The position numbers and the translations under genes were made by a program. From the NCBI RefSeq assembly GCF_006540305.1, contig NZ_BJOR01000001.1:2728001-2792000 (forward strand): 64,000 bases of DNA. The letters are read 5' to 3'. The stretch's first letter is position 1; each line of letters begins with the position of its first letter. Positions 1 through 64,000 of this stretch are shown here, one piece after another. Source of the stretch: Streptomyces sp. 6-11-2 (GTDB lineage Bacteria > Actinomycetota > Actinomycetes > Streptomycetales > Streptomycetaceae). The notes under the pieces were generated by a model. It saw only the letters and a program-made list of their open reading frames with translations. It did no database searches and was not told where the DNA came from.

Positions 1-29
1 GGACCGACGGCTTTCAGCCGTCCGGGTCC
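1..29. terminator. Hairpin at window edge, possible terminator
   Basis: GACGGCT and AGCCGTC pair around a TTC loop, and the outer GGACC and GGTCC also pair across a small CG bulge. It lies downstream of the leftward Pro/Val-repeat gene, or belongs to a gene outside the window. There is no T-run, which is usual for Streptomyces terminators. Confidence 0.45.
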
Positions 30-87
30 ACCGGGCCCGCGGAGTCGGGTGGGCTCTCCGTGACGACGGAGCGGTGGACCTGTCCGG

Positions 88-1437
88 TTAGCCGGGGAAG
101 ACGGGGACGGCCTGGTGCCGGTCCCGGGCGCCGAGTGCGGCGGCCCGGGCGGCGGCACCGGGCACCAGCCGCGACGGGGCCCGCTCGGGCACCGTGACGG
201 CGTGCGCGTCCCCGTGCCGCGAGGTGCCGGAGTCGGCCGCCGCGTGATCTCCGAGCATGCCGTCCGGACCACCAGCGGGGCCCTGGTGCGCGGGGATCGG
301 GGCGAGGGGGGCGACGAGACCGGCACGGGGAGAGCGGTGGGGCCGGACGTGCACGGCGGCGCCGCCGGTCCCGGAGGTCGCACCGATGTATCGCGGGCCG
401 TGGGCGGCAGCGGAGGACGCGGTGACGCCTTGCGCCGTACGGGCCTTGGGAGTGCTGCTGTGCCCACTGGACGTGGCCAGGTTCGCGCCGCCCGGACGCT
501 GCTGCGGCTGGGCTCGCGGAGCCGAGGCAACGGGCCCCGTCTGCGGCTGCAACGGCAACGACGCCGGGAGGTCGGGCACGACGGGCAGCGCCGGCACCTC
601 GGGCCGCACCTCGACCGCCCCACCCACCTCGGCACCGACCACATCCCCAACCGGCTTCACGACCGGCCTCACAACGTGCTCGGTGGCGGGCCCGACAACC
701 GGCTGCACAACGGAGTCGCCGACCGGCCTCATGACGCGCTCGACAACCGGCTGGGCAACGGAGTCGACGCCCGGCCGCACGACCGGCTCGGCGACAGGCT
801 CGGCGACGGAGTCGACGCCCGGCCGCACGACCGGCTCGGCGACAGGCTCGGCGACGGGCCGGACGCCCAGCTTCACGACGGGCCCGGCTACCGGCTCGGC
901 GACCGGCCGCGCGGCGGGCGCGACGGACGGGACGACCGGCTGGGCGGCCGACTCAACCACGGACTCGGCAACCGGCCGCACAACGTGCTCGACGACCGGC
1001 TCGGCGACCAGCCGGGCACCCGGCTTCTCGACGGGCTCGGTGATCGGAGCGACGAGGGGCTTCTCGACGGGCTCGGTGATCGGCTCGACGACAGGCTTCG
1101 CGACCCGGTCGGTCACGGCCGCGAGGCCGCCGGACGACGGCGAGAACGAGGGCGAAGACGCGGGCGAGGGCGAGGGCGAAGACGCGGGCGAGGGCGAGGG
1201 CGAAGACGCGGACCCCGGAACCGAAGCGGCCACCGGCTCGGACAAGGGTGCCGTCGGTCCGCCCTCCGCCGCCCGTGCCTGTTGCCCGCACAGGAACCCG
1301 AGGGCGACCAACGTCCCTACCAGCAGCCCCAGTTGCAGTACACGCCGTCCGGCCGCCGTACGCGTCGCGCGTAGGGCGGCACCGGGCAGCGCTGCTGGCC
1401 AGGACAAGAGAGGACGGTTCTTCCCGTACGGCGACAA
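88..1437 (-). CDS. Secreted Pro/Val-rich repeat protein, unknown function
   Basis: This 449-residue protein begins with a basic stretch followed by a hydrophobic segment at about residues 31-56 (QLGLLVGTLVALGFL, then ARA), which reads as a signal peptide or membrane anchor. Next comes a Ser/Pro tract (SPSPSPASS repeated) at about 75-100. A long region to about residue 270 is built of short units such as PVAEPV, PVVRPG and VDSVAEP. The C-terminal part is Pro/Ala/His-rich without a known domain. I do not recognise a family; the composition suggests an extended cell-wall-spanning or surface protein. It follows the VWA gene on the same strand after 75 bp, so it could be read through from that operon, but nothing ties the functions together. 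The gene body carries exact tandem DNA repeats, so its length probably varies between strains. Confidence 0.7.
   Translation of the reverse strand: MSPYGKNRPLLSWPAALPGAALRATRTAAGRRVLQLGLLVGTLVALGFLCGQQARAAEGGPTAPLSEPVAASVPGSASSPSPSPASSPSPSPASSPSFSPSSGGLAAVTDRVAKPVVEPITEPVEKPLVAPITEPVEKPGARLVAEPVVEHVVRPVAESVVESAAQPVVPSVAPAARPVAEPVAGPVVKLGVRPVAEPVAEPVVRPGVDSVAEPVAEPVVRPGVDSVAQPVVERVMRPVGDSVVQPVVGPATEHVVRPVVKPVGDVVGAEVGGAVEVRPEVPALPVVPDLPASLPLQPQTGPVASAPRAQPQQRPGGANLATSSGHSSTPKARTAQGVTASSAAAHGPRYIGATSGTGGAAVHVRPHRSPRAGLVAPLAPIPAHQGPAGGPDGMLGDHAAADSGTSRHGDAHAVTVPERAPSRLVPGAAARAAALGARDRHQAVPVFPG
763..858. repeat. 48-bp tandem duplication inside the Pro/Val-repeat gene
   Basis: Two adjacent 48-bp copies, each beginning GTCGACGCCCGG, differ only at the last base. 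They encode one in-frame 16-residue unit of the VAEPVAEPVVRPGVDS type. A second near-identical pair, 26 bp long and 36 bp apart, starts at 1022 and 1058. Confidence 0.85.
1148..1211. repeat. 24-bp tandem repeat coding for Ser/Pro tract
   Basis: The unit starting GAGGGCGAAGACGCGGGC occurs twice in full and once in part. On the coding (minus) strand it encodes SPSPSPAS. The copies are in frame, so unit loss or gain would change protein length without breaking it. Confidence 0.8.
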
Positions 1438-1512
1438 GGGTGTTGGAGCGTCGATCCTCGCACGGGGTTCCCAAGGGTGCGCAAGCCCTCTCCCACCGCT
1501 GGGCGGCCAATG

Positions 1513-2697
1513 TCACACGGCGTCGGGTATCGGAAGCGGCCGCTTCTCGATCGCCGCCGCCATCACCTCCGGGAACAGGTCCGGCGTGCAGGCGAACGCC
1601 GGTGCCCCGAGCGCCGCGAGAGCCGCCGCGTGCTCCCGGTCGTAGGCGGGCGCGCCCTCGTCGGAGAGCGCGAGCAGCGTCACGAACTGCACTCCGGACG
1701 CCTTCATCGCGGCGACTCGCTTCAGCATCTCGTCGCGTATGCCTCCCTCGTACAGGTCGCTGATCAGCACGACCACCGTCTCCGCGGGCCGGGTGATCCG
1801 CGACTGACAGTACGCCAGCGCCCGGTTGATGTCCGTGCCGCCACCGAGCTGGGTGCCGAAGAGCACGTCCACCGGATCGTCGAGCTGGTCGGTGAGGTCG
1901 ACGACCGCCGTGTCGAAGACGACCAGCCGCGTACTGACGGACCGCATGGACGCCAGCACCGCCCCGAACACGGAGGCGTACACGACGGACGCCGTCATCG
2001 ACCCCGACTGGTCGACGCAGAGGACGACCTCCCTCTTCACGGACTGCGACGCCCGGCCGTAGCCGATCAGCCGCTCCGGCACGACCGTCCGGTACTCCGG
2101 CAGGTAGTTCTTGAGGTTGGCCGCGATCGTCCGGTTCCAGTCGATGTCGTGGTGGCGCGGCCGGCTGACACGCGCGCTGCGGTCGAGGGCGCCGATGAGC
2201 GTGGCCCGGGTGCGGGTGGCCAGCCGCTTCTCCAGGTCCTCGACGACCTTGCGCACCACGGCCCGGGCCGTCTCCCTGGTCGTCTCCGGCATCGCCTTGT
2301 TGAGCGAGAGCAGGGTGCCGACGAGGTGGACGTCCGCCTCCACCGCCTCCAGCATCTCCGGCTCCAGCAGCAACGTGGCCAGCCCGAGCCGGTCGATGGC
2401 GTCCCGCTGCATGACCTGCACCACGGAGGAGGGGAAGTACGTCCGTATGTCCCCGAGCCACCGCGCCACCGAGGGCGCCGAGCCTCCCAGTCCCGCCGAA
2501 CGGTCGCGTCCCGTCCGTCCCACCGGCGGCTTGTCCCCCTTTCCGTAGAGCGCGGCGAGCGCCGCGTCCATCCCCGTGTCCCGTCCCGACAGCGCGCATC
2601 CGGTGCCGTCGGCCGGGCCGCCGCCGAGCACGAGCCGCCAGCGCCGCAGCCGCTCCTGGACCGCGTCCGTCACGTCGTACCCCTCTCCCCCGGTCAT
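1513..2697 (-). CDS. VWA (CoxE-like) domain protein of MoxR-linked module
   Basis: The protein has 394 residues. The N-terminal half is helical. The C-terminal half is a von Willebrand A domain with an intact MIDAS: DQSGSM (DxSxS) at about residue 229, the downstream GGGTDI Thr, and a later ISDLYEGG strand-loop. Such proteins normally act in the cytoplasm with MoxR AAA ATPases, delivering or remodelling client proteins. The ATG is chosen because it overlaps the stop of the DUF5682 gene (ATGA, 2694-2697), which means translational coupling; the open frame further upstream is only a shadow of DUF5682. The MoxR partner is encoded at 5245-6396. The client is unknown. Confidence 0.9.
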   Translation of the reverse strand: MTGGEGYDVTDAVQERLRRWRLVLGGGPADGTGCALSGRDTGMDAALAALYGKGDKPPVGRTGRDRSAGLGGSAPSVARWLGDIRTYFPSSVVQVMQRDAIDRLGLATLLLEPEMLEAVEADVHLVGTLLSLNKAMPETTRETARAVVRKVVEDLEKRLATRTRATLIGALDRSARVSRPRHHDIDWNRTIAANLKNYLPEYRTVVPERLIGYGRASQSVKREVVLCVDQSGSMTASVVYASVFGAVLASMRSVSTRLVVFDTAVVDLTDQLDDPVDVLFGTQLGGGTDINRALAYCQSRITRPAETVVVLISDLYEGGIRDEMLKRVAAMKASGVQFVTLLALSDEGAPAYDREHAAALAALGAPAFACTPDLFPEVMAAAIEKRPLPIPDAV

Positions 2698-5123
2698 CCC
2701 GCCACCCCCGCAAGCTCGTTGCCCGGCTTCTCCCTGCCGGGACCGGGGTCGTCCAGCGCCAACAGCAGCCGCAGCACGGGCAGTACGGCGTCCGCGCGCT
2801 CCTGGTCGAGTTGCTCGGCGAACCCGGGCACACCGCCCGTCGAGCCCCCGGCCCCACCGCCGCCCGGCCCCGGACCGCGCCCGACCAGCTCGCCGAGCGT
2901 TCTGCGCACCCCCGGCTCGTATGCCGAGAACGTGCGCCGCAGCAGCGGCAGTACGTCCGTGAACGCCTGCGCCGGCACGCCGGTCAGCCAGGCGTCGACC
3001 AGCCCGAGCAGCCGCTCGTCGTGCACCAGCAGCATCCCGCCGCCACCTCCGACGAAGCCCTCGATCCACGCGGCCGCGTCGGCCGGCGGCGTGCCCGGCG
3101 ACAGCACGAGGCCCATGAGCCGCGCCGCCTGCTCCTGCTCGACCTCCCCGTCGTCCAGCAGCAGCCGCACCGCGCGTCCCCGCAGCACCCCGGGGACCGT
3201 GTCCCGTCCGGAAAGGGTCCGGAGCACGGTGTGCCAGCGGGCGCGCAGCTCGCCGTGCCCGGCCTTGGGGGTGTCGCCGAGCAGGGCCACCGCGCCGTGC
3301 ACCGCGTCCACGTGCCGCCGCATCTCCTCGGCCGCGTCCGCGTCCAGTGCGACGCAGGCCGGGGGCAGGCCGACGAAGATCCGCTCGGCCAGGCCGGCCG
3401 CCACACCGGCGAGCGCCTCGGTGTCCGTGCCGCGCACGTCTCCGTAGCGCAGGGAGCGGACCAGGGCCGGCAGCGCCTGGGCGAGGTGCCCGACGTCCGA
3501 GTCGAGCGCCGCCCGGTCGGCGAGCACGCGCATGACCACGGGCAGCGCTTCGGGCAGTTCGGCGAGCAGGCAGTGCTCCGCGAGCGCGGTGACGTCGGCG
3601 AGGGCCCGCGCGGCCACGGCGTCCGCCTCCGCCCTGGCGGTCGCGGCGGCGAGCACGGTCGTCCCCCACACCCCGGCCTCGGCGACGCGCACCGACAGCT
3701 CGGGCTCCCAGCGCAGCCGCCAGGTCTCCCGGAACGTACCGGTGCTGCCCCGCGAGGCCGTGGGCTCGCCCCAGTCCACGCCCAGCAGCCGCAGCCGGTG
3801 CAGCAGCCGGCTGCGCCCGGCATCGGTCTCCTTGCGCAGGTCGAGCTCCAGCTCCCGCTCCAGCGCCTCGGGTTTGAGCCGCAACCGCCGTTGAAGCCGG
3901 GCCAGGTCGCGCTGCAACGGCACCGCGGGCGCCGCCTCCGGCACCGCGCCCAGCACGTCGCCGACCACGAGCCGGTCGTGCACCAGTGCCAGCGGCACGT
4001 CGGAGCCGTCGCACATCACCGCGCGCACCGCGTCCGTCGTCTCGCTCAGGCCCGGCAGCGGGCGGCCGCGCATCGCGGCGAGCGTCCCCGCCAGCCGCAC
4101 CGCTTCGATGACGTGCGCGGAGGAGACGATCCGGTCCTCCTCCCGGAGCAGTCCCGCCACCTTGGTCAGCCACCGCTCGACGGGCCGGTCCGGCACGTCG
4201 AACAGGTGGGCGTACCAGCCGGGCGAGTCGATGCCCGCGCCGTAGCCGGAGGCCCGGGACAGCCGGCGGTGGGTCCACGGCACCCAGGTCATGTCCGCCT
4301 TGACCTTGGGCAGCCCCTTCAGCAGGGCGCGGTCGGCGGCGACGGTCGCCTTCCGCCGCAGCGCGGGCACGTGCCAGGCCCCGCACACCACGGCGACGCC
4401 GTCCCCGAACTCGCGCTGCGCGGCGCGCACTTGGAGGCGCATGTGGGCCTCGCGCACAAGATCCCGGTGCTCCTCCCCGCTGCCGTACGCCTCCCGCAGC
4501 ACGCCCATGGCCTCCTCCAGCACCAGGAACGGGGCGAGCGCGTCGCCCTCGCCGGCGCCCCGGTGTTCGACCACGTCCTCCCACCAGCGCTCGGGGTCGT
4601 CGTACCCGCCGGCCTCGGCGAGCGCGGCGAGCGGGTCGACGCGCACCTCGGCCCCCGGCGGGCACGCCCCTGCCGGGGGCTCCGCGGTCCCCTCCACCGC
4701 GGAGCCCTCCGTGTCGGCGCCGCCGTCCGGGGGCGTGCCGGCGTCTTCCCTGCCCCCCGCGAGGCCCCACGCGAGCGTGTGCGTGGCCGGCAGGTCGATG
4801 AAGCGGGCCGGGACGTCGTGCTCCAGGGCCCAGCGGACGGCGACCCACTCGGGCGAGAAACCGGCCAGCGGCCAGAACGCCGAGCGGCCGGGCTCGTCCA
4901 CGGCGTGGGCGAGGAGCGCGACGGGCGGCCGCATGTCCTGGTCGGCGGCGAGCGGGATCAGCGCGTCCGCCTCCGGTGGGCCCTCGATCAGTACCGCCCG
5001 CGGTCGCGCCGCCTCCAGCGCGGCCCGCACCGCGCGGGCGGATCCGGGCCCGTGGTGCCGGACCCCGAGCAGCAGCGGCCCCACGCCGGGCCGCCGGCTC
5101 CCGGATCCCTCGGATCCCCTCAC
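2694..5123 (-). CDS. DUF5682 family protein, TraB/EreA-like N-terminal domain
   Basis: This 809-residue protein matches what I know as DUF5682. The first ~300 residues carry GVRHHGPGSAR near residue 20, LIEGPPEAD near 46, and VVCGAWHVPAL near 250. This His, Glu, GxxH pattern resembles the TraB/EreA/ChaN superfamily, so a metal-independent hydrolase-like or ligand-binding role is possible; that is inference. The rest is Leu/Ala-rich helix, probably a repeat scaffold. The GTG start is supported by GGAGGGGG about 6 bases upstream. It lies 121 bp after the MoxR gene and overlaps the VWA gene by 4 bases, so the three form an operon. No signal peptide or membrane segment is visible. Confidence 0.85.
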   Translation of the reverse strand: MRGSEGSGSRRPGVGPLLLGVRHHGPGSARAVRAALEAARPRAVLIEGPPEADALIPLAADQDMRPPVALLAHAVDEPGRSAFWPLAGFSPEWVAVRWALEHDVPARFIDLPATHTLAWGLAGGREDAGTPPDGGADTEGSAVEGTAEPPAGACPPGAEVRVDPLAALAEAGGYDDPERWWEDVVEHRGAGEGDALAPFLVLEEAMGVLREAYGSGEEHRDLVREAHMRLQVRAAQREFGDGVAVVCGAWHVPALRRKATVAADRALLKGLPKVKADMTWVPWTHRRLSRASGYGAGIDSPGWYAHLFDVPDRPVERWLTKVAGLLREEDRIVSSAHVIEAVRLAGTLAAMRGRPLPGLSETTDAVRAVMCDGSDVPLALVHDRLVVGDVLGAVPEAAPAVPLQRDLARLQRRLRLKPEALERELELDLRKETDAGRSRLLHRLRLLGVDWGEPTASRGSTGTFRETWRLRWEPELSVRVAEAGVWGTTVLAAATARAEADAVAARALADVTALAEHCLLAELPEALPVVMRVLADRAALDSDVGHLAQALPALVRSLRYGDVRGTDTEALAGVAAGLAERIFVGLPPACVALDADAAEEMRRHVDAVHGAVALLGDTPKAGHGELRARWHTVLRTLSGRDTVPGVLRGRAVRLLLDDGEVEQEQAARLMGLVLSPGTPPADAAAWIEGFVGGGGGMLLVHDERLLGLVDAWLTGVPAQAFTDVLPLLRRTFSAYEPGVRRTLGELVGRGPGPGGGGAGGSTGGVPGFAEQLDQERADAVLPVLRLLLALDDPGPGREKPGNELAGVAG

Positions 5124-5244
5124 GTCGTCCCCCTCCTCGTCCTCCCTCGTCCTCGCCCCGCGGTCCAGCTGGGCTCGTCGTCGGCGCGGGCCCGCGCCGT
5201 GCCGGCCGGCAGGCGTCCGCCGTCGGCCGGCCGTCCGATGCGGC

Positions 5245-6396
5245 TCACGCGCTCACCTCCCGGCAGGACCGGTAGAAGTCCTTCCAGCCGTCGCGCTCGC
5301 GGACGACCGTCTCCAGGTACTCCTGCCAGACGACGCGGTCTGCCGCCGGATCACGGACGACGGCGCCGAGGATGCCGGCGGCCACGTCACCGGCCCGCAG
5401 CACGCCGTCGCCGAAGTGGGCCGCCAGCGCGAGGCCGCCGGTGACCACCGAGATCGCCTCGGCGGTGGACAGGGTGCCGCTGGGCGACTTCAGCTTCGTA
5501 CGGCCGTCGGTGGTGACGCCGTCACGCAGCTCGCGGAAGACGGTCACGACACGGCGGATCTCGTCGGCCCCGTCCGGGACGCCCGGCAGGTCGAGTGAGC
5601 GGCCGATCTGGTCGACCCGGCGCGCCACGATCTCGACCTCGGCCTCGGGGCTCTCCGGCAGCGGCAGGACCACCGTGTTGAACCGGCGGCGCAGGGCGCT
5701 GGACAGGTCGTTGACCCCGCGGTCGCGGTCGTTGGCGGTGGCGATCAGGTTGAAGCCGCGGACCGCCTGCACCTCCTCGCCCAGTTCCGGTATCGGCAGG
5801 GTCTTCTCGGACAGGATCGTGATCAGCGTGTCCTGCACGTCGGCCGGGATGCGGGTCAGCTCCTCGACCCGGGCGGTCATGCCCTGCGCCATGGCCCGCA
5901 TGACCGGGCTGGGCACGAGGGCGTCGCGGCTCGGTCCGTGCGCCAGCAGCTGCGCGTAGTTCCAGCCGTAGCGGATCGCTTCCTCCGGGGTGCCGGCCGT
6001 GCCCTGCACCAGGAGCGTCGAGTCGCCGCTGACCGCGGCGGCCAAGTGCTCGGACACCCAGGTCTTCGCCGTGCCCGGCACGCCGAGCAGGAGCAGGGCG
6101 CGGTCGGTGGCGAGGGTGGTGACCGCGACCTCGACGATGCGGCGGGGGCCCACGTACTTCGGTGTGATCACCGTGCCGTCCGGCAGCGTGCCGCCGAGGA
6201 GGTAGGTCGCGACGGCCCACGGCGACAGCTTCCAGCGGGCCGGGCGCGGACGGTCGTCGTGTGCGGCGAGCGCCGCCAGCTCGGCCGCGAAGGCGTGCTC
6301 GGCGTGCGGGCGCAGCGCCTGCGCCTCCGGCGTGTTCGCGGGCGCGGAGTGGTTCTGGCGCGGTTCGACGGGTGTCGGTTCGACGGACACAGACAT
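5245..6396 (-). CDS. MoxR-type AAA ATPase
   Basis: The protein has 383 residues. Walker A is GVPGTAKT at about residue 110, the variant typical of MoxR ATPases. A sensor-like stretch NLIATANDRDRGVND follows, with an arginine-finger region (LRRRFNTV). MoxR ATPases usually work as hexameric chaperone motors with a VWA partner, here the product at 1513-2697. The ATG at 6396 is preferred over the longer open frame to 6531 because GGAGGGGG lies about 9 bases upstream and the family starts near here. It is the first gene of the leftward operon MoxR-DUF5682-VWA and diverges from the SWIM gene across 133 bp. Confidence 0.9.
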   Translation of the reverse strand: MSVSVEPTPVEPRQNHSAPANTPEAQALRPHAEHAFAAELAALAAHDDRPRPARWKLSPWAVATYLLGGTLPDGTVITPKYVGPRRIVEVAVTTLATDRALLLLGVPGTAKTWVSEHLAAAVSGDSTLLVQGTAGTPEEAIRYGWNYAQLLAHGPSRDALVPSPVMRAMAQGMTARVEELTRIPADVQDTLITILSEKTLPIPELGEEVQAVRGFNLIATANDRDRGVNDLSSALRRRFNTVVLPLPESPEAEVEIVARRVDQIGRSLDLPGVPDGADEIRRVVTVFRELRDGVTTDGRTKLKSPSGTLSTAEAISVVTGGLALAAHFGDGVLRAGDVAAGILGAVVRDPAADRVVWQEYLETVVRERDGWKDFYRSCREVSA

Positions 6397-6453
6397 GGCT
6401 GAGGCCCCCTCCAGCTCGGCCGGTTCGGATCTGTCACCAACCGTGCACCACGG

Positions 6454-6508
6454 CACTGACAACGCGTTCTGACCTGCGCAAATATGCCTACCCGGCCGAT
6501 TGTCAGTG
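6454..6508. promoter_or_regulatory. Inverted repeat in MoxR/SWIM divergent region
   Basis: CACTGACAA (6454-6462) and TTGTCAGTG (6500-6508) are perfect inverted copies with 37 bp between them, in the intergenic space between the two divergent operons. Each arm contains TTGTCA facing its own gene, so the arms may be paired -35 boxes or a shared operator. Rightward, TACCTT at 6517-6522 would be a -10 that places transcription near the SWIM ATG, allowing a leaderless mRNA. Confidence 0.5.
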
Positions 6509-6529
6509 GCAGGTCCTACCTTCGATGGC

Positions 6530-7879
6530 ATGACTCAGCAGGGGGTGCGCTGGAGCGCGGACCAGGTGCTGGCACTGGCGCCTGACGCCGCGTCGCGCAA
6601 AGCGGGAAGCAAACTCGGCGCGGCCGGGCCGTGGTCCGAGGCGGGGTGTTCCGACGAGGGGGCGGTGTGGGGACTGTGCAAGGGCAGTGGCAGCCGGCCG
6701 TATCAGACGGTCGTCGACGTCGCGGGCGGTGCCGGGCCGGCGTACAAGTGCAGTTGTCCGAGCCGCAAGTTCCCGTGCAAGCACGCGCTCGGACTGCTGC
6801 TGCTGTGGGCGAGCGACGACGGCGCGGTGCCGTCCGGGCAGGCGCCCGACTGGGCCGAGCAGTGGACGGCGGCCCGCGGGGAGCGGACGGGGCGGAAGCG
6901 TTCGACAGCGGGTCCGGCCTCCGGTGCCGCTGATCCGCGGGCGGCGCTGCGCCGGGCGGAGCGCCGGGCCGAGCGGATCACCGCGGGGGTGACGGAGCTG
7001 GAGCAGCGCCTGGCCGACCTGCTGCGCGGCGGTCTGGCCCCGGCCGAGCAGGCGGGGTACGGGCTGTGGGAGGAGACGGCGGCCCGCATGGTCGACGCGC
7101 AGGCTCCCGGACTGGCGGGACGGGTGCGGGAGCTGGGGGCCGTGCCGTCGTCGGGGCCGGGCTGGCCGGTGCGGCTGCTGGAGGAGTGCGCGCTGCTGCA
7201 TCTGCTGGGCCAGGGCTGGCTGCGCCGCGAGCGGCTGCCGGAAGGGATGTCGGCGACGGTCCGTTCCCGGGTGGGTCTGCCCGTCTCAGCGGACGGACCT
7301 CCGGTGCGGGACCGCTGGCTCGTCCTCGCCCAGTACGACACCGCGGACGCGAAGCTGACCACACGCAGGATATGGCTGCACGGCGCGGACTCGGGCCGTA
7401 CGGCTCTGCTGCTCTCCTACGGCGCGGCGGGCCGCGCCCCGGAGCTCGCGCTGCCGGTGGGCCTGGCCCTGGAGGCGGAGGTGTCCTCCTATCCGGGCGC
7501 GGGACAGCCGCGCGTGGCCCTGGGCGAGCGGTTCGCGCCCCCGGCGCCCGTCCGGATCCGCCCACGCGGGGTGACGACGGCGCAGGCGGCCGCCCGCTAC
7601 GGCGCGGCGCTGCGGGACGACCCGTGGCTGGAGTCGGTTCCGGTGACGCTGCGGGAGGTCGTACCGGTCCCGGACGGCGAGTCCTGGCAGCTGGCCGACG
7701 CCGCCTCCGACTCCGCGCTGCCCGTCACTCGCGTGGCCCGTACGCATCCGGGCCTGTGGCGGCTGGTCGCCCTGTCGGGCGGCGCGCCGGTCACGGTCTT
7801 CGGCGAGTGCGGCCACCGGGGCTTCACTCCGTTGACCGCATGGTCGCGGAACGAGGAAGAAATGGTGACTCTGTGCTGA
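6530..7879 (+). CDS. SWIM zinc-finger protein of MoxR-linked module
   Basis: This 449-residue protein has a SWIM motif at about residues 73-92 (YKCSCPSRKFPCKHALG, CxCxnCxH), a zinc-binding fold that mediates DNA or protein contacts. After a low-complexity Arg/Ala linker, a helical stretch (about 140-220) leads into a beta-rich C-terminal half without a recognised domain. The ATG at 6530 is chosen over a TTG at 6500 that lies inside the promoter inverted repeat. No ribosome-binding site is obvious, which fits a leaderless transcript. It diverges from the MoxR operon and precedes DUF5691. In actinobacteria these families commonly occur together, which suggests one machine; I know of no assigned function. 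Confidence 0.85.
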   Translation: MTQQGVRWSADQVLALAPDAASRKAGSKLGAAGPWSEAGCSDEGAVWGLCKGSGSRPYQTVVDVAGGAGPAYKCSCPSRKFPCKHALGLLLLWASDDGAVPSGQAPDWAEQWTAARGERTGRKRSTAGPASGAADPRAALRRAERRAERITAGVTELEQRLADLLRGGLAPAEQAGYGLWEETAARMVDAQAPGLAGRVRELGAVPSSGPGWPVRLLEECALLHLLGQGWLRRERLPEGMSATVRSRVGLPVSADGPPVRDRWLVLAQYDTADAKLTTRRIWLHGADSGRTALLLSYGAAGRAPELALPVGLALEAEVSSYPGAGQPRVALGERFAPPAPVRIRPRGVTTAQAAARYGAALRDDPWLESVPVTLREVVPVPDGESWQLADAASDSALPVTRVARTHPGLWRLVALSGGAPVTVFGECGHRGFTPLTAWSRNEEEMVTLC

Positions 7880-8133
7880 TGCCAAATCAACCATCCGTGA
7901 CATCAGCCCTGGCAGCGGGCTCGGGATGTCCGGCAAAGGAGTGACGTCACCGCGATATGCGGGGCCCGATCGGCACAGCGGGAACCTCTCACCCAAAAGG
8001 CGCAAAATGGCAGAGAGTATCCCATCTGAATACCTTTTCTCTTCTGCACCACGCATTTGTTCCACCCCAGGGGAAACCCGGTCCATGTGACCCTTCAACC
8101 ACTCCCGGGCAGCCGGCTACGGAAAGGAAGCTC

Positions 8134-9762
8134 ATGATCAGGACCTCCACCTCGCCGGAGGCGCCCGCCACGGGCGCCTGGGAGGAGTTGGTCACCACCG
8201 CCCTGCTCGGCACGGACCGGCGCACACCCCCGGGCGGCACACCCGGACGGACCGCGCCGGTGGCGCTGCTCGACGCGGCAGCCGTGCAGACCGTACGGCG
8301 GCGTGCGGGACTGCGCCCCGCGCCCGCGGCCCGGCGCCCGGAGCCCGCACCGGAGGATCCGCGTCCGCCGCTGCCCGCGGCCGCGGCCCGCAGGCTCGCC
8401 ATGCTGCTGGCCGACCGGCCCGGTACGGCGGCCGGCCGCCGGGGAACGGCACCGGACCTGATGGAACTGCTGCCCCAGTGGCTCGCGGCGGCGAACGCCC
8501 ACGGGTACGCCCCGCCCCCGGAGGCACTACCCGCCCTGCTGGACGCCGCGAGGGCCCGTACGGACCTGCGTCCGGCCGCACTGGGCTTCGGCGGCCCACG
8601 CGCCCTGTGGCTGGCGGGGCTGAACCCGGACTGGCGGTTCGCCCTGCGGGCGGCCCCGGGCGCCGGTGCCGCCCGCAGCGGCTCCGGGGACGCCGACCGT
8701 GTCCGCAAGCTGTGGGAGGAGGGTCTGTTCGCGGAGCGGGTCGCGCTGCTGGCGTCGATACGTGCGCACTCGCCCGCCGCCGCACGCGAACTGCTCGCCG
8801 GCTCCTGGCCCACCGAGCGGGCCGAGGACCGGCTGATGTTCGTCGACTCCCTGCGGACGGGTCTCGGCCCGGACGACGAGGAGTTCCTGGAGCAGGCCCT
8901 GTCCGACCGCAGCCGCAACGTACGGTCCACGGCCGCGGAGTTGCTCTCGGCACTGCCCGGATCGGCGCTCGCCGCACGGATGGCGGCCCGGGCCCGCTCC
9001 TGCGTGGCCGTCGACCACACCCGCGGGACACCCACGCTCGTCGTCGAGGCGCCGCACGAGTGCGACTCGGCCATGGAACGCGATGGGATCGCCCCCAAGG
9101 CTCCGGCAGGACGGGGCGAACGATCTTGGTGGCTGGGCCAGTTGGTGGAGGCGGCGCCGCTCGGGACCTGGCCCGGACGGCTGGGCGGACGCACGCCGCG
9201 GGAGATCGTGGCCCTGCCGGTCGCGGACGGATGGCAGGGCGAACTGCACGCCGCCTGGTGCCGGGCGGCGGTGAGGCAGCGGGACGCACAGTGGGCGCGG
9301 GCGCTGCTCGGGCCGCCCGCGGCCCCCGACGCCGGTGGCCCCGGCGCGGTGTCCCTGGCCGAGCGCGCCAAGCTGCTCGGCACGCTGGACGCCGCCGAAC
9401 GGGCCGACTGGGTGGCCGGATTCATCGCGGCACACGGACTGCCCGAGGCGTTTCAGCTGCTCGGGGTGTGCGCGGTGCCGTGGGCGGCACCGCTCGGGCG
9501 GGCGGTGGTCGACGCGCTCAACATCGCGCGGGACGCAGGGAGTTACCCATGGAGTTTCAGTGGAGTGATGGGGCTTGCCGAGCGGTGCCTGGATCCCGCG
9601 GAGGCGAGTCGGCTCGACGGACTGCTGGCGGTTCCGGACGAGGCGGAGGACGCGTCGCCGGGAGCCGGAGGGTACTGGGCGGAGGCCTTCCAGCGACTGG
9701 TCACGACCCTGCGGCTGCGCTCCGCCATGGCCGGGGAACTGGAGGCGGCGCGGACCGGCTGA
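8134..9762 (+). CDS. DUF5691 family protein
   Basis: This 542-residue protein begins with EELVTTALLGTDRR, which I associate with DUF5691. It is mostly amphipathic helix (for example LLAGSWPTERAEDRLMF and RNVRSTAAELLSALPG), suggesting HEAT-like scaffolding. It has no signal peptide or transmembrane segment. The ATG at 8134 is preferred to an open frame starting at 7957 because GGAAAGGAAG sits directly upstream and the extra 59 residues are not protein-like. It lies 254 bp after the SWIM gene; that spacer is unusually A/T-rich for this window (about 7990-8060) and may hold its own promoter. It is the fifth member of the MoxR-linked module. Confidence 0.82.
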   Translation: MIRTSTSPEAPATGAWEELVTTALLGTDRRTPPGGTPGRTAPVALLDAAAVQTVRRRAGLRPAPAARRPEPAPEDPRPPLPAAAARRLAMLLADRPGTAAGRRGTAPDLMELLPQWLAAANAHGYAPPPEALPALLDAARARTDLRPAALGFGGPRALWLAGLNPDWRFALRAAPGAGAARSGSGDADRVRKLWEEGLFAERVALLASIRAHSPAAARELLAGSWPTERAEDRLMFVDSLRTGLGPDDEEFLEQALSDRSRNVRSTAAELLSALPGSALAARMAARARSCVAVDHTRGTPTLVVEAPHECDSAMERDGIAPKAPAGRGERSWWLGQLVEAAPLGTWPGRLGGRTPREIVALPVADGWQGELHAAWCRAAVRQRDAQWARALLGPPAAPDAGGPGAVSLAERAKLLGTLDAAERADWVAGFIAAHGLPEAFQLLGVCAVPWAAPLGRAVVDALNIARDAGSYPWSFSGVMGLAERCLDPAEASRLDGLLAVPDEAEDASPGAGGYWAEAFQRLVTTLRLRSAMAGELEAARTG

Positions 9763-9790
9763 GTCCCGCCCCGGGTGAAGGCGGGTCTGC

Positions 9791-9809
9791 CTGGGGGCCG
9801 TGCCCCCAG
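9791..9809. terminator. Bidirectional terminator between DUF5691 and icmB
   Basis: CTGGGGGC and GCCCCCAG form a perfect 8-bp stem with a CGT loop in the 104-bp space between two convergent genes. Confidence 0.75.
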
Positions 9810-9866
9810 GACGGGCCGCTCGCACCCGGCCGGCGCCGGGAGATCCCGCGGGAGCCGCCGGCACCC

Positions 9867-10283
<417 letters not shown>

Positions 10284-10439
10284 CACTGCCTCCATGAAGC
10301 GACTACATCCATCCGTACCGACAAGTACCTCACATGTGGCACGGACGCCCCGCACCACACCGTCCGGGGAAGTGAACGAACGTTATCTCCAGCATCCCGC
10401 AACCGGCAGTTTCACGGCGCAGAGGGAGGGGGAAATCAC

Positions 10440-10778
10440 ATGGTGGGACACTCCCCCGAGTTCACCGGGCAGGGGGGACCCGCAGGCCGCGCGTCGTTCC
10501 CCGTCCGCGCGGCCCACGCGCCGCACGCCTTTGCCGCGGCGCGCGGACCACTGCGGGAGCAAGCACGACGGGAGCCGCAACGAGGTCGTCGCACCACCGC
10601 GCCGCAGACCGCGCGCCGCGGTGGTGCGCCGTATCGGCGAGGGCACGAAGGGCACCCGGGGCCGGTGGGGCACGGCGGCGCGAAGCCTGCCCGGCCGACC
10701 GCCCCCGCCGCGACTGCTCACGAGGGCACACGGGGGACAGGGTCGTCCTCCCGCGTGCCGACAGGAGGTCGGCCATGA
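10440..10778 (+). CDS. Possible small Arg/Gly/Pro-rich protein upstream of lipase
   Basis: This 112-codon frame has an excellent ribosome-binding site (GGAGGGGG about 7 bases before the ATG). Its TGA overlaps the ATG of the lipase gene as ATGA, the hallmark of coupled translation. The product is basic and low-complexity, without a signal peptide or known domain. Third-position GC is high in the first 40 codons and falls afterwards, which argues against the whole frame being coding. It could be a real small gene, a coupling leader for the lipase, or chance. The DNA from 10284 to 10439 holds nothing else I can name. Confidence 0.35.
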   Translation: MVGHSPEFTGQGGPAGRASFPVRAAHAPHAFAAARGPLREQARREPQRGRRTTAPQTARRGGAPYRRGHEGHPGPVGHGGAKPARPTAPAATAHEGTRGTGSSSRVPTGGRP

Positions 10779-11638
10779 AGGTCACCAGGGTCGCGGACCC
10801 CATTCTCCCGCTCTGCCGGTGCCTGCTGCCGTGCAGACTCGCGGGGCTCTCACTGGCTCTGCTCAAGGCGACCGCTCTGGAACTCGCGATCCTCGCGGGA
10901 CATCTCCTGCTCTATCCCTCGGGCATCGTCCAGGAGCGCCGCGGCGCCTCCCGCGCGATCCCGGCGCCCGGCACCGCCCAGTTGCCGACCGCGGCCAAGC
11001 CACCGGTCGTGCTGCTGCACGGGTTCATCGACAACCGCTCGGTGTTCGTCCTGCTGCGCCGCAGCCTCGCCCAGCACGGCAGGCAGCGCGTGGAGTCCCT
11101 GAACTACTCGCCGCTGACCTGCGACATCCGCACCGCGGCCGAACTGCTCGGCCGGCACATCGAGGAGATCTGCGAGCGCACCGGCAGCAGGCAGATCGAC
11201 GTCGTCGGGCACAGCCTCGGCGGACTGATCGCCCGTTACTACGTGCAGCGGCTCGGTGGTGATCTGCGGGTCCGCACCCTCGTCACCCTCGGCACCCCGC
11301 ACTCCGGCACCCGGGTCGCGCCGCTGGCCAACGCCCATCCGATCGTGCGGCAGATGCGCCCCGGTTCCGAGCTGATCGAGGAACTGTCGCGCCCCGCGCC
11401 CGGCTGCCGTACGCACTTCGTCAGCTTCTGGAGCGACCTCGACCACCTGATGGACCCGCTGGAGTCGGCCTGCATCGAGCACCCCGACCTGAAGGTGGAG
11501 AACATCCAGGTCAGCGGAATCGGACATCTCGCCCTGCCGCTCCACCCCGCCGTGGCGACCGGGATACGGCAGATCCTCGACACCGCGCGCCCCGGAGACC
11601 CGACCGCCGACCGCGCCGGCGGAGTGACCGTCGCCTGA
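10775..11638 (+). CDS. Alpha/beta hydrolase, lipase-like
   Basis: This 287-residue protein has a hydrophobic N-terminus (about residues 20-48) that reads as a signal anchor or uncleaved signal. The alpha/beta hydrolase core carries VVLLHGFIDNRS (oxyanion loop) near residue 77 and the nucleophile elbow VGHSLGGLIARYY near 145. An acid in the SDLDHLMDP region and a His in VSGIGHLALPLHP complete a plausible triad. The family is often annotated as triacylglycerol lipase or PGAP1-like esterase; the substrate is not evident. The start is supported by AGGAGGT about 7 bases upstream. It is transcribed toward the M23 peptidase gene. Confidence 0.88.
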   Translation: MKVTRVADPILPLCRCLLPCRLAGLSLALLKATALELAILAGHLLLYPSGIVQERRGASRAIPAPGTAQLPTAAKPPVVLLHGFIDNRSVFVLLRRSLAQHGRQRVESLNYSPLTCDIRTAAELLGRHIEEICERTGSRQIDVVGHSLGGLIARYYVQRLGGDLRVRTLVTLGTPHSGTRVAPLANAHPIVRQMRPGSELIEELSRPAPGCRTHFVSFWSDLDHLMDPLESACIEHPDLKVENIQVSGIGHLALPLHPAVATGIRQILDTARPGDPTADRAGGVTVA

Positions 11639-11721
11639 CGGTCGACCCCTCGGGATCGAACGCGACTCGAACACAAAGTTAAAGCCGTCTCCACACCCCG
11701 GCGAAACACGGCTGAATGCCC

Positions 11722-11741
11722 GTTTCCCGCCTCGGGGAAAC
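11722..11741 (+). promoter_or_regulatory. Hairpin in leader of M23 peptidase gene
   Basis: GTTTCCC and GGGAAAC pair perfectly around GCCTCG, about 90 bp before the M23 start and 84 bp after the lipase stop. It may be a weak terminator of the lipase transcript or a leader structure. Confidence 0.4.
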
Positions 11742-11829
11742 CTGTGGAAGATTGTCGCGCCCTCATACCGCCGGGTACAGTCGCCGCACTGCTCTGCCAG
11801 CCCCTGTTGTCGAGGCGAAAGAGAAGTTG

Positions 11830-13281
11830 GTGAACGACCGTCACCCGTCGGGGACCATGGCCGCCCCGGCTCCGGCCTCCGATGCCGCCTCGACGCCCTA
11901 CGCGTCGTATGACGGGCAGGAAGCTGCGTACGGCGACTTCACCACGTACAGCGACTACAACGCCACCGGTTACCACACCGGCACGTACACCACGGCGGAC
12001 TACACCGCCGACCCGCTCCACGCCGGTCTCGCGACCGGCGAGACGCACACCACGGGTGCGTACGACACCACCGGCTGGTCCGCGAACGGCCACCAGAGTC
12101 CGAACTACGACCCGTACGCGGCGCAGCACCACGCCGCCCACGACACCGGCGCGTACGACACCACCGCCTGGGCGACCGGCTACCAGCAGCAACTGGCCTC
12201 CGTTCCACCGCAGTCCACGTCGGTCGACACCAGCGGCCAGTGGGACGCGCAGACCTGGCTCCAGCCGGACCAGACGGCCGCCGCCGACGCCACCCAGCAG
12301 TGGGGCTGGGGCACGCAGGTCTTCGACACCGGCGCGTACGACGCCACGCAGTGGAACGGCGACGGCGGCACCACGGTCGGCGAGAACTTCGAGGGACCCG
12401 AACCGCACGAGCCGCAGGACGGCTTGGCGGAAGAGGAACCGGTCGCCGCGGTCGAGCCGGACCCGGCCCCGCCGCTGCTCGACGACGAGGAAGAAATCAC
12501 CCCCGCCCCGGCCCCGGCCTCCCGAGCGGCCTCCCGCGCAGCGGGCCGCTCCCGGCGCCGCCCCCCGGCCAAGCGCTCCGCACTGCTCACGGTGGCGGTG
12601 CCCTCGGTCTGCGTGATGGGGGTCGCCGGGATCGCCGCCGCCTCCGTGGGCGGTCTGACCGAGGACGGCAAGGAGAGCGCGGCGGCCACGCCCGACGCGC
12701 ACCCCGTCAAGGCGTCCACCGCCAACAACAAGCTGGACACCCAGTTGCAGGGCCTGTCCGCGGGGGCGAACGACTTCGCCGACCGGGCCAGCCGGTACCA
12801 GGAGCGCATCGACCTCAAAGCGCAGCAGGAGGCCGAGAAGAAGAAAGCGGCGGAGGAGGCGGCCCGCAAAGAGCGACTGCGCCCCAAGTTCGCCGTCCCG
12901 GTCTTCGAGAGGGGTCTCAGCGCCTACTTCGGCCAGGCCGGCGTGAACTGGATGTCCGTGCACACCGGCATCGACTTCCCCGTCTCGTACGGGACGACGG
13001 TGCTGGCCGCGACCGACGGCACGGTCCGCACGCAGTGGAACAGCGCCTACGGCAACATGATGATCGTGACCGCGATGGACGGCACGGAGACGTGGTACTG
13101 CCACCTCTCCAGCTACCGGGTCCCCTCCGGTACGACGGTGAAGGCCGGAGAGGCGATCGCCTACTCCGGCAACTCCGGCAACTCCACCGGCCCGCACCTG
13201 CACTTCGAGGTCAGGCCCGCGGGCGGGGCGCCCATCGACCCGCTGTCGTGGCTGCGCAGCCACGGCCTCGACCCGACGTAG
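11830..13281 (+). CDS. M23 family metallopeptidase (peptidoglycan endopeptidase)
   Basis: The protein has 483 residues. The N-terminal ~240 residues are Tyr/Thr/Gly-rich and disordered, with three copies of a GAYDTTxW-like unit. One membrane segment follows (about 256-275, LTVAVPSVCVMGVAGIAAA), then a Lys/Glu/Ala coiled coil (about 315-355). The C-terminal LytM/M23 domain has the zinc ligands HTGIDFP (HxxxD) and HLHFE (HxH). It should cleave peptide cross-links in the wall, with the enzyme outside and the long tail inside the cell. The GTG at 11830 is my best start: the 38 codons before it do not look coding, though the ribosome-binding site is weak. It converges on pcrA with only 9 bp between stops. 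Confidence 0.85.
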   Translation: MNDRHPSGTMAAPAPASDAASTPYASYDGQEAAYGDFTTYSDYNATGYHTGTYTTADYTADPLHAGLATGETHTTGAYDTTGWSANGHQSPNYDPYAAQHHAAHDTGAYDTTAWATGYQQQLASVPPQSTSVDTSGQWDAQTWLQPDQTAAADATQQWGWGTQVFDTGAYDATQWNGDGGTTVGENFEGPEPHEPQDGLAEEEPVAAVEPDPAPPLLDDEEEITPAPAPASRAASRAAGRSRRRPPAKRSALLTVAVPSVCVMGVAGIAAASVGGLTEDGKESAAATPDAHPVKASTANNKLDTQLQGLSAGANDFADRASRYQERIDLKAQQEAEKKKAAEEAARKERLRPKFAVPVFERGLSAYFGQAGVNWMSVHTGIDFPVSYGTTVLAATDGTVRTQWNSAYGNMMIVTAMDGTETWYCHLSSYRVPSGTTVKAGEAIAYSGNSGNSTGPHLHFEVRPAGGAPIDPLSWLRSHGLDPT

Positions 13282-13290
13282 CCCCTCCCG

Positions 13291-15771
13291 CTACAGCTTC
13301 TCCACCGGCGCGTACCGCAGCAGCAGCCGCTTGGGCTTGCCGTCGCCGAAGTCGATCGTCGCCTGGGCCTTGTCGCCCGTGCCCGCGACGGCGACCACCG
13401 AGCCCAGGCCGAACTGGTCGTGCGTGACCCGGTCTCCGACGGCGAGCGCCGCCACCGGCTTCTCCGTGGTGCGGCGGGTGGCGAAGCCCGAGGCGCCGGA
13501 CGCCGACGAGCGAGACCGGGACGAGGACAGCGAGGCCGCCACCGAGGAGGCCGGACCGGAAGGTGCGAAGGCCGAACCGCCCGTCCGCTTCCAGTCCACG
13601 TGCGCCGGCGGGATCTCCTCCAGGAACCGGGAGGGCGGGTTGTACGACGGCTGGCCCCAGGCGCTGCGCATCGACGAACGGGTCAGGTACAGCCGCTCCC
13701 GCGCGCGCGTGATGCCCACGTAGGCCAGGCGCCGCTCCTCCTCCAGCTCCTTGGTCTGGCCGAGGGCGCGCATGTGCGGGAAGACGCCGTCCTCCATGCC
13801 GGTAAGGAAGACCACCGGGAACTCCAGGCCCTTGGCGGTGTGCAGGGTCATCAGCGTGATGACGCCGTCGCCGTCCTCCTCGTCCGGGATCTGGTCGGAG
13901 TCGGCGACCAGGGCGACCTGCTCCAGGAAGTCGGAGAGCGCGACCGGCTCCCCCTCCCCGCGCCCCTGCTCGAACTCCAGAGCGACCGCGGCGAGTTCCT
14001 GGAGGTTCTCGATACGGGTCTCGTCCTGCGGGTCGGTGGAGGCCTGCAACTCGGCCAGGTAGCCCGTGCGCTCCAGGACGGCCTCCAGGATCGTGGCCGG
14101 TCCGGCGCCCGACTCGACGATCGTGCGGAGGTCCTCCATCAGCGTGTTGAACCGCTTGACCGCGTTCGTGGAGCGCGCGGCCATGCCGTACGCCTCGTCG
14201 ACGCGGCGCAGCGCCTGCGGGAAGCTGACCCTCTCCCGCTGGGCGAGGGCGTCGATCATCGCCTCGGCGCGCTCGCCGATGCCCCGCTTGGGCACGTTGA
14301 GGATGCGGCGCAACGGGACGGAGTCCTCGGGGTTGGCCAGGACCCGCAGGTAGGCCAGGACGTCCCGGACCTCCTTGCGCTCGTAGAAGCGGACGCCGCC
14401 GACGACCTTGTAGGGCAGGCCGACGCGGATGAAGATCTCTTCGAAGACACGGGACTGGGCGTTGGTGCGGTAGAAGACGGCGACGTCGCCCGCCTTGGCC
14501 TCGCCCGCGTCCGTGAGGCGGTCTATCTCTTCGGCGACGAACTGCGCCTCGTCGTGCTCGGTGTCGGCGACGTAACCCGTGATGCGGGCGCCCGCGCCGG
14601 CGTTGGTCCACAGGTTCTTGGGGCGGCGGGACTCGTTGCGCTCGATGACCGCGTTGGCGGCGGACAGGATCGTCTGCGTGGAGCGGTAGTTCTGCTCCAG
14701 CAGGATCGTCGTCGCGTCCGGGTAGTCCTCCTCGAACTGGAGGATGTTGCGGATGGTCGCGCCGCGGAAGGCGTAGATCGACTGGTCGGCGTCACCGACC
14801 ACGCACAGCTCGGCCGGCCGCAGGTCGTCCTCGGCGGGCGGTACGTCCACGGGGTGCTCGGCGGTGCCGACCAGTTCCCGTACCAGGGCGTACTGCGCGT
14901 GGTTGGTGTCCTGGTACTCGTCGACCAGGACGTGCCGGAAGCGGCGGCGGTAGTGCTCGGCGACGTCCGGGAAGGCGCGCAGCAGGTTGACCGTCGTCAT
15001 GATCAGGTCGTCGAAGTCGAGGGCGTTGGCCTCGCGCAGCCGCGACTGGTAGAGGACGTAGGCCTGGGCGAGGGTCTTCTCGAAGCCGTCGGTGGCCCGG
15101 GCAGCGAAGTCCTCCTCGTCGATCAGCTCGTTCTTGAGGTTGCTGATCTTGGCGCTGAACGACTTGGGCGGGTAGCGCTTGGGGTCGAGGTCCAGGTCGC
15201 GGCAGACCAGGGCCATCAGGCGCTTGGAGTCGGCGGCGTCGTAGATCGAGAAGGAGGACGTGAAGCCGAGCTTCTTGCTCTCCCGACGCAGGATGCGCAC
15301 GCACGCGCTGTGGAAGGTCATCACCCACATCGCGTTGGCACGCGGTCCGACGAGCTGCTCGACGCGCTCCTTCATCTCGCCGGCGGCCTTGTTGGTGAAG
15401 GTGATCGCCAGGATCTGGCCGGGGTGGGCGCCCCGCTCGGCCAGCAGGTACGCGATCCGGTGCGTGAGCACACGGGTCTTGCCGGAACCGGCGCCGGCCA
15501 CGATGAGCAGCGGGGAGCCGGAGTGCACGACGGCGGCGCGCTGGTTGTCGTTCAGCCCCTCCAGGAGCGCGGCCGGGTCCACGACCGGCCGGTGGGCGCC
15601 GTCGCGGTAGTAGGCGTCCCGGTCCGGGGGCACGTCGAACTTCCCGCCGAACAGATCGTCCGGAACCGGCTCCGGAGCGTGATCGTCCTCGGGCGGCGGC
15701 GGGGGCTCTTCCTCATGGCCGCGGGGGGCCTGGAGATCCGCCAGGAAGCTGTCGTCAAAGAGGCTGCTCAT
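13291..15771 (-). CDS. pcrA: UvrD/PcrA-type ATP-dependent DNA helicase
   Basis: This 826-residue superfamily 1 helicase, usual length for the family, acts 3'-5' in excision repair and replication-fork upkeep. An acidic, Pro-rich N-terminal extension (about 1-65) precedes the Q-motif (LNDNQRAAV) and Walker A (AGAGSGKT). Further motifs are TFTNKAA (Ia), DEYQDTN (II), GDADQSIYAFRGA (III), QNYRST (IV), MTLHTAKGLEFPVVF (V) and VGITRARE (VI). The C-terminal Tudor-like domain (GDRVTHDQFGLGSVV), which contacts RNA polymerase in this family, is present. All motifs are intact. Confidence 0.95.
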   Translation of the reverse strand: MSSLFDDSFLADLQAPRGHEEEPPPPPEDDHAPEPVPDDLFGGKFDVPPDRDAYYRDGAHRPVVDPAALLEGLNDNQRAAVVHSGSPLLIVAGAGSGKTRVLTHRIAYLLAERGAHPGQILAITFTNKAAGEMKERVEQLVGPRANAMWVMTFHSACVRILRRESKKLGFTSSFSIYDAADSKRLMALVCRDLDLDPKRYPPKSFSAKISNLKNELIDEEDFAARATDGFEKTLAQAYVLYQSRLREANALDFDDLIMTTVNLLRAFPDVAEHYRRRFRHVLVDEYQDTNHAQYALVRELVGTAEHPVDVPPAEDDLRPAELCVVGDADQSIYAFRGATIRNILQFEEDYPDATTILLEQNYRSTQTILSAANAVIERNESRRPKNLWTNAGAGARITGYVADTEHDEAQFVAEEIDRLTDAGEAKAGDVAVFYRTNAQSRVFEEIFIRVGLPYKVVGGVRFYERKEVRDVLAYLRVLANPEDSVPLRRILNVPKRGIGERAEAMIDALAQRERVSFPQALRRVDEAYGMAARSTNAVKRFNTLMEDLRTIVESGAGPATILEAVLERTGYLAELQASTDPQDETRIENLQELAAVALEFEQGRGEGEPVALSDFLEQVALVADSDQIPDEEDGDGVITLMTLHTAKGLEFPVVFLTGMEDGVFPHMRALGQTKELEEERRLAYVGITRARERLYLTRSSMRSAWGQPSYNPPSRFLEEIPPAHVDWKRTGGSAFAPSGPASSVAASLSSSRSRSSASGASGFATRRTTEKPVAALAVGDRVTHDQFGLGSVVAVAGTGDKAQATIDFGDGKPKRLLLRYAPVEKL

Positions 15772-15977
15772 CGCTCTACGAGTCTAGGGCGCCCCACCGA
15801 CAACCCGTGGCCACCCCGGGAAATGACCGGTTCGACGAGGCCGAGACCAAGGTCACGGAAACGTATCGGACATACCTCGCACCAACCTTCACACGAGCCA
15901 CACAAGTTGGTTAGCGTGCGGTCTGACCGCATGATCGTCACCGGGGGGATCGCCGGACGACGCGGCCCCCACGCTAT

Positions 15978-16009
15978 CCACCCGAACCCGACGGCCAACC
16001 GGCAGGCGG
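15978..16009 (+). ncRNA. Probable 3' remnant of a c-di-AMP (ydaO/yuaA) riboswitch
   Basis: Just upstream of the NlpC/P60 start, the segment containing CCCGAACCCGACGGCCAACC followed by GGCAGGCGG closely resembles the conserved 3' block of c-di-AMP riboswitches (CCGAACCCGTCAGCTAACC, then GGTAGGCG). It sits about 25 bp before a ribosome-binding site, as in Streptomyces wall-hydrolase genes. I cannot find the matching 5' half (the GGGGAACCGG and GGGTGAATC blocks); only GGGGGGATCGCC at about 15943 is suggestive. It may be degenerate or truncated. Confidence 0.5.
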
Positions 16010-16031
16010 ACGATGGAAGGAGTCGCCTCCC

Positions 16032-17204
16032 TTGGCGTCGCACAGCAGCACGCGGCCCGCCGCAACACCCGGACCAGGTGCGCCCGGACCCGGCACGCAC
16101 AGGGCGGACGGCGACGGGCCGAGCCCGGAGGAGGTCGAGAGGAAGCTCGACTACCTGTACGGCCGGGCGGGGTCGTCGACCGCGCGGAACGACGCCCAGA
16201 AGGACACCGCCCAGAAGAAGGGGGCGAGGCAGCGCGGGCTGGTCGCCGCGCTCCTCGACGACGTCGCCAAGCGCGCTGACATGCTCGGCAAGGCGCGCGA
16301 GATGCTCGGTTCCTTCGCGGCGGCCCCGTACCGCAACGGTGACACCGCCCCCGAGACCGCCGCCCTGCTGCTCACCGAGACCCCGCAGGGCTACTTCGAC
16401 CAGGCCCAGCTGATCGGCCGGCTGAACACACGCCGCGAAAGCCTGGTCGACGGCCACACCGCGCGGCCGCCGGCGCCCGAGACCATGGTCACGGCCCCGG
16501 CCCCGGACACTGCCCCGGCCCCTGACCTCCCTGGGCCGCCGGCCGAGCCGCAGCACGGCATCGCGGCGGCCAAGGCGGCTGTCCAGCGGAAGCTGGCCCA
16601 CGCGCGCGTACTGCTGCTGTCGGCCCCCCAAGCGCATGAGGCCCTGCGCGCGACCGAGCCCGCGCGGCGGACCCAGGCGGCCGAGCACGCGGAGCACGTG
16701 GAGAACGCGGGGAGCACGGTGCACGCAGCGCACGCGGACACCGCAGCGAACGCCGTCCCCTCCCCTGGTCAGGGCGACGGCGCGGCCCCCGGGGTCCCGT
16801 CCGGCGCGTTCCCCGGACGGGCGTCCGGCCCCGCGCAGGCGACCAGGGCCGACCAGGCCCTCGCCTTCGCCCGCGAGCAGATCGGCAAGCCGTACGTGTG
16901 GGGTGCGGCAGGTCCGGGGTCGTACGACTGCTCCGGCCTCACCCAGGCCGCCTGGAAGGCCGCCGGGGTCACGCTGCCCCGCGCCGCCCGCGACCAGGCC
17001 CACGCCGGTACGGCGGTCCCGCTCTCCGCGGCCCGGCCCGGCGACCTCGTCTTCTTCGCCTTCTTCGGCGACGCGGACCACGTCGGTCTCTACGCCGGTG
17101 ACGGCGTGATGATCCACGCGCCGAGGCCCGGCGGCCGCGTCCGCGAGGAGTCCGTCCACCACGACGGCGCATCGGCGGTGCACCGCGTGGTGCGGCCGGA
17201 CTGA
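16032..17204 (+). CDS. NlpC/P60 peptidase lacking a visible signal peptide
   Basis: The protein has 390 residues. A helical region at about 38-130 (EEVERKLDYLYGRAG onward) resembles the coiled coil of secreted Streptomyces NlpC/P60 proteins, and a variable Ala/Pro/His-rich linker follows. The NlpC/P60 domain starts near 277, with the catalytic Cys in SYDCSG, His in DHVGLY and a polar residue near MIHAP. It would cut D-Glu-diamino acid bonds in peptidoglycan. The TTG start is supported by GGAAGGAG about 9 bases upstream. Family members usually open with a basic stretch and a hydrophobic signal; here the hydrophobic core is missing (residues 1-35 are Ser, Pro, Gly and Thr), so export is doubtful. 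It may be decaying or a recently lost export signal. Confidence 0.8.
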   Translation: MASHSSTRPAATPGPGAPGPGTHRADGDGPSPEEVERKLDYLYGRAGSSTARNDAQKDTAQKKGARQRGLVAALLDDVAKRADMLGKAREMLGSFAAAPYRNGDTAPETAALLLTETPQGYFDQAQLIGRLNTRRESLVDGHTARPPAPETMVTAPAPDTAPAPDLPGPPAEPQHGIAAAKAAVQRKLAHARVLLLSAPQAHEALRATEPARRTQAAEHAEHVENAGSTVHAAHADTAANAVPSPGQGDGAAPGVPSGAFPGRASGPAQATRADQALAFAREQIGKPYVWGAAGPGSYDCSGLTQAAWKAAGVTLPRAARDQAHAGTAVPLSAARPGDLVFFAFFGDADHVGLYAGDGVMIHAPRPGGRVREESVHHDGASAVHRVVRPD

Positions 17205-17303
17205 GGGCGGCGCGTCCCGTCCGGCCTTTCGGTGGGCCGGTTTATGCACGCGCCCGCGCGCGTGCCCCGCGCAGGGGCGCGCGAAGCTCCTTAGCATCGG
17301 GCC

Positions 17304-18270
17304 ATGCCCGGCACCTCACCCTTCCGCGCCTGGCTGGCGCAGCGCCCCCCGGCGGCCGGGGCCGCCGTGATGGCCACCGGCATCGTGTCGGTCGCCCTGC
17401 ATCTGACGGGCTACGAACTGCTGTCCCGCGTGATCCTCGCGGTGGGCTGCTTCGCCTGGCTGACGCTGGCGGCGGATTTCGTCCTGCGGCTGCTGGGCGA
17501 CCGGCCGCGATGGATCCGGGAGGCGGGGACGCCGGGCGCCCTCACCGCCGTCGCGGCGACGACCGTGCTCGGGACCCGTTTCACGGCGCTGGGGTGGCGG
17601 ACCCTCGCGGAGGCGCTGCTCGCGCTGGCCTTCGTACTGTGGCCGGGGCTGCTGGTGCTGGTGGTCCGCAACTACCGTCGGCCGATGCCCGGGGCGGTGT
17701 TCCTGAGCTGCGTGGCGACCGAGGGCCTGGCCGTGCTCGCGGCCACTCTGGCCAAGGCGCAGACCGTGGCCTGGCCGGCGTACGCCGCGCTGGTGTTCTT
17801 CTGGATCGGGCTCGTGCTGTACGTCTTCGCGCTGTACTGCTTCGACCTGCGGCAGCTGCTCGAGGGGCACGGGGACCACTGGATCGCGGGCGGGGCACTG
17901 GCGATCTCGGCTCTGGCCGGCGCCCGGCTGATCGCGGTCGGCGGCGGAGGCATGCATCTGTGGGACGCCGACGACAGCGGTGTGCTGCGGGCGGTGACCC
18001 TGGCGCTCCTCGTGCTCGGCCTGTGCTGGTACGCCGTTCTGGTCGTCGCGGAGCTGGTACGGCCCCGGCTGCGCTACGACGTGCGCCGCTGGTCGACCGT
18101 CTTCCCGATGGGCATGACGGCGGCGGCGAGCGTGTCCGTCGCGGCCGCCGCGGACGTCCCGTCGCGGGGGCTCGGGGAGGTGGCTGCTGTGGGTCGTGGC
18201 GGCGGCGTGGCTGGCCGTCGCCGCGGGCGCGGTCCTGGACGCGTGCGCGGAGCTCAGGGCGCTGCGCTGA
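17304..18270 (+). pseudogene. TDT-family transporter with apparent C-terminal frameshift
   Basis: The frame from ATG 17304 encodes about ten hydrophobic helices (for example PAAGAAVMATGIVSVALHL and FPMGMTAAASVSVAAA) typical of tellurite-resistance/dicarboxylate transporters. After about residue 285 the reading frame turns into Arg/Gly-rich nonsense and ends at 18296. Reading one base later from about 18181 gives WLLWVVAAAWLAVAAGAVLDACAEL and a stop at 18270, clearly the missing last helix. So one extra base lies at about 18160-18182, within runs of G. With the repaired stop the gene ends 3 bp before the convergent neighbour instead of overlapping it. It could be a sequencing error or a real mutation. 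The substrate is unknown. Confidence 0.75.
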
Positions 18271-18273
18271 GCG

Positions 18274-18627
18274 TCACGTCCACAGCACGGCGATGAAGAT
18301 GTTCGCCGTGGTGAGCAGGCCCACCAGGCCGAACAGGCCCTTGTCCACCTTCTCGTCGTCCCGCTTGACGTAGACCAGGCCGAGGATCACGATCAGCAGC
18401 GCCAGCTTCACGCCGATCTTGATGTTGTCGACGTGGTGCCCCTGGGCCTGGTTGAGGCCGACCAGGCCCACGCCGGTGACCAGCATCGTCAGCGCGCCGT
18501 GCAGCATCGCCGGCACGAACCGGGCCGTGCCTCGGCCCATCGCCTTCATCTGGGTGAGGAAGCCGCCGAGCAGCGCGGCGATACCGACGATGTGCAGACC
18601 GACGAAGAGATGGATGAGTACGTCCAT
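18274..18627 (-). CDS. Small integral membrane protein, four helices
   Basis: This 117-residue protein has four predicted membrane helices: LIHLFVGLHIVGIAALLGGF, MLHGALTMLVTGVGLVGL, IGVKLALLIVILGLVYV and GLFGLVGLLTTANIFIAVLW. A His in the first helix (GLHIVG) is a possible haem or metal ligand, as in small copper-resistance D-like proteins. I do not recognise a named family. The start is the ATG before a run of Streptomyces-like coding sequence; the longer open frame upstream is low-complexity repeat DNA. It converges on the TDT transporter gene. Confidence 0.8.
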   Translation of the reverse strand: MDVLIHLFVGLHIVGIAALLGGFLTQMKAMGRGTARFVPAMLHGALTMLVTGVGLVGLNQAQGHHVDNIKIGVKLALLIVILGLVYVKRDDEKVDKGLFGLVGLLTTANIFIAVLWT

Positions 18628-18702
18628 GAGTCCGGAGCCTAACCAGCGGCCTTTTCGCTCCCGGCACCGGCCCGTCCCGGGCGACCGCACGCCGGCCCGC
18701 GC

Positions 18703-18730
18703 ACGCCGGACGCCGGACGCCGGACGCCGG
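18703..18730. repeat. Four tandem copies of ACGCCGG
   Basis: Four perfect 7-bp copies run head to tail, followed by looser CGCCGG variants. A 7-bp unit is not in frame with itself, so a coding role is unlikely. Confidence 0.85.
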
Positions 18731-18817
18731 CGGACAGGGGACCCGCACGCGCACGCCGACGCCGGGCGCCGGCGGACACAGGAACCGGGTGGACACAAGC
18801 GGACGCCTGCCGGTCGC

Positions 18818-18829
18818 CGCATATATGCG
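18818..18829. promoter_or_regulatory. Palindrome CGCATATATGCG, possible operator
   Basis: This is a perfect 12-bp palindrome with an A/T core in very GC-rich DNA, about 190 bp before the small membrane protein gene. It could be a repressor site or a -10 region. Confidence 0.4.
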
Positions 18830-19144
18830 ACCCATAGCACCTCGCCCAGCCCGGATGCCCCGGAAATCCGCGCATCGGTCATCGCAGCGCGTGAAGGCAG
18901 CATCCCCGGAACGGGATCGCGGTCGCATACGGTCACCTGGCGATCCCCTGCCGCCACTTCCGTACAAGACCTCACCCGGCGCTCACCGAGCGGCTTAGCT
19001 CCTCCCCCAGGTGACCGGCTTCACCGCCGCCCGGGCCAGGGGCGGCGGCCGGACACCACCACCGAGACGTCCGGCGGCGGGCTGCTCCCCCTGTGCGGGC
19101 CGTCGCCGGACCAGGACCCCGCCTCCGCGGCCGGCAGAAGGGAC

Positions 19145-20218
19145 GTGACGCTCCACGTGGCAGCGCACCGCAGGCTCCGACAGCGCTCGCTCGGCGGAGG
19201 CACCGTCCGTACGGCCGCCACGATCGCCCTCGCGGGCGCCGCGACGGCGACCGGCTTCGACGGCACCGTGCACGCCGCTCCGCGGCCGGCGCCGGAGCAG
19301 ATCAAGGCCACGGTGGACAGGCTCTACCAGGAGGCGGAGACCGCCACCGAGAAGTACGACGGTGCGAAGGAGAAGACGGACACGGCCGAGAAGCGGCTGA
19401 AGGCACTGGGCGACGAGGCCGCCCGCAGGCAGGAGAAGCTGAACTCCGCCCGCGACGCGCTGGGCTCGATCGCCGCGGCGCAGTACCGGGACGGCGGGAT
19501 CGACCCCGTGGTGCGGCTGATGCTGTCCGACGACCCCCGGCGGTACCTGGACGGGGCCGAGTTCGCCGAGCGCGCGGGCGTCCGGCAGACGGCCGCCGTG
19601 GCCGATGTGCGCCGACAGCTCCGGGAGATCGGCCGGCTGCGCGGGGACGCACGCGTCGAGCTGACCTCGTTCCGGTCACGGCAGGCGGAACTGCGCCGGC
19701 AGAAGAAGACGGTCACCACGAAACTGGACGAGGCCCGGCGGCTGCTGGCGGGGCTGTCCCCGCAGCAGCGCACGGCGATCGGCGCGGGCGGGGACACCGG
19801 GTCCGCGGCTCGCCACGACACCGGCGCCCGGGACGCACTCGGCGACCCGGCCCCGGTCACCGCCCCCGGTTCCCGCGCGGCCGCGGCCGTCGCCTACGCC
19901 TACCGAAAGCTCGGCAGCCCCTATGTGTGGGGCGCGACCGGGCCCGACGCCTTCGACTGCTCGGGCCTGGTCCAGGCCGCCTACCGCTCCGCCGGGGTTT
20001 CGCTGCCCCGCACCACCTACGCCCAGATCAGCGCGGGCCGGCGTGTCCCACGCTCCGCACTGCGCCCCGGCGACCTGGTGTTCTTCTACTCCGGCGTCAG
20101 CCACGTCGGCCTCTACGTCGGCAACGGCCGGATGATCCACGCCCCGAACCCCTCGGCCCCGGTCCGCCTGGCCCCGGTCGACCAGATGCCCTTCGCGGGG
20201 GCGACACGGGTGGCGTGA
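19145..20218 (+). CDS. Secreted NlpC/P60 peptidoglycan endopeptidase
   Basis: The protein has 357 residues. A basic start and hydrophobic core (TVRTAATIALAGAATATGF, then VHAAP) form a Sec or Tat-like signal peptide to about residue 42. A long coiled coil follows (about 50-210; EQIKATVDRLYQEAE and later helices). The NlpC/P60 domain, from about 245, has Cys in AFDCSG, His in SHVGLY and IHAP. It should hydrolyse stem peptides outside the membrane during growth or sporulation. The start could be GTG 19145 or GTG 19157; AGAAGGG at 19136-19142 is slightly too close to the first and a little far from the second. It is a complete paralogue of the signal-less protein at 16032-17204. Confidence 0.88.
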   Translation: MTLHVAAHRRLRQRSLGGGTVRTAATIALAGAATATGFDGTVHAAPRPAPEQIKATVDRLYQEAETATEKYDGAKEKTDTAEKRLKALGDEAARRQEKLNSARDALGSIAAAQYRDGGIDPVVRLMLSDDPRRYLDGAEFAERAGVRQTAAVADVRRQLREIGRLRGDARVELTSFRSRQAELRRQKKTVTTKLDEARRLLAGLSPQQRTAIGAGGDTGSAARHDTGARDALGDPAPVTAPGSRAAAAVAYAYRKLGSPYVWGATGPDAFDCSGLVQAAYRSAGVSLPRTTYAQISAGRRVPRSALRPGDLVFFYSGVSHVGLYVGNGRMIHAPNPSAPVRLAPVDQMPFAGATRVA

Positions 20219-20243
20219 GGGAGTCCGGACCGGGACGCGCACC

Positions 20244-20259
20244 GGCGGTCGGCACCGCC
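20244..20259. terminator. Short hairpin between convergent NlpC/P60 and response-regulator genes
   Basis: GGCGGT and ACCGCC pair around CGGC in the 99-bp space between two convergent stops. Confidence 0.45.
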
Positions 20260-20317
20260 CGCGCGGTGACGTGCCGTTGCTGGATGCCGTGATCGCGTTG
20301 GCGTGCCTACAGGTGGG

Positions 20318-21037
20318 TCACACCAGCCGGCGTGCCGTCGCCCAGCGGGTCAGCTCGTGGCGGTTGGAGAGCTGGAGCTTCCTCAGCACCGCGGAGACGT
20401 GGGACTCCACCGTCTTGACGGAGATGAAGAGCTGCTTGGCGATCTCCTTGTACGCGTAGCCGCGGGCGATGAGGCGCAGCACCTCCCGCTCGCGCTGGGT
20501 GAGGCGGTCGAGGTCCTCGTCGACCGGCGGGGCGTCGGTGGAGGCGAAGGCGTCCAGCACGAAACCGGCCAGGCGCGGGGAGAAGACGGCGTCGCCCTCC
20601 TGGACCCGGAAGATCGAGTCGACGAGGTCGGTGCCCGTGATCGTCTTCGTCACATAGCCGCGTGCTCCACCGCGGATCACGCCGATCACGTCCTCCGCCG
20701 CGTCCGACACGGACAGCGCGAGGAAGCGCACGGGCCGCTCGGTGTCGGCGGTCAGCGCCGCGCAGCGCCGCAGCACCTCCACTCCGCCGCCGCCGGGCAG
20801 ATGGACGTCCAGCAGAACCACCTCGGGCCGGGTCGCGGTGATGACCGTGACCGCCTGGTCGACGTCCGCGGCCTCGCCGACGACCTCGACGCCCGTCTGC
20901 TCGGTCTGGCCGATCTCGGCCTGGACCCCGGTGCGGAACATGCGGTGGTCGTCGACGAGGACCACGCGCACGTGCCGCCCGCCCGCCCCCGTCGTCTCCG
21001 CTCCCGCCGTACCGTTCGTCTCGGTCGGGTCGCTCAT
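20318..21037 (-). CDS. LuxR-family (NarL-type) response regulator
   Basis: The protein has 239 residues. The receiver domain starts at about residue 23 (VRVVLVDDHRMFRTG) with phospho-acceptor Asp in VLLDVHLPGG and the conserved Lys in GYVTKTI. A linker leads to a LuxR helix-turn-helix near residue 172 (LTQREREVLRLIARGYAYKE, SVKTVESHVS). The ATG overlaps the kinase TGA by one base (TGATG), so the pair is translationally coupled. The partner is the PspC-domain kinase just upstream, which suggests control of an envelope-stress response and probably of the divergent PspC gene. Confidence 0.93.
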   Translation of the reverse strand: MSDPTETNGTAGAETTGAGGRHVRVVLVDDHRMFRTGVQAEIGQTEQTGVEVVGEAADVDQAVTVITATRPEVVLLDVHLPGGGGVEVLRRCAALTADTERPVRFLALSVSDAAEDVIGVIRGGARGYVTKTITGTDLVDSIFRVQEGDAVFSPRLAGFVLDAFASTDAPPVDEDLDRLTQREREVLRLIARGYAYKEIAKQLFISVKTVESHVSAVLRKLQLSNRHELTRWATARRLV

Positions 21038-22341
21038 CACGTGTTCTCCGCCCTCTCCATCTCCAGCTCGACCTCCGTGCCGCCGTCCGGCACGGCCCGC
21101 AGCCGGGCCGTCCCCCCGTTGCGCTCCATACGGCCGATGATCGATTCTCTGACGCCCATCCGGTCGGCGGGTATCGCGTCGAGGTCGAAGCCGGGTCCGC
21201 GGTCCCGGACGGACACGAAGACCGTCCTGCCCTCGACCTCGGCGTAGACCTGGACGGCACCGCCCTCGCCACCGTACTTGGCGGCGTTCACCATGGCTTC
21301 CCGCGCGGCCTGCATCTGTGCGCCGATCCGGTCGTCGAGCGGGCAGTCGCCGACCACGACCACCTCTATGGGGACGCCGTGCTTGTCCTCGACCTCGGCC
21401 GCGTTGCGCCTGACCGCCTCGGCGAGGGTGGCCGGTTCGTCGGCCTCGTCCTTGCCGTTGCCCTCCGGCTTGTAGAGCCAGGCACGCAGGTCGCGTTCCT
21501 GGGCCCGGGCCAGGCGGCGCACCTCGCCCGCGTTCTCCGCGTTGCGCTGGATCAGGGTCAGGGTGTGCAGCACCGAGTCGTGGACGTGGGCGGCGACCTC
21601 GGCCCGTTCCTGGGCGCGGATGCGCATCAGACGCTCCTCGGAGAGGTCCTGGGTCATGCGCACGAGGTAGGGGCCGGCGAGCAGGGTTATGCCGACCAGG
21701 ACGGCGAGGGCCGCCTGGAGGACCGAGCCGAGATGGGCGGCGGACCCCTGCATCACGAAGATGGCGGAGACGCCGGCCGTGACCAGCAGGACGCCCGCTC
21801 CGGCCCGGGCCAGGGTGAGCGTACGGCGTCGGCGGCCGACCTCGACCCAGCGGGCCCGGCGGGCGTTGTCCGCCTGGCGCCAGACCAGGGCGACGCCCGC
21901 GGCGACGAGGACGGCCGGCAGGAGGTAGGCCTTGGCGCCGTTGCCCGGATTGACGCTGCCGACGAAGACCATCGCCACGACGACCATGAGGAGCAGGGCG
22001 ACGATCTGGCCCTTGTCCGGTTTGCGGGCGACGATTCTGCGGCGGCCGTCCGGCGAGGTCTCGGTGGTGACCAGGGACGGCGGCTTCTGGTCGCCGACGC
22101 CGCCGACCCCGAGGGGCACGAAGAACCAGAAGGCCGCGTACACCAGCGCGCCGAGCCCGTCGGCCATGAACAGGCCGACGAAGACGAGCCGCACCCAGAC
22201 CACGGGCAGCCCGAGATGACCGGCCAGGCCCCGCGCCACTCCGCCGAGCCAGCGTCCGTCGCTGCTGCGGTAGAGCTTGCGCGGCGGCCGCGGGTCGTCG
22301 AGGGGCACTGCTGCGGCTTCCGGCATGCCACTGATGGTCAC
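21037..22341 (-). CDS. Sensor histidine kinase with N-terminal PspC domain
   Basis: This 434-residue protein begins with a PspC domain (LYRSSDGRWLGGVARGLAGHL at about 22-42, then a helix). Further membrane helices run through about residue 205. A HisKA_3 dimerisation region (ERAEVAAHVHDSVLHTLTLIQ) contains the phospho-acceptor His in HVHDS. The HATPase domain follows, with N-box EAMVNAAKYGG and G-box VRDRGPGFD. The GTG at 22341 is used; an ATG at 22326 is equally possible and neither has a clear ribosome-binding site. It is divergent from another PspC protein, an arrangement seen in actinobacterial LiaRS/PspC-like envelope sensors. Confidence 0.9.
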   Translation of the reverse strand: MTISGMPEAAAVPLDDPRPPRKLYRSSDGRWLGGVARGLAGHLGLPVVWVRLVFVGLFMADGLGALVYAAFWFFVPLGVGGVGDQKPPSLVTTETSPDGRRRIVARKPDKGQIVALLLMVVVAMVFVGSVNPGNGAKAYLLPAVLVAAGVALVWRQADNARRARWVEVGRRRRTLTLARAGAGVLLVTAGVSAIFVMQGSAAHLGSVLQAALAVLVGITLLAGPYLVRMTQDLSEERLMRIRAQERAEVAAHVHDSVLHTLTLIQRNAENAGEVRRLARAQERDLRAWLYKPEGNGKDEADEPATLAEAVRRNAAEVEDKHGVPIEVVVVGDCPLDDRIGAQMQAAREAMVNAAKYGGEGGAVQVYAEVEGRTVFVSVRDRGPGFDLDAIPADRMGVRESIIGRMERNGGTARLRAVPDGGTEVELEMERAENT

Positions 22342-22390
22342 ACGCCCTGCGGGGCGGGGGCATCAGGGTCCACCCCGTAGACTCCCCTGA

Positions 22391-22425
22391 TCTTCGAATC
22401 CGCTCGTCGAAAGGGTTCTTCGAAT
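22391..22425. promoter_or_regulatory. Direct repeat TCTTCGAAT, candidate response-regulator site
   Basis: Two perfect copies of TCTTCGAAT (22391-22399 and 22417-22425) lie 26 bp apart, about 2.5 helical turns, in the 208-bp divergent region between the kinase and PspC genes. TCGAAA lies between them. The position suits binding by the response regulator. Confidence 0.5.
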
Positions 22426-22549
22426 AGCCCCCGGGTCGCGGCCCCACGGTCTGTCGAACGCGTCCCCGGCCACGGCTCAGGGACGAATCAGGGTTCGCCC
22501 AGGGTCGTCCCGGCTCCCGCCACGACCGCACGCCCGTCACCATGGACGC

Positions 22550-24142
22550 ATGACGAATCACCAGCACGCCGCGAGGGGTCCGGAACCCGGCTCCGGCCCG
22601 GGCCCGTCCCCGGGCACCGGGCCACGGGACGCCGCGCCCGGCGCGGGTCCGGGTGCGCGTGCGGGTGAACAGCCGCGGGCACCCGGGCAGCCGGGAGCGC
22701 CGCACGCGGACGAACGGCCGGGCTCGGCCGACGGGATGGGAGGGGAGAGCGTGACGGGCACGACGGGGGCGGCCGAACACCGGGATCCGGCCGCCGGTCC
22801 GGGGACCGGGACGGCGGGAGCCGGCACCGCTGCCGGGGCGCGCGCCGGGGCCGACACCGGAGCGGGCGGCACCGACGGTGTGCCGAAGTACCGGCGGGAC
22901 CGGGCGCACAGGGTGATCGGCGGCGTCTGCGCCGGTCTGGGGCGGCAGTGCGACATGGATCCGGTGATCTTCCGGATCACGCTGGCCGTGCTGGCCGCGA
23001 CCGGCGGCATAGGCCTCATCTTCTACGGCTTCGCCTGGCTCTTCGTGCCGTACGACGACGAGGAGGAGAACGAGGTGCGCAAGCTCCTCACCGGCCGGGT
23101 GGACGGACCGGCTCTCGCGGCCGTGCTGTTCGCGCTGGTCGGCTGCGGGGTCTTTCTGTCCATGCTGGGCAACGGCAGCGTGCTCTCCTTCGGCGTCGTC
23201 CTGTCCCTGCTCCTCGCCGGCGCCGGGTACTGGTCGCAGCACCGCGGCGCCCCCGGCCCCGACCCGCTGGCCGCCCAGGCCGCAGCCGACGCACCGCCGG
23301 AGGCCCAGGCACCGCCGGTGCCCACGATCTACCCCTCCTGGTGGCGCGACCCGATCGTCAAGGACGGCACCCACGTCGGCGGCACGGGCTATCTGTGGGG
23401 CCCCCGCGACTCGCGCGACCGGGACGTCGCCGCGGCCGTCAACATCGGCCTCGGCGCGCACGCCGGCGAGTACACCCGTCCGGTGCGCACCGAGCCGCCC
23501 CGCCCCCGCGGCCCGCGCGGGATCGGCGGCTGGGTCTTCCTGCTGGCCCTGCTCGCAGGCGCCCTCGGCACCCGACTGACCTGGGACGACGGCGCTCTGG
23601 GCACCAGCCTCCAGGCCGGTCTTGCCTGCGCGCTCGCGGTCTTCGGCCTGGGCATGGTGGTGAGCGCGTTCCTGGGCCGGACGGGCTTCGGCTCGATACT
23701 GCTGGCGCTGGTCACCGCGGCCCTGCTCGGCACGTCCGCCGCGCTTCCGAAGGACATCACCACGCAGTGGGGGCAGCAGACCTGGCAGCCCGCGGCGACG
23801 GCGGGCGTCCAGCCCGGATACCACCTCGGCACCGGGGAGGGCACCTTGGACCTGACCCGGATACGCCTCGGCAAGGGAGCGACGGTGACGACGAAGGCTC
23901 AGGTGGGCGTGGGCCGGCTGCGGGTGATCGTGCCGGCGGGCGTGACCGTCCGGGCGAACATCGAGGTGGGGATCGGCGACATCCGGCTCCCGGGCGACAC
24001 CTCGCAGGACGTGGACGTGGCGCCCGGCCGGCACCAGAGGATCACGCTGCCCGCGACCGCGGGCGGCAAGGACGCCGGGACCCTGGACATCAAGCTCCAG
24101 GTCGGCGTGGGACAGGCGGAGGTGAGCCGTGCTGCGCCATGA
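22550..24142 (+). CDS. PspC domain membrane protein with LiaF-like C-terminus
   Basis: The protein has 530 residues. The first ~115 are disordered, Gly/Pro/Ala-rich. A PspC domain follows (YRRDRAHRVIGGVCAGLGRQ at about 118, then the helix FRITLAVLAATGGIGLIFYGF). Four further membrane helices lie at about 185-400. The C-terminal ~120 residues are beta-rich (QVGVGRLRVIVPAGVTV and similar), like the cell-wall-active domain of LiaF. It is likely a stress-responsive membrane protein that modulates or is controlled by the divergent two-component system. The last codons overlap the next small gene by 14 bp. Confidence 0.85.
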   Translation: MTNHQHAARGPEPGSGPGPSPGTGPRDAAPGAGPGARAGEQPRAPGQPGAPHADERPGSADGMGGESVTGTTGAAEHRDPAAGPGTGTAGAGTAAGARAGADTGAGGTDGVPKYRRDRAHRVIGGVCAGLGRQCDMDPVIFRITLAVLAATGGIGLIFYGFAWLFVPYDDEEENEVRKLLTGRVDGPALAAVLFALVGCGVFLSMLGNGSVLSFGVVLSLLLAGAGYWSQHRGAPGPDPLAAQAAADAPPEAQAPPVPTIYPSWWRDPIVKDGTHVGGTGYLWGPRDSRDRDVAAAVNIGLGAHAGEYTRPVRTEPPRPRGPRGIGGWVFLLALLAGALGTRLTWDDGALGTSLQAGLACALAVFGLGMVVSAFLGRTGFGSILLALVTAALLGTSAALPKDITTQWGQQTWQPAATAGVQPGYHLGTGEGTLDLTRIRLGKGATVTTKAQVGVGRLRVIVPAGVTVRANIEVGIGDIRLPGDTSQDVDVAPGRHQRITLPATAGGKDAGTLDIKLQVGVGQAEVSRAAP

Positions 24143-24371
24143 GTTCCAGCCGGGAAAGCTGGTGTCCGGTGTCTTCCTCACCGGCGCGGGCGTGGTCTAC
24201 GCGGGGGACGCGGCCGGTGCCTGGCAGGCCCCGTGGTTCCTGCTGGTCCCGATGGTCGTCGGCGGCCTGTGCCTGGGAGGCGCGGCGGCGGTGGTGAACA
24301 GGGCCGTGCGCAGGCGCCGGGACGCCCGCGCGACCCTCGGCGGGACAAGTACGGGGGGAGGAACGGGCTGA
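24129..24371 (+). CDS. Small membrane protein coupled to PspC gene
   Basis: This 80-residue protein has two hydrophobic helices (VSGVFLTGAGVVYAGDAAG and FLLVPMVVGGLCLGGAAAVV) and a basic, Gly-rich tail. It begins with GTG inside the last codons of the PspC gene, which implies translational coupling and a shared role. The family is unknown to me. Confidence 0.75.
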   Translation: MLRHEFQPGKLVSGVFLTGAGVVYAGDAAGAWQAPWFLLVPMVVGGLCLGGAAAVVNRAVRRRRDARATLGGTSTGGGTG

Positions 24372-24373
24372 GC

Positions 24374-24445
24374 TGTCGGCACTCCCCCGTGCCGAACTGC
24401 CGGCACTCCCCCGTGGCGAGCTATCGGTACTCCCCCGCCCGTCGC
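24374..24445. repeat. Three 24-bp repeats at a convergent gene junction, with hairpin
   Basis: Three 24-bp units (the first starting TGTCGGCACTCCCCCGTG) run from the stop of the small membrane protein into the 3' end of the DoxX gene. The first contains a perfect hairpin, CGGCAC and GTGCCG around TCCCCC (24377-24394), which could act as a bidirectional terminator. The third overlaps the last DoxX codons, so the array looks like duplication of that gene's tail. Confidence 0.75.
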
Positions 24446-24948
24446 CGTCGCCGTACCCGCAGCACGGCGTCGGCGGAGAGCATCGGGGCGCCGGCGAGGA
24501 CCAGGGGCACCCAGGCCATCAGATAGATGAGGTCGTTGCCGTAGTAGTAGGGGGTGGTGGCCCAGCTGACCGTGAGCCACAGGCTGAGGGAGATCAGCGC
24601 GCCGCCGACCGCGGCCAGGCGGCCCAGCAGACCGATGAGGGTGCCGAGGCCGACGGCCAGTTCGGCGAAGGCGATGCCGTAGCCGAAGCCGACCGGGTTC
24701 TTCAGGGCCAGGTCGACCAGGGCCGGGACGGCGGAGGAGTCGCGGACCGCGCGCATCGTCTCGCCGATCGACCCGGGGCCGGTGTCCTGCAGGAAGCCGC
24801 TGGAGGTGAGCTTGTCGAGACCGGCGTAGAGGAAGGTGACGCCCAGGAAGATACGGAGGGGCAGGAGGGCGAATCGGCCCGCCGTGTCCCGCCGGCTTGG
24901 ACTCAGATCGGCATGCATGGGCTGGGTGTCCGTACGAACCTGCGTCAT
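24421..24948 (-). CDS. DoxX family membrane protein
   Basis: This 175-residue protein has four helices. The first carries the typical DoxX opening RIFLGVTFLYAGLDKLTSSGFL, followed by FGYGIAFAELAVGLGTLIGLLGRLAA. It ends in an Arg-rich tail. DoxX proteins are thought to act in redox or thiol homeostasis at the membrane; the exact function here is not evident. The ATG at 24948 is preferred to the longer open frame, although the best Shine-Dalgarno (GAGAGGCGG) lies about 12 bases upstream. Confidence 0.85.
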   Translation of the reverse strand: MTQVRTDTQPMHADLSPSRRDTAGRFALLPLRIFLGVTFLYAGLDKLTSSGFLQDTGPGSIGETMRAVRDSSAVPALVDLALKNPVGFGYGIAFAELAVGLGTLIGLLGRLAAVGGALISLSLWLTVSWATTPYYYGNDLIYLMAWVPLVLAGAPMLSADAVLRVRRRRRAGEYR

Positions 24949-25202
24949 CGCTGCGAGCCGCCTCTCACCGCCGTCGTATGTGTGCCCCTCAATCGACCAT
25001 ACGTATGCGGGACGGGACCCGCTCAACCCGACGGAGAGGTTTTTCCGGATTCCGCGTGACTTCGGCTCATGCGTCCCAAGGCATCGGGGTGCTGACGGCC
25101 CTCTACAAATCCATCCGCACCCGATCCGCCGGAGGTGTCATCCGCCGTCATTCCGTCCGTCCGTCATTCCGGCGCTCTGGCGCTCCGGCGCTCCGGCACC
25201 TG

Positions 25203-26525
25203 TTACTCCATCACGTCGATCGTGTACCGGTTCGTCTCCACGCCCGCCGCCGTCACCACCTGCACCTCGACCCGGCCCGGCTCCACGTCCGCCGGGACGG
25301 GAACGGTCAGTGCCGTGTCCGTGGGATTGCTGAAGCCGCCCGTGACCGGGACGAGGGGCACGTGCACGTTGACCGCGCCGATACGGACCCTCATACGGGC
25401 CAGCCGGTCGGCTCCCTGCGCACCCGGCGGGACGAACCCGGCGCCCCTGATCTCGATGTCGTCGCCCGTCCGGATCGGCGCGTCCAGGTCACCGGCCTCC
25501 CGGGCCCGGACCACCGACAGGACGACGGGACGGCCGCCGTCGGCGTACTTGCCCGCCAGGTAGGTCGCCGCCGACACCAGCACCACCACCGCCAGTCCCC
25601 ATGGCAGGTCGGGCAGTTGGTCCGGACGCCGGGCCAGTCGCACCGCCGCGAACGCCAGCGCGACGGCGCTGATCACCACGTACTGGATGTCCGCGAAGGC
25701 GCCCCGTCCCGAGTCGTCGGTCAGCAGGTCGGCCGCCCGCGGCCGGTCCGCGCGCACCTTCTGGAGCCGCTGCCCCAGCACTCGCAGTCCGACCACCCGC
25801 CGTACGAGGACCGCGATCCCGCACACCACGGCGAGCACGGTGACCACACCGGCGCCCCGGGCCAGGTCCAGCCCGGAGATCAGGGCGTCGCGCTCGGTGT
25901 GGTCCGAGGCCGCGGCGAGCCGGCCCGCCAGCACCAGCACGGCGTACGCCACGAACAGCACCCATCCCACGGCCACCGCGCGGGAGGTGGACAGCCGGTT
26001 GTCCTCGCCGATGACCGGAGCGAGCGCCCCGCCACGCCCCCGGTGGAGCCAGGACGCGGCCGTCAGCGCCCCGGCCACCAGGACGGCCGCCAGCAGTCCC
26101 GCCGTCCGGGCGGAACTCCAGCCCGCGCCGACCGCCGTCAACGCCTGCACCAGAAGCAGCAGTACGACCGCCGACCACACCGTGTACGCGGTCCAGCGCC
26201 ACAGCCGTGCCAGCCAGGCCTCGCCCTCGGCCCGCCCCCGCTCGGCGACGAGTTCAGCGGACTGCGTCAGTTCCTCCGAGACCCACTGCCGGGAGGCCGA
26301 CGCCGAGTGCGCCACGGCCGCCGGCAGGCCCTGACCCGCGGCGAACTCGTCCCGCTTGAGAAGGAACGCGGCAACGGCCTGCCGGTGTCCCGCACGCGCC
26401 CCGTGCGGGCAGTCCCCGCAGGTGCAGCCGCCCCCATGGGCGCCCACACCGCCTCTCGCCTCCTGCACCGCCACGCCCGACGCCCGCCTTCCCCGGATCC
26501 CGCGGCCCGGCCGCGGCAACAACAC
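25203..26525 (-). CDS. Multi-pass membrane protein with N-terminal Cys cluster and C-terminal beta domain
   Basis: The protein has about 440 residues. Near residue 34 lies CTCGDCPHG, a CxCxxC cluster that could bind metal. About six membrane helices follow between 120 and 330 (for example WSAVVLLLLVQALTAV and VVTVLAVVCGIAVLV). A soluble C-terminal part of about 95 residues is beta-rich (GDDIEIRGAGFVPPG and VEPGRVEVQVVTAAG) and resembles an IPT/Ig-like fold. I do not recognise the family. The start is uncertain; the open frame begins at 26525, but a later start just before the Cys cluster is possible. Confidence 0.7.
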   Translation of the reverse strand: MLLPRPGRGIRGRRASGVAVQEARGGVGAHGGGCTCGDCPHGARAGHRQAVAAFLLKRDEFAAGQGLPAAVAHSASASRQWVSEELTQSAELVAERGRAEGEAWLARLWRWTAYTVWSAVVLLLLVQALTAVGAGWSSARTAGLLAAVLVAGALTAASWLHRGRGGALAPVIGEDNRLSTSRAVAVGWVLFVAYAVLVLAGRLAAASDHTERDALISGLDLARGAGVVTVLAVVCGIAVLVRRVVGLRVLGQRLQKVRADRPRAADLLTDDSGRGAFADIQYVVISAVALAFAAVRLARRPDQLPDLPWGLAVVVLVSAATYLAGKYADGGRPVVLSVVRAREAGDLDAPIRTGDDIEIRGAGFVPPGAQGADRLARMRVRIGAVNVHVPLVPVTGGFSNPTDTALTVPVPADVEPGRVEVQVVTAAGVETNRYTIDVME

Positions 26526-26667
26526 CCCTACGCAGAAGGCGAATTGTGCCCTATACCGCCCCGCCCGCGTTCGCCAGGTCCGGTCAGCGGGGGTGAAGCC
26601 GGGAATGCTGTGTTGACCCGGCTACGGGAACCTCCGTATGGGCGAGATGTCCAGCGTGCCGAAGGCC

Positions 26668-27468
26668 TCAGGTCAGCAGGTCGGGTTCGCTGCGGCTGAT
26701 GTCCTGCCACAGGGGCTGGTAGTTGATCCACGCCACCAGGTCGCCGCCGAGCTGTTCCCGGGTCGCGACCGCCGGTTCGTGGTCGATCAGGACCGGTCGG
26801 CCCGCCGCCCGTGCGGTCAGCTGCACCTGACAGGAGCGTTCCATGGCCAGGAACCACCAGGCGGCGGCGTCCACCGAGTCGCCGACCGTCAGCAGGCCGT
26901 GGTTGCGCAGCACCAGTGCCTTGCGCGAGCCCAGCGCGGCCGCGATCCGGCGGCCCTCCTCCGCGTCGACGGCGACGCCGGTGTAGGAGCCGTAGACGGC
27001 GTGGTCCTCGTAGAAGGCGCAGCTCTCCTGGGTGATCGGGTCCAGGAGGTCACCGAGCGCCGCCAGGGCGCGGCCGTGCACCGAGTGGCAGTGGGCGACG
27101 GCGACGACGTCCGGGCGGGCGGCGTGGACCTGGGCGTGCACGGTGAACGCGGCCTGGTTGACGTGGTGGCGGCCCTCGAGCACCTGCCCGTCCTGGTTGG
27201 CGAGCACCAGGTCGCTCACGGTGACGTGCTGGAACGGCATCCCGAAGGGATTGACCCAGAAGCAGTCGCTGAACTCGGGGTCGCGCGCGGTGATGTGGCC
27301 GGAGACGCCGTCCTCGAGACCGGACCGGCCGAAGATCCGCAGGGCGCCCGCGAGCCGCTCCTTGCGGTACCGGCGCTCGTCGTCCACCGACTCGTGCATC
27401 GGCGGCATCGCGAACAGCAGCTTCTCGGTGGGCAGGGGCGGTGGCGGGGTGGGGGCGGGACCGTGCAT
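26668..27468 (-). CDS. Class II aldolase/adducin family protein
   Basis: The protein has 266 residues. The fold is marked by GLEDGVSGHITARDP near residue 52, the zinc-binding AHCHSVHGRALAAL (HxH) near 127 and a third His in LVLRNHGLLTVG near 186. All metal ligands appear present, so it is probably an active aldolase, dehydratase or decarboxylase-type enzyme on a phospho-sugar or similar substrate; the substrate cannot be told from sequence. The ATG at 27468 has GGAGGT immediately upstream, better than the open frame to 27834. It diverges from the PNPOx-fold gene. Confidence 0.88.
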   Translation of the reverse strand: MHGPAPTPPPPLPTEKLLFAMPPMHESVDDERRYRKERLAGALRIFGRSGLEDGVSGHITARDPEFSDCFWVNPFGMPFQHVTVSDLVLANQDGQVLEGRHHVNQAAFTVHAQVHAARPDVVAVAHCHSVHGRALAALGDLLDPITQESCAFYEDHAVYGSYTGVAVDAEEGRRIAAALGSRKALVLRNHGLLTVGDSVDAAAWWFLAMERSCQVQLTARAAGRPVLIDHEPAVATREQLGGDLVAWINYQPLWQDISRSEPDLLT

Positions 27469-27603
27469 GGGACCTCCGTCGCTGGATCGACGACGTACGG
27501 GCCGGAAGCTACCGCCGAACGGGTCAGGATACGAGCGCGGTGCGGTGAAGATGCCCGGCGGCACACCGGCTCCGCCGCCGAATGCCGCCAAACGCCGCCG
27601 AAT

Positions 27604-27622
27604 CCCGACAGAGGATGTCGGG
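27604..27622. promoter_or_regulatory. Inverted repeat upstream of PNPOx-fold gene
   Basis: CCCGACA and TGTCGGG are perfect inverted copies around GAGGA, ending 21 bp before the ATG at 27644. The position fits an operator or a leader hairpin that could hide the ribosome-binding site. Confidence 0.45.
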
Positions 27623-27643
27623 TATCGCCACCACACTCGGGGC

Positions 27644-28117
27644 ATGGCGACGAACTGGGCGGCCTTTGCCGCGGCGGAACCCGACCTGGCCACGACCGTC
27701 GAGCAGCGGTTCAGGGCGTTCCCGCACCACGTCCTGGTGACCCTGCGCGGGGACGGCTCCCCGCGCACCACGGGGCTGGAGGTGCGCTTCCTGAACGGCG
27801 AACTGTGGCTCGGCATGATGCCGGGCTCGCTCAAGGCGCTCGATCTGCGCCGGGATCCGAGGTTCGCGCTTCAGGCGAACCCGGGGCCGGACACCGCGAT
27901 GGCCGGCGGGGACGCGCGGATCGCCGGACGGGCGGTCGAGGTGGAGGATCCCGAGGTGAAGGGCGCGTACGTGAAAGAGGTGGAACCGCCGCAGCCGTTC
28001 CACCTCTTCCGCACCGAGTTGACGGAGGTCGTACGGACCTTCGTCGAGGACGACACGTTCCTGGTCGTCCAGGTCTGGAAGCCCGGAGAGCCGGTGCGGA
28101 CTCTCAGGCGGGCCTAG
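27644..28117 (+). CDS. Pyridoxamine 5'-phosphate oxidase-fold protein
   Basis: This 157-residue protein has the split-barrel flavin-binding pattern of the PNPOx family: HHVLVTLRGDGSPRTTGLEVRF at about 28-49, LWLGMMPGSLKALDLRRDPRFAL next, then AGRAVEVEDPEV. Such proteins bind FMN, F420 or haem; which one cannot be decided here. It is monocistronic and converges on guaA, with stops 8 bp apart. The start follows a 7-bp inverted repeat and has no strong ribosome-binding site. Confidence 0.82.
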   Translation: MATNWAAFAAAEPDLATTVEQRFRAFPHHVLVTLRGDGSPRTTGLEVRFLNGELWLGMMPGSLKALDLRRDPRFALQANPGPDTAMAGGDARIAGRAVEVEDPEVKGAYVKEVEPPQPFHLFRTELTEVVRTFVEDDTFLVVQVWKPGEPVRTLRRA

Positions 28118-28122
28118 GACCG

Positions 28123-29705
<1,583 letters not shown>

Positions 29706-29853
29706 GGGGTGCCTTCCGGCGGTCGGGGGGGTCCTTGTGCTTGTCGATTCTACCGACGTGGCCGCGGGTACCTCCCCGGCCGCCTCGACGACTGCAGCCC
29801 AGGGCGCCCCGTCCAGGGCCCGTCCAGTCATCCGTCTCATCAGGTGAACCGTG

Positions 29854-29882
29854 TTGGACGTCACGAACGGGCGAGGCATACT
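29854..29882 (+). promoter_or_regulatory. Promoter for the chorismate mutase leader
   Basis: TTGGAC (29854-29859) and CATACT (29877-29882) are separated by 17 bp, close to the vegetative consensus. Transcription would start at about 29888-29890, right at the ATG of the leader peptide, so the leader is probably leaderless. Confidence 0.6.
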
Positions 29883-29888
29883 GGTTTC

Positions 29889-29960
29889 ATGCTCGCGCAG
29901 ACGACCTTCGTGTTTACCTATGGCACCCGGCCCACCGGCTGCCATGGTCGTGCTGCTTGA
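29889..29960 (+). CDS. Leader peptide rich in Phe/Tyr, attenuator control of chorismate mutase
   Basis: This 23-codon frame ([20 protein letters not shown] and three more residues) contains Phe-Val-Phe-Thr-Tyr, encoded TTC GTG TTT ACC TAT. TTT and TAT are rare in this genome. It ends 19 bp before a 13-bp G/C hairpin and 111 bp before the gene for chorismate mutase, the branch enzyme toward Phe and Tyr. The layout is that of a transcription attenuator: ribosomes stalling at Phe or Tyr codons would prevent the hairpin from stopping RNA polymerase. Start at or near the transcription start means no ribosome-binding site is needed. This is inferred from layout and codons; no pairing alternatives were computed. 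Confidence 0.65.
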
Positions 29961-29979
29961 GCAACTGACAAGCGACTTC

Positions 29980-30016
29980 CCAGGCGCCCCGGGCCGACAA
30001 GGTCCGGGGCGCCTGG
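29980..30016 (+). terminator. Attenuator hairpin before chorismate mutase
   Basis: CCAGGCGCCCCGG and CCGGGGCGCCTGG form a perfect 13-bp stem with an 11-base loop. It follows the Phe/Tyr leader frame and precedes the structural gene by 55 bp. The tail (CGTTGTGGTCCTTGT) is moderately T-rich. Confidence 0.75.
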
Positions 30017-30071
30017 CGTTGTGGTCCTTGTCATCCGGGGCACCGCACCCGACCAGCGAGGAGCCCCCGCC

Positions 30072-30383
30072 ATGACCGCCACCGCAGCACAGCCCCAGAC
30101 CCCGGCAGCCACCACCGCCAGCGGCGCCCGTACCGACGAGGCCGCGAACGTGATCACCGGCGCCCGGGAGCGCATCGACACCCTGGACGACCGGATCATC
30201 GGCCTGATCCAGGAACGGATGGCCGTCTCCGCCGTGATCCAGGAGACCCGGATCGCCTCCGGGGGCCGGCGGGTGAACCTCTCCCGCGAGATGGAGATCC
30301 TGGGCCATTACAGGGACGCCCTGGGCAAGCCGGGCACAAGCCTGGCGATGACCTTGCTGGAACTGTGCCGGGGCAGGATCTGA
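30072..30383 (+). CDS. Chorismate mutase (AroQ fold)
   Basis: This 103-residue protein has a disordered Ala/Thr-rich start (about 1-30). The AroQ helical core has [19 protein letters not shown], then [10 protein letters not shown] and [17 protein letters not shown]. It rearranges chorismate to prephenate, the first committed step to Phe and Tyr, in the cytoplasm as a helical dimer. GAGGAG lies 8 bases before the ATG. A Phe/Tyr leader and terminator upstream indicate attenuation by aromatic amino acid supply. It diverges from guaA. Confidence 0.92.
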
Positions 30384-30631
30384 CCCCCTCGCCGCCGCCC
30401 TCCTCACCCTCCCCCGCTGTCATGTCCCACCGCTCTCACCCGTACGGCGCGTGACCGCCGCGCGGCCCGCCTCGTTGTCCCGGTGTCCGTGCCAGCCAGG
30501 GGCGGGCCCGAAAGAACCACGCGTGGATCTCGGGAGCGATGAGGCGTGCGGATCGTGCCGCGCGTCGTGGGACCTCGCTCCAGGGAAGTGACCGGACGGC
30601 AGGGGACAGCAGCCCGGTCGCCCAGATAAAC

Positions 30632-30661
30632 GGCCGGCTCCGGGGACGCCCGGGGCCGGCC
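30632..30661. terminator. 13-bp stem hairpin
   Basis: GGCCGGCTCCGGG and CCCGGGGCCGGCC pair, with one G-T wobble, around GACG. On the minus strand the stem is followed by GTTTATCT, so it could end the leftward GMC oxidoreductase transcript. Confidence 0.6.
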
Positions 30662-30941
30662 GGCGGAACGAAAAGCACACAAGGCCGGATCAAAGGGTTG
30701 CGGACGCCAGGTTCGTCCAGCACGATGCCCACACGGCTCCCGGCTCCGGACTCCCGCGCGGACGGCAGCGCCGCGGTGCGCCACCCGACCGCCAGAGGTC
30801 GAGACCCGGTGCGCCCCCCGTGCGCCGGGGAGCACGACGACGCATCACGACGCGCGGAGGGCACACGACAGCGACAGGCGGCGCAATCCCCCGGCGCCGC
30901 TCCCCCGGGCACCGGCGCTGCCCTGACGTCGGTGCCGACGA

Positions 30942-30980
30942 GAGAAGGGCCCCGCGGCCCGAGGCCGCGGGGCCCTTCTC
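30942..30980. terminator. 18-bp perfect hairpin terminator
   Basis: GAGAAGGGCCCCGCGGCC and its exact complement are separated only by CGA. This very strong bidirectional terminator lies between two convergent transcription units. Confidence 0.85.
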
Positions 30981-31091
30981 ATACGCGCTCGCGGACACGG
31001 ACCCCTGGGGATGTGACGCAGGACACATCAGAATCCTGCCGACCGGGGCGCAACCTTTCGCAGTCCCCCCGTGTCACATCAGCAGACGGAG

Positions 31092-31140
31092 GAGGACCTG
31101 TGCCAGGAGGGGGGTGCAGGTCCTCTCTCTTTTCTCTTTC
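31092..31140 (+). terminator. Rightward intrinsic terminator with T-rich tail
   Basis: GAGGACCTG (31092-31100) and CAGGTCCTC (31117-31125) enclose a G-rich loop and are followed by TCTCTTTTCTCTTTC, one of the few T-rich tails in the window. It reads rightward, yet no rightward gene lies between it and the terminator at 30942-30980, so it may end a small RNA. Confidence 0.6.
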
Positions 31141-31149
31141 CAGGCCTGT

Positions 31150-32943
31150 TCACCGGCGCCGTTCCTGCTTCTTCGGCGGCACCGGCGGCATCCCCAGGAA
31201 CGGCAGCCGCAGCGCGCCGAAGGCGTCCGCCGGGACCGCCGGATGCCGTGGCTCCACCGCCCGCAGTCGCTCGTAGGCCGCACCCTGCGGCGGGCGCGGG
31301 TCGGTCTCTCCCTTGTTGGGCCAGTACGACATCGCCCGCTCGGCCTGGGCGGTGATGGTCAGCGACGGGTTCACCCCCAGGTTCGCCGAGACCGCGGCGC
31401 CGTCGACGACCGAGATGCCGGGGTGGCCGTAGAGGCGGTGGTACGGGTCGATGACGCCGGTCTCGCGCGAGGCGCCGATCGGGCAGCCGCCGAGGAAGTG
31501 CGCGGTGAGCGGGGTGCCCATCAGCTCGCCGACGTTGGACCCGGCGAAGCCGTTGATCTCGGCGGCGAGCGCGGTGGCGCTTTCCGTGGCGGCCCTGATC
31601 TGCTTGGGGTTGGGCGCGCCGTGCCCCTGGCGGGCCGTGAGCAGTCCCCTGCCCACACCGTCCGGCTTCAGGTACGTGGTCAGGGAGTTGTCCAGGGACT
31701 GCATTACCAGGCCGATGATGGTCCGCTCCGACCAGCGGCGGTTGGACAGGGAGCGCAGGACCAGCAGGGGGTGGCGGACGGCGTTGGCCAGCCAGGCCGC
31801 CGCTCTGGACGAGCCCTCGGCGTACGGGACCTGGAGGATCGACAGGCCGCCCATCGAGTTGGAACCCTTGCCGTAACGGACCGGCTCGATGTGGGTGTTC
31901 TCGTCCGGATGGATGGAGGACGTGATGGCGACGCCCCGGGTGAAGTCCGCCTTCGGCTCCCCGGTCGCCTTCCGGTAGCGCCGGTCGTCGGTCTGGGCGC
32001 CCACCAGAGCCTCGGAGTTGGTGCGGGTCAACTCACCCAGCCGCGCGGACAGATGGGGCAGCCGACCGCTCGCCCTCATGCGGTGCAGCAGCGTCTGGGT
32101 GCCGTAGGTGCCGGCCGCCAGGACCACCCTGCGCGCGGTGAACAGGCGGCCGGCGCCCTTCTTCTTGTTGTCGGTGGGAAGCGTGGCGACCGCGTAGCCG
32201 CCGCGTGAGTCGTCCGTGACCGACACGACCGTCGTCATGGGGTGGACCACCGCGCCCGCCTTCTCGGCGAGGTACAGGTAGTTCTCGTTCAGGGTGTTCT
32301 TGGCGCCGTGCCGGCAGCCCGTCATGCACTCGCCGCACTCGGTGCAGGCCTTGCGGTCCGGTCCGGCCCCGCCGAAGTAGGGGTCCGCGACCCGCTCGCC
32401 CGCCTTCGCCGTCGTCGTGCCGTCGGCATCCTCGCCATCGCCGAAGAACACTCCGACCGGCGCCATGTGGAAGGTGTCGCCGACGCCCATCCGCTGTGCG
32501 GCGGCCTTCAGATGGACGTCGGAGGGGGTCGTCGTCGGGTTGAGCCGCACGCCGAGCATGCGCCGCGCCTGGTCGTAGTACGGCGTCAACTCGTCCTGCC
32601 AGTCGGTGATGTCCCGCCACTGAGGGTCGTCGAAGAAGGGTTTCGGCGGTATGTAGAGGGTGTTGGCGTAGTTCAGGGAGCCGCCGCCGACGCCCGCGCC
32701 GGCCAGCACCATGACGTTGCCGAGCAGGTGGATGCGCTGGATGCCGTACATGCCGAGCTTCGGGGCCCACAGGTAATTCTTCAGGTCCCAGGAGTTCTTC
32801 GGCAGGGTCTCGCGGGTGAAGCGGCGGCCCGCCTCCAGGACGCCGACGCGGTAGCCCTTCTCGGTCAGGCGGAGCGCGGAGACCGATCCGCCGAACCCCG
32901 ACCCCACGACGATGACGTCGTAGTCGTAGCGGTCTTGAGACAC
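31150..32943 (-). CDS. GMC family oxidoreductase (cholesterol oxidase-like)
   Basis: The protein has 597 residues. FAD binding is shown by VIVVGSGFGGSVSALRLTEKG at the N-terminus and by GVGGGSLNYANT. A Cys cluster CTECGECMTGCRHGA near residue 200 suggests an iron-sulphur or zinc site not found in classic GMC enzymes but seen in this bacterial subfamily. The C-terminal HFLGGCPIGAS, GHPGISVVDG and NPSLTITAQAERAM are typical GMC closing motifs. The substrate, an alcohol or sterol-like compound, is unknown. The GTG has AAGGAG about 5 bases upstream. It follows gabD2 by 30 bp and is surely co-transcribed, so it may act on the same alcohol or aldehyde pathway. Confidence 0.88.
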   Translation of the reverse strand: MSQDRYDYDVIVVGSGFGGSVSALRLTEKGYRVGVLEAGRRFTRETLPKNSWDLKNYLWAPKLGMYGIQRIHLLGNVMVLAGAGVGGGSLNYANTLYIPPKPFFDDPQWRDITDWQDELTPYYDQARRMLGVRLNPTTTPSDVHLKAAAQRMGVGDTFHMAPVGVFFGDGEDADGTTTAKAGERVADPYFGGAGPDRKACTECGECMTGCRHGAKNTLNENYLYLAEKAGAVVHPMTTVVSVTDDSRGGYAVATLPTDNKKKGAGRLFTARRVVLAAGTYGTQTLLHRMRASGRLPHLSARLGELTRTNSEALVGAQTDDRRYRKATGEPKADFTRGVAITSSIHPDENTHIEPVRYGKGSNSMGGLSILQVPYAEGSSRAAAWLANAVRHPLLVLRSLSNRRWSERTIIGLVMQSLDNSLTTYLKPDGVGRGLLTARQGHGAPNPKQIRAATESATALAAEINGFAGSNVGELMGTPLTAHFLGGCPIGASRETGVIDPYHRLYGHPGISVVDGAAVSANLGVNPSLTITAQAERAMSYWPNKGETDPRPPQGAAYERLRAVEPRHPAVPADAFGALRLPFLGMPPVPPKKQERRR

Positions 32944-32973
32944 GTGCTCTCCTTGTCGGGAACGAGGTGCCGG

Positions 32974-34587
32974 CTAGCGGAAACGGCACGCCTTCATCAG
33001 CCTCAGGCTGCGGCTCATGAACGCCGCGTACCTCTCGTCGTCCATGCCGAGCGACGGGGCCATGGGCAGCAGCCGCTGGTGGGCCAGGGTCTGGGCCTCG
33101 GTGTACTTGAGGATGCCCTCGGAGCCGTGCCGGCGGCCGAGGCCCGAGTCCTTCATGCCGCCCATCGGCGACTGGACACTGCCGTAGGCGGGGGCGTAGC
33201 CCTCGTTGATGTTGACCGTGCCGGTACGCAGCCGGGCGGCGACCTCGCGGCCGCGGCGGGCGTCCTTCGTCCAGACGGACGAGTTCAGGCCGTACGGCGT
33301 GGAGTTGGCGCGCTCGATCGCCTCGTCGTCGCTCGTGAAGCGGTAGACGGAGACGACCGGGCCGAAGGTCTCCTCCGTACACACGGCCATCGGGGCCTCG
33401 ACGCCGTCGAGGATGGTGGGCTCGAAGAAGTACGGGCCGATGTCCGGGCGGGCGACGCCCCCGGCCACCACCTTGGCGCCCTTGGCGACGGCCTCCTCCA
33501 CATGCCGGGTGACGGTCTCCAGTTGCCGCTCCCCGACCAGCGAGCCCATGTCGGCGCCGTACGCCAGGGACGTGCCGAGCCGCATCGCCCGCGTACGGGC
33601 CGCGAACCGCTCCAGGAACGCGTCCGCGACCGCCTCGTGGACGTACAACCGCTCGATGGAGATGCACAGTTGGCCGGCGGAGGAGAAGCAGGCGCGGACC
33701 GCTCCGGCCGCCGCCTTCTCGATGTCGGCGTCCTGGAGCACCAGCATGGCGTTCTTGCCGCCGAGTTCGAGGGAGACGCCGACCAGGCGGGCGGCGGCGC
33801 TCCGGGCGACCTCGCGTCCGGTGCGGGTGGAGCCGGTGAAGGAGACGTAGTCGGCGTGCTTGACGACCTCGGGGCCGACGACCGGCCCCTCGCCGATGAC
33901 GACCTGGAACACCTCGGCGGGCAGCCCCGCCTCGACGAGCAGGTCGCGGGCCCACAGCGCGGTCAGGCAGGTCTCGGTGTCGGGCTTCATCACCACCGCG
34001 TTGCCCGCGACGAAGGCGGGCAACGCGTCGCCGGCGGACAGCTCCAGGGGGTAGTTCCACGGGGCGATCTGGCCCACCACCCCGCGCGGATGGCGCAGTT
34101 CGGTGACGCGCGTGAGGGTGGGGATGGCGCCCGTGTGCCGCTTGGGCTTCAGGTAGGCGGCGGCGCGCCGGCCGTAGTGCCGGGCGGCGACGGCGACGGC
34201 CTGGACCTCCTCGTGCGCGTGCAGGCGGGCCTTGCCGGTCTCCAGCTGGATCAGGTCCAGGACCTCGGCCTGGCGGGCGAGCACCAGGTCGTGGAAGCGG
34301 AGCAGGACGGCCGCGCGCTGCCGTACCGGGACCCGGGCCCACACCGCCTGTGCGGCGCGGGCCCGTTCGTAGGCGCCGGCCACGTCCTCGGGGGTGGACT
34401 CGGGCAGGTCGGCGAGCTTGTCGCCCGTGAACGGCGTGTGGTTGGCGGTCCGCCCGGATCCGGCGACGCCCTTGGTGAGCCGGGCGACCAGCTCGGGGGT
34501 CACCACGTCGGCGGCGGTACGGGCCCCCGCGGGGGCGGGGGCCTGGGGATTGGTGCCGGTCTTCGCCGGGGCCTGCGCGTCCGTCAT
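32974..34587 (-). CDS. gabD2: Succinic semialdehyde dehydrogenase
   Basis: This 537-residue NAD(P)-dependent aldehyde dehydrogenase has PWNYPLELSAGDALPAFVAGNA (cofactor loop), FTGSTRTGREVA, the catalytic Glu in LELGGKNAML and the catalytic Cys in SAGQLCISIERLY. All catalytic residues are present. The overall pattern matches the mycobacterial GabD2 type, which oxidises succinate semialdehyde to succinate in the GABA/2-oxoglutarate bypass. The N-terminal ~25 residues are Ala/Pro-rich. It is the first gene of a two-gene operon with the GMC oxidoreductase; the upstream space holds two repeat elements. Confidence 0.88.
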   Translation of the reverse strand: MTDAQAPAKTGTNPQAPAPAGARTAADVVTPELVARLTKGVAGSGRTANHTPFTGDKLADLPESTPEDVAGAYERARAAQAVWARVPVRQRAAVLLRFHDLVLARQAEVLDLIQLETGKARLHAHEEVQAVAVAARHYGRRAAAYLKPKRHTGAIPTLTRVTELRHPRGVVGQIAPWNYPLELSAGDALPAFVAGNAVVMKPDTETCLTALWARDLLVEAGLPAEVFQVVIGEGPVVGPEVVKHADYVSFTGSTRTGREVARSAAARLVGVSLELGGKNAMLVLQDADIEKAAAGAVRACFSSAGQLCISIERLYVHEAVADAFLERFAARTRAMRLGTSLAYGADMGSLVGERQLETVTRHVEEAVAKGAKVVAGGVARPDIGPYFFEPTILDGVEAPMAVCTEETFGPVVSVYRFTSDDEAIERANSTPYGLNSSVWTKDARRGREVAARLRTGTVNINEGYAPAYGSVQSPMGGMKDSGLGRRHGSEGILKYTEAQTLAHQRLLPMAPSLGMDDERYAAFMSRSLRLMKACRFR

Positions 34588-34636
34588 GACGCGCAGGGTA
34601 TGCCGGTCGGGCAGCTTTGTGTACCCGTCAGTAATA

Positions 34637-34654
34637 GGGATTCACGGGATTCAC
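34637..34654. repeat. Tandem GGGATTCAC pair upstream of gabD2
   Basis: Two perfect 9-bp copies stand directly adjacent, about 50 bp before the gabD2 start, where a regulator site or promoter would be expected. Confidence 0.6.
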
Positions 34655-34670
34655 CGAGTGCTCACGGCGC

Positions 34671-34686
34671 GCCAGTGATCACTGGC
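34671..34686. promoter_or_regulatory. 16-bp palindrome GCCAGTGATCACTGGC
   Basis: The palindrome is perfect and lacks a loop, so it is more likely a protein-binding operator than a terminator. It lies 84 bp upstream of gabD2 and 25 bp from the stop of the neighbouring kinase gene. Confidence 0.55.
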
Positions 34687-34711
34687 AACGAATACGCTGA
34701 TCAGGGCGTTG

Positions 34712-36436
34712 TCACAGGAGATCGAGGTCCAGGTTGGCGATCGCGGCGCGCGCCACCTCACGCCCGCGTTCGGTGAAGTCGCCCTTGCCCGGGTAGCCGA
34801 CGGTGAGCTTGTACAGGTCGCCCCCGGCGGTCGTGTAGTAGAACATCCGCAGCTCGCGCGGCATCGGGTGCGTGCTGTCGTCGGTGGTGTAGACGATCGT
34901 GTTCTCGGCGGCCTTCCTGCCGTGGTACGTCGAATCCTTCGGGTGGGTCGCCGGGTTCTCGGGCATGCCGAACTCGTAGCTGCCGGACTGCTTGTAGGTG
35001 CCGTTGTCGTCGTACATCTGGGCGGCCGCGGAGTCCTTGATGGAGCGTTCCGGCTCCTCGGACTTCCTGAGCAGGCGCAGCCCGACCGTGATGCTGCCGC
35101 TCCAGTCGCTGTAGGTCACCCAGTGCTTCTTGTCGTTCTTCCGGTCCGGCACCTGCCGCTGGTAGTCCTTCGGCACGGCGATCGTCGCCGCGACGTCCTT
35201 CTCGTGGTGGGTCGCCCAGCCCTCGGGCAGCGGGCCCGCGAACGGACGGGCGATCAGGACGTACGCCGTCACCGCGGCCGCGACGACCGCGGCACCGAGT
35301 CCGAGCCACGCCCCGCGCCCGAACCGGAGGCCGCGCGGCCCGCCGGGAGCGCCCTCGGCGTACCGCACCACCTGCGTGGGTGCCGGGGCGGGCGGCGCGG
35401 CGGCCGCCTCCAGCAGGGCGCGGACCCGGGAGGCGGGCGGCCGGTGCGCCGGGTCCTTGTGCAGCAGGCCGGTGATGGCCTCGGCGAGCGGGCCCCGCGC
35501 GGCGGCCGGCGGGGCGGGCGTGGCGTTGAGGACCGACTGGAGGGTGGCCGGGGTGTTGCTGCGGCGGAACGGGGAGACGCCCTCGGTGGTCGCGTACAGG
35601 ACCACGCCGAGCGACCACAGGTCGGAGGCCGGGCCGGGGCGCCGGCCCAGCACCCGTTCCGGCGCGATGTACTCGGGTGAGCCGACGAAGCCGCCGGTGT
35701 CGGTCAGGCTGGTCTCGCCCTCGATCTGGGCGATGCCGAAGTCGGTGAGGACGATCCTCTCGTGCCGGCCGAGCAGGATGTTGTCCGGTTTGACGTCCCG
35801 GTGCAGGATGCCCGCGGCGTGCGCGGCCTCGAGCGCGCCGAGCACCTCCAGGCCCATCCGGGCCGCCTCACGGGCGTCCAGGGTGCCCTCCTGGAGCGCG
35901 GCGCCGAGCGAGCGGCCCTGCACCAGCTCCATCACGATCCACGGCTGCCCGTCGACGACGGCCACGTCGTGGACGTTGACGACCGCGGGGTGGTCGAGCC
36001 GGGCGGCGGCGCGGGCCTCGCGGCGCATGCGCTCGAAGGCGTTGGCACGCTCGCGTTCGGGAAGGTGGTCGGGGACGCGGGGCTCCTTGACGGCGACCTC
36101 GCGGTCCACCGTCTCGTCCTTGGCCCGCCACACGGTCCCCATGCCGCCGTACCCGAGCTTGGCGAGCAGCCGGTAGCGCCCGCCGATCAGCCGGCCGGCG
36201 CCGGGGTCCTGCGTCTGCGCGGGTGCGGTGCCGTGTGGTTCGCCGGCCGCGGTGGCTTGCGGTTGCCCGGGTGCCGTGCCGTGCGGCTGCCCGTCCCCGG
36301 CGCCCGGTGCGGGCGCGGCGTACGGGTTGTGCGGGTGGGGCACCCGCGCCTGCGGGTCCGGCGGTCGCAAGGCGAAAGTCGTCGGATCGTCTGCCCCGTG
36401 CTGGGCGCCCCCGTGGTTGCTCATGGGTCCATCCAT
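34712..36436 (-). CDS. Membrane Ser/Thr protein kinase 1 of five
   Basis: This 574-residue PknB-type kinase has a Pro/Gly-rich start, then a kinase domain at about 80-345: glycine loop LGYGGMG, Lys in VAVKE, HRDVKPDN and DFG, with APE as APER. It is complete and should be active. A Pro/Ala linker leads to one membrane helix (about 390, LGAAVVAAAVTAYVLIA). The extracellular domain of about 160 residues (WATHHEKDVAATIAVPKDY onward) is related to those of its neighbours. It may phosphorylate wall or division proteins in response to an external signal. The ATG at 36436 has GGAGGCGG upstream; an ATG four codons later is possible. It is last of five tandem genes. Confidence 0.9.
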   Translation of the reverse strand: MDGPMSNHGGAQHGADDPTTFALRPPDPQARVPHPHNPYAAPAPGAGDGQPHGTAPGQPQATAAGEPHGTAPAQTQDPGAGRLIGGRYRLLAKLGYGGMGTVWRAKDETVDREVAVKEPRVPDHLPERERANAFERMRREARAAARLDHPAVVNVHDVAVVDGQPWIVMELVQGRSLGAALQEGTLDAREAARMGLEVLGALEAAHAAGILHRDVKPDNILLGRHERIVLTDFGIAQIEGETSLTDTGGFVGSPEYIAPERVLGRRPGPASDLWSLGVVLYATTEGVSPFRRSNTPATLQSVLNATPAPPAAARGPLAEAITGLLHKDPAHRPPASRVRALLEAAAAPPAPAPTQVVRYAEGAPGGPRGLRFGRGAWLGLGAAVVAAAVTAYVLIARPFAGPLPEGWATHHEKDVAATIAVPKDYQRQVPDRKNDKKHWVTYSDWSGSITVGLRLLRKSEEPERSIKDSAAAQMYDDNGTYKQSGSYEFGMPENPATHPKDSTYHGRKAAENTIVYTTDDSTHPMPRELRMFYYTTAGGDLYKLTVGYPGKGDFTERGREVARAAIANLDLDLL

Positions 36437-36493
36437 ATCGCGACCGCCTCCGCCGACTCCAGCAGGGGGCGCATCCGGTCACCGACCCGTGAC

Positions 36494-38152
36494 CTACCGT
36501 GCGTGGAAACTGCCGACCGCGACGTCGAACTGCTCCTTGGCCTCGCGCACCCTGCCGACCGGAGCCGACACCCACACGTCGTACATCCGCCCGTCCTGCT
36601 CCCAGCACAGGTCGTAGGTGTGCCGCGGGCCCTCCGCCGCGCTGAAGCCGTCCCAGGTGAACTCCCACAGGGCGGCCGGGTGTCCGCGGTGGGTTGTGGC
36701 GGTGACCCGGCCGTCGTGGTAGCCGGGGTTGGTGCCCGGTCCCCCCGCGTCGGCGCGGCGCATCGCCGCGAGCGGGCCTCCGCCTCCCGGTTCGGTGACC
36801 TTGACGCCGAGGCGGACGGCCTCCCCGGGCGGCAGGTAGAAGATCCGCTCGCCCTGCGGCTTGCGGGTGAAGCCGTCCGGTACGGCGACGGAGAAGCCGG
36901 CCGCGTCGTGGACCAGGTGGTAACCCGAGGGCGCGGTGGTGTCGTCGACGGCGGGCGGGGCGGCACGGGTGACGGTGACCGTGGAGACCGGTACGGGGAG
37001 CGAACCGGGCGGCGAGCTCGGCGGTGGTGCCGGTGTGGTCGACGGGGAGGCGGTGCCGGCCGGGGTGCTGTCGGAGGTGTGCGGGGCCGAACTCGTCGGC
37101 GTACCACCGCCGTTGTCGCCGCCCCGCATCAGCAGCGCCGCGGCGGACACGCCCGCCCCGGCCGTGGCGGCCACCAGCAGCGCGGCGATCAGCACGTTCC
37201 GGGTGGGGTACCGGGCGGAAGCCGGGGAGGCGTCGGCCGTCGGCGCCGGCCCGGGCGCGTGGGGCGCTACGCGCACGCCGCGCTGCGTCGGCGTGCAGGG
37301 GACCGACAGCTGCGGTGTGCGGCCCGACTCCAGGAAAGCGCGCAGCATCCGCTCCGCCTCGGCCGCCGCCAGCCGCCGGTCCGGATCGCGCTCCAGCAGC
37401 CCGCGTACGACGGGCAGGATCGGCGCGGCCTGCGCGGGCGGCCGGATGTCGTCGAAGACGACCGCGTGCAGAACGCCGCCCAGCGAATCGCGCCGGAACG
37501 GCGACTCGCCGCTCAGGGCGGTGCACAGCAGCGCGCCGAGGGACCACAGGTCGGACTCCGGTCCGGTCCTGGCCCCGGACATCCGCTCCGGCGCGGTGTA
37601 CTCCGGCGAGCCGACGAAGGACCCGGTCTCGGTGAGCGTGGTCGCGCCGGCCATCCGCGCGATGCCGAAGTCGGTGAGGACGATCCGGTCGGTGCCCGGC
37701 TCCACCAGGACGTTGGCGGGCTTGATGTCCCGGTGCAGGACACCGGCGGCGTGCGCCGTGCGCAGCGCGCTCAGCAGGGCGACGCCGATGCGTGCGCCCT
37801 CGGCGGCGTCCACCGGGCCGTGTGCGGCGATCCGGTCGGCCAGCGAGCCACCGTCGATCAACTCCATGACGATGTAGGGGCGTTCGTTCTCCACGACGAC
37901 GTCGTGCACGACGACGATGTGCGGGTGCCGCAACTGGGCGACCGCGCGGGCCTCGCGCAGGGTGCGCTCCCGCTGGAGAGCGGCCTCCTCGGCGGACAGG
38001 GTCTCGTCGAACGCGAGTTCCTTGACCGCGACCCGCCGTTCGAGGAGTTGGTCGGTCGCCCGCCAGACGATGCCCATGCCCCCGCGTCCGAGCCTCGCCT
38101 CCAGGCGGTAACGGCCCGCGATGACACGGAAGTCGTCCCCCTCGATCCCCAT
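36494..38152 (-). CDS. Membrane Ser/Thr protein kinase 2 of five
   Basis: The protein has 552 residues. The kinase domain begins at once (RYRLEARLGRGGMGIVWRA), with Lys in VAVKEL, HRDIKPAN and DFGIAR all intact. After a Pro/Ala-rich linker there is a membrane helix at about 352-374 (LIAALLVAATAGAGVSAAALL). A Thr/Ser/Pro stalk follows, then an extracellular domain with GFSVAVPDGF and a closing WEFTWDGF block. Possible starts are 38152, 38161 and 38164; none has a clear ribosome-binding site, and the most family-like one is used. It ends 57 bp before kinase 1 begins. Confidence 0.9.
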   Translation of the reverse strand: MGIEGDDFRVIAGRYRLEARLGRGGMGIVWRATDQLLERRVAVKELAFDETLSAEEAALQRERTLREARAVAQLRHPHIVVVHDVVVENERPYIVMELIDGGSLADRIAAHGPVDAAEGARIGVALLSALRTAHAAGVLHRDIKPANVLVEPGTDRIVLTDFGIARMAGATTLTETGSFVGSPEYTAPERMSGARTGPESDLWSLGALLCTALSGESPFRRDSLGGVLHAVVFDDIRPPAQAAPILPVVRGLLERDPDRRLAAAEAERMLRAFLESGRTPQLSVPCTPTQRGVRVAPHAPGPAPTADASPASARYPTRNVLIAALLVAATAGAGVSAAALLMRGGDNGGGTPTSSAPHTSDSTPAGTASPSTTPAPPPSSPPGSLPVPVSTVTVTRAAPPAVDDTTAPSGYHLVHDAAGFSVAVPDGFTRKPQGERIFYLPPGEAVRLGVKVTEPGGGGPLAAMRRADAGGPGTNPGYHDGRVTATTHRGHPAALWEFTWDGFSAAEGPRHTYDLCWEQDGRMYDVWVSAPVGRVREAKEQFDVAVGSFHAR

Positions 38153-38226
38153 ACGCCCCATCATGCCGCATCGGCCGAGCGCCCTCCGGGACGACGACCG
38201 GCCAACGACGCGGCCCCCGGCCGGAG

Positions 38227-39858
38227 TCAGCCGGCGGTCGGCTGCCAGCTCTGGAGCACGGTCTGGAACTGCTGCCGCGTCCGCGTCCAGTCCTCCTCCG
38301 GCGCGGACATGTAGATCGCGTATTCGACGCCCTCGCGGGAGAAGTACGTCTCCTCGATGGCGTGGCGCGGGCCGGGGAACGGCATGTCCTTCGCCAGGGC
38401 CGTCCAGCTGTACTCCCACAGGGAGCCCGGGCGGTCGCGGTAGGTGTTCGGCTCCAGGCGCAGCCGCTGGTAGTCGACCAGCCTCTGGAGCTGCTCCTCC
38501 AGGTCGAGTTGGTGCTCGTGACCGGTGGAGAAGTCCGGCGTGTCGTCCACGGCGACGCGGATGAAGTGCTTGCCGCCGTCGGGGGTGTAGTCGACCTGGT
38601 GGGTCGCCTCGTCGAACTCCTGCCGCTGCCAGCTCTTGTCGGGCACGGCGATGCTGAACCCGTAGGGGTCGTGGACGCGCACCCAGCCGTCCGGGAGTCC
38701 GCCCGCGGCGTCGGTGCTCGGGGAGGGTGTGGGGTCCGGCGGAGGCGACTGGGAGGTGCCGGAGTCCTGCCGCCGGTCCTGGTCCCACTTCTGCAGCATC
38801 AGGGCGGTGCCGCCGCCGACGAGCGCGGCGAGCGCCACGATCAGGATCAGGGTGCGCAGGCGGCGTCTGGGTACCGGGGCCGGGGGGTGCTGCTGCACGG
38901 GTCCGGCGGCCGTCTGCGGGGGCACCGGATACGGAGTGGCGGCCGGCGGCCACGACCCCCCGGCGGGATGCGCGGCGGTCTCCGGGAGGAAGACGGTCGC
39001 CTGCGTGGGCACGTACGCCTGCGCGCTGCTCGGTCTGCGGCCCTCGGCGGCCTCGGCGAGCATCTCCTCGGCCTGCGCCGCCTGCGGCCGTTCGGCCGGA
39101 TCCTTGCGCAGCAGGGCGGTGATGACCGGGGCGAGCGGACCGGCGTGCCGCGGCTCGCGCGGCTCCTCGTCGACGACCGCCTGCATGGTGCTCAGCGGCG
39201 AGGTACGGCGGAACGGCGACAGGCCCTCCACCGCCGCGTAGAGCGTGGCACCCAGCGCCCACAGGTCGGAGGCCGGCCCCGGGTCGTGGCCGCGGACCCG
39301 CTCGGGGGCCAGGTAGTCGACCGAGCCGACGACCTCGCCGGTGCGGGTGATGGTGGTGTCGCCCTCTATCTGGGCTATGCCGAAGTCGGTGAGCAGGACG
39401 CGGCCGTCCTCGCCGAGGAGGACGTTGCCGGGCTTGACGTCGCGGTGCAGCACTCCGGCGGCGTGCGCGGCGCGCAGCGCGCGCAGCACCCACAGGCCGA
39501 TCCGGGCGGCCTCCGCCGGGTCCATGCGGTCCCGCTCCTTGAGCGCGTCCGCCAGCGAGCGGCCCTCGACCAGCTCCATCACGATCCACGGGCGGCCGTC
39601 GTGTTCCAGTACGTCGTGCACGGTCACCACCGCGGAGTGGTTGATCCGTGCCGCCGCGCGTGCCTCCGCCCGGGTGCGCGCCAGCAGGACCTCCTGGTCG
39701 CTCTCGGCGACGTAGAGCGCGGCGGTCAACTCCTTGATGGCGACTGCCCGGTGCAGCACCTCGTCGTGCGCGCGCCACACCCGGCCCATGCCGCCGCTGC
39801 CAATGGCGTCGGCGAGCCGGTAGCGGCCCGAGAGGAGCAGGCCCTGCATCTGATTCAC
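38227..39858 (-). CDS. Membrane Ser/Thr protein kinase 3 of five
   Basis: The protein has 543 residues. The kinase domain has IGSGGMGRVWRA, Lys in VAIKEL, HRDVKPGN and DFGIAQ. A linker rich in Pro and Ala leads to a membrane helix near residue 330 (LRTLILIVALAALVGGGTAL). The extracellular domain carries YGFSIAVPDKSW and WEYSWTALAK. The GTG at 39858 has GGGGAA 5 bases upstream and is chosen over the ATG three codons later and the longer open frame. Promoter space of about 150 bp separates it from the pseudokinase gene. Confidence 0.9.
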   Translation of the reverse strand: MNQMQGLLLSGRYRLADAIGSGGMGRVWRAHDEVLHRAVAIKELTAALYVAESDQEVLLARTRAEARAAARINHSAVVTVHDVLEHDGRPWIVMELVEGRSLADALKERDRMDPAEAARIGLWVLRALRAAHAAGVLHRDVKPGNVLLGEDGRVLLTDFGIAQIEGDTTITRTGEVVGSVDYLAPERVRGHDPGPASDLWALGATLYAAVEGLSPFRRTSPLSTMQAVVDEEPREPRHAGPLAPVITALLRKDPAERPQAAQAEEMLAEAAEGRRPSSAQAYVPTQATVFLPETAAHPAGGSWPPAATPYPVPPQTAAGPVQQHPPAPVPRRRLRTLILIVALAALVGGGTALMLQKWDQDRRQDSGTSQSPPPDPTPSPSTDAAGGLPDGWVRVHDPYGFSIAVPDKSWQRQEFDEATHQVDYTPDGGKHFIRVAVDDTPDFSTGHEHQLDLEEQLQRLVDYQRLRLEPNTYRDRPGSLWEYSWTALAKDMPFPGPRHAIEETYFSREGVEYAIYMSAPEEDWTRTRQQFQTVLQSWQPTAG

Positions 39859-40009
39859 GTTTCCCCGCAGTGGTCTTGACAGGCTCAGCGTATGGACCAG
39901 CACGCCTGCTGGGAACCGGCGGGGTCCCAGGAAAGCCTCACTGTGACGGTTGTCGCTCCCCGGAGTGTGCGGTTCGGGCGGTTCCGGCGGTTCGGGTGGT
40001 TCCGGCGCT

Positions 40010-42763
40010 TCAGCCGGTGTACCGGTACGTCGCCGAAGCCTGCTCGTACAGCGTGGTCACCCGGTCCCGCTGGGCCTCGGGTCCCCGTACCTGCACCACG
40101 TGGTACTTGCCGTCGATCAGGGTGGCCAGGTTGCGCACGTACAGCTGCCGCCCGCTCGCGTCCGTCCAGGTGAACTGCCCCTCGGCCAGGGTCCGTCCGC
40201 CGACCTGGGTGGTCCGCAGGCCCGAGGAGGTGGCCCAGCTGGAGTCCCGATAGGCCTGCAACTCGCCCTCCTCCTCCCGCTGGTACGCCATCGGGTCGCC
40301 GCCGAACTCGGCCGCGGTGTCCCGTCCGGGCACCACGATCAGCTCGAACGCGCCCTGGGAATAGATCACTTGGCCCAACCCGTTGCCGGGCGTACGGGCC
40401 CAGTTCTTGGCCACGGCGATCTGGAAACCGGCCGGATCCTCGCGCAGCGTGAAGCCGTCGGCGACGTCCGGCGCGGTCGTCTGCGCCTCGGCCGAGCCGG
40501 CGGTCTTCGAAGGGCTGTTGTTCGCCGCGGAGGAGCTCTGGCCGGGTTGTGGGGCGCCGCTCCCGCCGTCGTCGCCCGAGTGCGCCGGGGCGGGGCTCGC
40601 CTCGCCGGCGGTTCCGGTGCGGTCGCCGCCCGCCGCGCCGCCGCGGTCTGCCTTCGGCATGAACAGCATCGCGTAGGCGACGGCGGCGGCCATCAGAAGC
40701 AGGGTGAGCAGGAGCAGCGTGCGGCCCAGGCGCCGCGGCGAACCCGTGTGCCGCTTGTGCCGTCCGTGCGGGGCAGGCAGCCCGGCGCGCCGCCTGCGCA
40801 CCAGCTCGCCGCGGCGCCGTACGACGGGCAGCCTGCTGGGATCGGCGGGCGGGGCGGCGATGACGTGCGCGCCGGCCTCCGGCTCGGGCGCGGAGCGCAC
40901 CAGCGAGCGCAGCCAGCCGCGCAGCTCCTCGAAGTCGAGTCGCTCGGTGGGGTCCTGACGCAGCAGCGACTCCACGACCGGGCGCAGCGGTCCGCACTCC
41001 TCCGCGTACGCGGGCGGCTCGGCGCACACCATCTGCACCAGCTCGGCGGTCGACTCCTCCGGGTAGGGCGCGTGGCCCTGCACGGCTCTGAAGAGCAGTG
41101 CCCCCAGTGCCCACAGGTCGGTCGCCGGGCCGATGGGCGCGGCCAGCTGCCAGTTCTCGTGCACGGGCCCGGCCTGCTCCGGCGCCCACCGCTCGGTCAC
41201 CGGCCCGACCACGGCCGTCCGCGCCTGCCGCGCCCGCTCGGCGGCCAGCGCGGTGGCGGGCCCCCGCCGCACGGGACCGCCGGCGGCCGGATCGCCCCAA
41301 CGGGCCGGCACGCGCCCGGCATCATCCGCCGCGCCCGCGCCGGGCTCGGCCCGGCCTTGTGCGGGCACCACGTACCCGCCGCCCGAAGTGCCGTGACCGG
41401 CGACCGGGCCGCCGTGGCCCGGGCCTGCGACGCCGTGGTCCGGTGCCGGGCCGGGGGTGGTTCCGGGTCCGAGAGCGGGCGTGGCTCCCAGTCCTGTGGT
41501 GCGGGCCGGGTGCGGGCCGGGTTCGTCGGTGGGGCGGTCGGGGGACGCGGGTGGGAGCGCCCTGCTCGCTCCGGGGTGCGGGGCGGTGCCGTTCCGGGCG
41601 GGGGCCCGGACACCGTAGGGGTCGGCGATCTGGCCCGGAGGGGTGGCGGTTCCGGCGGCCCGGGGCTCGCCCTCGACGGGTGTGCGGGCGCCGGGAAGTT
41701 CGGCGCGTGCGCTCTGCTGTGCCTCCTGCACCCGGGCTGCCGCCCGCGCGCCGGCGCGGTAGGCGGCGATCGCCCCGGCCCGCGCCGCCCTGATGTCCCC
41801 ACCGGTCCGAGGCGTCCGCAGCGCGGGCGCGCCCGGCGCACCGGGCCCCGCGTCCGGGCCCGGCAGTGGCAGCGGCCCGGCCGTCCGCGCCTCGATCGCG
41901 GCCCGCCGCGCGGCCTCGGGATCCGCCGACGGAGTGCCGGCGCCGCCCCCGAAACCGCCCGGGCCGCCCCCGGAACCGCCGAAGCCGCCCGCGACCTCGG
42001 TGGATCCGCCGAAGCCCGCCGCACCGGCCGAGGCGCCGAGGACCGTGGAACCGCCCAGGGTGCCGGACACGCCGTCAGGATCGTTCTCGACCCCGGTGTC
42101 CCCGGTGTCCTGGACCGGGACCGGGTCGTACCCGCACAAAACCTCCTCCGCCGCGCCGACCGCGAGGCCGGTCAGCATCACGCGGCCGTCGTCGCAGACG
42201 AGGACCGTGCGGGCGGTGATGTTGCGGTGCACCCAGCCGTGGGCGTGCAGCACGCGCAGCGCCGTGAGGATGTCGGAGGCGACCTCGGCCGCCCGGTACG
42301 GCGTCAGCGGCTTCTCGGCGAGCAGTGCGGCCAGCGGCCGCGCGGCCACCAGTTCACTGACGACCCACAGCGAGCCGCCCTCCGCGAACACGTCGAAGAC
42401 CTGGTCGAGCCGGGGATGGTCGGGGATCCGCGCCGCTGCCTGCGCGGCCTCGACCGCCCGCCGCACCGCCGGATCGGTGGGCCGCCGCGTCGCCCCACGG
42501 GCGCCACGGGCCTCGCCCGCCGTACGCCCGGTACGGGCCGGCCCCCGCCGGGAGGCTCCGTCGCGCGCGGTGAAGCCGTCGGGCAGCCCGTCGGCGTCGA
42601 GCACCTCGGCCTCGACCACTTCCGGCAACGGCACCTGCCGGAGCAGGACTTCCTGCCCGCTGTAGGTGTCGAAGGCCCGGGTCTCGGTCAGTTCGTACTC
42701 GTCGGACGGAGGCAGCGGCAGGCGGTAGCGGTCGGCGAGAACCCGGCCCGCATAGTCGTCCAC
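40010..42763 (-). CDS. Membrane pseudokinase, member 4 of the kinase array
   Basis: The protein has 917 residues, far longer than its neighbours. Kinase homology is clear (RPLAALLAEKPLTPYRAAEVASDIL, then VLHAHGWVHRN), but every catalytic residue is changed. There is no glycine loop, the VAVK position reads VLLRQV, HRD is HRN and DFG is LTG. About 300 residues of Pro/Ala/Gly low complexity (roughly 215-520) replace the activation segment before the fold resumes at ATDLWALGALLFRAV. One membrane helix follows (about 685, LLLLTLLLMAAAVAYAML) and an extracellular domain with GFQIAVAKNW. It probably binds and regulates other kinases rather than phosphorylating. The GTG has a strong GGGGGAGG. Confidence 0.85.
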   Translation of the reverse strand: MDDYAGRVLADRYRLPLPPSDEYELTETRAFDTYSGQEVLLRQVPLPEVVEAEVLDADGLPDGFTARDGASRRGPARTGRTAGEARGARGATRRPTDPAVRRAVEAAQAAARIPDHPRLDQVFDVFAEGGSLWVVSELVAARPLAALLAEKPLTPYRAAEVASDILTALRVLHAHGWVHRNITARTVLVCDDGRVMLTGLAVGAAEEVLCGYDPVPVQDTGDTGVENDPDGVSGTLGGSTVLGASAGAAGFGGSTEVAGGFGGSGGGPGGFGGGAGTPSADPEAARRAAIEARTAGPLPLPGPDAGPGAPGAPALRTPRTGGDIRAARAGAIAAYRAGARAAARVQEAQQSARAELPGARTPVEGEPRAAGTATPPGQIADPYGVRAPARNGTAPHPGASRALPPASPDRPTDEPGPHPARTTGLGATPALGPGTTPGPAPDHGVAGPGHGGPVAGHGTSGGGYVVPAQGRAEPGAGAADDAGRVPARWGDPAAGGPVRRGPATALAAERARQARTAVVGPVTERWAPEQAGPVHENWQLAAPIGPATDLWALGALLFRAVQGHAPYPEESTAELVQMVCAEPPAYAEECGPLRPVVESLLRQDPTERLDFEELRGWLRSLVRSAPEPEAGAHVIAAPPADPSRLPVVRRRGELVRRRRAGLPAPHGRHKRHTGSPRRLGRTLLLLTLLLMAAAVAYAMLFMPKADRGGAAGGDRTGTAGEASPAPAHSGDDGGSGAPQPGQSSSAANNSPSKTAGSAEAQTTAPDVADGFTLREDPAGFQIAVAKNWARTPGNGLGQVIYSQGAFELIVVPGRDTAAEFGGDPMAYQREEEGELQAYRDSSWATSSGLRTTQVGGRTLAEGQFTWTDASGRQLYVRNLATLIDGKYHVVQVRGPEAQRDRVTTLYEQASATYRYTG

Positions 42764-42939
42764 ATTGCCTCCCCCGGCCGCACGGTCGGTCAATTCCGTT
42801 CGCCACGCGTCCCGTTCCCGATGCTTACGGTCCGCAACCACTCACGATACGTGCCGGAGGCAACTCGCAAAGTCGGGATGCCGGATCTCGCACGCCGAAC
42901 CGTGAACCCCGGCGACGGACGGTGGGACCGATCCGCTCG

Positions 42940-45060
42940 CTACTTCTTGGGCTGGAAGGTCCCCGTCAGCGTCTTCCAGGTGCTCTTGCGCAGGTCGCTG
43001 TCCCACGTCGCGGCCTTCGCGCTGTACATCAGCGCGTGGCCGAGGTGGTCGTTCACCACGAACCCGCGGTCTATGGTGCGGTACTTGGTCCTGCCGTCAG
43101 CGTAGGTGAACTCCCAGTCGGCGGTGTTCCAGCCGCGGTACTCCACCTTCTCTATGCGCACCCTCTTGTACTGGGAGCGCACCATGTACTTCTCCTGGTT
43201 GGTCCAGTCGGTCACCGGGTCGCCCTTGGGCGTGGTCGTCCAGGCGACGAGCAGCCGCTGCCCGTCGGGGCCGGTGAAGCGGACCCCCGCGGAGTCGGTG
43301 CTCGCGTACTTCCAGCCCTCGGGCAGCCCGATGGAGAAGCCCTGCGCACCCTTGTACGTCGACGCCACGGCGGCACCGTCGTCGTCCCCGGACCTGTCCC
43401 CGCCGGAATCGGAACCCGCATCGGAACCGGAACCGGAATCGGAACCCGCACCGGAGCCCTCGCCCGACTTCCCGGCGTCGGTGTCCGTGGCCGGTGTGCC
43501 GCCGGAGCCGTCGGCCTCCGTCGCGGAGCCGGACCGGTCCCCGCCCGTGGCGGCCTCGTCGCTCGGGTCCTTCTTGGTGGAGGTGCCCGCGGACGAACCG
43601 GCGGTGGCGGCCGTGCGGTCGGCCGCGTTCTTGTCGTCGCCGCCCTTGTCGTCACCGCCGAGCGTGAAGGCGAGCACGGTGCCGATCACCGCGAGCACCA
43701 CGACCACCGCGACGATCACCAGCGTCCGCCGAGGCACCACGTCGGTGAGCGACGCCCTGGGCGCCGGGCGCGGCGGCAGGTCCAGGTCCGGCGGGGCCAT
43801 CACGGGCCACCCCGAACCGGACCGCCCCGCCTGCGCACCACCGGCGCCACTGCCCGAGGCGGACGCGGCCTTCGTCCCGGCCGCCGGAGGCTCCGTACGG
43901 GCCCCGGCCGCGGAGCCGGAGCCCGCCGGACCCGTGCCGGCGGATGCCGAGCCGGAACCGGCCCCGGCTGCCGCCGAGGGGTTCGGCCCCGGCGCCACGG
44001 CGCCCTTGCGCACCGAGCGCAGCGCCCCGCGCAGCCGATCGCCCGCCTCCTCGCCCCGCTTGCTCCCGGAACCCGGACCGGAACGTCCCGAACCGCCTTT
44101 GCGGGAACGCCCGTCCGGCTGCGGGGGCAGCGGGACGACCTTGGTCGCGTCCGCGGGCGGCTCCGGCTCGGCGTCCTTCTGCTCGGGCGCGTTGACGACG
44201 GCGTTGAGCATGGCCCGGGCGCCCGCGTCGTCGAGCCGCTCGACCGGGTCCTTGTTGAGCAGGCCGTGGATGACGTCCCTGAGTGGCCCGGCGTTCCTGG
44301 GCTCCTCCAGCGGTTCGGTCATCACCGCGGTCAGGGTGGCGATCGCCGAGCCCTTGTCGTACGGCGGGATGCCCTCCACCGCCGCGTAGAGCAGGCCGCC
44401 GAGCGACCACAGGTCGGCCGCCGGTCCGGGCTTGTGCCCGCGGGCCCGCTCCGGGGAGATGTAGGAGGGGGCGCCGACGAGCATGCCGGTGGAGGTGATG
44501 GACGGGTCGCCCTCGACCTGCGCGATGCCGAAGTCGGTGAGGACGACCCGGCCGTCGTCGGCGATGAGCACGTTGGACGGCTTCACGTCACGGTGCAGGA
44601 TGCCCTGGCCGTGCGCGGAGCGCAGCACGTCGAGGACCGCGAGCCCGACCTCGGCCGCCCGCCGCGGCTCCAGCAGCCCGTCCTCCCGGATGGCTTCGGC
44701 GAGAGACTTGCCCTCGACGAGCTCCATGACGATCCACGGACGGTCGTCCTCGTCGACCACGTCGAAGACGGTCACCGCGCTGGTGTCGCGGATGCGCGCG
44801 ATCGCCTTGGCCTCGCGCAGCGTACGCGTGATCAGCCGCCGCTTCTCGTCCTCGTCGATGTTCGACGGGAACCGCAGCTCCTTGACGGCCACGGTCCGGC
44901 CCAGGGTCTCGTCCTCGGCCCGCCACACCGTGCCCATGCCGCCGCGGCCGAGTACCTTCCCCAGCCGGTAGCGCCCGGCGAGAAGACGCTCACTCCTGTC
45001 CTGCAGAGAGTCCTGACGAGTGTCCTGACGGGGTGTGCCCGCCCGCTCCGCGTCCGACAT
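42940..45060 (-). CDS. Membrane Ser/Thr protein kinase 5 of five
   Basis: The protein has 706 residues. The kinase domain at about 30-290 has LGRGGMGTVWRA, Lys in VAVKEL, HRDVKPSN and DFGIAQ, all intact. A long Gly/Ser/Pro/Ala juxtamembrane region follows. One membrane helix lies at about 437-460 (TLVIVAVVVVLAVIGTVLAF). A Ser/Gly/Asp-rich stalk leads to an extracellular domain with GFSIGLPEGW, homologous to the other members. The ATG has GAGGGG about 4 bases upstream. As the first gene on the leftward strand it may set transcription of the array; 176 bp separate it from the pseudokinase gene. Confidence 0.9.
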   Translation of the reverse strand: MSDAERAGTPRQDTRQDSLQDRSERLLAGRYRLGKVLGRGGMGTVWRAEDETLGRTVAVKELRFPSNIDEDEKRRLITRTLREAKAIARIRDTSAVTVFDVVDEDDRPWIVMELVEGKSLAEAIREDGLLEPRRAAEVGLAVLDVLRSAHGQGILHRDVKPSNVLIADDGRVVLTDFGIAQVEGDPSITSTGMLVGAPSYISPERARGHKPGPAADLWSLGGLLYAAVEGIPPYDKGSAIATLTAVMTEPLEEPRNAGPLRDVIHGLLNKDPVERLDDAGARAMLNAVVNAPEQKDAEPEPPADATKVVPLPPQPDGRSRKGGSGRSGPGSGSKRGEEAGDRLRGALRSVRKGAVAPGPNPSAAAGAGSGSASAGTGPAGSGSAAGARTEPPAAGTKAASASGSGAGGAQAGRSGSGWPVMAPPDLDLPPRPAPRASLTDVVPRRTLVIVAVVVVLAVIGTVLAFTLGGDDKGGDDKNAADRTAATAGSSAGTSTKKDPSDEAATGGDRSGSATEADGSGGTPATDTDAGKSGEGSGAGSDSGSGSDAGSDSGGDRSGDDDGAAVASTYKGAQGFSIGLPEGWKYASTDSAGVRFTGPDGQRLLVAWTTTPKGDPVTDWTNQEKYMVRSQYKRVRIEKVEYRGWNTADWEFTYADGRTKYRTIDRGFVVNDHLGHALMYSAKAATWDSDLRKSTWKTLTGTFQPKK

Positions 45061-45316
45061 GCGTCCCCTCATGCAACCCGCCCTGACAGAGCCTCCATTG
45101 TCTCTCACCCGACAAGCACGCGACGCCCAGGGGCCCCCTGAAAACACCCCGGGGGCGGAGCCGAACGGCCCGGGCCACGCGTGGGCATGACGGGCCGTGA
45201 CAACAGGGCAGCCATGGGTGCCGACCCTTCGGACCATTCCGGCCATAATCTGCGCCGGATCCTCGCGGCACGTGTCGTGCGTCTCGCGCGGGACGGCGGG
45301 CCGGGCCCCGGCCGGT

Positions 45317-47023
45317 TCACAACGGCACGATGTCCGGTGCTCCCAGCCGGGCCGCGTCGGCGGTCAGGTCGTCGGGCTGGCGCTGCGACTCCCGCTCGGC
45401 CTCCACCCGCTTGTCGTAGTGCTCGACCTCGCGTTCGATCTGGTCCTTGTCCCAGCCCAGCACCGGCGCCATCAGCTCGGCGGCCTCCCGGGCGCTGCGC
45501 GTGCCCCGGTCGAAGGTCTCGATGGATATGCGCGTACGCCGGGTCAGTACGTCGTCCAGGTGCCGGGCACCCTCGTGGGAGGCGGCGTAGACGATCTCGG
45601 CGCGCAGATAGTCGTCGGCGGCCTTGAGGGGAGCGCCCAGCGTCGGGTCCTCGGCGACGAGGGCGAGCACCTCCCGGGCCGCCGACCCGAACCTCCTCAA
45701 CAGGTGCTCCACGCGCACCACATGGAGGCCGGTCTCGGCGGCTATGCGCGCCCGCGCGTTCCACAGGGCCGGGTAGCCCTCGGCGCCGAGCAGCGGGATC
45801 TCCTCGGTGACGCAGTCGGCGACGCGCATGTCGAGGCCGCGCACCGCCTCGTCGACGGCGTCCTTGGCCATCACCCGGTAGGTCGTGTACTTGCCACCCG
45901 CGATCACGACGAGGCCGGGCACCGGATGGACCACGGTGTGCTCGCGCGACAACTTGCTGGTGGCGTCGGACTCACCCGCCAGCAGCGGCCTCAGACCCGC
46001 GTAGACGCCCTGCACGTCGTCGCGGCCGAGCGGCACCGCGAGCACCGAGTTGACGTGCTCCAGGAGGTAGTCGATGTCGGCGCTGGAGGCGGCCGGATGC
46101 GCCTTGTCGAGGTCCCAGTCGGTGTCGGTGGTGCCCACGATCCAGTGCCGGCCCCAGGGGATCACGAAGAGCACGGACTTCTCGGTGCGCAGGATCAGCC
46201 CGGTGGTGGAGTTGATGCGGTCCTTGGGCACGACGAGGTGGATGCCCTTGGAGGCCCGGACGTGGAACTGACCGCGCTCCCCCACCATCGCCTGGGTGTC
46301 GTCGGTCCACACCCCGGTGGCGTTGACGATCTGCTTGGCGCGGATCTCGTACTCTCCGCCGCCCTCCACGTCCCGTACCCGCGCGCCGACGACCCGCTCG
46401 CCCTCGCGCAGGAATCCCGTGACCCGGGCGCGGTTGGCGGCCTTCGCGCCGTACGACACCGCCGTGCGCACCAGGGTGGCGACGAAGCGGGCGTCGTCCA
46501 TCTGGGCGTCGTAGTACTGAAGGGCGCCGACCAGGGCGTCCTTGCGCAGGCAGGGAGACACCCGCAGGGCCTGACGGCGGGTCAGGTGACGGTGCAGCGG
46601 CAGTCCCCGGCCGTGGCCGCGGGCCATCGACATGGCGTCGTACAGGGCGACGCCGGACCCGGCGTACAGGCGCTCCCAGCCCTGGTGCTGGAGCGGGTAG
46701 AGGAACGGCACCGGGCGGACCAGGTGGGGGGCGAGGCGTTCGAGCAGCAGGCCGCGCTCCTTCAGCGCCTCCCGGACCAGCGCGAAGTCGAGCATCTCCA
46801 GATAGCGCAGTCCGCCGTGTATCAGCTTGCTGGAGCGGCTCGACGTGCCCGACGCCCAGTCACGCGCCTCCACTATGCCGGTGGCCAGGCCGCGGGTGAC
46901 GGCGTCCAGAGCGGTGCCGGCGCCGACCACGCCTCCACCCACGACCAGGATGTCCAGCTCCCGCTCGGCCATGCCCGCCAGTGCCTCGGCGCGCTGCGCC
47001 GGCCCCAGTGTCGCTGTCCTCAC
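45317..47023 (-). CDS. glpD: Glycerol-3-phosphate dehydrogenase (FAD)
   Basis: The protein has 568 residues, typical for GlpD. FAD binding is shown by LDILVVGGGVVGAGTALDAV. SSRSSKLIHGGLRYLE, PWGRHWIVGTTDTDWD and IAGGKYTTYRVMAKDAVD are conserved GlpD blocks, and the C-terminal helical domain is complete. It oxidises glycerol-3-phosphate to dihydroxyacetone phosphate at the membrane, passing electrons to menaquinone. The GTG has GGGAGG about 5 bases upstream. It stands apart from glycerol uptake genes here; the divergent neighbour is a nucleotide-sugar dehydrogenase homologue. Confidence 0.94.
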   Translation of the reverse strand: MRTATLGPAQRAEALAGMAERELDILVVGGGVVGAGTALDAVTRGLATGIVEARDWASGTSSRSSKLIHGGLRYLEMLDFALVREALKERGLLLERLAPHLVRPVPFLYPLQHQGWERLYAGSGVALYDAMSMARGHGRGLPLHRHLTRRQALRVSPCLRKDALVGALQYYDAQMDDARFVATLVRTAVSYGAKAANRARVTGFLREGERVVGARVRDVEGGGEYEIRAKQIVNATGVWTDDTQAMVGERGQFHVRASKGIHLVVPKDRINSTTGLILRTEKSVLFVIPWGRHWIVGTTDTDWDLDKAHPAASSADIDYLLEHVNSVLAVPLGRDDVQGVYAGLRPLLAGESDATSKLSREHTVVHPVPGLVVIAGGKYTTYRVMAKDAVDEAVRGLDMRVADCVTEEIPLLGAEGYPALWNARARIAAETGLHVVRVEHLLRRFGSAAREVLALVAEDPTLGAPLKAADDYLRAEIVYAASHEGARHLDDVLTRRTRISIETFDRGTRSAREAAELMAPVLGWDKDQIEREVEHYDKRVEAERESQRQPDDLTADAARLGAPDIVPL

Positions 47024-47323
47024 CGCTGCCTCCCGCTGTCGGTCGCGCCGGCCGCACCCGTCGGGCGAAGCCCGTTCCCATCCCCCATGCCTCTAGCGTG
47101 TCCCCCCGCCTCCTGCCCATGCCCAAATTCTGACCGGGTTGCCCGCCTTCAGCCACCAGTCACCCCCCGCCTGTGGACAACTCCGCGGGCCCACCGAGAA
47201 ACACGCTGGTCAATCCCGCATAACGGTCATATTTACTCCTAGTCTGACATTGCGCTCGCTCGTCTTGCCCACAGGACTTGCGTGCCCGCCACGCCTCGGT
47301 TACCGGGAAGGACCGCCCACGCC
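47024..47323. other. Divergent 300-bp spacer, glpD and sugar-dehydrogenase homologue
   Basis: No gene is visible. The A/T-richer stretch at about 47215-47255 probably holds the rightward promoter, but I cannot assign -35 and -10 boxes with confidence. Confidence 0.4.
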
Positions 47324-48532
47324 ATGCCCGCAGATCTCGCCGTCATCGGACTCGGCCCGCTCGGACTGCCCCTGGCCCAGGCCGCCGTCTCCGCCGGCAT
47401 CCCCACCCTCGGGTACCGCACCGGGAACGAGTCCGGCTCCCTCAGCCCCGCCGAACTGCGCCGGATGCTCGCGGAGGGCTTCCGGCCCGCCAGCAACCCG
47501 GCCGAACTGGGCCGGGTGCGCACGGCGGTGATCTGCGCGCCGACCCCGCGGGGCGCGGACGGCGGGATCGACCTGAGCCAGGTGGAGGCCGGCGCCCGCG
47601 CGCTCGCCGGGCAGCTGCGCCCGCACACCACCGTGATCCTGGAGTCGCCCGCGCACCCCGGGACGACGGAGGAGTTCCTGCTCCCGCTGCTGGAGAAGGG
47701 CTCGGGGCTGCGGGCGGGCCGCGACTTCCACCTCGCCTACTCGCCCAGCCGCGTCGACCCCGGCAACCGCGGGATCACCCCGGCCAACACGCCCAAGGTG
47801 ATCGGCGGCCTCACCCCGGCCTGCACCGAGTCGGCCGCGGCCTTCTACGGGCGGTTGACCGACAAGGTGGTGCGCGCACGAGGGTTGAGGGAGGCGGAGA
47901 CGGTCCAGCTCCTGGAGACCAACTACCGGCACGTCAACATCGCCCTGGTCAACGAGATGGCCGTGCTCTGCCACGACCTGGGCGTCGACCTGTGGGACGT
48001 CCTGCGCTGCGCGGAGACCAAGCCGTACGGCTTCCAGGCCTTCCGCCCCGGCCCCGGCGTCGGCGGCCACGGTCTCCCGCAGGACCTGGCCGGCCACGCG
48101 GGCTGCGGGCTGCGCATGGTGGAACTCGCCGAGCAGGTCAACGGCCGCATGCCGCGCTACGTCGTCCAGCGCGCCGCCGCCCTGCTGAACGAGCATGGCA
48201 AGTCGGCGCGGGGCGCCCGGGTCCTGTTGCTCGGCGTCACGTACAAGGCCGACCTCGCCGACCTCCAGGGCACGCCGGCCGAGGAGATCGCCGTCCGGCT
48301 GACGGGCCTCGGCGCCTCGGTCAGCTACCACGACCCGTACGTGCCCGCGTGGAGCGTCCGTGACCGGCCCGTGCCCCGCGCGGACGGCCTGTACGAGGCG
48401 GTGGCCGACGCCGACCTGACGATCCTGCTCCAGCAGCACCGCACGTACGACCTCCAGGGCCTGTCGGTGAAGGCGCAGCTGCTGCTGGACACACGGGGGG
48501 CCGCGCCCACGGGGGCGGCGCATCGGTTGTGA
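47324..48532 (+). CDS. UDP-glucose/GDP-mannose dehydrogenase homologue without catalytic Cys
   Basis: The protein has 402 residues. The N-terminal NAD domain starts LAVIGLGPLGLPLAQAA. The central domain has LLETNYRHVNIALVNEMA, and the C-terminal domain has LLLGVTYKADLADLQGTPAEEIA, as in UDP-ManNAc dehydrogenases. The usual GGHC motif with the thiohemiacetal Cys reads GPGVGGHGLPQD here, with Gly in place of Cys, so four-electron oxidation to a uronic acid is unlikely. It could carry out a partial reaction, bind nucleotide sugar, or be inactive. The ATG at 47324 is preferred, with GGAAGGA about 12 bases upstream; GTG 47282 in the same frame is possible. Confidence 0.85.
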   Translation: MPADLAVIGLGPLGLPLAQAAVSAGIPTLGYRTGNESGSLSPAELRRMLAEGFRPASNPAELGRVRTAVICAPTPRGADGGIDLSQVEAGARALAGQLRPHTTVILESPAHPGTTEEFLLPLLEKGSGLRAGRDFHLAYSPSRVDPGNRGITPANTPKVIGGLTPACTESAAAFYGRLTDKVVRARGLREAETVQLLETNYRHVNIALVNEMAVLCHDLGVDLWDVLRCAETKPYGFQAFRPGPGVGGHGLPQDLAGHAGCGLRMVELAEQVNGRMPRYVVQRAAALLNEHGKSARGARVLLLGVTYKADLADLQGTPAEEIAVRLTGLGASVSYHDPYVPAWSVRDRPVPRADGLYEAVADADLTILLQQHRTYDLQGLSVKAQLLLDTRGAAPTGAAHRL

Positions 48533-48656
48533 AAGGAGCGCGCGCGGGTGCTTCGGGCCTCTGCGGCTGGTAGCCGAAGCCGGAAGCGGCCCCTTACCCG
48601 CGTATTCGCCCCGAGGGAAACCGTGCGCCCCCGTCTCGCAATACGCGCCCCGACCT

Positions 48657-48727
48657 GCGCGGACACCCGGCACGTGCGCGGACACCCGGCACGTGCGAAG
48701 GGGCCCGGCACGTGCGAAGGGGCCCGG
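48657..48727. repeat. Four 19-bp tandem units in convergent spacer
   Basis: Two copies of GCGCGGACACCCGGCACGT are followed by two of GCGAAGGGGCCCGGCACGT, the last partial. They share the CCCGGCACGT core. They lie between two convergent genes, and the final unit runs into the terminator stem. Confidence 0.8.
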
Positions 48728-48754
48728 GCCCGCGTGAGCGGGTGACCGGGCCCC
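48719..48754. terminator. Terminator between sugar-dehydrogenase homologue and guaB3
   Basis: GGGGCCCGG and CCGGGCCCC form the outer stem, with CCCGC and GCGGG pairing inside around GTGA. It is 24 bp from the guaB3 stop. Confidence 0.8.
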
Positions 48755-48778
48755 TGGCGTGGGCCGTGGACGCTGGGG

Positions 48779-49903
48779 CTACCGCTTGTGCTGCGAGTCC
48801 CCCACCGTCACCTCGACCCGCTGGAACTCCTTGAGCTCGCTGTAGCCGGTCGTGGCCATGGCGCGGCGCAGGGCGCCGAAGAAGTTCATGGAGCCGTCGG
48901 GGGTGTGCGAGGGGCCCGTGAGAACCTCCTCGATCGTGCCCACCGTGCCCAGGTCGACCTTCTTGCCGCGCGGCAGCTCCTCGTTGACGGCCTCCATGCC
49001 CCAGTGGTGGCCCTTGCCGGGCGCGTCGGTGGCGCGGGCCAGTGGGGAACCCATCATCACGGAGTCGGCGCCGCAGGCGATCGCCTTGGGCAGGTCGCCG
49101 GACCAGCCGACGCCGCCGTCCGCGATCACGTGCACGTACCGGCCGCCGGACTCGTCCATGTAGTCGCGGCGGGCGGCGGCCACGTCGGCGACCGCGGTGG
49201 CCATCGGGACCTGGATGCCGAGCACGTTGCGCGTGGTGTGCGCGGCGCCGCCGCCGAAGCCGACCAGGACACCGGCCGCGCCGGTGCGCATCAGGTGCAG
49301 GGCCGCGGTGTAGGTGGCGCAGCCGCCGACGATCACCGGGACGTCGAGCTCGTAGATGAACTGCTTGAGGTTCAGCGGCTCGTGCGAGGACGACACGTGC
49401 TCCGCCGAGACCGTCGTGCCGCGGATGACGAAGATGTCCACGCCCGCGTCGACGACGGCCTTGGAGAACTGGGCGGTGCGCTGCGGGGAGAGGGCGGCGG
49501 CGGTGACCACGCCCGAGTCGCGCACCTGCTTGATCCGCGCGCCGATCAGCTCCTCCTTGATGGGAGCGGCGTAGATCTCCTGAAGGCGGCGGGTCGCGGC
49601 CTCGGCGGGCAGCTCGGCGATCTCGTCGAGCAGCGGCTGCGGGTCCTCGTACCGCGTCCACAGGCCCTCGAGGTTGAGTACGCCCAGGCCGCCCAGCTCG
49701 CCGATGTGGATGGCCGTGGCCGGGGAGACGACCGAGTCCATGGGGGCGGCCAGGAAGGGCAGCTCGAAGCGGTAGGCGTCGATCTGCCAGGCGATGGAGA
49801 CCTCCTTCGGGTCCCGCGTACGGCGGCTGGGGACGACGGCGATGTCGTCGAAGGCGTACGCCCGGCGGCCGCGCTTGCCGCGCCCGATCTCGATCTCAGT
49901 CAC
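48779..49903 (-). CDS. guaB3: GuaB3 family IMP dehydrogenase-related protein
   Basis: This 374-residue TIM barrel starts EIEIGRGKRGRRAYAFDDIAVVPS and lacks CBS domains. IMPDH-like blocks are visible (LPFLAAPMDSVVSPATA, VIVGGCATYTAALHLMRTG, VIADGGVGWSGDLPKAIACGAD). The catalytic-loop Cys of true IMPDH is replaced: the barrel reads GGGAAHTTRNVLG where GxGSxCTTR would be. It is therefore GuaB3 rather than a proven IMP dehydrogenase; GMP reductase-like or regulatory roles have been proposed for related proteins. The GTG at 49903 has AAGG about 9 bases upstream. It follows guaB by 130 bp on the same strand. Confidence 0.88.
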   Translation of the reverse strand: MTEIEIGRGKRGRRAYAFDDIAVVPSRRTRDPKEVSIAWQIDAYRFELPFLAAPMDSVVSPATAIHIGELGGLGVLNLEGLWTRYEDPQPLLDEIAELPAEAATRRLQEIYAAPIKEELIGARIKQVRDSGVVTAAALSPQRTAQFSKAVVDAGVDIFVIRGTTVSAEHVSSSHEPLNLKQFIYELDVPVIVGGCATYTAALHLMRTGAAGVLVGFGGGAAHTTRNVLGIQVPMATAVADVAAARRDYMDESGGRYVHVIADGGVGWSGDLPKAIACGADSVMMGSPLARATDAPGKGHHWGMEAVNEELPRGKKVDLGTVGTIEEVLTGPSHTPDGSMNFFGALRRAMATTGYSELKEFQRVEVTVGDSQHKR

Positions 49904-50032
49904 GTCTGTGGCCTTTCCCTGATGCGTTGCAGCGTCTTCCAGTATCGCCGACACCCACGACAAGGGCGGCCCCGGATGCTCCGGGGCCGCCCTGCGCACG
50001 CCTCACGCGTGCGCGTGCGTCACTGCTCGCCG

Positions 50033-51583
<1,551 letters not shown>

Positions 51584-51704
51584 CTAACGGGAAGCGCGGC
51601 TCTCTCATTCCACGGTTCTGAGAGGCTCCGCTCTTCGTATGTTCGTACGAAACCGCCCGGGTGCGTGTTCATCCGGAGCCGTGCGTGCGGGGCGGGACCG
51701 CCGC

Positions 51705-52292
51705 CTACTGTTCGGCCAGGGCGCGCAGCCGGCTGAGCGCCCGGTGCTGGGCCACCCGGACCGCGCCTGGTGACATTCCCAACATCTGTCCCGTTTCCTC
51801 CGCGGTCAACCCCACCGCGATGCGCAGCAGCAGCAGCTCGCGCTGGTTCTCCGGAAGGCTGGCCAGCAGCTTCTTGGCCCACTCGGCGTCGCTGCTGAGC
51901 AGGGCGCGCTCCTCGGGGCCGAGGGAGTCGTCCGGACGCTCGGGCATCTCGTCCGAGGGCACGGCCGTCGAGCCCGGGTGCCGCATGGCGGCGCGCTGGA
52001 GGTCGGCGACCTTGTGGGCGGCGATGGCGAAGACGAAGGCCTCGAAGGGGCGCCCGGTGTCCTTGTAGCGCGGCAGGGCCAGCAGGACCGCGACGCAGAC
52101 CTCCTGGGCCAGGTCCTCGACGAAGTGCCGGGCGTCGCCGGGGAGCCGGGACAGCCGGGTACGGCAGTAGCGCAGCGCCAGCGGATGCACACGGGCGAGC
52201 AGATCGTGCGTGGCCTGCTCGTCGCCGTCGACGGCGCGGTGGACGAGCGCACCGATCGCCCCTTGGGCAAGTGCCGCCTGGTCGTCGCGCAT
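51705..52292 (-). CDS. shbA: ECF-type sigma factor, probably ShbA
   Basis: This 195-residue sigma factor has region 2 ([20 protein letters not shown], then [20 protein letters not shown]) and region 4 ([37 protein letters not shown]). It has no region 3 and no extra domains. Its place between guaB and bldM matches what I recall for ShbA, which drives transcription of hrdB, the main sigma gene, in Streptomyces. The symbol rests on that synteny. The ATG at 52292 is used; an in-frame ATG at 52382 would add 30 unconserved-looking residues. Confidence 0.8.
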
Positions 52293-52752
52293 CGGTCCAT
52301 GGTGCCTTGACGTCGTCCGTTCCGTGGCACCGCCTTCGTGGTTGTGCACCGAAGCGTTATGAGCAGGTGCGGCGAAGCTCATCCCCTGCGCCCTCCCCTT
52401 CCGCTCGACCAACTCGTCCCCGAGGAACTCCACACCCTCAAGGATGCGTCATCCGCGGCGAAACGAGCAGCAGGCACCCGGCGGGGCGCTTTGCCACCGG
52501 CGTCCGCGGTGCGGTATGGCACGTCATCCGCGGTCCGGGCCCACGCTCTCACCGGGCCGCGACGGCCGCCGGCCGCCGCCCGGCCGCCCGGGACCGGGGA
52601 GCCCGGGGCGCGGAGCCCTTGTGGAGACGTACGAGCGGCACGGCCGCACGACCGGCAGACCGGACGCCCCCCACGCTCGTTGCCGTGCGTGGGGGTGGCG
52701 TCGCGTGCCGGTACGCCGGATGGGGGCGATCCGACCGGGATCCGCACGGGTC

Positions 52753-53364
52753 CTAGCGGACCAGGCCCCAGCGGAATCCGAGGGCCACCGCGTGCGCGCG
52801 GTCCGAGGCGCCGAGCTTCTTGAACAGCCGGCGGGCGTGGGTCTTGACCGTGTCCTCGGAGAGGAACAGCTCGCGGCCGATCTCCGCGTTCGAGCGGCCG
52901 TGACTCATGCCCTCCAGGACCTGGATCTCCCGCGCGGTGAGGGTGGGCGCGGCGCCCATCTCGGCCGAGCGCAGCCGACGCGGCGCCAGCCGCCAGGTGG
53001 GGTCGGCGAGGGCCTGCGTCACCGTGGCCCGCAGCTCCGCGCGGGAGGCGTCCTTGTGCAGGTACCCGCGCGCCCCGGCGGCCACGGCGAGCGCCACGCC
53101 GTCGAGGTCCTCGGCGACGGTGAGCATGATGATGCGCGCGCCGGGGTCCGCGGAGAGCAGGCGCCGGACGGTCTCGACGCCTCCCAGTCCGGGCATGCGC
53201 ACGTCCATGAGAATGAGGTCGGAGCGGTCGGCGCCCCAGCGGCGGAGGACCTCCTCGCCGTTGGCCGCCGTCGTCACGCGCTCGACGCCGGGCACGGTCG
53301 CGACCGCGCGGCGCAGCGCCTCTCGAGCAAGCGGGGAGTCGTCGCAGACGAGGACGGATGTCAT
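52753..53364 (-). CDS. bldM: BldM, atypical response regulator of development
   Basis: The protein has 203 residues. The receiver domain has VLVCDDSPLAREALRRAV and the Asp in LILMDVRMPGL. The LuxR-type helix-turn-helix (LTAREIQVLEGMSHGRSNAE, SEDTVKTHARRLFKKLG) is intact. BldM activates early developmental genes as a homodimer and late sporulation genes with WhiI, and is known to work without classical phosphorylation. Gene position beside whiD and the sigma factor supports the name. A near-ideal sigma-BldN promoter stands upstream at 53489-53516, leaving an untranslated leader of about 115 bases. Confidence 0.95.
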   Translation of the reverse strand: MTSVLVCDDSPLAREALRRAVATVPGVERVTTAANGEEVLRRWGADRSDLILMDVRMPGLGGVETVRRLLSADPGARIIMLTVAEDLDGVALAVAAGARGYLHKDASRAELRATVTQALADPTWRLAPRRLRSAEMGAAPTLTAREIQVLEGMSHGRSNAEIGRELFLSEDTVKTHARRLFKKLGASDRAHAVALGFRWGLVR

Positions 53365-53488
53365 GGCCGTCCTCCGCAGCTGATGCGCGTCACCTTGAGC
53401 CTCCAGGCTGGTACGGAATCGTCACCTGTGCGGTCGACCGTCTCGGACGCCCGCCCGAGCGCTTGTGTTCTCAACCGCCTCCGCACTC

Positions 53489-53516
53489 TCAACGACGGTC
53501 ACTCGAAAGAGTTACG
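53489..53516 (-). promoter_or_regulatory. Sigma-BldN promoter of bldM
   Basis: On the minus strand CGTAAC (-35) is followed after exactly 16 bases by CGTTGA (-10). This equals the sequence I know for the sigma-BldN-dependent bldM promoter. Transcription should begin near 53480. Confidence 0.88.
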
Positions 53517-53674
53517 GGGCTGTACGCCGTCTTCGGCACTCTACGTGAGGGAACGGACACAGAGCAGACATGAACGTCAGACCCTCAACTTTTCATCACA
53601 AGCTATGCCCCATTTGGCCCCTTTTCTTCCCGTTTCTAGGTGTCTGGAGCTAGATTCGCAATGAGTCATATTTT

Positions 53675-53695
53675 CATCTCCTTAGATCGGAGATG
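53675..53695. promoter_or_regulatory. Inverted repeat upstream of whiD
   Basis: CATCTCC and GGAGATG are perfect inverted copies around TTAGATC, 50 bp before the whiD start. It is a candidate operator for a developmental regulator, or a leader hairpin. Confidence 0.5.
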
Positions 53696-53745
53696 TACGG
53701 TCGTTGGCACCGTATCCGCCACGAACGGCTACAAGGGGTCACGTA

Positions 53746-54075
53746 ATGGCAGATTTCTCCCGCCTTCCCGGACCGAACGCGGACCTGTGGGACTGGCAGT
53801 TGCTGGCTGCCTGCCGCGGGGTCGACAGCTCGCTCTTCTTCCATCCCGAGGGTGAGCGCGGGGCGGCTCGGAGTGCTCGAGAGAACTCGGCCAAGGAGGT
53901 CTGCATGAGGTGCCCGGTCCGTGCGGAGTGCGCGGCACACGCCCTGGCGGTGCGCGAGCCGTACGGAGTGTGGGGAGGCCTGACCGAGGACGAGCGCGAA
54001 GAGCTCATGGGGCGGGCACGGAACCGGCTGGTGTCGGCGTCGTCGACCAGCGGGGACCCCGCCTCGGACAACTGA
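53746..54075 (+). CDS. whiD: WhiD, Wbl-family iron-sulphur regulator
   Basis: This 109-residue WhiB-like protein has the four cluster-binding Cys in LLAACRG and EVCMRCPVRAEC, and the G[V/I]WGG turn (PYGVWGGLTEDERE) with a basic C-terminal helix. It binds a [4Fe-4S] cluster, contacts region 4 of the housekeeping sigma factor and is needed for spore maturation. The start MADFSRLPGPNADLWDWQ is supported by AAGGGG about 7 bases before the ATG, in preference to the open frame at 53704. It is divergent from bldM. Confidence 0.95.
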   Translation: MADFSRLPGPNADLWDWQLLAACRGVDSSLFFHPEGERGAARSARENSAKEVCMRCPVRAECAAHALAVREPYGVWGGLTEDEREELMGRARNRLVSASSTSGDPASDN

Positions 54076-54115
54076 AGGAACGTTTCTTCTCATCCGGTCG
54101 CGTAGAGCCGCCGCA

Positions 54116-54136
54116 GGGCACGCGCCACGCGTGCCC
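54116..54136. terminator. Terminator between whiD and the LysR gene
   Basis: GGGCACGCG and CGCGTGCCC pair perfectly around CCA, in the 94-bp space between convergent genes. Confidence 0.8.
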
Positions 54137-54169
54137 TCGCGACACCCGATCCCCTTGTGCCGGCTTGTG

Positions 54170-55090
54170 TCAGCGGGCCCCGGCCCGCACCAGTTCCTCC
54201 AGCGTCGCCGCCACCGCCGGTACCTGTGCCAGGTCGGGCAGGGTGAGGGCGACGATCTCCCGCCGCACCGCCGGTTCCAGCTCCACGGTGCGCGCGCCCC
54301 TCGGCCGTACCGACTCGACCGCGAGCTGGGGCAGGACCGCGACCCCCAGTCCCGCGCCCACCAGGCCGACCACCGCCGGGTAGTCGTCGGTCGCGAAGTC
54401 GATACGGGGCGTGAAGCCGGCGCCCTCGCACACCTGGACCAGCTGGCCGCGGCAGCGCGGACAGCCCGCGATCCACGGTTCGCCCGCGAGTTCGCCGATG
54501 GCGACGGATCCCGCGCGGGCCAGCCGGTGCCGCTCGGGCACCAGCCCCACGAGCCGGTCGGTCAGCAGCGGCCGTACGACCAGGTCCTCCCACTCCCCGG
54601 CGCCCTCCCCCGCGCCCGCGGCCCCCTCGTAGCGGAAGGCGAGCGCCACGTCGCAGTCGCCCTGGCGCAGCAGTTCGACGGACCTCGGCGGCTCGGCCTC
54701 CTCCAGGGACACGCGGGTGCCGGGGTGCGCGGCGCGCAGCGCGGCGAGCGCGGTGGGCACGAGCGTGGAACTTCCGCTGGGGAACGAGACGAGCCGTACC
54801 CGCCCGGCCCGCAGCCCGGCGATGGCGGCGATTTCCTCCTCGGCCGCGGTGAGCCCGGCGAGGATGCCCGTGGCATGCCGGACGAGCGCCTCGCCGGCCT
54901 GGGTCAGGCGCATCTCGCGGCCGGCCCGGATCAGCAGCGGGGTGCCGACGGCCGCCTCGAGGGCCTTCATCTGCTGGCTGACGGCGGGCTGGGTGCAGCC
55001 CAGTTCGCGCCCCGCCGCGGAGAAGGAGCCGGTGGTGGCCACGGCGCGCAGCACACGGAGATGACGAGCCTCGATCACACCACCGAGCAT
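54170..55090 (-). CDS. LysR family transcriptional regulator
   Basis: The protein has 306 residues. The winged helix is at 6-65 (ARHLRVLRAVATTGSFSAAG, CTQPAVSQQMKALEAAVG) and the substrate domain from about 95. Two Cys in GCPRCRGQLV, near residue 215, are unusual and might sense redox state. It is divergent from the MOSC gene with 69 bp between, and LysR proteins often control their divergent neighbour. The effector is unknown. Confidence 0.9.
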   Translation of the reverse strand: MLGGVIEARHLRVLRAVATTGSFSAAGRELGCTQPAVSQQMKALEAAVGTPLLIRAGREMRLTQAGEALVRHATGILAGLTAAEEEIAAIAGLRAGRVRLVSFPSGSSTLVPTALAALRAAHPGTRVSLEEAEPPRSVELLRQGDCDVALAFRYEGAAGAGEGAGEWEDLVVRPLLTDRLVGLVPERHRLARAGSVAIGELAGEPWIAGCPRCRGQLVQVCEGAGFTPRIDFATDDYPAVVGLVGAGLGVAVLPQLAVESVRPRGARTVELEPAVRREIVALTLPDLAQVPAVAATLEELVRAGAR

Positions 55091-55159
55091 AAGTGAAACT
55101 TGGGCGAGCGGCGGATTATCGCGTCGACACTTTGACCATCCCTCGCCTACCGTGCCCGC

Positions 55160-55840
55160 ATGAAGCTACTGTCAGTGAACCTGGGCCGCCCGGAGGCCGT
55201 GCCGTACACCGACCAGCCGGAAGGCGTGACCGGCATCGGCAAGCGGCCGGTGGAGGGGCCGGTCGAGGTGGCGGCGCCCGGGCCGAAGGGGGTCGGCGCG
55301 AGCGGGCTGGCCGGGGACGCGGTGTGCGACACGCGGCACCACGGCGGCGACGACCAGGCGGTGTACGCGGTGGCGCGCGAGGACCTCGACGAATGGGAAC
55401 GCGAGCTGGGCCGGACGCTGGCCAACGGCGCCTTCGGCGAGAACCTCACCACGCTGGGCCTGGACATCACCGGCGCGCGGATCGGCGAGCGCTGGCGCAT
55501 CGGCTCGCCGCTCGGCCCTTCGGTGCTGCTGGAGATCACCAGCGGACGGATTCCCTGCCGGACCTTCCAGGGCCATCTGGGTGAGAAGGGGTGGGTGAAG
55601 CGGTTCACGCGCAGGGCGGCGCCGGGCGCGTATCTGCGGGTGCTCGAAGCCGGTGAGATCCGGGCGGGCGACCCCGTCGAGATCGTGCACCGTCCGGACC
55701 ACGACGTGACCGTGGGCCTGGAGTTCCGGGCCATGACGACCGAGCGTCCGCTGCTGCCCCGACTGCTCGCGGCGGGTACGGCGCTGCGCCCGGAGACGCT
55801 GGCGGCGGCCCGGAAGTACGCGCGCGAATACGCGGGCTGA
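55160..55840 (+). CDS. MOSC domain protein (YiiM-like)
   Basis: This 226-residue protein has LGRPEAVPY at the start, DTRHHGGDDQAVYAVARED near residue 58, and FGENLTTLGLDI, ending a MOSC barrel. The domain binds a molybdenum cofactor sulphur via a conserved Cys, here IPCRTFQGHLGEKGWVKRF near residue 137. Stand-alone MOSC/YiiM proteins reduce N-hydroxylated compounds or carry sulphur; the exact job here is unknown. It is divergent from, and perhaps controlled by, the LysR regulator. Confidence 0.88.
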   Translation: MKLLSVNLGRPEAVPYTDQPEGVTGIGKRPVEGPVEVAAPGPKGVGASGLAGDAVCDTRHHGGDDQAVYAVAREDLDEWERELGRTLANGAFGENLTTLGLDITGARIGERWRIGSPLGPSVLLEITSGRIPCRTFQGHLGEKGWVKRFTRRAAPGAYLRVLEAGEIRAGDPVEIVHRPDHDVTVGLEFRAMTTERPLLPRLLAAGTALRPETLAAARKYAREYAG

Positions 55841-55866
55841 CCGGCCGTCATCGCCCTGCCGGCACC

Positions 55867-55890
55867 TGGACGGACATGTGGACGGACACG
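55867..55890. repeat. 12-bp direct repeat between MOSC and SDR genes
   Basis: TGGACGGACATG and TGGACGGACACG stand head to tail, followed by TGGACA, in a 120-bp spacer. Confidence 0.6.
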
Positions 55891-55960
55891 TGGACATCAC
55901 CGATCGGGAGGGCCTGTGCAGAGATCGGGACAACGCGCCGGGGACCACTAATCTTTCGGC

Positions 55961-56734
55961 ATGACAACGGCTCTGATTACGGGATCGACCGCGGGCATCG
56001 GCGCCGCCTTCGCGCGGCGGCTGGCGGCCGACGGGCACAACCTGGTGCTGGTGGCGCGCGACACCGCGCGCCTGACGGAGCAGGCCACCGAACTGCACGA
56101 CCGGCACGGCATCGAGGCGGAGGTGCTGACGGCCGACCTGGCGACGGACCCGGGCATCGAGGCGGTCGCCGCCCGGCTGGGCGACCGCAAGGACCCCGTG
56201 GACCTGCTGGTCAACAACGCGGGCTTCGGTAACAAGGGCCGTTTCCTGGACGTGTCGATGGCCGACGAGCTCAGGATGATCAAGGTGCACGTCGAGGCGG
56301 TGCTGCGGCTGACGTCGGCGGCGACCGCGGCGATGCGCGAGCGCGGCCGGGGCGGGGTCGTGAACGTGGCCTCGGTGGCCGCCTTCGTGCCGCGTGGCAC
56401 GTACGGCGCGTCGAAGGCGTGGGTCGTGCAGTTCACCCAGGGCGCGGCGCGCGATCTGGCCGGCAGCGGTGTACGGCTGATGGCGCTGTGCCCCGGATTC
56501 GTGCGCACCGAGTTCCACCAGCGGGCCGGCATGGGCACGGACAACATCCCGAACTGGATGTGGCTGGACGCGGACAAGCTGGTCGCGGCGGCCCTGACGG
56601 ATCTGGCCCACGGCAAGACCCTGTCCATCCCGGACCCCCGGTACAAGGCGCTGATGGGCCTGGTGAAGGTGACGCCGCGCGGCCTGCTGGGCGGGATCAC
56701 CTCGAAGACGGGCCGCAAGTACGGCCCGCAGTGA
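55961..56734 (+). CDS. Short-chain dehydrogenase/reductase
   Basis: The protein has 257 residues. The cofactor motif TGSTAGIGAAF, NNAGFGNKGRF, the catalytic Ser in VNVASVAAF and the YxxxK in YGASKAWV are all present, so it should be an active NAD(P)-dependent oxidoreductase. Its closest look is to classical SDRs of the DltE/YqjQ type. The substrate is unknown. It is transcribed rightward after the MOSC gene and before the SnoaL-like gene. Confidence 0.9.
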   Translation: MTTALITGSTAGIGAAFARRLAADGHNLVLVARDTARLTEQATELHDRHGIEAEVLTADLATDPGIEAVAARLGDRKDPVDLLVNNAGFGNKGRFLDVSMADELRMIKVHVEAVLRLTSAATAAMRERGRGGVVNVASVAAFVPRGTYGASKAWVVQFTQGAARDLAGSGVRLMALCPGFVRTEFHQRAGMGTDNIPNWMWLDADKLVAAALTDLAHGKTLSIPDPRYKALMGLVKVTPRGLLGGITSKTGRKYGPQ

Positions 56735-56786
56735 CGTCACGGAAGTGACGTGAGGTGACGTACGGAGGTGACGTACGGAGGTGACG
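56731..56786. repeat. Five GTGACG motifs spaced 10-14 bp
   Basis: GTGACG occurs at 56731, 56745, 56755, 56768 and 56781; the last two are part of two 13-bp units GTGACGTACGGAG. The first overlaps the SDR stop codon. The spacing near one helical turn suggests a cooperative binding site or slippage product. Confidence 0.6.
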
Positions 56787-56892
56787 ACGGCGCCCCGGTG
56801 GGAAAATGGGCTTCTCGGACATCACGAACATCCTTCCTTCCCGGACATCCTTGACGGAGAGCCGGACCAGGCCGGGGGACCGGAGGCGCGTC

Positions 56893-57600
56893 ATGACCTT
56901 CGTACAGCTCATCGACTGCAGGACCAGCCGGTTCGAGGAGATGAACCGGCTGCTGGACAGCTGGGTCGAGAAGACCGGGGGCAGGCGGACCGCGACGCAC
57001 GCGGTCGTCGGCAAGGACCGGTCGGACGGAGCGCACGTCGTCGAGCTGGTGGAGTTCCCGTCGTACGAGGAGGCGATGCGGAGCTCGAACCTGCCGGAGA
57101 CCGACGAGATCTTCCGGGACCTGGTCGCCCTCTGCGACGGGACGCCCACCTTCACGGACCTGGACGTCGTCCGGGACGAGCAGCTCTGCGAGCTCGCCGT
57201 GCGCCGTTTCTACGGCACCCTCACGACCGCCGGTGAGCTGCCGCCGCTCAACGACCTGATCGACGAGGACTGCCACAGCCACGACCCCGTCAACCCCCAG
57301 GTCACCATCGGCCTGGACGCCCTCCGCCGCGACTTCCGCATGTGGCGCGACGCCTTCGACGCCTCCTTCACGGTCGAGGACCTGATCGCGCAGGGCAACC
57401 GGGTCTGCGCCCGCTGGAGCTGGACCGCCACGCACCAGGGCGAGTTCCTCGGCATCGCGCCCACCGGCAGGCGGGTCACCATGACCGGCATGACGGTCTT
57501 CCGCTTCGGCGGCAACGGCAGGATCGCCGAACTGTGGTGGCAGCACGACCAGTTGGGACTGCTGCAACAGCTGGGGGCGCTGGACGAGTTGGAGCAGTAG
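56893..57600 (+). CDS. SnoaL-like/ester cyclase fold protein with N-terminal ABM-like domain
   Basis: The protein has 235 residues. The first ~90 (MTFVQLIDCRTSRFEEMNRL) look like a ferredoxin-like stress or monooxygenase domain. The second part, from about 100 (ELAVRRFYGTLTTAGELPPL, then HDPVNPQVTIGLDALRRDF and FLGIAPTGRRVTMTGMTVFR), is a SnoaL/NTF2-like ester cyclase domain. The fusion is plausible for a small regulatory or enzyme protein; the function is unknown. The ATG at 56893 has GGAGG 7 bases upstream. It converges on pxpC with 6 bp between stops. Confidence 0.82.
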   Translation: MTFVQLIDCRTSRFEEMNRLLDSWVEKTGGRRTATHAVVGKDRSDGAHVVELVEFPSYEEAMRSSNLPETDEIFRDLVALCDGTPTFTDLDVVRDEQLCELAVRRFYGTLTTAGELPPLNDLIDEDCHSHDPVNPQVTIGLDALRRDFRMWRDAFDASFTVEDLIAQGNRVCARWSWTATHQGEFLGIAPTGRRVTMTGMTVFRFGGNGRIAELWWQHDQLGLLQQLGALDELEQ

Positions 57601-57606
57601 CGCGAC

Positions 57607-59043
57607 TCACCGGGTGGCACGGAAGCGGACGGCGGCGCCCGGCGGGATCTGTCCGGCCAGGGGCAGGTCGGCGGCGTCGACGACCGCGATGACCGGGTAG
57701 CCGCCGGTGACGGGGTGGTCGGTGAGGAACAGCACGGGTCTGCCGTTCGGCGGGACCTGGAGGGCGCCCGGCACCATGCCCTCGGCCGGGAGTTCCCCGT
57801 CACGGACACGTGTCAGGGCCGGGCCGTCGAGCCGGATGCCGATCCGGTTGCTGCGGCTGGTCGCCTCCCAGCGGGCGCCGAGCAGCGCCGCGTACGAGGC
57901 GTCGTCGAACCAGTCGTCGCGCGGCCCGCGCACCACGCGGAGCGTGAACTCGCGCGGCGGCGCCGTGCGGGGCGCCAGGTCCACGCCCGGGAAGGGGAGC
58001 ACGGGGCGGCCGACCGGCAGCCGGTCGCCGGTGCGCAGGGGCCGGAGGCCGATGCCGGAGAGCAGGTCGGTGGAGCGGGAGCCGAGCAGCAGCGGCGTGT
58101 CGAGCCCGCCGCGCACGGCGAGGTACGTCCGCAGCCCCGTGCCGGGTACGCCCAGGTGCAGCGTCTGACCGTCGTGCAGCGGGAACGGCGCGTCGACCGG
58201 GACGGACCGGCCGTCGACGGTGGCCGGGCACGGCGCCCCCGTCAGGGCCGCGTACAGCACCGACGGCGCCCCCGACGGCGTACGGCAGTGCACGCGCACC
58301 CGCAGGCCGCCGAAGGTGGTCTCGATTCCGGCCGCGTCCTGGGGATTGCCCACGAGCCGGTTGGCGAGAGCCAGCGAGTCCCGGTCGGCGGCACCGGAAC
58401 CCGGAACCCCGAGGTGGGCCCAGCCGGGCCGGCCCAGATCCTGGACCGTGGCCAGCGGACCGGGCGCCAGGACCTCCAGGCAGGAACCGGTCGCCGGGGC
58501 GGTCGCGGTTGGGACGGTCGCGACCGGAGCGCTCGTGGCCGCGGCGATCCTGGCCGCGGCGGTCGTGGCCGGACCCCTCACCTCCAGGGCACTCGTGGCC
58601 GGGGCGCTCACCGCCGGAACACCCGCCACCGGAGCGCTCGTGGCCGGAGCGTTTGTAGCTGGGGTGCTCACCGCCGCAGCAATCGTGGCCGGGGCGCTCG
58701 CCGCTTGAGCGGTCGGCACCGGAGCGCTCGTGGCCGGACCACTCACCTCCAGAGCAATCGTGCCCGGGGTGCTCACCGCCGGAACACTCGCCACCGAAGC
58801 GTTCATGGCCGGGGTGCTCACCGTCGGGGCCGTCTCCATCGAGGCGCTCGCGGCCGGGGCGCTCGTAGCCGGGGCGGTCGCCGCCGCAGCGGTCGCCGCC
58901 GGGGCGGTCGTGGCCGGACCACTCACCTCCAGAGCGCTCGTGGCCGGGGCGGTCTCGGCCGGAACACTCGCCGCCGCAGTGGTCGTGGCCGGGGCGCTCG
59001 CCGCTCGGGTGTCGGTCGTTGTCTTCGCTGCGGGCGTCGTCAC
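57607..59043 (-). CDS. pxpC: 5-oxoprolinase subunit PxpC with repeat-rich N-terminal extension
   Basis: The protein has 478 residues, against about 290-330 for the family. Residues 1-185 consist of ATSAP/ALEVSGPAT-like pentapeptide repeats of Ala, Thr, Ser, Pro and Val. The carboxyltransferase-like domain starts at LEVLAPGPLATVQDLGRPGW and holds GVPGSGAADRDSLALANRLV, TYLAVRGGLDTPLLLGSRST and EGMVPGALQVPPNGRPVLFL. PxpB and PxpC form the ATP-dependent half that turns 5-oxoproline into glutamate with PxpA. The GTG at 59043 overlaps the pxpB stop by 4 bases, so the extension is translated in the operon. Its origin appears to be minisatellite growth at 58496-58990. Confidence 0.88.
   Translation of the reverse strand: MTTPAAKTTTDTRAASAPATTTAAASVPAETAPATSALEVSGPATTAPAATAAAATAPATSAPAASASMETAPTVSTPAMNASVASVPAVSTPGTIALEVSGPATSAPVPTAQAASAPATIAAAVSTPATNAPATSAPVAGVPAVSAPATSALEVRGPATTAAARIAAATSAPVATVPTATAPATGSCLEVLAPGPLATVQDLGRPGWAHLGVPGSGAADRDSLALANRLVGNPQDAAGIETTFGGLRVRVHCRTPSGAPSVLYAALTGAPCPATVDGRSVPVDAPFPLHDGQTLHLGVPGTGLRTYLAVRGGLDTPLLLGSRSTDLLSGIGLRPLRTGDRLPVGRPVLPFPGVDLAPRTAPPREFTLRVVRGPRDDWFDDASYAALLGARWEATSRSNRIGIRLDGPALTRVRDGELPAEGMVPGALQVPPNGRPVLFLTDHPVTGGYPVIAVVDAADLPLAGQIPPGAAVRFRATR
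58496..58990. repeat. Minisatellite of 15-bp units inside pxpC
   Basis: Variants of a 15-bp unit such as GGAGCGCTCGTGGCC recur about thirty times and larger blocks of 180 bp (containing CTCACCTCCAG) recur at 58576, 58742 and 58922. Each unit encodes five residues, so the frame is kept. Confidence 0.8.
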
Positions 59044-59702
59044 CGTGGCTCCTCGGGAACGAAGCGGACGTGGCTGCCGGGGGCCAGCAGCGCCGGTGGG
59101 TCGCGCCGCTCGTTCCACAGCACGGCGTCCGTGGTGCCGAGCAACTGCCAGCCGCCGGGCGAGGAGCGCGGATAGACACCCGTGAAACCGCCGGCGACGG
59201 CGACCGAGCCCGCCGGCACCGCGGTGCGCGGCTCGGACCGGCGCGGCAGCCGCAGCAGCGGATCGGTGCCCGTGAGGTAGCCGAAGCCCGGGGCGAAGCC
59301 CGCGAAGGCGACCGTGTAGAGGGGTGCCGTGTGCCGGGCGATCACCTCGCCCACGCCCAGGCCCGTCGACTCGGCCACGTGGGACAGGTCCTCGCCGTCG
59401 TACCGGACGGCGAGGGTGACGATCCGTTCACCGACCGGCTCGGCGGACGCAGGGGTGCCGGGGGCAGGCTGCCCGGCCGGGCCCAGGGCCGCCGCGTGTT
59501 CCGCCACGGCCGCGGCCACGGCCGGGTGGGCGGTGACCGCGGGATCGTAGGTGACGAGCAGCGTGCGGGCGGCCGCGACCAGTTCCCGGACGCCACGCGG
59601 GCGGTCCGCCTCCAGCGCGCCGCGCAGTGCCAGCACCTGCTCCAGGCCGTCGGCCTCGACCAGCAGGGCGTGGCTGCCGACCCGGCGGATCCCGACGCTC
59701 AC
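59040..59702 (-). CDS. pxpB: 5-oxoprolinase subunit PxpB (allophanate hydrolase subunit 1 fold)
   Basis: This 220-residue protein has the KipI/PxpB pattern: VAFAGFAPGFGYLTG near residue 128, PRTAVPAGSVAVAGGFTGVYP and SPGGWQLLGTT. With PxpC it makes the ATP-binding complex of 5-oxoprolinase. Both ends overlap neighbours by 4 bases (GTGA), a tightly coupled operon pxpA-pxpB-pxpC. All expected motifs are present. Confidence 0.92.
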   Translation of the reverse strand: MSVGIRRVGSHALLVEADGLEQVLALRGALEADRPRGVRELVAAARTLLVTYDPAVTAHPAVAAAVAEHAAALGPAGQPAPGTPASAEPVGERIVTLAVRYDGEDLSHVAESTGLGVGEVIARHTAPLYTVAFAGFAPGFGYLTGTDPLLRLPRRSEPRTAVPAGSVAVAGGFTGVYPRSSPGGWQLLGTTDAVLWNERRDPPALLAPGSHVRFVPEEPR

Positions 59703-60478
59703 GCCGGCACCGACAGGGACTTCGGCACGGCGAACGACGTCGGGGCGAAATCGGCCCGCTCCAGCTCCTCACGCAGCCTGCGCGCGATCGCGACCGCGTC
59801 GGCCGTGTCGCCGTGCACGCACAACGACCGTACGGACAGCGGAACGTCGCTGCCGTCCACGGCCTCCACCACGCCCTCGGTCACCATGCGCAGGCAGCGC
59901 CGCACGATCATCTCCGGGTCGTGCAGCACCGCGCCGGGTTCGCGGCGCGGGACCAGGGTGCCCGCGGGGGTGTACGCCCGGTCCGCGAACGCCTCGTGGA
60001 CCGGGGTGAGCCCGGCCGCGGCGGCGGTGCGCAGCCAGACGCTGCCGGGCAGGCCCAGCACCGGAAGCTCCGGGTCGTAGCGGCGCACGGCCTCCGCGAC
60101 GGCGGCGGCCTGCGTCTCGTGGTGGACGATGGCGTTGTAGAGGGCGCCGTGCGGCTTGACGTACGCGACGCGGGTACCGGCGAGGCGGGCGAAGCCGTCG
60201 AGCGCCGCGATCTGGTAGACGACGTCGTTGACCAGCTCGGCGGGGTCGACGTCGATGAAGCGGCGCCCGAAGCCCGCCAGGTCCCGGTAGCCCACCTGGG
60301 CGCCGATGGCGACGCCGCGCTCGGCGGCCCGCTCGCACGTCCGGCGCATCACGGTCGGATCGCCGGCATGGAAGCCGCAGGCCACGTTGGCGCTGGTGAC
60401 GAGGGACAGCAGCGCGTCGTCGTCACCGAGCCGCCACTGCCCGAAACCCTCGCCGAGGTCACTGTTGAGATCGATCAT
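59699..60478 (-). CDS. pxpA: 5-oxoprolinase subunit PxpA (LamB/YcsF family)
   Basis: The protein has 259 residues. It opens MIDLNSDLGEGFGQW and contains SANVACGFHAGDP, GVAIGAQVGYRDLAGFGRR, VKPHGALYN and SLCVHGDTADAV, the metal and substrate motifs of the LamB/YcsF fold. It catalyses the ring-opening of 5-oxoproline with PxpBC, recycling a toxic glutamine breakdown product. The ATG at 60478 has GGAG about 7 bases upstream; a longer open frame exists but is not protein-like. It is first gene of the operon. Confidence 0.93.
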   Translation of the reverse strand: MIDLNSDLGEGFGQWRLGDDDALLSLVTSANVACGFHAGDPTVMRRTCERAAERGVAIGAQVGYRDLAGFGRRFIDVDPAELVNDVVYQIAALDGFARLAGTRVAYVKPHGALYNAIVHHETQAAAVAEAVRRYDPELPVLGLPGSVWLRTAAAAGLTPVHEAFADRAYTPAGTLVPRREPGAVLHDPEMIVRRCLRMVTEGVVEAVDGSDVPLSVRSLCVHGDTADAVAIARRLREELERADFAPTSFAVPKSLSVPA

Positions 60479-60625
60479 GAACGCTCCGCAGCTCGGTTCT
60501 GCCACTCGGGACGGGTCATGCCGTGCGGGGCGCGGTGCTCGTCGTCGGCGCCTCTGCCGCACCGGGGCCTCGCTCGCCCCGCATCATGCCGCAGGCCACC
60601 GGCAACGGCACCGACGACGACGGTA

Positions 60626-60651
60626 CCCGGCGCCCCCGTAGGGGCACCGGG
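60626..60651. terminator. Terminator downstream of groEL
   Basis: CCCGG and CCGGG enclose GCCCC and GGGGC around a CGTA loop, giving a broken long stem 33 bp after the groEL stop on the minus strand. Confidence 0.55.
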
Positions 60652-60683
60652 CACCGGTGGTTCGGTTCAGCTCAGCGGAGTGC

Positions 60684-62369
<1,686 letters not shown>

Positions 62370-62439
62370 TTATCGGTCGCGGGGGGCCAGGGGCGCAGCT
62401 CAAGCAGAATTGCTTCGGCTTCGTGAAGAAGCGGGTGAA

Positions 62440-62748
62440 CTACTTCTCGATGATCGCGAGGACGTCGCGAGCCGAGAGGACGAGGTACTCCTCGTTGTTG
62501 TACTTCACCTCGGTGCCGCCGTACTTGCTGTAGAGCACGACGTCGCCGACCTTCACATCGAGCGGAAGACGGTTGCCGTCCTCGAAGCGGCCCGGGCCCA
62601 CGGCCAGGACGACGCCCTCCTGGGGCTTCTCCTTGGCGGTGTCCGGGATGACCAGGCCAGAGGCCGTGGTCTGCTCGGCGTCCAGCGGCTGGACCACGAT
62701 GCGGTCCTCGAGCGGCTTGATGGCAACCTTGGTGCTGGCGGTCGTCAC
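62440..62748 (-). CDS. groES: Co-chaperonin GroES
   Basis: This 102-residue protein has [20 protein letters not shown], the mobile loop and [20 protein letters not shown] of GroES. It caps GroEL and helps fold cytoplasmic proteins. The GTG at 62748 has GGAGGT about 7 bases upstream. Two CIRCE elements and a vegetative promoter precede it, so it is under HrcA heat-shock control. Confidence 0.97.
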
Positions 62749-62847
62749 GATCCGACCTCCCCCTTCGGAGATCTCACGGGGTTAACTGTCTGAGGTGGCG
62801 ACCAGGTCGATCCGTCGTCGCGGGTGCCGGACCTGCCCGTCGCTTTG

Positions 62848-62874
62848 TTGGCACTCTCCAGGGGGGAGTGCCAG
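62848..62874. promoter_or_regulatory. CIRCE element 1 (HrcA operator)
   Basis: TTGGCACTC, nine bases, then GAGTGCCAG. It matches TTAGCACTC-N9-GAGTGCTAA with few changes and covers the predicted groES transcription start. Confidence 0.92.
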
Positions 62875-62879
62875 ACCTG

Positions 62880-62909
62880 AGACTATGACCGTCGTTAGCA
62901 CTCGGTCAA
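62880..62909 (-). promoter_or_regulatory. groESL promoter
   Basis: TTGACC (62904-62909) and TAGTCT (62880-62885) on the minus strand are 18 bp apart, a good vegetative promoter. The start point at about 62872 falls inside CIRCE 1, and CIRCE 2 covers the -35 box. Confidence 0.85.
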
Positions 62910-62921
62910 GCGGAGTGCCAA
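62895..62921. promoter_or_regulatory. CIRCE element 2 (HrcA operator)
   Basis: TTAGCACTC, nine bases, then GAGTGCCAA. It overlaps the groES -35 region, 47 bp upstream of CIRCE 1. Confidence 0.93.
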
Positions 62922-63053
62922 TTGCCTCGTGGCGCGTCGGGGGTGGGGTGCGTTTCGGGGAACGTCTGTTCAAGGTGCGGTGGGCCCGTGTGGGCGCCCT
63001 GGGGGCTGCCTCCCCAGACCCCCGATTCGTCCTGGACGGCCTCGTCCTCAAGC

Positions 63054-63079
63054 TCCCCCAAGCTCTTCGAGCAGGGGGA
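63054..63079. terminator. Hairpin between deacetylase and groES promoter
   Basis: TCCCCC and GGGGGA pair, with GCTC and GAGC inside around TTC. The rest of 62922-63163 holds no gene I can support. Confidence 0.55.
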
Positions 63080-63163
63080 CCTCCAGACGGGCTGCTTGAT
63101 GCCGGACTCGGCTGAGAAGCTCAACCCAAGGACAGTCCCGCCCCAGCCCGGAGACGGCCCTGC

Positions 63164-64000
63164 TCAGAGATAGTCCTGCAGCCGGCCCACCGTCAGGCCC
63201 TTCCTCTGGATTCCGCGGAGCAGGCGGGTCGTGCGGTCGCGCAGGGGCGGGCCGTCGAGGTCGTCGTCGTCCGAGGCGACGAGGAGGATGTCGCCGGGAC
63301 GCAGTTCGTGGGGGCCGTGTCTGAAGCGCAGGCCGGTGTCGGTCGTGACGCCGCGCCACAGGGCGACCGCCGAGACCCCGCAGTCGGCGGCGGCGCGCAG
63401 GGTCGTCGTGTCGTACCTGCCGTAGGGCGGGCGGAAGAGGCGGGGGGTGACGCCGAAGCGGGAGCGGATCTTGTCCCGCTGGCCGCAGATCTCGGCACGC
63501 TGGCCCGCGTAGGGCAGGCCGCGCAGCGAGGGGTGGTCCAGGGTGTGGTTCTGGAGGTCCGCGCCCACCGACATCAGGTGCGCGAAGTGCCCGTACCCCG
63601 GTCCGACGACACTGTCCGTGAGGAACATGCTGACCGGCAAGCGCAGTTCACGGACCATGTCGACGAACCGCGGATCCTTCTCCGCGCCGTCGTCGTAGGT
63701 GAGGAAGACGACCGGGTCGGAGGTCGCGACGTGGTCCACGACCTCGGGCAGGCCTGCGGACGGGGTGGCGCCGGCGAGCCGGGGCGGACGGGCCGGCGGC
63801 TTCGGCGGCGCGGCGAGCGGCGCCCTGAGCCCCCAGCGCCGGTAGGCCTGGTCGGCCGTCGGGCTCTGCGACCGTACGCCCTGCGCCGCCTTGCGGCCGA
63901 GCCGCTCGATGGGGTCGACGGACGTGGCACAGCCGGTCAGCAGCGAGGCGGCGAGCAGGGCCACGGCCAGGTGCCGCGGCCGGACGGGCCGCGGTCTCAC
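63164..64000 (-). CDS. Polysaccharide deacetylase lipoprotein, possibly cut by window edge
   Basis: At least 278 residues. The visible start is a GTG at the last base of the window, leading into HLAVALLAASLLTGCATS, a lipoprotein signal with a Cys lipobox; the true start may lie further out. The NodB-fold catalytic domain has TYDDG (metal and base Asp), HTLDHPSLRGL (HxxxH), LFRPPYGRYD and a late LLVASDDDD. It likely removes acetyl groups from wall or envelope polysaccharide outside the membrane. It stands on the groES strand, downstream of the window edge. Confidence 0.88.
   Translation of the reverse strand: MRPRPVRPRHLAVALLAASLLTGCATSVDPIERLGRKAAQGVRSQSPTADQAYRRWGLRAPLAAPPKPPARPPRLAGATPSAGLPEVVDHVATSDPVVFLTYDDGAEKDPRFVDMVRELRLPVSMFLTDSVVGPGYGHFAHLMSVGADLQNHTLDHPSLRGLPYAGQRAEICGQRDKIRSRFGVTPRLFRPPYGRYDTTTLRAAADCGVSAVALWRGVTTDTGLRFRHGPHELRPGDILLVASDDDDLDGPPLRDRTTRLLRGIQRKGLTVGRLQDYL

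Follow-up and report, generated by a model that had tools for sequence, protein, structure and literature searches.

A leader with phenylalanine and tyrosine codons, probably an attenuator, precedes chorismate mutase in 13 actinomycete families

In 13 actinomycete families the gene for chorismate mutase (CM) is preceded by a short leader reading frame with phenylalanine and tyrosine codons, by a hairpin (P2) that begins at those codons and by a terminator-like hairpin. Far the best reading of this element, and one that we hold with considerable confidence, is a Phe/Tyr-responsive ribosome-mediated transcription attenuator that controls CM. The initial annotation had proposed the classical layout of Phe/Tyr attenuation before CM, a proposal supported by the conserved core, the terminator, the recurrence in 13 families and the computed folds. 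A conserved ORF with end-product codons ahead of a biosynthetic gene is the mark of an attenuator at the level of sequence, and such an ORF, predicted to be translated, is found here. Conservation, codons, the two hairpins, P2 covariation and the alternative folds are directly computed; the switch behaviour, meaning the start site, stalling, antitermination, termination and the role of Phe and Tyr as signals, is what we infer. The control point would be the enzyme where Phe/Tyr synthesis parts from that of tryptophan, in antibiotic producers and mycobacteria, with relevance to the aromatic precursors available for natural products.

The leader locus and its parts

The window, that is the whole analysed stretch of 64,000 nt from Streptomyces sp. 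6-11-2 (NZ_BJOR01000001.1, positions 2,728,001 to 2,792,000), carries the CM locus with guaA as its divergent neighbour. The parts, in window coordinates, are as follows.

29854..29859 (+), putative −35 TTGGAC, weak (3/6 vs TTGACA)
29877..29882 (+), putative −10 CATACT, 17-nt spacer from the −35, then 6 nt to the leader ATG
29889..29960 (+), leader peptide ORF of 23 residues, ATG at 29889
29890..29963 (+), P1 stem, 29890-29906 with 29946-29963, from the fold and the family leaders
29907..29909 (+), first Phe codon TTC (TTC in 93/106 genus loci)
29913..29923 (+), TTTACCTATGG, regulatory Phe TTT (29913) and Tyr TAT (29919), near invariant (TTT-ACC-TAT in 103/106 genus loci)
29920..29945 (+), P2 hairpin AUGGCA-CCGG / CCGG-UGCCAU, beginning inside the Tyr codon at its second base
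29935..29992 (+), candidate antiterminator, 29935-29947 with 29980-29992, enclosing the hairpin 29954-29959/29969-29974
29928-29933 with 29991-29996 (+), additional pairs of a longer candidate antiterminator, from the stalled-ribosome fold
29980..30016 (+), terminator-like hairpin, 16 bp, 5-nt loop, −39.5 kcal/mol, with the U-poor tail CGTTGTGG
30058..30063 (+), GAGGAG, likely Shine-Dalgarno of CM, from the sequence
30072..30383 (+), chorismate mutase, AroQ type, 103 aa

The hairpin is followed, as first annotated, by the chorismate mutase gene, identified by Pfam, NCBIfam and PDB sequence matches (PF01817; NF005894 equivalog, 8.8e-37; closest solved structure by sequence, Rv0948c). TTGGAC, the 17-nt gap, CATACT and the ATG of the 23-residue leader likewise lie where they had been placed. 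Their reading as a promoter holds in part: hexamers and spacing are present, but the −35 is weak and a sigma-70 scan of 29700-30400 reported no promoter. Because the putative −10 stands only six nt before the leader ATG, a leaderless transcript is predicted, with a start that the sequence suggests to be at or next to that ATG. A −10-like hexamer occurs 6 or 7 nt 5′ of the leader start codon in 96 of 106 genus loci, and a script for a short ORF with the F/Y motif and a −10-like hexamer directly before it finds this pair at 102 of 107 genus loci (0 on the reverse strand, 0.0 in shuffles); the arrangement at genus CM loci is not chance.

The hairpin had been annotated as a single one of 13 bp, which is an undercount: it has 16 pairs (14 GC, one AU and one GU), and while it does follow the leader, two further hairpins also exist. 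The region 29854..30072 folds to −116.1 kcal/mol (z = −5.25), an energy as low as which is reached in 0 of 200 shuffles. Against Rfam, window positions 26000-34000 give five matches at E<=1, every one under its gathering score; two miRNA families overlap the terminator-like hairpin below gathering (28.8 of 89 and 24.3 of 97 bits), and seven leader loci give none at gathering score. Further along, at 30905-30984 (+), lies a sub-threshold match to the Streptomyces sRNA family Scr3202 (36.3 bits, gathering 52).

Conservation in Streptomyces and distribution across the class

CM is present in 147 of 150 genomes of the genus, and our genus set comprises the CM upstream regions from 109 of those 147. 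The core TTY-AYN-TAY-GG stands ahead of CM in 106 of the 109; the other three are two contig ends (G073 and G002) and G088, whose variant (TTTAGCTAT) was recovered later. Aligned at the core, this set reaches an identity of 1.0 there, 0.85 over the remaining ORF, 0.66 from the stop to the terminator and 0.96 in the terminator 3′ arm; past that arm it falls to 0.54 (10-40 nt) and then 0.42 (40-60 nt). Around the −10, where the spacing is variable, it is 0.56, and 5′ of the promoter 0.43. No part of the spacer is better conserved than the core and the terminator. Aromatic codons and hairpin are thus conserved amid drifting flanks, the pattern for which the initial annotation had suggested looking, and the layout extends to 13 families. 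In the wider family, CM is matched in 51 of 61 genomes, and all 21 other-genus CM loci that were read carry the core with TTT.

An exact pattern, TTTACCTATGGNACCSG, was discarded as a test of distribution: it is too strict, omitting the GGCAACC variant and other peptide types, and its 14 matches in 296 class genomes all fall in the window's genus. A class search matched CM in 238 of 394 genomes, many of them weakly; from the strong matches we hand-picked 58 loci for spread over families. The leader element is present in 48 of the 58, of which 45 were found by script and three (L259-L261) were counted by eye, their frames being longer than the filter; no leader element was seen in the other 10. 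The frames called by script in L240 and L278 were judged spurious and removed from the class table. A strict script (−10 plus F/Y motif in a 320-nt window) finds the element at 35 of the 58 loci, with 0 on the reverse strand and an average of 0.3 for the summed shuffles. The element occurs in 13 families, and we limit the claim to these rather than to the whole class, the survey having covered the strong CM matches among the class genomes.

Two family-level patterns may be added. The ten CM loci without a visible leader (L240-L243, L272, L276-L280) all belong to family f4, and by analogy with the Phe-Tyr-Phe leader at aroF of Corynebacterium glutamicum one might speculate that the control point has shifted in part of this group. 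The f18 leaders (L244-L263) are in many cases longer, with a maximum of 39 codons among those scored.

For the structural comparisons we assembled 99 leaders: the 45 class loci, 17 of the 26 loci L167 and L169-L193, 22 family loci (21 from other genera plus G088) and 15 genus loci (the window and 14 random draws). Of those 26 loci, L188, L189 and L191 were not placed by the query, L181 lies at a contig end, L185 was left out as its motif sits in a longer frame, and no leader motif was seen in L177, L179, L180 and L182. Since a Phe/Tyr motif was the criterion for choosing every leader, finding Phe and Tyr in them carries no independent weight.

A protecting hairpin begins at the aromatic codons

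P2 was localized by scanning 34-nt windows over the 99 leaders. Across the 13 families the mean z lies between −1.7 and −4.9 at an offset of −6 from the aromatic codon. From 18 nt upstream outwards the well-populated families show values close to zero, with single-member families ranging as far as −1.9; a second dip, at the terminator, is seen in 12 of the 13. P2 begins at the aromatic codons in all 13 families, the position expected of a protecting hairpin that a ribosome at those codons would overlap.

Between families the pair identities of P2 differ on both sides, and its own arms beat the mean of arms swapped across families in 65 of 69 distinct pairs (−18.75 vs −13.19 kcal/mol), with little own-arm advantage in families f48, f31 and f47. 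Inside the family P2 is nearly invariant, and so is uninformative on covariation there. P1 forms at least five pairs in 35 of 37 family leaders, with its own arms better than swapped ones in 31 of 36, and is paired in 69.9% of cells of a 32-sequence alignment. In this alignment P1, P2 and the terminator together are paired in 86.2% of cells, compared with 33-42% when slid, and their covariation score (0.130 vs 0.106) lies above all 500 column shuffles. Cells changed on both sides number 29 vs 15.1 in column shuffles, whereas the pairs changed on both sides (9 vs 8.1) and the pair types (28 vs 27.5) are not above the shuffles of the same alignment. RNAalifold on 105 sequences, also tried, recovered only part of P2 and the terminator.

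The same attenuator might respond to Phe alone (or to Tyr alone), the other codon being a bystander, a version that we consider possible, if the less likely one. According to the available text of PMC11802643, the Phe-Tyr-Phe leader of Corynebacterium glutamicum aroF answers Phe limitation and not Tyr; against a single signal, P2 has both codons at its base in 13 families, although this is not independent evidence in leaders picked by their Phe/Tyr motif.

A rare UUU codon is retained

At the regulatory Phe site, where TTC is equally allowed, TTT is used in 45 of 45 class loci, 17 of 17 among L167 and L169-L193, 105 of 106 genus loci and 21 of 21 other-genus family loci. These counts left the choice between TTT and TTC open, unlike the presence of Phe and Tyr. 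Both TTT and TAT are rare, as had been annotated: in 34 long ORFs of the window, TTT encodes 3 of 328 Phe residues and TAT 15 of 308 Tyr residues. The TTT share of Phe codons is 0.9% in long window ORFs, 1.1% in Pseudonocardia loci and 6.7% in mycobacteria-like loci.

The rare UUU is retained in virtually all leaders found, across 13 families, although one tRNA-Phe reads both UUU and UUC. It is conceivable, although we would not favour the idea, that the attenuator reads the decoding of U-ending codons (wobble speed, or the modification state of tRNA-Phe and tRNA-Tyr) beyond charging. If so, both tRNA modification and amino-acid supply would feed into the control of aromatic synthesis. A rare synonymous codon kept across families may also offer a clean case for asking if decoding rate governs the choice of regulatory codons where a single isoacceptor exists.

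Terminator, candidate antiterminator and the proposed switch

A hairpin of at least 7 pairs lies no more than 90 nt from the stop codon in 98 of the 99 leaders, the exception by script being L247. In the family the terminator covaries, with both partners of one pair replaced in 8 of 32 sequences. Its tail is U-poor in the window, and T-rich tails occur in other lineages (e.g. L173, L174). The energies from a first automatic terminator finder, which mistook the hairpin at many loci, were discarded.

We propose that transcription would begin at or next to the leader ATG and that a ribosome would initiate on the leaderless RNA. With Phe-tRNA and Tyr-tRNA charged, the ribosome would pass TTT and TAT, reach the stop codon and cover the RNA to about 29970, an edge taken from the size of the ribosome footprint; the 16-bp hairpin at 29980-30016 would then form and RNA polymerase would terminate ahead of CM. 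With Phe- or Tyr-tRNA scarce, the ribosome would stall at TTT or TAT, covering the P2 5′ arm, and the freed P2 3′ arm (29935-29947) would pair with the terminator 5′ arm (29980-29992), such that the terminator could not nucleate in time and CM would be transcribed. In the case of no ribosome, P1 and P2 would both form and leave the terminator free, giving basal termination.

Folding the window RNA left free by the ribosome, at an assumed footprint edge, gives P1 and P2 without a ribosome; the pairing 29935-29947/29980-29992 with the inner hairpin 29954-29959/29969-29974 (−20.7 kcal/mol) with the Tyr codon in the A site; the longer antiterminator form (−31.6 kcal/mol) with TTT in the A site; and the terminator (−40.6 kcal/mol) with the ribosome at the stop codon. 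As a stall with TTC, the first Phe codon, in the A site also yields this longer form and not P2, the folds fit stalling at any of the three aromatic codons and not at TTT and TAT alone. Once the complete terminator has been transcribed it is the lowest fold even under a Tyr stall, so the antiterminator would need to act kinetically, as it does in classical trp attenuation.

The alternative pairings that the initial annotation had suggested computing can therefore be arranged as a classical switch in the window folds, but the window's own antiterminator does not outdo shuffles, whether by duplex energy (−17.1 vs −16.9, p 0.48) or by nascent fold (−20.7 vs −20.1). Over the leaders the duplex test is mostly negative: p<0.05 in 24 of 98, with the own pairing above the cross-family swap in 60 of 98. 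In the family the antiterminator pairs are kept in 89.9% of cells vs 29-48% when slid, and their covariation is not above column shuffles (124/500 reach the score, and 8 of 18 pairs never vary). In 84 of 98 leaders the fold sequesters 8 nt or more of the terminator 5′ arm, and mean sequestration exceeds shuffles in 11 of 13 families, the others being f18 (18 leaders) and f14 (four), where it is no greater than in shuffles. Since few leaders beat shuffles, covariation is null and f18 and f14 are negative, we count the antiterminator step as inferred. In one f18 leader, L253, the nascent fold holds a stem GGUC..CGCUC/GAGCG..GACC just 5′ of the terminator in place of the usual antiterminator.

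Ribosome-mediated control could alternatively be exerted not by an intrinsic terminator but through translation initiation of CM, mRNA decay or Rho, which we regard as unlikely. The U-poor tail in the window would suit such control, as would the two families, f18 and f14, without an antiterminator beyond chance. The hairpin, though, ends about 40 nt 5′ of the CM Shine-Dalgarno and hence does not cover it, and T-rich tails in some other lineages also favour transcription attenuation.

Leader peptides differ while codons and RNA persist

Within the family the peptide FTYGTGxSGCHG is strongly conserved, which would be expected of TnaC-like nascent-peptide arrest, with FTYG...GCHGRAA stalling the ribosome on binding Phe, Tyr or a pathway intermediate. 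We find this improbable. In G006, G100, G188 and G191 the second half of the ORF lies in another frame while its nucleotides are kept, so this half is conserved as RNA and not as peptide. CM loci across the order and class, moreover, share the layout with different peptides (MLANRRFFYGYGPGSLAIVGC, MSSRARRFSYGHRIVPAGLVVVR, VLNAQRRFFYGYRPAVPVV, ...FYGGRARSPLCR, ...DHFYQGPGTVPALPRI, VLCSREFFYALTGVRSGLGC and VFDQRFFYYGTGSPAAVGRA); although the peptide differs outside the family, the Phe/Tyr codons and the hairpin at them persist, the codons holding the same place before P2.

The leader accompanies chorismate mutase

We scanned genome contigs with a leader-only DNA pattern, GATTTTTCTAYGGSTACCGG, which was drawn from these leaders and contains nothing of CM. 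It matches at least 119 stretches, including ones in Mycobacterium, Mycolicibacterium, Mycolicibacter, Pseudonocardia, Actinomycetospora and Rhodococcus; among the 80 listed and fetched, CM lies just 3′ in 79 and a contig edge in one. The core pattern, allowed up to three mismatches, matches the genome of the window once. There, a covariance model trained on 32 family leaders finds 29884-30018 with 137.9 bits; its seven other matches in that genome reach at most 34.4 bits, one of them at full length. In 10 of 13 genomes the model matches best at the CM leader; seven of these belong to the genus, and the rest are G489, G490 and G491, which represent another family, absent from the model. In G002 the best match is on a different contig from its CM, and in G008 and G488 the model gives terminator-like matches only, the G488 leader (L167) being visible by eye.

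A separate gene for a small protein or an sRNA, ending in a terminator of its own and having no part in CM control, would look alike as a short transcript with a strong hairpin, but we consider it most improbable given that 79 of the 80 fetched pattern matches (of at least 119) stand just before CM and that the model's sole high score in the window's genome is at CM (next 34.4 bits).

Weak full-length matches of the leader model away from CM occur at G000:C1:4320398-4320533 (−, 34.4 bits) and G489:C1:10045178-10045308 (−, 38.1 bits). Some genus genomes also hold second, diverged CM matches (G074:C1:142480, G038:C3:64096, G001:C619:9501, and two extra in G107).

Relation to known attenuators

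The mechanism proposed here is already known; as a member of its class the CM leader appears undescribed in the searchable literature. A term search finds it absent from the main text of PMC13236596, PMC4633059, PMC9094748, PMC2965389 and PMC4895711, and we found no description in the open PMC literature, where it may sit unnamed in supplementary transcriptome tables, which lay outside the search. The new facts are the breadth of the CM leader and its fixed UUU codon.

In Escherichia coli, the pheL-pheA leader peptide, which contains Phe, controls a chorismate mutase-carrying enzyme through the charging of Phe-tRNA. The present element resembles pheL-pheA in its Phe-containing leader and its proposed control of an enzyme with chorismate mutase; it differs in peptide and RNA, is predicted to be leaderless, mixes Phe with Tyr and precedes a monofunctional AroQ CM. 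This E. coli attenuator is also stated in the available text of PMC11802643.

Mycobacterial cysteine-rich leaderless sORFs are likewise candidate attenuators in actinomycetes, but carry cysteine codons and go with sulfur genes. Canestrari 2020 reportedly concerns these sORFs. Their role as attenuators is proposed in the portions of PMC4633059 available. In Streptomyces, trpL, leuL and ilvL are leaderless short ORFs with product codons, followed by a hairpin and a biosynthetic gene, as described in the accessible parts of PMC8079986 and PMC1262725; the CM leader shares this order of leaderless ORF, hairpin and gene, and differs in the amino acids that would be sensed. Eight leaders are listed for S. 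lividans in the accessible part of PMC8079986, none of them for Phe or Tyr.

A further related system is aroR-aroF of C. glutamicum (Neshat 2014), where a Phe-Tyr-Phe leader mediates ribosome-dependent attenuation according to the available text of PMC11802643 and PMC4046766. Both are actinomycete Phe/Tyr leaders at an aromatic gene, but that gene is aroF (DAHP synthase) in C. glutamicum and CM here. A 2005 survey, in the accessible part of its text, observed no conserved structure for phenylalanine and tyrosine operons (PMC1262725), and the CM leader would supply the actinomycete Phe/Tyr attenuator that this survey did not observe.
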